The position numbers and the translations under genes were made by a program. Shown here in pieces: positions 1-28,544 of a stretch of DNA of 28,544 bases (position 1 is its first letter; every line of letters begins with the position of its first letter). Below the pieces are notes generated by a model. The model did no database searches and was not told the origin of the DNA. It was given only the letters and a program-made list of their open reading frames with translations. The stretch is from a virus. The stretch lies in the IMG/VR virus record IMGVR_UViG_3300021512_000271, positions 1-28,544 of that record; one strand, 5' to 3'.

Positions 1-540
1 TATTGGTGTATTTGGTACCACTTTTTTACCACCATTACCACTTAAAACATCTATGGCAAATTTCAAATTACCAGTGCCACCACATTCATGAATATACGAA
101 AAATTTTCACATAATACTTTCAAACCGTCAGGTGTAAACCTCCAATAGTCATTAGGCACTCCATGAATATAAAATAATAGAGCTGATGTTAAAATAGCTA
201 ATCCACCAGGTTTTAAAACCCGTCTGACTTCTTCAACAGCTATCCACGGCTTTCTAACATGTTCTAAAACTTGGTCTGCTATAACATATTCAAATTCATT
301 ATCATCATATGGCATATCCATAATATCAACATCTGGATAAGTAGGTGCTAATATTTCACATTTAGCTGGTAACATATCTACAATAGCAGTATTCTTAATA
401 ATAACTGACGCATCACCTTTACCTTTTAGAGAATCCCCAATTAATAAACATTTACCTTTGGTAAGGTCTAGTTTATTAATCGCGTTTTCAATAGCAGTGT
501 ACATAGCATATCTAGAAAATTTATATCTTTTACTTCCCAT
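1..540 (-). CDS. Class I SAM-dependent methyltransferase (Methyltransf_11 type), 3' end cut by window edge
   Basis: The gene is open from its ATG at 540 to the left edge of the window, giving 180 codons with no stop, so the C-terminus is missing. A glycine-containing loop at residues 33-42 (LLIGDSLKGK) sits where SAM-binding motif I belongs, though it is a poor match. The segment at residues 86-113 is diagnostic of the Methyltransf_11 family: VIADQVLEHV, then an EEV-RRVLKPGG strand-turn. The start is supported by GGAG eight bases upstream. The gene overlaps the end of the upstream FkbM-like gene by 11 bp. It is the last gene seen in the glycosyltransferase block, so a glycan or small-molecule methylation role is inferred. 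The acceptor is unknown. Confidence 0.85.
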   Translation of the reverse strand, partial: MGSKRYKFSRYAMYTAIENAINKLDLTKGKCLLIGDSLKGKGDASVIIKNTAIVDMLPAKCEILAPTYPDVDIMDMPYDDNEFEYVIADQVLEHVRKPWIAVEEVRRVLKPGGLAILTSALLFYIHGVPNDYWRFTPDGLKVLCENFSYIHECGGTGNLKFAIDVLSGNGGKKVVPNTPI

Positions 541-1087
541 AGTTCTTACTCCATCTTATAGCATCCCATTTAATTATTGGTATAGTTATTTTAGCAACTA
601 ATTCATTATGCCGTTCTTGTGGTAGTTTTATTTTTGACCAATGCCATTCTATCCATAACTCATTAATATAATCAAACGTACCATCATCCATCATCTTTGG
701 AATAACATAGTATTCAGCACCTTCTATATCCATTTTTAATATTATAAAATCATCCTTAGAAAGCGTTGTTCTGACCCAATTAGAAAAATCTATTGTATCT
801 ACTATTAAAGGATTATCTTTATTTAAATCTCCAGATCTCTTTTTCTTTATTAAAGTACCACTATATCTATTTTTATCAAAATCTCTATAAAATTCTTTTT
901 TACCATCCTCTATCCATACAGCTTTATTTATAAAAGTAAGATTCGGAATATCATTAAAATTATATTTAAAATCAGGGTCTACTTCAAAACTATAAATATG
1001 ATACTCACAGTTAGTATCTACTTGAGTTCTAAACTTTAGCACAGAACACCCATCATTAGCACCAGCATCTATAAATATTTTACCCAT
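530..1087 (-). CDS. FkbM-family methyltransferase
   Basis: This 185-residue protein has the hallmarks of the FkbM methyltransferase family. They are a SAM-binding loop at residues 6-13 (IDAGANDG), an acidic strand end at 34-38 (FEVDP) and the family signature KMDIEGAEYYVIP at 118-130, preceded by VDTIDF. FkbM enzymes usually O-methylate sugars or polyketides. Within a run of glycosyltransferases, sugar O-methylation is the likely role, but the acceptor is unknown. An AAGGAAA Shine-Dalgarno lies about seven bases before the ATG. The gene overlaps its upstream neighbour by 8 bp and its downstream neighbour by 11 bp, so it is co-transcribed and probably translationally coupled. The length is slightly below that of typical full FkbM proteins. 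Confidence 0.88.
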   Translation of the reverse strand: MGKIFIDAGANDGCSVLKFRTQVDTNCEYHIYSFEVDPDFKYNFNDIPNLTFINKAVWIEDGKKEFYRDFDKNRYSGTLIKKKRSGDLNKDNPLIVDTIDFSNWVRTTLSKDDFIILKMDIEGAEYYVIPKMMDDGTFDYINELWIEWHWSKIKLPQERHNELVAKITIPIIKWDAIRWSKNYGK

Positions 1088-1787
1088 TATATATTTCCTT
1101 ACCTATTTTTAAATATTTCTTAAATTCCTTTTGAAATTTTTCATTATTAAAATGCTGCTTCTTACAATGCCACATAATTGAAGAATCAGCAAATGCATTG
1201 GGTCTATCTGAGCCACCTAGATCGTTATATTTAACATCCATTTTAACTAATTCTATTTTATCTTTAAACTCTTTATATGTTTTATAAAGTTCTAATTGAC
1301 CCATGCCCCACTTAGCGTTTTTTTCAAGACGTTCATACCATCTATTCAAAAATTCCAACATCGGTTTAGAATTACCCATACTAAATATACCAGCATTAAA
1401 TTTAACTTTATCTGGTTTATCATCACCTCTATATAGTATTTTCAACTGAGTAGGTTTAACATAACTAAAGTCATATAAATCACCACGTATAATAACATCA
1501 GTGTCGATCCAACTCGCATATCTTAAACTATATTGTTCAAACCATGACCTGATAAGATCTATACGTAATAGTATAAATCCTATACCACGTTCATCTATCC
1601 TATCTATTGTAGTATTATGGAAAAAATAATTTGGAAACACTTTTTCTAATCTACACTTTACACCATCAGGATAATCAACCAGTTGGATATATGCTTTTTG
1701 TCGTGGTGAATTCATTTGTAACGATGCCAAAAATACCAGTAATTGATTAAAATAAAATTCGTCCGGGGTAGAAATAGTTATAATCAT
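1080..1787 (-). CDS. GT-A fold glycosyltransferase, GT8-like
   Basis: The 235-residue protein resembles GT8-type (glycogenin/LgtC-like) retaining glycosyltransferases. It has an N-terminal strand-rich region, then a WIDTD metal-binding DxD motif at residues 93-97. FNAGIFSMG follows near residue 130, where GT8 enzymes carry their conserved F-N-(S/A)-G segment. WHCKKQHF lies near 207, in the position of the family's H-x(n)-K metal and phosphate ligands. It should transfer a sugar from a nucleotide-sugar donor; donor and acceptor cannot be read. It starts with an ATGA overlap on the stop of the upstream GT4 gene and has TGGAG upstream, so coupling is likely. GT8 versus another GT-A family is not certain. 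Confidence 0.75.
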   Translation of the reverse strand: MIITISTPDEFYFNQLLVFLASLQMNSPRQKAYIQLVDYPDGVKCRLEKVFPNYFFHNTTIDRIDERGIGFILLRIDLIRSWFEQYSLRYASWIDTDVIIRGDLYDFSYVKPTQLKILYRGDDKPDKVKFNAGIFSMGNSKPMLEFLNRWYERLEKNAKWGMGQLELYKTYKEFKDKIELVKMDVKYNDLGGSDRPNAFADSSIMWHCKKQHFNNEKFQKEFKKYLKIGKEIYNG

Positions 1788-2734
1788 ATATTATTCTCCA
1801 ATAATTCTACAAGTTTTTTCATATTAGTTTCACGTGATCCTATGTTTTCCTTAATATATTTCTGCATTCTGACAACCAGTTTCCAATTAGGGTTTTTAAT
1901 AAGCTCGGCTGCATGATTAATATCTTTCCTATCATAAACCATCGCTGTATTTTCATTAAATGCGTAATCATATATCATTCCATTTAATGGTTCATCAGCA
2001 CATACAACTAAACACCCACATAAATTTGCTTCAATAGGAACATTGTGTAACCCTTCACTTTCAGTTGGCGCAAACCAAATATCACACGAACTATAAGCAG
2101 TACATAACTCATCATGGTCAACATTAACCCATGATCTCTTCAAAAAATTATCTGGAGGCTCCGCACTACCAATACTAATATACTCATAACCATCCTCACC
2201 AAGTAACGCATGTAGTTTAACAAAATCCTGCCAACGCTTACGTGGCTGTTTAGTATAAAGACATCCTATTCTAATTACACCATCTTTACGTAATGCTCTA
2301 TTTTCCCACCAATCAAAATCAACACCTTGATAAATAACATCAGAATCAGCACCATATACAGATAATAATTGTTTTAACCCATTAGAATTTACAATATTTC
2401 TAACTGTATCATCCAAATATACAGCTTTTAGATAGTCCTCTGAATTACTCCAATCTTCATGAGCTCTCCACCAAGCAGCCTTTATAGGTGCTTTACTACG
2501 TGCTGTTATATTATAATCAACGGCTGCAACATTTATTAATATATCAATATCATTTGAAAAATATGTAACTGGTGCTATATGATCAAACCAATTAAAATTA
2601 TCAACTGACGCTATTACATCAACTTTATATCCAATTTCACGAAGTACCTCAGCTGATTTCAAAATAGTTCTACTACCACCATTAGGTCCTAAACCACTTC
2701 TAAATGCATTAAAAGCTATTTTTATATCTGTCAT
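1784..2734 (-). CDS. GT-B glycosyltransferase, GT4 family
   Basis: The 316-residue protein has the two-domain GT-B layout. A glycine-rich N-terminal loop lies at residues 13-20 (SGLGPNGG). An IYQGVDF-like segment at 134-140 matches the domain linker that follows the first Rossmann domain. The C-terminal half carries the EX7E motif of retaining GT4 enzymes, E227-GLHNVPI-E235, preceded by CDIWFAPTESEG. It would transfer a sugar from an NDP-sugar. The start has AAGGGG about eight bases upstream. The N-terminus overlaps the C-terminal codons of the upstream GT-B gene by 26 bp, and its stop overlaps the next ATG as ATGA. It is somewhat shorter than a typical 360-400-residue GT4 protein. Confidence 0.85.
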   Translation of the reverse strand: MTDIKIAFNAFRSGLGPNGGSRTILKSAEVLREIGYKVDVIASVDNFNWFDHIAPVTYFSNDIDILINVAAVDYNITARSKAPIKAAWWRAHEDWSNSEDYLKAVYLDDTVRNIVNSNGLKQLLSVYGADSDVIYQGVDFDWWENRALRKDGVIRIGCLYTKQPRKRWQDFVKLHALLGEDGYEYISIGSAEPPDNFLKRSWVNVDHDELCTAYSSCDIWFAPTESEGLHNVPIEANLCGCLVVCADEPLNGMIYDYAFNENTAMVYDRKDINHAAELIKNPNWKLVVRMQKYIKENIGSRETNMKKLVELLENNI

Positions 2735-3695
2735 ATATTTTACCCCTTATAAATTGTGCTGCGTATACCAACGATAAATTATTTTTATAGTATAACCCAG
2801 GTTTATAATTACTTAAATTATCAAGCACAAATCGTATTTTTGTCCAAAACTCATCTATCGTAGCCAATTCACCTGTTACACCAGAAACTATATATTTATT
2901 ACTCCAAAACCGTACTCGATCAAGTACAACTATTGGTATATTACAAGCAAGCATTTCGGAAATTACCCTAGGACATGAATCAATTTTATTTTGTACTGCT
3001 ACAATACCAACTTTACATTTAGCTATATTCTTAGCCATCTCTGGCCTTAGCACTCTATAAGAAACAACGTTTGATGGATATTTATATCTATTATTTCTAT
3101 TACCTAGATTTAACAATTTTATATCGTTCGGAACAGTACTATATACAAATTTATGGCCCTTAAAAGCTTGGGCCGCATTAGCTGGAAAACAAACATCATA
3201 TTCTTTCTTAACATGTGGCATTGGATAAAATATATTATCAGCTGCTGGTTTAATAAATAATGTTGTTAATGCTTTAGGAAATTTTTTTCTACATTCACGT
3301 ACTTGTTCTGGTGAATCCTGCAAAATAATATCATAATCATAAAAACCAGGTTGCGGTAAAAACCTGCTACCAGCTCCATAATAAATTTTTATTGCATTAG
3401 GAAATCTTCGTAGAACCACATGATATTCTGGAAATCCCCCACGACAAAATATTATATCAGGAATAAAATGTGTTTCATATTGATCATAATTTGGTACCCA
3501 ACGCTCTATAAAATTTGCTGTAAATTTTTTTTCTCGTACCCCGCCCCAATACCATAATTCACCTTCATCATCAGGATTTAACATAGCATAAAATAATTGT
3601 GTCCACATATCATCCACTTCATCCAGCTTATCAAATACTATCTCCTGTGGATTACGATCAGTAGGTACTTGCCCTCTTAACATTAAAAATTTCAT
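2709..3695 (-). CDS. GT-B glycosyltransferase-like protein
   Basis: This protein of 328 residues resembles GT-B glycosyltransferases most clearly in its C-terminal half. DSCPRVISEMLACNIPIVVLD matches the donor-binding helix and the following strand seen in GT1/GT4 proteins (E-x-ML-ACNIP). The N-terminal half (RNPQEIVFDKLDEV, then IIFCRGGFPEYHVVLRRFP) is not clearly assignable. I chose the ATG at 3695 over an in-frame TTG at 3698 because GAGG then lies at the proper seven-base spacing. The gene follows a 45-bp gap after the gene at 3741-4421 and overlaps the next GT4 gene by 26 bp. No clean EX7E motif is present, so the donor, the mechanism and even activity are open. Confidence 0.65.
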   Translation of the reverse strand: MKFLMLRGQVPTDRNPQEIVFDKLDEVDDMWTQLFYAMLNPDDEGELWYWGGVREKKFTANFIERWVPNYDQYETHFIPDIIFCRGGFPEYHVVLRRFPNAIKIYYGAGSRFLPQPGFYDYDIILQDSPEQVRECRKKFPKALTTLFIKPAADNIFYPMPHVKKEYDVCFPANAAQAFKGHKFVYSTVPNDIKLLNLGNRNNRYKYPSNVVSYRVLRPEMAKNIAKCKVGIVAVQNKIDSCPRVISEMLACNIPIVVLDRVRFWSNKYIVSGVTGELATIDEFWTKIRFVLDNLSNYKPGLYYKNNLSLVYAAQFIRGKIYDRYKNSF

Positions 3696-3740
3696 CAATT
3701 AACCTCACTATTTTATTATGACATTATTATATAAGAAATA

Positions 3741-4421
3741 TCATATATCAAACTTCAAATGATTCTTCCATTCTTCATGTATTCGAAGATCGTCCTTACC
3801 TTGATGATCTGTAAATAAAAAACAATCTAACTTATTCCACAATGACCAATAAAGTAATACGCTATTAAAACCAACAAAATATTTACATTCAGATATTTTT
3901 TCTAACGCTGAAATAAAATCTATTTTCCCACAATAATTTGTTCCGTATTCAGCATGAAATTCTGTATCAGTACCAAACCATAATATTTTATTTATATCAT
4001 AATTCTCATAAACATATTCAATTATTGGCTTATACTTATAACTTCTTTTACCACCAGAATTAATTTGTACTGCAACACAATCTGTCTTAGTTTTAGGCAT
4101 ATTTCTATAAGGATGCGTGTACCCCTCATCTTTACAAGGCTCCCAATGATAATATCTTTTTGGTATGTCTATATATCCTTTAGAAAACACATTAAAACAT
4201 TTATCAAACTGGTCATTATTTATATACCACCATTTTTTTATATCGTCTACTACACGACCAACCGCAGGTATACCCAAATACGCTAATAAATCCATTGATA
4301 AATTTAGCCTATATTTAGAGGTGTCTATATGTACATACACATATTCATTTGGGTATTCCATCAATTTTAAGCTAATTATAAAACAATCTCCTACCCCGCC
4401 GAAACCTAAACATTTATCCAT
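3741..4421 (-). CDS. Putative GT9/heptosyltransferase-like protein
   Basis: The 226-residue product starts with GFGGVGDCFIISL, a glycine-rich turn where GT9 heptosyltransferases have G-x-GD-x(4)-P. A later segment, ISECKYFVGFNSVLLYWSLW, aligns with the C-terminal GT9 pattern 'I..a+.fiG.dSGl.hlA' but lacks the canonical DSG. It is also much shorter than GT9 enzymes (about 300-350 residues), so one domain may be reduced. Its position directly after a convincing GT9 gene, overlapping it by 8 bp, supports divergence from a shared family. GGAG lies eleven bases before the ATG. A 45-bp intergenic gap follows. The function is inferred weakly, and it may be a degenerate or accessory glycosyltransferase. 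Confidence 0.5.
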   Translation of the reverse strand: MDKCLGFGGVGDCFIISLKLMEYPNEYVYVHIDTSKYRLNLSMDLLAYLGIPAVGRVVDDIKKWWYINNDQFDKCFNVFSKGYIDIPKRYYHWEPCKDEGYTHPYRNMPKTKTDCVAVQINSGGKRSYKYKPIIEYVYENYDINKILWFGTDTEFHAEYGTNYCGKIDFISALEKISECKYFVGFNSVLLYWSLWNKLDCFLFTDHQGKDDLRIHEEWKNHLKFDI

Positions 4422-5289
4422 TTTCTAATATCTCCGATATACACTTAGTAATTAATTTAGGGTCTATATTTCTACATTCTCTGGTTGTACATGTTTTAAA
4501 CCTTGGTTGGCATTGACACCATCTACATTTCAAGTCATCTCTGCATATTATTTTAGCTTTACGATGAAAACGTGCATCATAATTTTTTTCAGTAGATGTA
4601 TATGTAAATACAACTAAATTTGGAACATCTAAAGCATTAGCACAATGATACATTCCACTATCATTACCTAAAAATACTTTAGCATTTTTAATTATACCTA
4701 AACTATCCAGAAGATCTAAACCGGTTCTATTTATAGTACCAGGTATATATTCATTTTTATTACCAATAGAACATATTGAAACTGTACTACCTAGTAATTT
4801 TACCACTTCATTATATTTTGAATAACTTTTTAACTGCCAATCAGCAGACCCTTTGAAGTTATAACCATTATGAATTACAACATCATAAAATTCATCGCAT
4901 TTATTATAATTACATTCACCCCACCATAGCAGATCTTCCTCAGGCACACCCAAACCACGCGCAATATCTAAATAACAATCCACTTCTGACCTCGTCATAC
5001 TTAAATCAGAAATTTTTGTTAAAATAGGTATAGAAAAAGTTCTTATATAGTTTTCAGTCCATTTAGTAGAAACAACACCATTATATTGTTTAATATCAAT
5101 GCTACTAATTTCACTACCTATTATCCATTTGTCTACATATGGTATTATTTTAGGTATGGCAAATGTGCCAAAAGCATACCAAAAATCTATCTTAACACCC
5201 AATACTTCTTTTAAGGTACGTATGACTGGTATAGTCTGAATTACATTCCCAATACCTTCCCCGGTACAAAAAAGTATTTTATTTAACAT
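4414..5289 (-). CDS. GT9 family glycosyltransferase (ADP-heptose:LPS heptosyltransferase-like)
   Basis: The product (291 residues from the chosen start) shows strong GT9 features. The N-terminus KILFCTGEGIGNVIQTIPV matches the nucleotide-fold loop G-x-GD/N-x-I-x-x-P. FLGNDSGMYHCANAL is the conserved donor-site DSG-hA segment. A cysteine-rich tail with repeated C-x2-C and C-x4-C pairs is common near the end of phage and bacterial GT9 proteins. It probably transfers a heptose-like or other sugar to a glycan core. I place the start at the ATG at 5289, which gives the family's N-terminus and an 11-bp overlap with the upstream gene. Extending to 5343 would add 18 residues without family similarity. 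The Shine-Dalgarno (GGGATGG) is modest. Confidence 0.85.
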   Translation of the reverse strand: MLNKILFCTGEGIGNVIQTIPVIRTLKEVLGVKIDFWYAFGTFAIPKIIPYVDKWIIGSEISSIDIKQYNGVVSTKWTENYIRTFSIPILTKISDLSMTRSEVDCYLDIARGLGVPEEDLLWWGECNYNKCDEFYDVVIHNGYNFKGSADWQLKSYSKYNEVVKLLGSTVSICSIGNKNEYIPGTINRTGLDLLDSLGIIKNAKVFLGNDSGMYHCANALDVPNLVVFTYTSTEKNYDARFHRKAKIICRDDLKCRWCQCQPRFKTCTTRECRNIDPKLITKCISEILENG

Positions 5290-6196
5290 ACAGTTTACCA
5301 TCCCAATCATCCAATCTTGGCGAAAACATTTCGTAATCATCATATTGTTTTGACATAGTTAAATCATATAATTTATTATTTTTTATAGCAGATCTTAGTA
5401 ATGACACACGCTCCTTAAAATTTTTACCCGGTATATTTCCAGGCCTATTTTTTCCATAAACACCAATATGTACTGTTCTAGTTGCAACAGGCCTTAAAGT
5501 ATATTTACCTTCTTCTATTAATGCCACATCAACTAAGCGGTTTATTAAACCAGCTTGCTCATTATGTGCGTGCATTAAATTCCCACGATATTTAAATCTT
5601 TTATCATTTCCATATTTAAGCCCTAATGCAGTTACAAACTTATCTCTAGTATTAAAATTTTTATAATAAGTTGGCCCAATACAAGGCAATATATAATCAT
5701 TAAAAAATTCTTTTCTAATCAAACTAGCAAAAGCTGCATACACATGATCTTTCATTACCATGTTCAGATCCGCATCAGGAGCATCAAAATTTTTACGACC
5801 TTTATTATGTATACCTTTACTATGCCCAATAATAACTGAGTATTCACTAGGATTAACTAATCCCATTAAAACATCTAAAAATTGAAAATATGTTCTATGT
5901 ACAATCATATCATCTTCGATATAAATAATATAATCATCAGCATATGTAAAAGCCTCTTTCATACCTTCAAGTATATTAATTGTTAATCCAAGACGTTTCT
6001 TTCTTTTAATAATTTTTTTTGGACCAGGATACTGTTCTACTATTTCTAGTACTTTCTTATCATATCCATAATCTAACACAAAAATTGTAAGAGTATCACT
6101 CGAAAAATTATGATATTTACGTGCGTTCAACTCATACTCTATAGATAAATATAACATTTCTGGTCGATTCCAAACTGGACGCATTATTACATTCAT
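5279..6196 (-). CDS. GT-A glycosyltransferase, GT2/GT13 (GNT-I)-like
   Basis: The 305-residue protein opens with a GT-A type strand and RPVWNRPEMLYLSIE, and has a metal-binding E94-D95-D96 triad inside YIIYIEDDMIVHRTYF. That EDD with a following F..F is typical of the GNT-I-like (GT13) and related GT2 proteins found in phages and bacteria. HIGVYGKNRPGNIPG near residue 245 resembles the C-terminal histidine-containing segment of the same group. It is expected to be an NDP-sugar-dependent transferase. The ATG is preceded by GGAGAAGGA, a very good Shine-Dalgarno, in a 9-bp gap after the intein-containing GT4 gene. Acceptor and linkage are unknown. Confidence 0.8.
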   Translation of the reverse strand: MNVIMRPVWNRPEMLYLSIEYELNARKYHNFSSDTLTIFVLDYGYDKKVLEIVEQYPGPKKIIKRKKRLGLTINILEGMKEAFTYADDYIIYIEDDMIVHRTYFQFLDVLMGLVNPSEYSVIIGHSKGIHNKGRKNFDAPDADLNMVMKDHVYAAFASLIRKEFFNDYILPCIGPTYYKNFNTRDKFVTALGLKYGNDKRFKYRGNLMHAHNEQAGLINRLVDVALIEEGKYTLRPVATRTVHIGVYGKNRPGNIPGKNFKERVSLLRSAIKNNKLYDLTMSKQYDDYEMFSPRLDDWDGKLYVK

Positions 6197-6205
6197 TTCC
6201 TTCTC

Positions 6206-8416
6206 CTATAAAGAATTAATAGTTTTGATTAATTTTTTACCAACAATATCCCAACTAAAATTGTCAATAATATATTGTTGCAATTTTTTACCACGAGCTC
6301 GTGCTTCATCCTGATTATTATAAATAGTACGAAGTAATTTAATAGCATGACCACAGTCAGGTTCTGCCCATAATTGGTCACCATAATACCACGGCGACCA
6401 TGGCATACCAAATACCGGTGTAAGTGTATAATTAGCTAAATAACTATTATCTCTCTTAGCATATTCCAATGCACCACCCCAACCAGTAATCAATATAGGG
6501 TTGCCACAAGCCCCGGCTTCAAAAGGACAATTATGCAATAAAAGACCATTACCAACAAAATTGCGTGAAGTCTCAATAGAAAAATCATACATTATATCAT
6601 TATATTCAACTTTTTTTACATTTTGTACTTTTACCAATAAAAACCGATCTGAAGACCAAAACCAATTACTTCGAACATTAACTGTTTTACCAGTAAAATA
6701 TTCATAATCTTTACCATATATAATAATCGTATATCTATCTAATTTATTACCACGTACAAATTTTTTATGCTTTATACCTGGACAACAACCGACACTATTA
6801 AATATAGATTTGATCTGGTAAGTTAAATCTCTCGAAGTAGTCACAAATTTATATGTGCCATCATACTCACCTATATTATAAAATATACCATTTAGCAATG
6901 CTTTCAAATGCATACCACAATTAAATAGCCAAGTAGGTATATGCTTATTATACTCTTTATTACCAAATAAATTAGAAAATAACATAGAAATTTTTTTATT
7001 CTGAACTAACAATTTATTATTTTCACGCCATTTAGATACCAACAAATAATCTGTAGACACCCCAAACAACGATTCAAAAATCTTTATTAACTTATTTATC
7101 ATATAAGATTCAGATGTCGAATAATTAAATTCGACAAAACCTTTTGAATTTACCTTGCCACTAGCTAAATAAAACCCAAATAAATTTAATAAATCATCGT
7201 TAAGTCTTACCTTATCATTTACTACACCACCTATCTTTGAACGTGTTGACACAAAATCATCTATATAAATATATTCATTCAATTCTTTATCTAAACATGG
7301 CTTAGGTACAGCAATATAGTCACCAACAAAAACATATTTAGCTTTTACCCACCGTAAACTGTTTTCCATTTTTTCACTAGACCAATTACGTCGTTTCCAT
7401 AAAGTCAAATCTTTAGTTACATATAATGGATGGTCCTCACTAACTATAATATCTTCATGTAATAAAGAACTTATGCGCAAACCATTTTTAACAAATCGCC
7501 TAGATACACTAGACACAGTATGAAATTTACCATCAGCTGACATAACTTTATCACCTTTACTTATTTCACTAGCTAGTTTTGCACCGGTCGGTGTAGTTAT
7601 ATTAGTGTCCTTTGCAACACACAACCCAAATCCTTCACCGCGATCTAAGTGAACCAAACAATCACCAGTTTTATGAATACCAAGTACTTCAGATCTATCA
7701 AGCCTATCAGCTATTAAATATATAGGTGGGTAACTGCGCATTTTTGTTACTTTTTTTAATCGTTGTATAGTAGATCTTACGGCTTCTTTTTCACTATCAG
7801 AAAAACCATTACGATATGTTTTTAAAATAAGTGCAACATTTTCATTATTTTGAAAAGCACTCCAATAAGATTTAATTAGTGCCATCGGATGTTTACGCTC
7901 AGTAAATTGAAAAATGCCATAAAATTTATAAGCATTTGGTTTAATACCAGCTACAGTATATAAATCAGCATCAATAAATTCATTTACATCAATACCATGC
8001 GGAACGACATGAACTGGAATGGATATACCTGATTTTCTAAAAATATCAGCGCCCCACTCAGAAGCTGTTATCACAGAATGCAAGCTTTGATTAGTATCAT
8101 CAACCCATTCCCTAGGCACCTTATCAGTTTCCCATACAAAATAACCTATATTAGTTTTACCTACTTCAGCCTTAGTAGGAAATAAATTAGCAGTAAGATG
8201 TATAAATACAATGTTATAATCTATATTCTTATCAACCAACGGCGCCAAAATACGACTAGTTTCACCAAAATCAGATAACCCTTCTTCAAAAGATATAGAA
8301 TCAATTGTTAAAGGTATACCTAATTTATGTAATGACAAAGCATACCCTCTAGCTGCTTGCCCATAACCAGACACATCAAATATAGGGCCTACATATTTAA
8401 TACCACGTATCTCCAT
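6206..8416 (-). CDS. GT4 family glycosyltransferase interrupted by an intein in its EX7E motif
   Basis: The 736-residue precursor is a GT4 enzyme of about 372 residues (1-265 plus 630-736) split by a 364-residue intein (266-629). Host features are a glycine-rich loop (FDVSGYGQAARGYALSL), the VPHGID linker at 138-143, a donor-site K/R region (FTERKHP) and EX7E. E261 and four following residues lie before the intein, and CPF-E633 after it. After splicing the motif reads E-GFGLCPF-E, matching the paralogue downstream (E-GFGLSWI-E). The unspliced chain therefore cannot form the catalytic site. The start has GGAGG eight bases upstream, and the gene follows its paralogue with no gap. The sugar and acceptor are unknown. 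Confidence 0.9.
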   Translation of the reverse strand: MEIRGIKYVGPIFDVSGYGQAARGYALSLHKLGIPLTIDSISFEEGLSDFGETSRILAPLVDKNIDYNIVFIHLTANLFPTKAEVGKTNIGYFVWETDKVPREWVDDTNQSLHSVITASEWGADIFRKSGISIPVHVVPHGIDVNEFIDADLYTVAGIKPNAYKFYGIFQFTERKHPMALIKSYWSAFQNNENVALILKTYRNGFSDSEKEAVRSTIQRLKKVTKMRSYPPIYLIADRLDRSEVLGIHKTGDCLVHLDRGEGFGLCVAKDTNITTPTGAKLASEISKGDKVMSADGKFHTVSSVSRRFVKNGLRISSLLHEDIIVSEDHPLYVTKDLTLWKRRNWSSEKMENSLRWVKAKYVFVGDYIAVPKPCLDKELNEYIYIDDFVSTRSKIGGVVNDKVRLNDDLLNLFGFYLASGKVNSKGFVEFNYSTSESYMINKLIKIFESLFGVSTDYLLVSKWRENNKLLVQNKKISMLFSNLFGNKEYNKHIPTWLFNCGMHLKALLNGIFYNIGEYDGTYKFVTTSRDLTYQIKSIFNSVGCCPGIKHKKFVRGNKLDRYTIIIYGKDYEYFTGKTVNVRSNWFWSSDRFLLVKVQNVKKVEYNDIMYDFSIETSRNFVGNGLLLHNCPFEAGACGNPILITGWGGALEYAKRDNSYLANYTLTPVFGMPWSPWYYGDQLWAEPDCGHAIKLLRTIYNNQDEARARGKKLQQYIIDNFSWDIVGKKLIKTINSL
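6530..7621 (-). mobile_element. Intein (Cys1 / HN-Cys+1) with a degenerate LAGLIDADG endonuclease domain
   Basis: The intein covers host residues 266-629. Block A begins with Cys266 (CVAKDTNITTPTG). Block B is VSEDHPLYV with His329. Blocks F and G are YDFSIETSRNFVGNGLLLHN, ending in the penultimate His628 and Asn629 with Cys630 as +1 residue. All residues needed for class 1 protein splicing are present. Between them lies a LAGLIDADG-type region. The first motif, NLFGFYLASG (411-420), has Ser419 where Asp or Glu is required. The second, LLNGIFYNIG (507-516), has Ile515 in that position. Splicing should work, but DNA cleavage by this domain is unlikely. Confidence 0.93.
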
Positions 8417-9736
8417 TTATAATTCCTCCGACTCAATAATTTTTTTCTTACCTAATTGGCTAACAAGTGCTTCTACATCCTCACTATGCTCTTTATCCTC
8501 TTTCTGAATTGCTTCATAAGCTTCATCAAAAACATCAACCCATCGCGGTACAATACCTCGCTGCCAATCCATCTCATTAACAATCCATTTATACGCATTT
8601 TCAGCTTTAGTACGTGCTTCATCTCTATTATTATAAATATGAACTAGAGTTTTCACCATGTCATCAACATCTACTAATGGCCGCATAACTTCATTATCAT
8701 GCGGGATTACTGTCCACAAACTGGGATCACTACCACTATTAACAAGGTACCCTCTGTCCTCAGTAATAAATTCCGACATAGCTGTATTATTTGGCATAAC
8801 AATTGGTACTTTAGTAGCCATGGCTTCAATCCACGATAAGCCAAAACCTTCGCCAAGCGTTGTACTTACAATGACATCACTTGAATTATATAATGCATTA
8901 ACAATTTCACGGGGATAACCTTGATTAGGACCAAAATTCTGTGGAAAAATAACATCCTTAGTAATATCAAGTCCCATCTGTTTACAAACTTCTGGCAAAT
9001 CCCATCCCTGATCTTTCATTGCCATATGAAGATATAAAATTGAATCCGGAACATGTTTTCTAAATTCCTTAAAAGCTTGGATAGTCCTAGGAATATCTTT
9101 ACGCTGCTGATTACGATTAAGATTAGTAATAATAAATTTATCAGCTTCTGACTTAAAATACTCTTTACGAAAAGCATCTACTTCATGTTTTGGTAGTGGA
9201 TAAAACTCTCTTGTATTAACTCCATGTGGTATAACTTTCATATCATCACGATCTGGCATAACCTTAAGTGCTTCATTCTTACCAAACTCTGAATACGCCA
9301 CAATAATATCTGCGTCTGATATATTTTTACCCCATTTTTCTTTCAAAACAGAGTCCACTGGAAAATATAATATGGATTTGAATTTTCTAGTACTATTATA
9401 TTTTATATGAGGTAATACCACTGGTAAGAAATCCATAATAAATGAATCTTGTAAAAAAAACAATAGATCAAACTGCATACGTGGAATCATACTAACAACT
9501 TTCTGTCTACCATATGGGTCCCGTTCTTTGTTTGTACCTGCTGGCCAAATACGATATGGAAAATTATGTGGGTCACCCCAATAATTGATTCCAAATATAT
9601 CAATTTCATACCTACCTGTGTTATACAAACCTTCAAAAATATTTCTTGAAACAGTGCCAAATCCTGTGGCACATGTAGGCGAATCACAATATGCAAATAC
9701 TCTTATTTTCTTTGTTTCGTTTTTAATTATAGACAT
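8417..9736 (-). CDS. GT4 family glycosyltransferase (intein-free paralogue)
   Basis: The 439-residue protein is a complete GT-B enzyme. The N-terminal loop TCATGFGTVSRN at 21-32 is followed by a linker IPHGVNTREFYP at 169-180 and the donor-site stretch NLNRNQQRKD near 205-214. The EX7E motif is E296-GFGLSWI-E304. It shares architecture and several motifs with the intein-bearing GT4 protein encoded next (PHG[IV], GEGFGL, YNN-DEAR), so the two are paralogues. This copy shows what the intein-free motif looks like. The C-terminus carries an acidic tail (KEDKEHSEDVEAL) of unknown role. GGAGG precedes the ATG by about nine bases and overlaps the end of the upstream endonuclease gene. Confidence 0.9.
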   Translation of the reverse strand: MSIIKNETKKIRVFAYCDSPTCATGFGTVSRNIFEGLYNTGRYEIDIFGINYWGDPHNFPYRIWPAGTNKERDPYGRQKVVSMIPRMQFDLLFFLQDSFIMDFLPVVLPHIKYNSTRKFKSILYFPVDSVLKEKWGKNISDADIIVAYSEFGKNEALKVMPDRDDMKVIPHGVNTREFYPLPKHEVDAFRKEYFKSEADKFIITNLNRNQQRKDIPRTIQAFKEFRKHVPDSILYLHMAMKDQGWDLPEVCKQMGLDITKDVIFPQNFGPNQGYPREIVNALYNSSDVIVSTTLGEGFGLSWIEAMATKVPIVMPNNTAMSEFITEDRGYLVNSGSDPSLWTVIPHDNEVMRPLVDVDDMVKTLVHIYNNRDEARTKAENAYKWIVNEMDWQRGIVPRWVDVFDEAYEAIQKEDKEHSEDVEALVSQLGKKKIIESEEL

Positions 9737-9751
9737 AAAAAATACCCTCCA

Positions 9752-11350
9752 TTAAACATCAAATTTAAATTTTAAGTCGCCGCAATCCCAAATCCTATAA
9801 TAACCAGCAGACTTTCGTAATTCTTTTTCAGTAATACTCGTGTGCCGATCATACTTATCAGCACATTTACGTAAATTAAATATACCAAATCTAGTTACAC
9901 CATCTTTTGTATACCAATAACTAGGTCTAGTATAACCTAAAAGTATAAAACCCAATTTATAATAAAAATCCCCAATTGACCATCTACGATCAGCATAAGA
10001 AATTACATCTTCAACATCATAATTCCTTAAAAAATACTTAAACAATTTAGAAGCAACTCCTACAACACTTAGATTTTTATCATAGCAATATCTCTTCAAT
10101 TCAAAATTTTTACTAAACTTTGTATAATTCCATTTGGCTATTGGTTTTAATGAAAATGTCATTACTGCAATTAATTTATTTTCATAAAAAGCACCTAGCG
10201 CTATTTCACTAGTATCTTGACCACACAAATGATTTACATTAAGAAATCTATTTTTCATATCAGTACTTATTTCTTTAACATCACATTCTCTAGCATAAAT
10301 CGGTTCCTTCTGATTCAAATTAAATATATGCTTTAAGCGGCTTTTAACAATATCTTTCTTAAACAACCATTCATCTTCAAATATAGTTATTAATCTATAT
10401 CCATTTTTTATACATTTATTCAATTTAGTTAAATGATATGTAGCACCTTTACCATTGCGTTCAGAATGCCAATATAAACCACAATATTCTATAGCAATTT
10501 TTTTACTTGGTACAACAATATCCAATTCATAAGGTTCTATAATTTTTCTATCTCTATAAAAAACATCAGAAAAATATAACTCTAAAAACTTACCAATTTC
10601 ATTTTCCCCATTTGAAGTATTATGCGAACAATAAGGGCATCTTACTCCTTGCTGCCAATCATTCCATCTAATACTATGCTCATGCCCATTCGGACAAATA
10701 TAATCTATTTTACTAAAAGCATTTTTATAACGATTTGATCTTACAATATAATTCTCAGATTCAAATGCAAACTTAATGTCATTAAAATCTAACCTAGCTT
10801 TATCATCCCTACGTTCTTTATTACAAATAGGACAAAACATAGTTCTACGGAAAATACTCCAACGCATTTTAATTTCATGTCCATGATTACATCTAAATTT
10901 AATATAGCTTTGTGCATCATCGAATTCATTTTGACTAGTTAATAAATCATATCCTATTTCATTAATAATTCTTTTCACATCTTCAAATTTAGTTTTCAAA
11001 GAATTCAAATAGCATGACCTACATCTTACACCTTGCCTCCAATGAGACCAACTAATAAAACATTTATGACCTACTGGGCATATTAATTCTAATTTACTTT
11101 CAGAATCATCCCATTCAGTGGTTACCAATTGATAACCATCAGACTCTATACTTCGCTTAACATCTTCTATATGTATATACCTACTACAATATTTACAACG
11201 ACGACCAATTTTCCATTTAGACCACGAAATTTTCCAATCGTGCCCATTAGGGCACACTACATCTAAATAGGTATGAGCATTTTTATATTCAGTAGCTACT
11301 AGCTTATAATTTTCAGCTGCCATTGTTTTTCTTATATAATCTAACATCAT
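9752..11350 (-). CDS. Free-standing Vsr-like (EDxHD-type) homing endonuclease with four zinc ribbons
   Basis: The 532-residue protein has three parts. Residues 3-241 hold four repeats of about 60 residues, each with a C-x3-H ... C-x2-C zinc site: C33/H37/C52/C55, C91/H95/C110/C113, C154/H158/C173/C176 and C219/H223/C238/C241. Residues 246-330 form a Vsr-like nuclease core with E250, D277 (YELDIVV), E288, H295 (GLYWHSE) and E325-D326 (IFEDEW), matching the EDxHD homing endonucleases of phages. The C-terminal part (about 350-530: FLNVNHLCGQ, LKRYC, SYADRRWS, LGF) is the GNAT-like region often attached to them. The gene interrupts a biosynthetic-to-replication boundary and has only a weak ribosome site, as expected of a mobile gene. 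The start fits the first repeat's beginning. Confidence 0.82.
   Translation of the reverse strand: MMLDYIRKTMAAENYKLVATEYKNAHTYLDVVCPNGHDWKISWSKWKIGRRCKYCSRYIHIEDVKRSIESDGYQLVTTEWDDSESKLELICPVGHKCFISWSHWRQGVRCRSCYLNSLKTKFEDVKRIINEIGYDLLTSQNEFDDAQSYIKFRCNHGHEIKMRWSIFRRTMFCPICNKERRDDKARLDFNDIKFAFESENYIVRSNRYKNAFSKIDYICPNGHEHSIRWNDWQQGVRCPYCSHNTSNGENEIGKFLELYFSDVFYRDRKIIEPYELDIVVPSKKIAIEYCGLYWHSERNGKGATYHLTKLNKCIKNGYRLITIFEDEWLFKKDIVKSRLKHIFNLNQKEPIYARECDVKEISTDMKNRFLNVNHLCGQDTSEIALGAFYENKLIAVMTFSLKPIAKWNYTKFSKNFELKRYCYDKNLSVVGVASKLFKYFLRNYDVEDVISYADRRWSIGDFYYKLGFILLGYTRPSYWYTKDGVTRFGIFNLRKCADKYDRHTSITEKELRKSAGYYRIWDCGDLKFKFDV
10628..11344 (-). repeat. Four tandem zinc-ribbon repeats within the endonuclease gene
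   Basis: Four protein repeats of about 60 residues share the pattern I-x(3)-[EN]-Y/G-x-L followed by C-P-x-GH ... W-S/N-x-W-x(2)-G-x-R-C-x2-C. The third copy is the most divergent (CNHGH, F in place of the second W). They probably act as DNA-reading modules that give the nuclease a long recognition site. The role is inferred; the cysteine and histidine spacing is read directly. Confidence 0.85.
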
Positions 11351-11357
11351 ACAACGA

Positions 11358-12503
11358 TCATTTCTTTTTCAAAGTTCTATAAGCCAAAAATGGTGATGTA
11401 AAATTCTTTTGAGCCGTTTCCATCACTAAAGGCCTAATCTCTGGATGCATTCTTACATATTCATCAACAGATTTTTTCCCAACAGTAACCATTTTAAGAA
11501 AATCATTTTTTGGTACATGCTTAAAAATAGTTGACGGATCATATGTAAGCTTACCATTTTGTTTAATATATAATTGCTTACCATTACCAATTAGATCAGT
11601 TTCTTCATTATTTATTTTTTGCATAATATAGGCTTTAAGTTGCTTTTCATATTCATACAAAATACGTGCTTTATTTTTTATAGTAAGGTATTCTTCAACT
11701 AATTCATCATTACTATACTCTGTTAAATCTTTCTTAAAAATACTTTTTCCTACAACCGAATTCTTATAAGCATCACAAGTATCCTTAAAATCACACCAAT
11801 TACACATATCGTTAATCATAGGCTTGGCATCTTTTTCTTTTAACTTCGTCATTTCATTATAAACAGCTAATAAATATTTAGTAAAAGTTTTTCGTTCTTT
11901 AATAGTTCTGTATGTATACACCGGCTCACCGCGTAAATAATCTAAAGATAAAATAATACGCTTATATGTCGGAAATTTAATACTAGCCACCAAATCATAA
12001 ATTGATAATTGAATATCAGATTTTAACTCATTTGGTGTCAAAAAGTATTTCGAAGTTTTATAATCTACAACTACCAAAGTTTCTTCATTTAACTCTAATA
12101 CTTTATCCATAGCACCTATAATAGGTACACCATCAGGTGTTGTAACTTTAAACCTATCTTCAATAGTCATAATAGTACCAATATTAAAATTATCTACCCT
12201 ATTCAACACCATTTCTAGTCCATCATCATAAATAGACATACTCTGAATACCTTCTCTTGCAGCCACTTTACGGTATTCATCTTTAATACGACGTATATCA
12301 CTAGCTGTAAATTTACCCTTTTTCTTCCAAATATCACCGGCTTTTGCTAATGATTCATGGACCGCTATACCTAATTTAAACGAAACGTTATCTTTGCGAG
12401 GTAAATGTAAAACATAACCACACCAATACTTCCATTTGCAAGTTAAATACGCCGACATACGCGTAGCTGACATAAGTATATTTTTTACTTGTTTATCACC
12501 CAT
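11358..12503 (-). CDS. PD-(D/E)XK nuclease of the Cas4/RecB/AddB group with Fe-S cluster cysteines
   Basis: Numbered from the ATG at 12503 (381 residues), the N-terminal SATRMSAYLTCKWKYW provides a first Cys22. H49 (IAVHESLA) follows, then D133 (GAMDKV), D147-Y-K149 (VVDYKTSK) and QLSIYDL (Q165, Y169), the full nuclease series. Three cysteines, C234, C237 and C243 (CNWCDFKDTC), complete a likely 4Fe-4S site as in Cas4 and AddB. Residues after 250 form a separate helical extension. It is probably an exonuclease in phage recombination or DNA processing. No CRISPR genes are near, so Cas4-type adaptation is not indicated. GGGGAG precedes two adjacent ATGs (12506 and 12503); the second gives the better spacing. 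An upstream in-frame GTG-type extension would overlap the RuvC gene and adds nothing recognisable. Confidence 0.85.
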   Translation of the reverse strand: MGDKQVKNILMSATRMSAYLTCKWKYWCGYVLHLPRKDNVSFKLGIAVHESLAKAGDIWKKKGKFTASDIRRIKDEYRKVAAREGIQSMSIYDDGLEMVLNRVDNFNIGTIMTIEDRFKVTTPDGVPIIGAMDKVLELNEETLVVVDYKTSKYFLTPNELKSDIQLSIYDLVASIKFPTYKRIILSLDYLRGEPVYTYRTIKERKTFTKYLLAVYNEMTKLKEKDAKPMINDMCNWCDFKDTCDAYKNSVVGKSIFKKDLTEYSNDELVEEYLTIKNKARILYEYEKQLKAYIMQKINNEETDLIGNGKQLYIKQNGKLTYDPSTIFKHVPKNDFLKMVTVGKKSVDEYVRMHPEIRPLVMETAQKNFTSPFLAYRTLKKK

Positions 12504-12513
12504 CATTCTCCCC

Positions 12514-13806
12514 TTATTTAATATTATATTTACGATCACAACCAATATTAGAAATATCTATATATTCTGATATTATATCTGAAAATTTAAGTATATTATT
12601 TTTTTTACCCGTCTTCAAATACCAATATTTCGTTTTATATTTAACAATTCTAAAATCTATTCCAAATTTATCTAAAAACCATTTTTGTATCAATACATTT
12701 TCATCGTAAGAAAATGCAGTGGTATCTATACCAATTACTTCAGATTGCTTTGTCGCTCTATAATAACCACTATCCCTAAACCAAATTGATACACCTAATG
12801 GACCGAGTTTATCTAAAAATGTACTACTTATTACTTTTCTATCATTATAATAAATCAATTCGACATATTTATTAAATAGCTCACAGTATACTGTTCTAAA
12901 TATAGAAAACCATGCATTCTGTTTTATTTTATAAACGTCAAATAATGAATAAAACAATGATTCAAAAAATGAAGATTTATATACCAAATATTTTTTATTA
13001 CATAATTTATGCTCAATTTGTAAACAATAATTATTATGTTTGTTAGATCTATATAGATCACCAACTCCAACAATAGTACCTAATAATACCTGTTCTTGAT
13101 CATTAGTTAATTCCATATAATTAAGTAACCTATCTTCTTTAATAGGTATCTTCAAATTTTGCACCCATGAATATAACGTATTATACCCTACCTTCAATTT
13201 TTTAGCGATATCAACTAATGACTCATTATTATTTATGTAAGCATCCGTTAAATAATGTGTTAAATCAATATTATTAGTTTTTTCTATAGAAATCATTTTC
13301 TTTGTCTTATAAACATCCTCTGCTATAAAACTCATACCAATAATTATACTATCACAAATATCATTATGGTCAGTAAAATTTAAATGATGTAATCCAAATT
13401 TATTAATAACAAACTCAAACACCTCTTTTTTTGTCTTTAAATTAAATACAGACCTAATAAATGTCGTAGGAAGTACAAAAACGTTATTACCAAGGCGCTC
13501 ATATCCAATAAATCTTAATACACCGTTTAACTGAGATAATAAACAATATGTTTTTATATTTCTTAAATAATATACATCTTCTATCAATAAAATATTAACA
13601 TTGTAAATATCCATTAATTCTTTAATATTATTAGAGATGTAAATCAACCGCTGAAAATCATTTATATCTTTAGGTGTGTTTATTAAACCATAGCTTAACA
13701 ATTCACCACCACTATTAATAACAGACCATCCAGTTCTACGTAATGCTGCGTCTATAGACAATATATTAGTACTATTCATAGTTATATACCAAAAATAAAA
13801 AATCAT
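12514..13806 (-). CDS. RuvC-like Holliday junction resolvase fused to HTH and degenerate LAGLIDADG domain
   Basis: The 430-residue protein begins with an RNase H-fold resolvase (about 14-165). D19 lies in ILSIDAALRRTGW, E76 in LLIEDVYY, and D149/D152 in DHNDICDS, matching the D-E-D-D set of RuvC. Residues about 185-222 form a homeodomain-like HTH (SLVDIAKKLKVGYNTLYSW). Residues 233-415 resemble a LAGLIDADG_2 homing endonuclease, but the two active-site acids are replaced: LLGTIVGVGD has V248 and SIWFRDSG has S346 where Asp is normal. No Cys1 or HN-Cys splice signature is present, so it is not an intein. The ATG at 13806 overlaps the upstream stop as ATGA; an internal ATG at 13779 is an alternative start. 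The resolvase probably processes replication and recombination intermediates. Confidence 0.8.
   Translation of the reverse strand: MIFYFWYITMNSTNILSIDAALRRTGWSVINSGGELLSYGLINTPKDINDFQRLIYISNNIKELMDIYNVNILLIEDVYYLRNIKTYCLLSQLNGVLRFIGYERLGNNVFVLPTTFIRSVFNLKTKKEVFEFVINKFGLHHLNFTDHNDICDSIIIGMSFIAEDVYKTKKMISIEKTNNIDLTHYLTDAYINNNESLVDIAKKLKVGYNTLYSWVQNLKIPIKEDRLLNYMELTNDQEQVLLGTIVGVGDLYRSNKHNNYCLQIEHKLCNKKYLVYKSSFFESLFYSLFDVYKIKQNAWFSIFRTVYCELFNKYVELIYYNDRKVISSTFLDKLGPLGVSIWFRDSGYYRATKQSEVIGIDTTAFSYDENVLIQKWFLDKFGIDFRIVKYKTKYWYLKTGKKNNILKFSDIISEYIDISNIGCDRKYNIK
12517..13257 (-). mobile_element. HTH-LAGLIDADG homing-endonuclease-derived module at the 3' end of the RuvC-like gene
   Basis: This part of the reading frame encodes an HTH plus a two-motif LAGLIDADG core, a combination common in phage homing endonucleases. 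It follows a RuvC domain that already looks complete. It therefore appears to be an added mobile-derived segment rather than part of the resolvase fold. Both catalytic acids look lost, so it is probably a fossil or a repurposed DNA-binding module. Confidence 0.65.
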
Positions 13807-14198
13807 TGATCAAATTTATCAGTTTCCCAAGCAAATCCACAAACAGGACATTCATAAGAATTTTCATTTATTTTAACTGCAATTTCACCACATCGTAAAC
13901 ACTTATGTATTAATTCTTCCATACTATTACTATTATTAAATACTTTATCCGCGTTAGTAATTTGTTCTTCCAAAAAATTCTCTATACCACATAACATATC
14001 TGATACATTCTCAATACTAACCATACATCCATCAAGAAACCTACCATCTGCGCATCGCCATGAATACCCACAATCACATACTGCATATTCAATTTTAACA
14101 TACCTACCACAGGTACATGGTATGTCTTCACAATACATAACTACACCGGTATTATTGCCACATGAAGGACACTTTCGTTTATCGCTTTCATCTGTCAT
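13803..14198 (-). CDS. Small multi-zinc-ribbon protein
   Basis: The 131-residue protein carries several cysteine pairs: C10/C13 (CPSC), C28/C30 (CTC), C41/C43 (CDC), C100/C103 (CLRC) and C117/C120 (CPVC). The last two pairs form a classic zinc ribbon at the C-terminus, and the first three pairs probably build one or two more sites. A helical segment (about 62-98) links the two parts. Such proteins usually bind nucleic acid or act as adaptors, but no family can be named. AAGGAG lies seven bases before the ATG. The stop overlaps the RuvC gene start as ATGA, so the two may be made in linked amounts. Confidence 0.75.
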   Translation of the reverse strand: MTDESDKRKCPSCGNNTGVVMYCEDIPCTCGRYVKIEYAVCDCGYSWRCADGRFLDGCMVSIENVSDMLCGIENFLEEQITNADKVFNNSNSMEELIHKCLRCGEIAVKINENSYECPVCGFAWETDKFDQ

Positions 14199-14199
14199 A

Positions 14200-14559
14200 T
14201 TAATTCTCCTTTATCATTTGAATTATATTACCAACAATTTCTACTTCTTCTTTACGAATAATTAATGCCATAGGAACAAAAGCTTGATCATCTTCTAGAT
14301 CAGGATATTGAGATGTCGCAAATAAAACCTTAGACAAAGACGGAATAAACAGCACATGCCCGGTTTCTTCACCTACATAATCCATTATATTAAACGCGCC
14401 ATCTTCTTCGCTAAACAAATTATTATCAAAATCCTTGTATTTACCTTTTCTAGGTAATGTTATACTATAATTTTCATCGAAAACTTTAAATGTATAGTTA
14501 CGCGCTGGCAACATCATCATAGTAGGCGTACCTATAACTTTTTTAAAAGAATCTGTCAT
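14200..14559 (-). CDS. Hypothetical protein in replication operon
   Basis: I do not recognise this 119-residue protein. It is mostly predicted strand and loop in the first half (YTFKVFDENYSITLPRKGKY) with an acidic middle (NNLFSEEDGAFNIMDYVGEE). A hydrophobic stretch (GHVLFIPSLSKVLFATS) is followed by a C-terminal amphipathic segment (EEVEIVGNIIQMIKEN). No signal peptide, membrane helix or cysteine motif is visible. An AAGGAGG Shine-Dalgarno six bases before the ATG is among the best in the window, so strong translation is expected. It overlaps the primase stop by one base, so a replication-linked role is plausible but unproven. Confidence 0.7.
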   Translation of the reverse strand: MTDSFKKVIGTPTMMMLPARNYTFKVFDENYSITLPRKGKYKDFDNNLFSEEDGAFNIMDYVGEETGHVLFIPSLSKVLFATSQYPDLEDDQAFVPMALIIRKEEVEIVGNIIQMIKEN

Positions 14560-15584
14560 TACATCCTCCTTAAAATACTATGTAATTCCTCTATAGTAAG
14601 ATCACCAGGATCTTTACCAGTATATGGCATAAATAAAGGAACTATATCTATTTTATTTTTCATATCATTCAAAGACCTAATGGTACCTTTAATACCAGCT
14701 TCATCACCATCAAATAACGTAATTATTTTAAAAGCATGCTTATATAGCAAATTACGTTGTCCAGATGTAATTGTACTTCCCATACAGGCTACAGCATTTT
14801 TATACCCAGCCCTGTATAAATTCCACACTGACTTAAATCCTTCTACTACTATTAAAACACGATCTTTTGACATATAATTTTTAGCTCTAAATAAATTATA
14901 CAATACTTTATCCTTATCAAAATTTTCTGTTAATAAATACTTATAATTTTCATCCGCTTTACCAGTAATATCTCGAGCACTATAAGCCAACAATCTGTTA
15001 TCAACATCTCTTATAGGTATAACATCTCGTTGAAATCCATATTTGTCAACATAACCACCACCAATTTCAAATAAATCTAACAACTCTTTTGAAAAACCAC
15101 CATTCTCAGTCCGCTCAAAATAGTCAGACCTAAATTTACTAAAACTTTTTAAAAAAGATTCGTCTATAAGAGCTGTTGGTATTTTACGATTATCAACTAA
15201 ATTAATTGCTTCCTGTCTTTCTTTTTGCCGTTGGTACGCAACATAATCAGACTCGTCATGAATATCTATACCCGTAATACTTTCCAAATATGATACTGCT
15301 TCAGCAAAACTCATATTTAACATATACTTTACTAAATCGATTATACCAAATCCAATTTCTTCATGACATTGATGTGAAAAACAAACCCATCGTTTAGTAA
15401 TTTTATTCATTCTAAAAGCTGTTTTATTATCACCCCCATGTACTGCACATGGAGCTCTTACCTCTTTATCAGTTACACGAGATATCTTAAACCCTAGTAA
15501 ACGAAGTAGCTGCTCAGCATCTACTGCTTCTTGTAATCGCGATAATCTATAATTAAACTCGTCTTTAGAAATATGATTTTTCAT
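14559..15584 (-). CDS. DnaG-type DNA primase (zinc finger plus TOPRIM)
   Basis: From the ATG at 15584 (341 residues), a CHC2-type zinc finger is formed by C46, H49, C68 and C73 (CAVH ... CFSHQC). The linker is followed by a TOPRIM domain with E248 (LIVVEGFKS), D292 and D294 (TLFDGDEAG) and a GKDPGDLT segment typical of DnaG. It synthesises RNA primers for lagging-strand replication and should work with the DnaB-like helicase encoded just upstream. It is shorter than cellular DnaG (about 600) and lacks an obvious C-terminal helicase-binding domain, as in many phage primases. I prefer 15584 because AAAGAGG precedes it. Longer in-frame ATGs up to 15677 would overlap the helicase gene by 113 bp with no family match. 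No promoter is seen. Confidence 0.88.
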   Translation of the reverse strand: MKNHISKDEFNYRLSRLQEAVDAEQLLRLLGFKISRVTDKEVRAPCAVHGGDNKTAFRMNKITKRWVCFSHQCHEEIGFGIIDLVKYMLNMSFAEAVSYLESITGIDIHDESDYVAYQRQKERQEAINLVDNRKIPTALIDESFLKSFSKFRSDYFERTENGGFSKELLDLFEIGGGYVDKYGFQRDVIPIRDVDNRLLAYSARDITGKADENYKYLLTENFDKDKVLYNLFRAKNYMSKDRVLIVVEGFKSVWNLYRAGYKNAVACMGSTITSGQRNLLYKHAFKIITLFDGDEAGIKGTIRSLNDMKNKIDIVPLFMPYTGKDPGDLTIEELHSILRRM

Positions 15585-17019
15585 CGACCTCTTTGGTTGC
15601 TTTTTCATTTGCATTTGAGTTACACTGCTCATATCCAACTTCCTCTTTCTCATTATATTCAGGACTATCATAATCAATTATTTGACGTTTAGCTTCATGC
15701 ACCAATAACATACGTTTTCTGAATGAAAAACCAATACCCTCTTGCGGTGTTTGCCCACCACGGCGACTCTCTTTTATCCACAACTTATATGTACCATAAT
15801 CACTATGAAATGGAGAATATTTATCTTCGATATCTTGTAATTCTTCAGCCGTACGCCTTCTAAAAAAAGCAATTACATCTGCATATCGTAACACTCGATC
15901 ACTATCTGCAATATCTTCTTGTCGATTAATTTGATTAGCCGCCAATACAGGGATATTCAATTCACCAGCCAAATCTTTTAATGCAGTAGTAACATCACCA
16001 ATAATTTGATACTCTTTTTTATTTTGAAAATCAGATCCAGATGGAGCTTTAATATAATCAAACACAGCTAAACCAATATCTTCTTTATATTTATATTTTT
16101 TATAAACTGAAATTAATTTATCAACATCATAACCTGGCATAAATTCATGAAACAATTTACTACCTTTAATTAAAATTAATGCCTTCGATATCCTTTCATA
16201 CTCATCATCATTATACCCACCGTGTTTAATCCTACGTTCTGGAACACCTGAAAGCATCGAAACTATTCTATCACGCCATTGTTCAAATGGCATTTCCGTA
16301 TCCACATACAAAACTGGCTTACGTAAATTATACGCTACATAAGAACTTACACAAGATAAAAATGTACTTTTACCCTCTTTTGGCCTAGCACATATAACAT
16401 GTAATGTACCTGGTACTAATCCATCAATTCGTTTATCAAATATTGGAAATCCACTACTAATACCACAGTACTCCACTGGATGCTTACGGCGCTCTTCTAT
16501 ATATTCTTCTAAACCATCAGCCAAATTCTTAGGCTCAGCGATAAATTTCGACTGCGTAGATAAACCCATAATATCCGATTCAACAGAATCCATTAAAGAA
16601 TCAGATGCTGTATTTTCATCTTGCGAACTATCTTCTAACTTAAAACAGTGCTTTTTCAAACAAGTATATAATTTATACTTAGTACTTGCATCAAGTAATT
16701 TACGTATATAATATTCCAAATTACCATCACTTACATCTGTACCAATCACAGCATCAATATATTCATACCCACCTATTTGTTTTAATACCCCATCTGCTTT
16801 TGCTTCACTTATGATTAAAGTACTATCAAATGATGATACACCACGTTTAATTAACGTACCTAAAATAGTAAAAATAAGCTTATGATCATTACTAAGAAAA
16901 TCATCAGTAGAAACCATAGAAGCAATTGTATAATAATTATCAGACGACTTAAAACAATATGATAACACAGCGCGTTCATATATGGCACGACAAAACATAT
17001 TCTTAATAGCTTCACTCAT
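15565..17019 (-). CDS. DnaB-type replicative DNA helicase
   Basis: The 484-residue protein has an N-terminal DnaB-like helical domain (residues about 8-105, RAVLSYCF, DHKLIF), a linker helix region, and a RecA-fold motor. The Walker A is ARPKEGKS (211-218), with the acidic E after YVDTE at 242 and Walker B in LAVFDYI (317-323). AANQINR (360-366) is the conserved glutamine motif (H3). It is the ring helicase that unwinds the replication fork. The C-terminal tail (about 440-484) is acidic and low in structure. AAGG lies nine bases before the ATG. It overlaps the primase gene start by 20 bp, the classic phage helicase-primase pairing. Confidence 0.92.
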   Translation of the reverse strand: MSEAIKNMFCRAIYERAVLSYCFKSSDNYYTIASMVSTDDFLSNDHKLIFTILGTLIKRGVSSFDSTLIISEAKADGVLKQIGGYEYIDAVIGTDVSDGNLEYYIRKLLDASTKYKLYTCLKKHCFKLEDSSQDENTASDSLMDSVESDIMGLSTQSKFIAEPKNLADGLEEYIEERRKHPVEYCGISSGFPIFDKRIDGLVPGTLHVICARPKEGKSTFLSCVSSYVAYNLRKPVLYVDTEMPFEQWRDRIVSMLSGVPERRIKHGGYNDDEYERISKALILIKGSKLFHEFMPGYDVDKLISVYKKYKYKEDIGLAVFDYIKAPSGSDFQNKKEYQIIGDVTTALKDLAGELNIPVLAANQINRQEDIADSDRVLRYADVIAFFRRRTAEELQDIEDKYSPFHSDYGTYKLWIKESRRGGQTPQEGIGFSFRKRMLLVHEAKRQIIDYDSPEYNEKEEVGYEQCNSNANEKATKEVDEKSYF

Positions 17020-17021
17020 TA

Positions 17022-17492
17022 TTAATACCTTCGCTCTGTTCTTATCAATTTTAATTCATTTTCACGACGAGTAAGTTCGCGCTTAAAACTATTAATTAAT
17101 TCTATTAAATATTTTTCTCTATTTTCAACTAATGCAAGCTCTTGTTCAGCTGATTCTATACCAAGCCAAATTTGCTGCAATTCTGGGTTAGAATCAATAA
17201 CACGACGACGCTTTTCAGCTTTAGTCCTAGCTTTTATTTCAGATTTATCTACATATGAATCGATTACATTACGCTTTTGCATTAATGATACTTTAGTTTT
17301 ATTTATTTGCGACCCAAAATAAATCAAAAATTGAGATAGTCCAATAATAAATTGACTTATTTTAAGTGAAGAAGTAGACTCCAAATTTCTAACATCAAAT
17401 TGAAATATTTCATCCATAATATGCTCATTTCTTGGCATCTTATCCAACAAAAGTTCAGCTGATCGCTTACTTAAATAATCATTCATATTCAT
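17022..17492 (-). CDS. Helical protein; possible UvsY-like recombination mediator
   Basis: The 156-residue protein is predicted almost fully helical, highly charged and coiled-coil-prone toward its end (ELALVENREKYLIELINSFK, then RRENELKLIRTERR). No enzyme motif is present. It lies between RecA and DnaB. The layout around KSEIKARTKAEK, with a helix before it and an alternating hydrophobic helix after it, recalls T4 UvsY (KSEMK at the equivalent place), which loads the phage recombinase onto SSB-coated DNA. This is a resemblance by eye only, so the family is a hypothesis. GAGGAAG precedes the ATG, and its start overlaps the upstream stop by one base. It could instead be a helicase loader or structural accessory. 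Confidence 0.55.
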   Translation of the reverse strand: MNMNDYLSKRSAELLLDKMPRNEHIMDEIFQFDVRNLESTSSLKISQFIIGLSQFLIYFGSQINKTKVSLMQKRNVIDSYVDKSEIKARTKAEKRRRVIDSNPELQQIWLGIESAEQELALVENREKYLIELINSFKRELTRRENELKLIRTERRY

Positions 17493-17749
17493 TAGTTAGC
17501 TTCCTCATCTTTAGTAATCTCGTCTGGTTTTACCTTTTTACCAGTACAAAGATAATCTCTAAGTATTAACTTACCATTTGCATCGAAAAATTCACAGTAC
17601 TCTGAATAAAAACCAATTTGTTTGCATTCAAATGACAAATTACAATATTTTCTGTCCCCAATAATCGTACCATCGTCAAGTGGAACAAAATCTGGACAGT
17701 CTTTATCCAATATATCATCATTTTTATCTTTAATTATTATATCAACCAT
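17492..17749 (-). CDS. Small acidic hypothetical protein
   Basis: The 85-residue protein is not recognised. It has an acidic N-terminus (IIIKDKNDDILDKDCPDFV) and four cysteines at irregular spacing, in the stretches CPDFV, YCNLSFEC and YCEF, plus one more near the C-terminal YLCTG. That may form a small metal site. The ATG at 17749 is preferred to an in-frame TTG at 17752 because GGTGG then falls seven bases upstream. It is followed with a one-base overlap by the UvsY-like gene. Nothing is seen that fixes a function. Confidence 0.65.
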   Translation of the reverse strand: MVDIIIKDKNDDILDKDCPDFVPLDDGTIIGDRKYCNLSFECKQIGFYSEYCEFFDANGKLILRDYLCTGKKVKPDEITKDEEAN

Positions 17750-17775
17750 CAAACAACCACCCCTAATAGATACAA

Positions 17776-18120
17776 TTAATCATTTAACACTCTACTAATC
17801 TTTTCAAGTAGCTTATGTACAGTATTTATATCCTCATCATAATTAATAATAACCAAATCAAGTTCTTTCTCTTGACAATAACATACTTTAAGATTATCAC
17901 GGCGTTTTGTTTCCAAAAACCCATGCCTGTCGCCATGGAAATGACTCACATATTCACTATGTTGCCGTCCTTGTATTTCAAACACCAAATTAAAATCTTT
18001 TACATAAAAATCAAAAAATAATCTTTGTCCATTATATTTAACATAATATTCTTTTTTCACAATACTATATGGGAATGCTTGCTTTAATAGTTCATAAATC
18101 ATATCAGATTGCTTACTCAT
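17776..18120 (-). CDS. Small PD-(D/E)XK/DUF559-like endonuclease
   Basis: From the ATG at 18120 the product is 114 residues. It contains a compact nuclease-like core. D37 lies in FFDFYV, E48-x-Q50 and H54 in VFEIQGRQHSEYV, then KRRDNL around 72-77, and a strand LDLVIINYDED at the end. This is the pattern of DUF559/Vsr-like restriction-fold nucleases and of phage single-domain endonucleases, which cut or resolve DNA. It overlaps the recA stop by 8 bp, so it belongs to the recombination set. The Shine-Dalgarno is weak (GGGG). A 26-bp gap follows before the small acidic gene. Whether it acts on junctions, nicks or host DNA cannot be read. Confidence 0.65.
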   Translation of the reverse strand: MSKQSDMIYELLKQAFPYSIVKKEYYVKYNGQRLFFDFYVKDFNLVFEIQGRQHSEYVSHFHGDRHGFLETKRRDNLKVCYCQEKELDLVIINYDEDINTVHKLLEKISRVLND

Positions 18121-19153
18121 TATTAAGCCCCAACATTGAAATACATTTCTCACGATATTTAGTATATAATTCAAAATCATTTCTAAATAGTTCAACTAAA
18201 TTCTTTTTACCTTGTATACGATTATCATCGATCTCAAACCATGCGCCTAATTGATCTATAAAACCAAAATCAATCGATAAATTTACAACTTCAGCTACAA
18301 AATCATACCCATGCCCATATATCAAATTAATTTTAGCTGTACGCCATGGGGCAGCTAATTTATTCTTAATAACTAAAAAACTACTTTCATGACCAATAAC
18401 TACACCATCCTCATTCAAAATACGAGTAGACTTAGTCTCACCACCATCAACTCGTATTCTACCAGTAGCATAAAAAGCCAATGCTTCTCCACCAGTCGGC
18501 ACTCTACTATCCCCCCATTTACCAATATCATGCCTTATTTGATTAATAAAAATCAAAAGTGTATTAGTACGATTAGCAACAGGGGTAAGTTTATTACAAG
18601 CCTTACTCATCAACCTTGCCAATTGACCAATATAATTATCACCAATTTCACCTTCAGCCATACCTTTTGGTAATAAAGCCGATACACTATCAACAACTAC
18701 AATATCCACTTCACCAGTTTTCATCAATTCTTCAGCTATTTGTAAATTATCATCACCTGTATATGCTTGCACAAGTTTAATTGTGTCAGCATTTACACCA
18801 ACCTGCTCACCCATATTCCGTACTAATTTAGGATCAAGAGCATGCTCAGCATCTATGTACACTACCACCATAGACCTTAACAACCCTTGCATAATAACAC
18901 TTAATGCCAATGTTGACTTACCACTACTATGGGGGCCAAATACTTCATATAAACGACCTCTTGCAAAACCACCAACACCAAGAGCAGCATCCAAAGACAA
19001 GCAACCAGTTGAAATAGCGTCTATAGTTAAATCCTCATGCTCACCTAAACTACTGATTATACCTTTACCATACTTCTTTTCTATCGTTTTCTCAGCAATT
19101 TTTAATAAACTAGCCTCTTTTTTTGATTTAATTTCTTTTTTCTTTTTAGCCAT
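18113..19153 (-). CDS. recA: RecA recombinase
   Basis: The 346-residue protein is a full-length RecA. A lysine-rich N-terminus leads into the family's oligomerisation helix (IEKKYGKG). The Walker A loop is GPHSSGKST (73-81), where bacterial RecA has GPESSGKTT. YIDAEHALDP provides the catalytic Glu103. Walker B is DIVVVD (150-155), followed by the conserved SVSALLPKGMAEGEIGD loop-1 region. NQIR and PTGGEALAFYAT (219-230) cover loop 2 and its flank. It should pair homologous strands in phage replication and repair. The Shine-Dalgarno is a run of five G seven bases before the ATG. The His in place of Glu in the P-loop is unusual but not necessarily disabling. Confidence 0.96.
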   Translation of the reverse strand: MAKKKKEIKSKKEASLLKIAEKTIEKKYGKGIISSLGEHEDLTIDAISTGCLSLDAALGVGGFARGRLYEVFGPHSSGKSTLALSVIMQGLLRSMVVVYIDAEHALDPKLVRNMGEQVGVNADTIKLVQAYTGDDNLQIAEELMKTGEVDIVVVDSVSALLPKGMAEGEIGDNYIGQLARLMSKACNKLTPVANRTNTLLIFINQIRHDIGKWGDSRVPTGGEALAFYATGRIRVDGGETKSTRILNEDGVVIGHESSFLVIKNKLAAPWRTAKINLIYGHGYDFVAEVVNLSIDFGFIDQLGAWFEIDDNRIQGKKNLVELFRNDFELYTKYREKCISMLGLNNE

Positions 19154-19155
19154 TA

Positions 19156-19713
19156 TTAAACCCCCATATTTTCTAACAATGCATCTAAATTATTAATTTT
19201 TTCTTCAACATCAATTTCACAATCATTTTCTATTTCATCAGCTTTCCTGTACATTTCAGTTTCTATTTTTTCATACCGTTTTTTAGCAATAATAGTTAAT
19301 GCTTTTTCTGTAATCCATGCTAATTTACCTTGACCTAAAATACCGATATCTGATATTGGATACTTGAAATTAAACTCATCCTCATAGTTAAATAAAGCGT
19401 CAATAATTTCAACACATTCTTGTATAGCCCGCTTTTCACTAGCGCCATACATTCTAGATTCAACAAATCTACTAATTATTTGCATTTCATATTTTATATT
19501 AGGCGGGTGCAATAAATGTCTGTTTGGATATTTTGAATCCAATCGCAAATAAAAATAGTCCCTTAATTGCTTTTTAGTAGTTACTTCACTATTTATATTT
19601 ATTGGATCAATAACTCTATAACCAGCTCTAATTAATATATCTTTAGCCGCCTCAATCCGAACTTCATTAACAGATTTACCATTAGAAAATAAATCAGATT
19701 GGTATTCAATCAT
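19156..19713 (-). CDS. Hypothetical protein between DnaN and RecA genes
   Basis: I do not recognise this 185-residue protein. The first half mixes helix and strand (EAAKDILIRAGYRVIDPI), with a KKQLRDYFYLRLD stretch. The second half is mostly helical and strongly charged, ending in an acidic helix (ENDCEIDVEEKINNLDALL) that may bind a partner. No zinc, Walker or nuclease motif is visible. AAGGAG lies six bases before its ATG, and it begins on the last base of the clamp gene. Its place between clamp and recombinase suggests a replication or recombination accessory (loader, mediator or SSB partner), but this is only context. Confidence 0.7.
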   Translation of the reverse strand: MIEYQSDLFSNGKSVNEVRIEAAKDILIRAGYRVIDPININSEVTTKKQLRDYFYLRLDSKYPNRHLLHPPNIKYEMQIISRFVESRMYGASEKRAIQECVEIIDALFNYEDEFNFKYPISDIGILGQGKLAWITEKALTIIAKKRYEKIETEMYRKADEIENDCEIDVEEKINNLDALLENMGV

Positions 19714-20843
19714 TATCGTCTCCTTAATAACATTAGTAAAGCAGTATTATCAATATTCTCTTTATCTCTAAAAATAAGTGGTCTATTATTATCAATAAAA
19801 CAAATTTCTAACGTTTTACCAACAAAATTGGTTATCATTGCTAATAAATAAACACCATTAATATCAACATCTAAATTATGTTCAAATTTATAATCAAATT
19901 CATGAACCACTTCAAGCCTATCATTTTTCAATAGCATTTTATTATCATTGAACACAATAGTCAAACGATTATTATCTTCTTGATCTAAAACACCAACAAC
20001 TGTTGACATACTATCTATTAAATCATATCGTGGTATTGAAATAATTTTTTCATAGGATTGTAGCGCTGGCTTATAATCAGGATATGGCTCATTCAAAACT
20101 ATTCCACCAGATATATAAACATCATTGCATTTAATATAAACATCTTGGCCCTCAAACTTTATAAATACCTGAGCATTATGATCAAGCAATTGCTTCATAG
20201 CGTGTGCTACCGAAAATTTCAAAACATATTGTGATTGCTCTATATCTGCCACAATCTGCAACCGTGATTCCGCTAATTTTATTCCATTAGTTCCAGCAAA
20301 TACTATTTCATCTTTATTTATTGCAATATATACACCAGCTAATGCCTCACGTATTTCACTCGGATCAACACAATGTATTATCCTATTCAACCCTTCTAAC
20401 AAAATATCACTATTTATAATTAATTGTGCTTCATCAAAATCTTTAACCAACGGTAATAAACCAATATTAAATGTTTTAAATTTTAATGTCCTATAAGAAG
20501 ATTTACCAGATGCCAGATATGTTTTAGTTTTAATAATACCTTCTCTGTCATCAGCCGCAATCCTAAAATTCTTTGTACCAAAACCATCACTAAGTGGTGT
20601 AAACTTACTTATATAATTACTAATATCTCGCAATTGTAATATGATTTTACCATTTTCTATCACCTCACAATCTCTTGCGGTCATAACGACATACACGCTG
20701 TCACTTGTACCATAAAATTTAACCCTATCTTCTAATACCTCAATTAATACCATACTTGTGACATCATCAGAAGCAATTTTAATTACTTGGGACATCTGTG
20801 TAACTATATGCTGTAATGTATCTACAGGGATTATAAATTCCAT
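19713..20843 (-). CDS. dnaN: DNA polymerase III beta subunit-like sliding clamp (DnaN)
   Basis: The 376-residue protein matches bacterial DnaN in length and in several conserved stretches. Domain 2 contains REALAGVYIAI and FAGTNGIKLAESRL (conserved R.aL.Gv ... aTDg.RLa). Domain 3 has EPYPDYKPAL (typically FPDY..viP). Near the C-terminus NNRPLIFRD matches the 'kP.li' strand before the final MLLRRR, which substitutes for the usual LMPMRL. It forms the ring that tethers the replicative polymerase. No polymerase or clamp-loader gene is in view, so the phage either encodes them elsewhere or borrows the host's. AAGGAG lies seven bases before the ATG. Confidence 0.9.
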   Translation of the reverse strand: MEFIIPVDTLQHIVTQMSQVIKIASDDVTSMVLIEVLEDRVKFYGTSDSVYVVMTARDCEVIENGKIILQLRDISNYISKFTPLSDGFGTKNFRIAADDREGIIKTKTYLASGKSSYRTLKFKTFNIGLLPLVKDFDEAQLIINSDILLEGLNRIIHCVDPSEIREALAGVYIAINKDEIVFAGTNGIKLAESRLQIVADIEQSQYVLKFSVAHAMKQLLDHNAQVFIKFEGQDVYIKCNDVYISGGIVLNEPYPDYKPALQSYEKIISIPRYDLIDSMSTVVGVLDQEDNNRLTIVFNDNKMLLKNDRLEVVHEFDYKFEHNLDVDINGVYLLAMITNFVGKTLEICFIDNNRPLIFRDKENIDNTALLMLLRRR

Positions 20844-20882
20844 ACCAATTCTCCTTTTTATAAATCACTTTACAAAAAATAC

Positions 20883-21185
20883 TTAGTCTTTATTTCGTTT
20901 ATTATCAATATGTTTAGCTATTGATCTTGATTTACTAAAAACTATTTCAATAACTTTATCCTTACCGACTATTTCCATCATCTGATGAACCATCAAAAAT
21001 ACATCAGCTGTTTCTTCAACAATTTCTCTTAAACTATTTTTACGGTTTCTTAAAAAATGATTTATCGCAACAATCAATTCAGCACATTCCTCTTGTGCTT
21101 GTCTCAACTGGGCCTCAACTCCCCAAGTTTCTATACAATTTTTATATAATTTGTCAAGTTCTTTTTGCGTCTTTTCCATGGCCAT
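20883..21185 (-). CDS. MazG-like nucleotide pyrophosphohydrolase
   Basis: The 100-residue all-helical protein carries the MazG/dUTPase-superfamily metal site: E32-E33-x2-E36 (QEECAELIVAI) and E56-E57-x2-D60 (VEETADVFLMV). Single-domain MazG proteins hydrolyse NTPs or dNTPs to monophosphates and pyrophosphate, and in phages they may adjust host nucleotide or (p)ppGpp pools. It starts inside the coding sequence of the small zinc protein, a 55-bp overlap in another frame. The ATG codons at 21185 and 21179 are both possible; a GGATGG-rich stretch serves as ribosome site. The gap of 39 bp to dnaN shows no terminator. Confidence 0.85.
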   Translation of the reverse strand: MAMEKTQKELDKLYKNCIETWGVEAQLRQAQEECAELIVAINHFLRNRKNSLREIVEETADVFLMVHQMMEIVGKDKVIEIVFSKSRSIAKHIDNKRNKD

Positions 21186-21358
21186 CCATCCATTCTGTTA
21201 CAATAACTACACCCACACTTTGTTATATAAACTCCACAATCTAAACAATGCTCCTCTGACCATTCACAATAAGGTGTTTCACATTGACCACCATCTAAAT
21301 AATTAGGACTTATATTTTTATGATTACATTTTGCTACTTTATCCCAAAATTTACTCAT
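21131..21358 (-). CDS. Small zinc-finger protein, first gene of the replication operon
   Basis: The 75-residue protein has nine cysteines and a histidine in a compact layout (CNHKN, QCETPYCEW, EEHCLDCGVYITKCGCSYCN), which suggests one or two zinc sites. It ends in a basic tail (WPWKRRKKN). Small proteins with the C-x2-CG-x-Y-I-x-KCGC-x2-CN pattern occur in tailed phages, but I know no assigned role. It is the first gene after a promoter-like element at 21380-21408, with GAGG nine bases before its ATG. Its last 18 codons overlap the MazG-like gene. The basic tail and zinc sites would suit nucleic acid binding. Confidence 0.7.
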   Translation of the reverse strand: MSKFWDKVAKCNHKNISPNYLDGGQCETPYCEWSEEHCLDCGVYITKCGCSYCNRMDGWPWKRRKKNLTNYIKIV

Positions 21359-21379
21359 AGTTTAATTCCTCATACCTAT

Positions 21380-21408
21380 AGTATAGAATAATATTTGAAT
21401 TTTGCTAG
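21380..21408 (-). promoter_or_regulatory. Promoter-like element upstream of the replication operon
   Basis: On the minus strand CTAGCA is followed by a 17-base spacer and TATACT, then TATAGG. The spacing is that of a sigma-70-type promoter with a good -10 box and a non-canonical -35 box. The same layout recurs at 22113-22141 with 11 identical bases at the -35 side (CTAGCAAAATT) and a shared TTATTCTATA. Predicted transcription would start near 21373, leaving a leader of about 15 bases that begins at the Shine-Dalgarno. No terminator-like hairpin is seen between the preceding ThyA-like gene and this element. Confidence 0.65.
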
Positions 21409-21419
21409 TTACTATTTAA

Positions 21420-22076
21420 CTATTTTTTAATTCCAACTACGTTTTTTGCTAATTCCCACACATGATCATATAAATGCAACCCTTTGCTATTATAAATTAA
21501 TTCACCATCTTCTAACCCAGATGCTTCAGCTATATACTCTTTTAACAATTGTAACGATGCTATATTAACTGGATAGCCATTCCACAAATCATTAGATCTA
21601 AAATATATTATAAAATTTAATTTCTTATCTATAACCCTACAATCAATTATCTTTAAGCATGGTGGGTCATCTAAATTAATAGATTCAGCATCACCAATAG
21701 TCATACAGGCTTGATTAGTCCCATGATCACCATTAGAAAATATTTCTATAACTTTTTCTATTTGTTTTTCTAGATAACAACCATAAGTATATAATTCATT
21801 TGGTTGCTTATACGATGTGAATAAGTAAGGAAGATATTCCTCTAAATATTCATTAGAGGCCGGGTTTGGAACCCCGCATCCAGGTGGGCATTCAGGTAGT
21901 AAAGGCCTAGAATTAGGATATTTTATATGAATTGTAATATGATCAAACTCAAGACGTTGTTGGCCTTCGTAACTACCTCTATCTATTGTATAAACTCTAC
22001 CACTATTTATTATTCGATATATAGACTGAAACCAACTATCAGGAATAGTTGTAGCCTCAATACACTCTAATTTCAT
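21420..22076 (-). CDS. Thymidylate synthase-family protein (ThyA-like; dUMP methylase or hydroxymethylase)
   Basis: The 218-residue protein matches the ThyA core in its C-terminal half. The nucleophile C140 lies in DPPCLKII. R160-S161-x-D163 (YFRSND) binds phosphate. N171 in PVNIASLQLL corresponds to E. coli TS Asn177, and H201-x-Y203 (LHLYDH) to the conserved H-x-Y. The Asn (rather than Asp) at 171 favours dUMP over dCMP as substrate. The first 110 residues are poorly matched, and the whole is shorter than E. coli TS (264), recalling the short archaeal and phage versions. It may make dTMP or, with formaldehyde-derived one-carbon transfer only, 5-hydroxymethyl-dUMP. GAGG precedes the ATG, and its own promoter-like element lies upstream. 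Confidence 0.82.
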   Translation of the reverse strand: MKLECIEATTIPDSWFQSIYRIINSGRVYTIDRGSYEGQQRLEFDHITIHIKYPNSRPLLPECPPGCGVPNPASNEYLEEYLPYLFTSYKQPNELYTYGCYLEKQIEKVIEIFSNGDHGTNQACMTIGDAESINLDDPPCLKIIDCRVIDKKLNFIIYFRSNDLWNGYPVNIASLQLLKEYIAEASGLEDGELIYNSKGLHLYDHVWELAKNVVGIKK

Positions 22077-22112
22077 ATAATATAGTCCTCGATTTTAATA
22101 GAATTCAACTAT

Positions 22113-22141
22113 ATTATAGAATAAAATTCTAATTTTGCTAG
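22113..22141 (-). promoter_or_regulatory. Promoter-like element upstream of the ThyA-like gene
   Basis: On the minus strand CTAGCA, a 17-base spacer and a perfect TATAAT are followed by ATAG. It is nearly the same as the element at 21380-21408. The predicted start near 22106 gives a leader of about 30 bases containing GAGGAC. It lies in the 88-bp gap after the adhesin gene, the largest non-coding gap in the window. No hairpin-plus-T-run terminator is visible in the gap. Confidence 0.7.
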
Positions 22142-22164
22142 ATAAAATACATAAAAATAATAAA

Positions 22165-23640
22165 TTAAGAATGGTAAGCTGGTATTATTTTTCCAATGAC
22201 TAAATCGTTATATGAAGCACCGGTTTCATCATCAAGAGCAACCAAAAAATGAGATCCACTATACGTAGTTAATATTTCAAATCCACCATCACCACTTGAA
22301 GTAGTAGTACCCATATAAGATCCATTATCTCGCCTATAAGCATATAGCTTAATCCCACTGGCCGGCACATCATATAAAAAGTTCGTATGTCCAGAAAAAT
22401 AATACCACCCATATGGCAATCTAACTGTATAAGGATTTGGATCAACAATATTATTAATAGCAGTATCATTTGGCCAATTTACCCCATTAACTTTGGTATA
22501 ATCTACTCTAATTCTACCTTCTCCACCGTCACCACCGTTTTTTGATTTAGACGCAGCTGTATCTCTAGGACCACCAGTGCCCTTATTTGCCGTTATACTG
22601 GATCCAATGCCAACTATATCGTAAGCTTTTATATATACAGTACCACCAGCACCGCCTCCACCTCCACCTCCACTATTATTATCGTAAACCTTAACACCAG
22701 TAGCCCCAACTTCACCATTTGATGTAATAATACCATATGAATTTAAAGTCCTAGCATGTATATATATTATACCACCACCATAACCACCTTTAACGCCATA
22801 CCTACCATTTGGACCAAACCCTGCACTAGATCCACCACCACCAAAATTCATTCTAGAAAGAACTTCATCTCCAAATGCCACAGCCCCATAAGCTATGTAC
22901 GAAGAAACATCCGCATTTGGCTGGCCATTCATACCATTAGTACCATGACCACCACCAGCACCTCCAGAACCAGGATAAAAAGCAGCACCTCCACCACCTT
23001 CCAGTATATAATTACCACTCGTACCTATACTAGTATTAGGCTTACCAGTACTCTCACCAGGATAGCCATACGAAACACTACCACCACCACCTTGTGCACC
23101 ACCAGCATATCCTTTATATTTCGCGTTAATACTACCATACACTGTTAGTGTATCACTAACAAACATGGATATAATACCAGTATAATAACCAGCCGGTCCA
23201 CTAGGGGTAGTAGATAATCTATCCCATCTACAAGTAGTAATAGATGCACCACCAGATATTGTAACATTTTCATATTGTGGTATTCTTTGTATCACAACTT
23301 TCTGATTAGACCATGTAGTACCATCATAAGACATCGATGGGATACTGTTAACTTGCACAAATGTAGATTGTACATCTACAATAGTTAATACCTCCCAATT
23401 TCCAACATCATCGTAATCATCATCTCCACCTTGTAAATTGATCAATAATATTTTATCTCCTATAGATAACCCGTTTGGCTGTCTACCAAGCGTTATAAAT
23501 ATAGAAGATGGATTAGAAGTTACCTTATATGATATACCATCAGCATAGGATCTTGAACCACTAGCATCAGTATTAACATTAAACGTACCAGAAGAAACAA
23601 CTAAATTACCGTCTCTTCCATCTCCAAAGGATATAGCCAT
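22165..23640 (-). CDS. Glycine-rich adhesin-like (tail fibre or receptor-binding) protein
   Basis: The 491-residue protein has three parts. An N-terminal mixed region (1-150) contains strand-rich segments (GDKILLINLQ, NWEVLTIVDV). A glycine-rich body (about 175-375) alternates polyglycine runs with short strands (LTVYGSINA, GGIIYIHARTLNSYGIITSNG, GGTVYIKAYDIVG, SSITANKGTGG). This suggests a strand-and-glycine-loop stack like those of phage adhesins and bacterial glycine-rich surface proteins. The last 70 residues (about 420-491) form a small beta domain (PASGIKLYAYRRDNG, GGFEILTTYSG) that is also found at the end of the LamG protein. No signal peptide is present, as expected for a virion protein. 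AGGAG lies six bases before the ATG. Receptor binding is inferred. Confidence 0.75.
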   Translation of the reverse strand: MAISFGDGRDGNLVVSSGTFNVNTDASGSRSYADGISYKVTSNPSSIFITLGRQPNGLSIGDKILLINLQGGDDDYDDVGNWEVLTIVDVQSTFVQVNSIPSMSYDGTTWSNQKVVIQRIPQYENVTISGGASITTCRWDRLSTTPSGPAGYYTGIISMFVSDTLTVYGSINAKYKGYAGGAQGGGGSVSYGYPGESTGKPNTSIGTSGNYILEGGGGAAFYPGSGGAGGGHGTNGMNGQPNADVSSYIAYGAVAFGDEVLSRMNFGGGGSSAGFGPNGRYGVKGGYGGGIIYIHARTLNSYGIITSNGEVGATGVKVYDNNSGGGGGGGAGGTVYIKAYDIVGIGSSITANKGTGGPRDTAASKSKNGGDGGEGRIRVDYTKVNGVNWPNDTAINNIVDPNPYTVRLPYGWYYFSGHTNFLYDVPASGIKLYAYRRDNGSYMGTTTSSGDGGFEILTTYSGSHFLVALDDETGASYNDLVIGKIIPAYHS

Positions 23641-23656
23641 AACACACTCCTATAAT

Positions 23657-25846
23657 TTAATCATCTCCAGTCCATATCGTATCGACATTGTCATAATCTG
23701 GAGGTGTATAATCATTACTTTCAAATGTAAATAATATTTCATCACCAGAAGGCGCAGTAAACGGATCAATTGGTGATACTAAAGCGTTGATATCAATAGA
23801 GCCTTTAAATAACTCAGCTTCAATTTTAGCATTTATATCAGTGCTTTCCTTAAAATAAGGTACAACCAAAGCAGATAAATGTTTAACCCACGAATACACA
23901 GATTTAACATCTATGGAAGCTGTAATATCTATATGATTAGGTAAATTAGCATATATATTAGCAACCAAGTCACTATGCAGAGGATAAGCTGCAAATTCCA
24001 TTAAGTCTCTAATAGCTTCATCAATAGTACTATAATTCGATAAATTAAATATATATTTACGCCTAACATTGGTTCGCTCAATTAAACTATCATCAGTAGT
24101 ATTATAACCAGATACCCAAATAGTCCAATTACGAGACCTATCAATTTTATAAACTCTGTTGGTGCCACTAACATAAAAATATTCAAATGGTTTAGTACCA
24201 GATTTATCAAATATTATTTCAACAAATCTACGCCATTGATCTTCAAAACGATTAATATTAATAAATACTTCATGGGTCTTCGGTTTTACATACTCAGGCA
24301 ATTCACTATAATTCCAATCAAACATGGCTGTTAAACTAGCACTTAAATCACTATTATTCAATACACCAGTGATCGATGCCATCAAATCTTTTGCATAATA
24401 TGTACTATATAAAATATCAAATGTATCCCATGTTATATATTTATCAGTTACACCAAATCTTAAACGTAATCTTGCATATTTATCAATTTCCGGAATATAT
24501 TTTAGAGTGAACTTATCTTGCACAATATAATCTTCTGAATTTATATAAGCCTTCAAATCACTATAAAAATCTGGAGTACCACCACCATAACCTATAATAT
24601 TTGCACCTAAATCCAATTTATAAATAGTATACATATAAGCAGGCAAATCTCTATAACCAGACCCAAAACACATAAAATTCACTACAGCGTTCAGATCTTT
24701 ATGCTCTAGTAATGATATCTGAATAGCTTTCTTCATTAAAATAGTATTTGGTATAATTGATGCAGTAATATCAGATGACTTACCAAACACATTTAGACGT
24801 GCTACTAAATCAACATAACGTATAGGACTAATAAAAGCACCTAAATTATTAACACCCCACCCACTTATATAACCACGTAAATCAAATTCTACGCCTAATC
24901 CTTTAAAACCTTTAATGTAAGCTAATAAATTTTGTGGTGGTATACTAGTTAAACTAGCTTGAATATCATACGGCCCGTACTGACCATTAAGATAAGCAGA
25001 TATATTAGTTAAATCAAACCCATGTATAAATGAAGGTAAATCAACTGGCCCAATAGAAGTTAAAGATGCCAATAAATCAAATATAGCACTGCTTTGTATA
25101 TTTGCTACAAGGTCTCTAAAATATACTGATTTAATATAAGCTGATATATTTACTTCTTGCCAACCATGTAAAATAGCCTGCAAATTTTTATATTTATGAT
25201 CAAAAATGCGATAAATTTTAGCTGCTAACTCAGCACTCCCATGCCACCAATTACCAACAACCGAAGCTGTAAGATCACGTATCTCAATTACATTTAAAAT
25301 AGCGGCTAAATTACTTGGTGGATGTGTACCAATATAAGCTGATATGTCCCTTATAGCTAATCCATAAATCGTAGCAGGCATACTTCTAGTATCAAATCCA
25401 TGTATAAATGCTGATAAATCTGATGGTGGGACACCATAAATATCAGCTATAATATCAGCATAAGCCTGAATAGTGCTTTTTATATAACCATTTAAGTCAA
25501 GAAAATTAGAGGTAGCACGAATATAAGCGGAAATATCTACATGAGTAGGCGCTCGCACCAAGGACGCACAAAGATCTCTAATACCACCATAAATAGTTTT
25601 ATCTTTCAGAATCTGCACACCACTGGTTGTATAACCAACTATATATGTTTGTCTATCTTTAACATAAGTATAAGTAGAAGTACAATATATACCAAATACA
25701 TTTATTGTTGCCTTCATATCAGCGGTTTGCTGGTGTGATGGCCTAACATTAAACCGAAAAGGCACATTACTAAACTCAGGTGTTGAATAACCTGTAGAGC
25801 TAAATTTAAAAGGCACTTTATTTATAGGTGGTTTTTCATATGACAT
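23657..25846 (-). CDS. Large 12-residue-repeat protein, probable phage structural or fibre protein
   Basis: From the ATG at 25846 the protein has 729 residues. Residues about 91-440 consist of degenerate 12-residue units with the pattern [DN]-[LI]-x-A-x-[IL]-x(6) (for example DISAYI, NLAAIL, DLVANI), with more units at about 487-505 and 626-690. A non-repeat region (about 440-625) carries F and Y-rich strands and an aromatic segment (FEYFYVSG, YKIDRSRNWTIWVSG). The ends carry related short motifs (VPFKF ... VPFRF at 11-32; LFTF ... YTPPDYDNV at 705-721). No enzyme motif or signal peptide is seen. The flanking adhesin genes suggest a tail or fibre component. AGGGAG seven bases before this ATG decides the start against an upstream TTG at 25882. 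Confidence 0.75.
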   Translation of the reverse strand: MSYEKPPINKVPFKFSSTGYSTPEFSNVPFRFNVRPSHQQTADMKATINVFGIYCTSTYTYVKDRQTYIVGYTTSGVQILKDKTIYGGIRDLCASLVRAPTHVDISAYIRATSNFLDLNGYIKSTIQAYADIIADIYGVPPSDLSAFIHGFDTRSMPATIYGLAIRDISAYIGTHPPSNLAAILNVIEIRDLTASVVGNWWHGSAELAAKIYRIFDHKYKNLQAILHGWQEVNISAYIKSVYFRDLVANIQSSAIFDLLASLTSIGPVDLPSFIHGFDLTNISAYLNGQYGPYDIQASLTSIPPQNLLAYIKGFKGLGVEFDLRGYISGWGVNNLGAFISPIRYVDLVARLNVFGKSSDITASIIPNTILMKKAIQISLLEHKDLNAVVNFMCFGSGYRDLPAYMYTIYKLDLGANIIGYGGGTPDFYSDLKAYINSEDYIVQDKFTLKYIPEIDKYARLRLRFGVTDKYITWDTFDILYSTYYAKDLMASITGVLNNSDLSASLTAMFDWNYSELPEYVKPKTHEVFININRFEDQWRRFVEIIFDKSGTKPFEYFYVSGTNRVYKIDRSRNWTIWVSGYNTTDDSLIERTNVRRKYIFNLSNYSTIDEAIRDLMEFAAYPLHSDLVANIYANLPNHIDITASIDVKSVYSWVKHLSALVVPYFKESTDINAKIEAELFKGSIDINALVSPIDPFTAPSGDEILFTFESNDYTPPDYDNVDTIWTGDD
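24527..25576 (-). repeat. Array of degenerate 12-residue [DN][LI]xAxI protein repeats
   Basis: About 26 units are encoded here, starting at residues such as 91, 104, 117, 143, 167, 179, 191, 206, 221, 233, 245, 257, 269, 281, 294, 306, 322, 334, 346 and 359. Spacing is usually 12, sometimes 13-16. The alternating x-A-x-I pattern suits one beta strand per unit, so a beta-solenoid or stacked-hairpin fold is a reasonable guess. The DNA is diverged between units, so this is an old, protein-level repeat. Confidence 0.8.
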
Positions 25847-25857
25847 TAAATAACTCC

Positions 25858-26080
25858 CTATGAAATTACTGGAGATAACCAATCAAATATTTCTGCATTT
25901 CTATATTCATCAGTTGGGTGTATAGCAACAGCGTAATGATAACCAGTATACGATGTTGGTATTTCAAACGTACCACTCACACCACTAGACATAGCTGATC
26001 CTAATAATTCACCATCACTGCGTTTATATAATCTAACAGGGATACCAGAAGTTCTAACACCATCTACTGCTGTATAACCC
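25858..26080 (-). other. C-terminal beta domain shared by two adhesin-like genes
   Basis: The last 70 or so residues of the LamG protein (GYTAVDGVRTSGIPVRLYKR, then GTFEIPTSYTGYHYAVA) correspond to the last 70 of the glycine-rich protein at about 22168-22385 (GHTNFLYDVPASGIKLYAYR, then GGFEILTTYSGSHFLVA). The fold looks like a small Ig- or transthyretin-like (carboxypeptidase-regulatory-like) unit. Confidence 0.7.
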
Positions 26081-28544
26081 GAGCATAAAAACAAATTATC
26101 AAAACTATAAGTAGCACTAGTTGCATCATAACCACTAGTTGTCGAATACACATACCAAGTATTTGAACTAGCTGTAGGAGTAAAATAATAATCAGTACTA
26201 GTCGCGCGAGATCCACTATCAACACCCGACAATGTATTTCCAATCTTGTTATTAGCACCATCATAAAAAGTAATATCATTTTTATATGAACTAGCAAAAT
26301 TACCACTAGAAGTCACAATTATTTTTAATAAATGCCTATATCCATATTGAGTAGACCCATCAGCTGGACATGGATCACTAAAAATAAAATCAACAAAATG
26401 CGCTTCAGAGAAAGTAATTAAACTATTAAAAACTGAGTAATAATCTGCTTTTATCCATCCAGCTGATCTAGCTGTTGAAGACACCCGAACTTCATCCATC
26501 ACATCATTATAATAATATGTATAGCTACCACTATGTGATATTTTACCTATCTTCAAATCAGCAGTATTAGTACCAATACTATTAGAATCACTATAGCTAT
26601 CTTTTTTAATTCCATCTAAAAATAATGACAATTCATTTTCCTGGTCATTAAAAACACCTGTCACATATTGATATATATTGGAAGTACCACTGGCTGAAAC
26701 ACTTTGTTCAACACCACCAAGTGACGCTCTAAAATAAGCAGCCGAATTATAATAATATAAATCCCACGCTGCTGTTGAACCATCATACCATTTACTAACC
26801 AAATCTCTAGTATTAGTATCTGTCGTTTTTGAAATTACACTAACAGTAAGACTGCTTACATCCAAGCTGTTGTCATCCGAAACAATAAAATGGTCGTCAC
26901 TTCCATCAAAACTTATACCATCACCAACAACAGAAGATACCAAATCGTCTGACGTCATACTACCTTGAGCGTCACCATTATTATCATAACTCGTTGAATC
27001 TAACAATTTAGCAGAACCACATGACGGATCTTGTGCCATATGCCAAACACCAACAAAATCATCATCCCAAACATTTTGAGCCGCCTCATCACCAGTATCA
27101 CCAACATACGAAGTATTATCACCATGAGCATTGTCATAATATAAATAAAGTGTTGTATCTGTACCAGATAAAATCGTAGGTACTTTGGTCCAAAGCCACG
27201 CCTTATTATTTATACTATCCCAACGTTCTATTTCAGTATAAAGCTGCGTTTCAACACCAGAAACAGTAGTAGTAACAGCGATTTTTTTACGATTATCCCA
27301 CGAACTTCCGTACGGGCCTGATGGTGTAATAAACTCAGAGGTCCATCTAGCAACTCCATTAGATACACGTATTTCATCCATATATCCGTCCAACAACTCT
27401 GAAGATCCTATACCAGTTGAATTCAAATTACCAATATATAATGGGTATGTAATATTATTAATCGAGCTCGAACTAGAAAAAGAATCTTCAAGCATACCAT
27501 TCATAAATAACTTAAAATCACTGCCATACCTAATTATAGCTACATGAACCCAAGTATTCAAAGGAAAATCCGAACTACTTATAAGATCGTCGTCTGGACC
27601 GCCAAATCTAACGTAAAGTTTATGGGTAGATCCAGAAACATAACTAATAATACTTATTCTACTATAATCAAACCATGCTCCACCGTTATACCAACCAAAA
27701 TAATATACACCGTATTTTTTAATGTATAACCAGTAATCTAAAGTCAAATCATTAGTACCAAAAGTCCAATCACTACTACTAGGCACTGTCATATAATCTC
27801 CAGTACCATCAAAATAATAACTACCGTAAAACTTACCCTCGGAAGAATAAAATTGAGGGTTGCCATTACAAGTTATAGTATGGGCTGAGCTAGATAAATC
27901 ACCATCACAATGCAATAAAAGAACAGTATGTGAATCCGCAATATATGGTTTCGTAGGTGCATCAAATTCAGAAGTCCAACGTGCAATTCCATTAGAAATA
28001 CGTAATTCACAAATATTACCATTAAAATTATGGGAGGCGCCAGATTGAAAACTGCCTATTTCTAATATTCTAGAACTATTATGCAAAGATGATGACCCAA
28101 TAGAACACGAACCACGTTCTTCTCCATTGATATATTGTTTAAGCGTATCACCATTTCTAACAACAGCGTAATGAAACCATACATTTGCAGATGGTGTATA
28201 ATCAGTAGTACAACCAATGGAATCAGAGCCAGTAGTACTGTAAGCAAATTCCATAACATTACTATGATGACTATTAATACCTATATAAAAAGATTCGTCA
28301 CCATCACCAGAAGTATACCATTGCGCAGCACAGCATTCCCACAAAGATGTTCCTGGCGCGGTTTCAAATTTTACCCAAAAATCTATCGTAAAATCATCAG
28401 ATCCAAATGCCCAGTCAGAGCTATCTGGAATTGTTAAATAATCACTACCTGTACCAAAATATACACTACCATTAAACACCCCATCACTATATATTTTAGT
28501 ATTACCATTAGCAGTAATAATATGTTGTGAATCAGAAGCGTCAC
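25858..28544 (-). CDS. LamG/DUF2341 multidomain adhesin-like protein, 5' end cut by window edge
   Basis: The frame is open to the right edge (an additional 21 codons beyond the first GTG at 28479), so the N-terminus is missing. About 895 codons are present. Two closely related LamG (concanavalin A-like) domains run from the edge to about 27910 and from about 27925 to 27330. Each has GTG/GTGDY-[LM]-T-[IV]-P-x-SSDW-x-FG at its start and RISNGIARWTSEF or RVSNGVARWTSEF at its end. A DUF2341-like segment (SWDNRKKIAVTT to LYLYYDNAHGDN) follows, then a third LamG-like domain (about 26960-26420) with LKIGK and DEVRVS. A beta-rich tail ends in the domain shared with the glycine-rich protein. These folds bind carbohydrate, so a host glycan receptor role is inferred. 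Confidence 0.85.
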   Translation of the reverse strand, partial: DASDSQHIITANGNTKIYSDGVFNGSVYFGTGSDYLTIPDSSDWAFGSDDFTIDFWVKFETAPGTSLWECCAAQWYTSGDGDESFYIGINSHHSNVMEFAYSTTGSDSIGCTTDYTPSANVWFHYAVVRNGDTLKQYINGEERGSCSIGSSSLHNSSRILEIGSFQSGASHNFNGNICELRISNGIARWTSEFDAPTKPYIADSHTVLLLHCDGDLSSSAHTITCNGNPQFYSSEGKFYGSYYFDGTGDYMTVPSSSDWTFGTNDLTLDYWLYIKKYGVYYFGWYNGGAWFDYSRISIISYVSGSTHKLYVRFGGPDDDLISSSDFPLNTWVHVAIIRYGSDFKLFMNGMLEDSFSSSSSINNITYPLYIGNLNSTGIGSSELLDGYMDEIRVSNGVARWTSEFITPSGPYGSSWDNRKKIAVTTTVSGVETQLYTEIERWDSINNKAWLWTKVPTILSGTDTTLYLYYDNAHGDNTSYVGDTGDEAAQNVWDDDFVGVWHMAQDPSCGSAKLLDSTSYDNNGDAQGSMTSDDLVSSVVGDGISFDGSDDHFIVSDDNSLDVSSLTVSVISKTTDTNTRDLVSKWYDGSTAAWDLYYYNSAAYFRASLGGVEQSVSASGTSNIYQYVTGVFNDQENELSLFLDGIKKDSYSDSNSIGTNTADLKIGKISHSGSYTYYYNDVMDEVRVSSTARSAGWIKADYYSVFNSLITFSEAHFVDFIFSDPCPADGSTQYGYRHLLKIIVTSSGNFASSYKNDITFYDGANNKIGNTLSGVDSGSRATSTDYYFTPTASSNTWYVYSTTSGYDATSATYSFDNLFLCSGYTAVDGVRTSGIPVRLYKRSDGELLGSAMSSGVSGTFEIPTSYTGYHYAVAIHPTDEYRNAEIFDWLSPVIS
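27330..28544 (-). repeat. Two tandem LamG domain copies
   Basis: The two copies share their opening (H-x-I-x-x-NGN, YS, F-x-GS-x-YF) and closing motifs (ISNGIARWTSEF and VSNGVARWTSEF). This indicates an internal duplication, now diverged through the middle of the domains. The first copy reaches the window edge but its start motif is visible there (HIITANGN). Confidence 0.8.

Follow-up and report, generated by a model that had tools for sequence, protein, structure and literature searches.

An intein with a degenerate homing endonuclease in the EX7E motif of a phage GT4 glycosyltransferase

The location of inteins in conserved active-site motifs is a general rule (PMC2814812, PMC5050341), and phage inteins adjoin the catalytic motifs of terminases, nucleases and other proteins (PMC5050341). 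Fungal chitin synthase, a glycosyltransferase, has been listed among the hosts (PMC5784728), and PhoVMA is a solved case of a degenerate endonuclease with a retained Hint domain (PMC8966425). Surveys of phage inteins are dominated by hosts of DNA and nucleotide metabolism, with which the GT4 hosts described here contrast.

In a literature search covering a minority of the subscription journals, no paper was found to describe an intein in a GT4 enzyme of phages or bacteria. Protein searches of a phage collection, using the inteins with and without their glycosyltransferase (GT) flanks, yielded no annotated isolate phage with a GT4 intein among the matches listed; the intein hosts in these matches included ribonucleotide reductase, DNA polymerase, terminase and DNA methylase, and the site-C intein (see below) as query gave only non-GT annotations among the matches listed. 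Three matches that seemingly reached the N-extein (Yersinia fHe-Yen9-02, Vibrio D454 and MT835926) were discarded as GT inteins, their flanks being methylases or other proteins.

The GT-alpha precursor and its intein

The stretch analysed, referred to as the window, is the 28,544 nucleotides of IMG/VR virus record IMGVR_UViG_3300021512_000271. One of its genes, GT-alpha, encodes a GT4 glycosyltransferase interrupted between E-GFGL and CPF-E of the EX7E motif, a point designated site A (Table 1). A sequence-only reading of this DNA had proposed an intein here, and the proposal was borne out by exact boundaries, empty alleles, Pfam and NCBIfam matches and a Hint model; the residues it had named for splicing (Cys1, His628, Asn629 and Cys+1) are intact and lie where it had placed them.

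Table 1. Position of the features of the GT-alpha locus in the window
Feature	Position	Strand	Basis
GT-alpha precursor (GT4 glycosyltransferase + intein, 736 aa)	6206..8416	-	ORF; phrog_2170 glycosyltransferase, 7.2e-20
N-extein, residues 1-265, ending ..DRGEGFGL	7622..8416	-	Alignment with intein-free relatives
Intein (site A), 364 aa, 42.05 kDa, residues 266-629	6530..7621	-	Pfam Intein_splicing; AlphaFold2; absent in L003 and many others
C-extein, residues 630-736 (Cys+1 PFEAGACG...), and stop codon	6206..6529	-	Alignment with intein-free relatives
First EX7E glutamate, E261	7634..7636	-	Invariant in alignment A3 (41 sequences)
Second EX7E glutamate, residue 633 (E269 once spliced)	6518..6520	-	Present in window; variable in GT family
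Cys1 codon TGT (Cys266), N-terminal nucleophile	7619..7621	-	Sequence
Block B His (VSEDH), residue 329 / intein 64	7430..7432	-	H64 column nearly invariant in 16-intein alignment A4
Penultimate His628 and terminal Asn629 codons	6530..6535	-	Sequence
Cys+1 codon, residue 630	6527..6529	-	Sequence
Approximate point of missing accessory segment, ~70 residues (..YSPKNTKNSYKNLV.. in other site-A inteins)	7238..7255	-	Alignments A1 and site-A
First LAGLIDADG helix, degenerate: LFGFYLASGK (LFGWYLAEGS in others), Ser for catalytic Glu	7154..7183	-	Alignment
Second LAGLIDADG helix, degenerate: LLNGIFYNIG (..GDG in others), Ile for catalytic Asp	6869..6898	-	Alignment
GT-beta, adjacent GT4 paralogue, intein-free in window	8417..9736	-	Pfam Glycos_transf_1, 1.8e-11

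Spliced GT-alpha would have 372 residues and a computed mass of 41.98 kDa, with ..GEGFGLCPFEAG.. as the predicted junction peptide after ligation. An AlphaFold2 model of the GT of viral contig L003, an empty allele, displayed a GT-B fold of the GT4 type (pLDDT 95.1), and its PDB matches were 3oy2 (8.4e-19) followed by the GT4 structures PimB', HepE, BshA and PimA. In the spliced protein the EX7E motif is perfect (E261-GFGLCPF-E269), and the sequence-only reading was right that both glutamates are present. Its description of both as catalytic was overstated, because T, S, A, Q or Y frequently stands at the second position in the aligned family, and most site-A carriers too have a replacement there (CPFTAG, CPFSAG); judged from the alignments, the motif is canonical in the window GT and not across the whole GT family. 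Scanning of prokaryote genomes with the GT-alpha family gave only three distant matches, and the family thus appears essentially viral within the genomes searched.

Several lines of evidence identify the insert as an intein. It matched Pfam Intein_splicing (2.7e-9), and the NCBIfam signature for intein C-termini, TIGR01443, scored above cut-off with the whole 736-aa protein as query. The AlphaFold2 model of the insert, built with 16 related inteins, had a pLDDT of 89.5 and a confident Hint fold; in Foldseek its best PDB matches were the homing-endonuclease inteins TliVMA (7qsu, 1.5e-21) and PhoVMA, followed by PI-PkoII, PI-SceI and PI-PfuI, and the values for TliVMA, PhoVMA and PI-SceI ranged from 1.5e-21 to 8e-15. 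When the 1092-nt intein DNA (28.6% GC) was base-shuffled 2000 times, no copy was open in frame, and the frame is therefore not a chance opening. The Cys+1 position is V, S, T, G or P in nearly all intein-free homologues and Cys in intein carriers. Sequence and predicted structure together confirm the segment from 7621 to 6530 as a class 1 (Cys1) intein with intact splicing residues and a predicted Hint fold.

GT-alpha and GT-beta belong to a cluster of adjoining glycosyltransferase and methyltransferase genes, which suggests glycan synthesis or virion modification. Adjoining GT-beta, at 9752-11350 (minus strand), is a gene for a zinc-ribbon/CapR protein that matches the homing-endonuclease families phrog_559 and phrog_3339 and has a Mom-like C-terminal part. 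A RuvC-like resolvase gene at 12514-13806 (minus strand) carries an in-frame C-terminal LAGLIDADG_2 domain (5.5e-24); since the open frames of RuvC homologues in seven related contigs are only about 180-190 aa long, the endonuclease has the look of a mobile addition.

Decay of the LAGLIDADG endonuclease

The sequence-only reading, although correct about the intein itself, missed that its homing endonuclease is dead at the sequence level. Both LAGLIDADG helices end in an acidic residue, Glu in the first and Asp in the second, in each of the 27 other GT inteins in the alignment that are full-length or nearly so, and the window intein is the only aligned GT intein lacking both. It is also shorter than the other site-A inteins (364 versus 434-436 aa, plus one incomplete copy), the missing residues falling between the N-terminal splicing part (Hint) and the endonuclease core. 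In the N-terminal splicing part, the window intein shares 49-52% identity with the remaining site-A inteins, which are 49-53% identical among themselves; in the endonuclease core the corresponding values are 34-39% and 57-63%. The splicing part is thus as similar as it is among relatives and the core is less so, indicating that the loss is specific to the endonuclease. With both acids replaced and about 70 residues gone, the nuclease is predicted to be inactive and homing would no longer be expected.

Shrinkage of the endonuclease domain and linker is able to harm splicing, and block B of the window intein reads S-E-D-H, with Ser for the Thr of TxxH, as in all site-A inteins. It may therefore be asked whether the precursor splices poorly or only cleaves, in which case the GT allele would be a pseudogene or a two-fragment enzyme. 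We regard this as unlikely: none of the nucleophiles is missing, nor is the penultimate His; conservation of the splicing blocks equals that in relatives whose nucleases are intact; the frame is open throughout; and the Hint fold is modelled with confidence.

Empty sites and recurrent inteins in phage GT4 genes

The GT of contig L003 is 84% identical to that of the window and is contiguous and insertion-free at site A, so that the boundaries of the intein are exact. Searches with the spliced GT showed site A to be empty at the same exact point in L003, L004, L007, L011 and others, and exact 372-aa insertion-free alleles were found in L003 and others. With only the window intein as query, no relatives were retrieved from the viral contigs, since no other member of the group has diverged so far; relatives of the intein were reached only through the spliced-GT query and intein alignments.

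In a tree of 74 GT-alpha rows, site A was occupied in five, and five changes were required, the maximum possible. The window GT grouped with full support with those of L003 (empty) and L025 (contig ending before the site). A sixth site-A carrier, besides the five in the tree, is L137. Five site-A inteins had the length needed for placement, that of the window included, and they formed one clade (100, SH-aLRT) apart from the inteins of other sites, with a terminal branch of 0.89 for the window intein versus 0.23-0.33 for its clade mates. Patchy hosts and a single intein clade are the pattern left by homing. The window shares 80% of its nucleotides with L031 and 70% with its sister L003 over the 10 codons that follow the site on its 3' side, and L003 is the closer of the two in the rest of the gene. 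These 30 nucleotides give a weak hint of co-conversion; a recent homing event, which had been considered from them, was kept as a hint because the signal is confined to this length.

Because the insertion splits the catalytic motif, the precursor should be inactive, and the splicing domain has been conserved during endonuclease decay. The intein could on these grounds have been retained after endonuclease loss as a post-translational switch (redox or timing) for GT activation. Such retention is very unlikely: the same pattern is expected without regulation, a non-splicing intein being one that would kill the enzyme, and the site is empty in most relatives, including L003, which argues that GT function is independent of the intein. 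Equally improbable is the wider proposal that splicing of EX7E inteins has been co-opted as a maturation switch giving timed or condition-dependent activation of phage GTs. Inactivity of the precursor, for which the sequence-only reading had argued, is a fair deduction, although it is not evidence of regulation; it follows from where inteins settle and is not a sign of control. The redox-sensitive switch which that reading had raised drew no support from the sequence. Neither a Cys at -3 nor a CxxC pair was present in the precursor, in which the nearest N-extein Cys is at -13, and Cys1 by itself is the normal nucleophile of class 1 inteins. A further reading, in which the segment would be a normal, permanent domain of the GT family, has only the open frame in its favour. 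It is excluded by the precise empty sites in L003, L004, L007, L011 and many other homologues, and the Hint and LAGLIDADG fold and the intein C-terminal signature also speak against it.

The sequence-only reading had called an intein in a surface-glycan enzyme uncommon; the surface-glycan role is itself a deduction from the neighbouring GT cluster. Searches of IMG/VR showed that the intein is no isolated case: inteins in the EX7E region were found in at least 21 IMG/VR contigs and at least four phage GT4 lineages. This count includes six GT-alpha carriers, and L078 is counted in although its contig stops a few residues into the intein; the IMG/VR counts are lower bounds, as the searches were pattern-seeded and the contigs are mostly fragments. 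In GT-beta, inteins occupied the identical point (GEGFGL / S/T-x-x-E) in L003, L008, L013, L145, L096, L149, L176, L148 and L086, and a point three residues earlier in L173. A third type of GT4 had one EX7E intein allele on three contigs (L141, L142 and L143), and two further GT4s had inteins one residue (L210) and two residues (L191) later. Additional sites were B (GMPW/S) and C (FQW/T) in GT-alpha and D (TLYLH/C) in GT-beta. Two inteins were present in the single GT-alpha of L031, L107 and L137, and one GT-alpha gene in L029 (L105), from 4514 to about 9694, had three, at sites C, A and B. The GT-beta ORF of L148 starting at 2275 combined a 152-aa endonuclease-free mini-intein at EX7E with a full intein at site D. 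On these alignments, the EX7E region is a place where inteins recur in the GT4 genes of phages.

Some inserts departed from the usual form. The site B inteins of GT-alpha (L031:4247-5416, L023:4931-6106 and L020:4928-6049) start with Ser in two cases and with Cys in L020, and all end in Ser-Asn without a penultimate His. In L173, the GT-beta-like ORF from 1999 has, at about residue 330, an insert at GEG/CGLS that starts with Lys and has no Cys or Ser at position 1; this insert is intein-like and may be a non-canonical or decayed intein. The L029 contig shows frame breaks and an unrelated stretch of about 150 nt at site B, possibly an assembly error.

In the intein tree, most GT-alpha EX7E inteins, part of those of GT-beta and those of the third GT4 grouped together with moderate support, and another set of GT-beta inteins formed a separate clade. 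A tree with a single clade for all EX7E inteins was 16.9 log-likelihood units worse, and the AU test did not reject it (p 0.284); the claim that EX7E was invaded several times independently was tempered for this reason.

Two adjacent phage GT4 genes are thus intein targets at four or more positions. EX7E, the best-conserved stretch of GT4 enzymes, seems to be the GT4 counterpart of the ATPase P-loop, an essential motif from which an intein is hardly lost. Every stage of the homing cycle is found at one site: empty, with an intact nuclease (most carriers), with a decayed nuclease (the window) and as a mini-intein (L148). The adjacent paralogues GT-alpha and GT-beta provide a setting suited to cross-homing tests.

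Proposed history and comparison with known systems

Very probably, the insert is a once-mobile class 1 intein that arrived by homing, still splices and should no longer home. Endonuclease-driven homing would have brought it into a phage GT4 gene, at the EX7E motif. After translation of the precursor, in which the catalytic motif is split and which is probably inactive, the Hint domain would excise itself using Cys1 and Asn629, and the exteins would be joined via Cys630, linking E-GFGL to CPF-E in an uninterrupted 372-aa GT that we infer to be active. With mobility apparently lost at the DNA level, the intein would now be inherited passively; it may persist because the GT active site would not survive an imprecise loss.

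The profile of phrog_36001 (715 aa, function unannotated) matched residues 238-654 of the precursor (1.7e-17) and the intein alone (9.7e-14). The match covers the window intein from end to end and runs into both GT flanks, and phrog_36001 probably represents a GT4 precursor whose intein has gone unannotated.

Chitin synthase is a GT2-type enzyme. The fungal chitin synthase (CHS) inteins likewise lie within a glycosyltransferase, and differ in that the gene is eukaryotic and nuclear and the insertion site unrelated (PMC5784728). The mycobacteriophage inteins (in terminase, RecB-like and other proteins) share with the GT4 inteins the location beside catalytic motifs, the presence of several insertion sites in a given protein family and the patchy distribution; their hosts, in contrast, are DNA-packaging, DNA-metabolism and nucleotide proteins, and the word "glycosyl" is absent from the survey (PMC5050341). 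PhoVMA and TliVMA, from Pyrococcus horikoshii and Thermococcus litoralis (7qst, 7qss and 7qsu), have the same Hint domain with a nested LAGLIDADG endonuclease, and in PhoVMA, as in the window intein, neither helix retains its catalytic acid (PMC8966425). Unlike the window intein, to which they are about 20% identical, they reside in the A subunit of a V-type ATPase and are archaeal and thermophilic. The site-A inteins of IMG/VR contigs L031, L107, L029 and L137 occupy the same site in the same GT family and fall in one clade with the window intein; they differ from it in having the LAGLIDADG acids and the accessory segment intact, with 33-43% identity to it.
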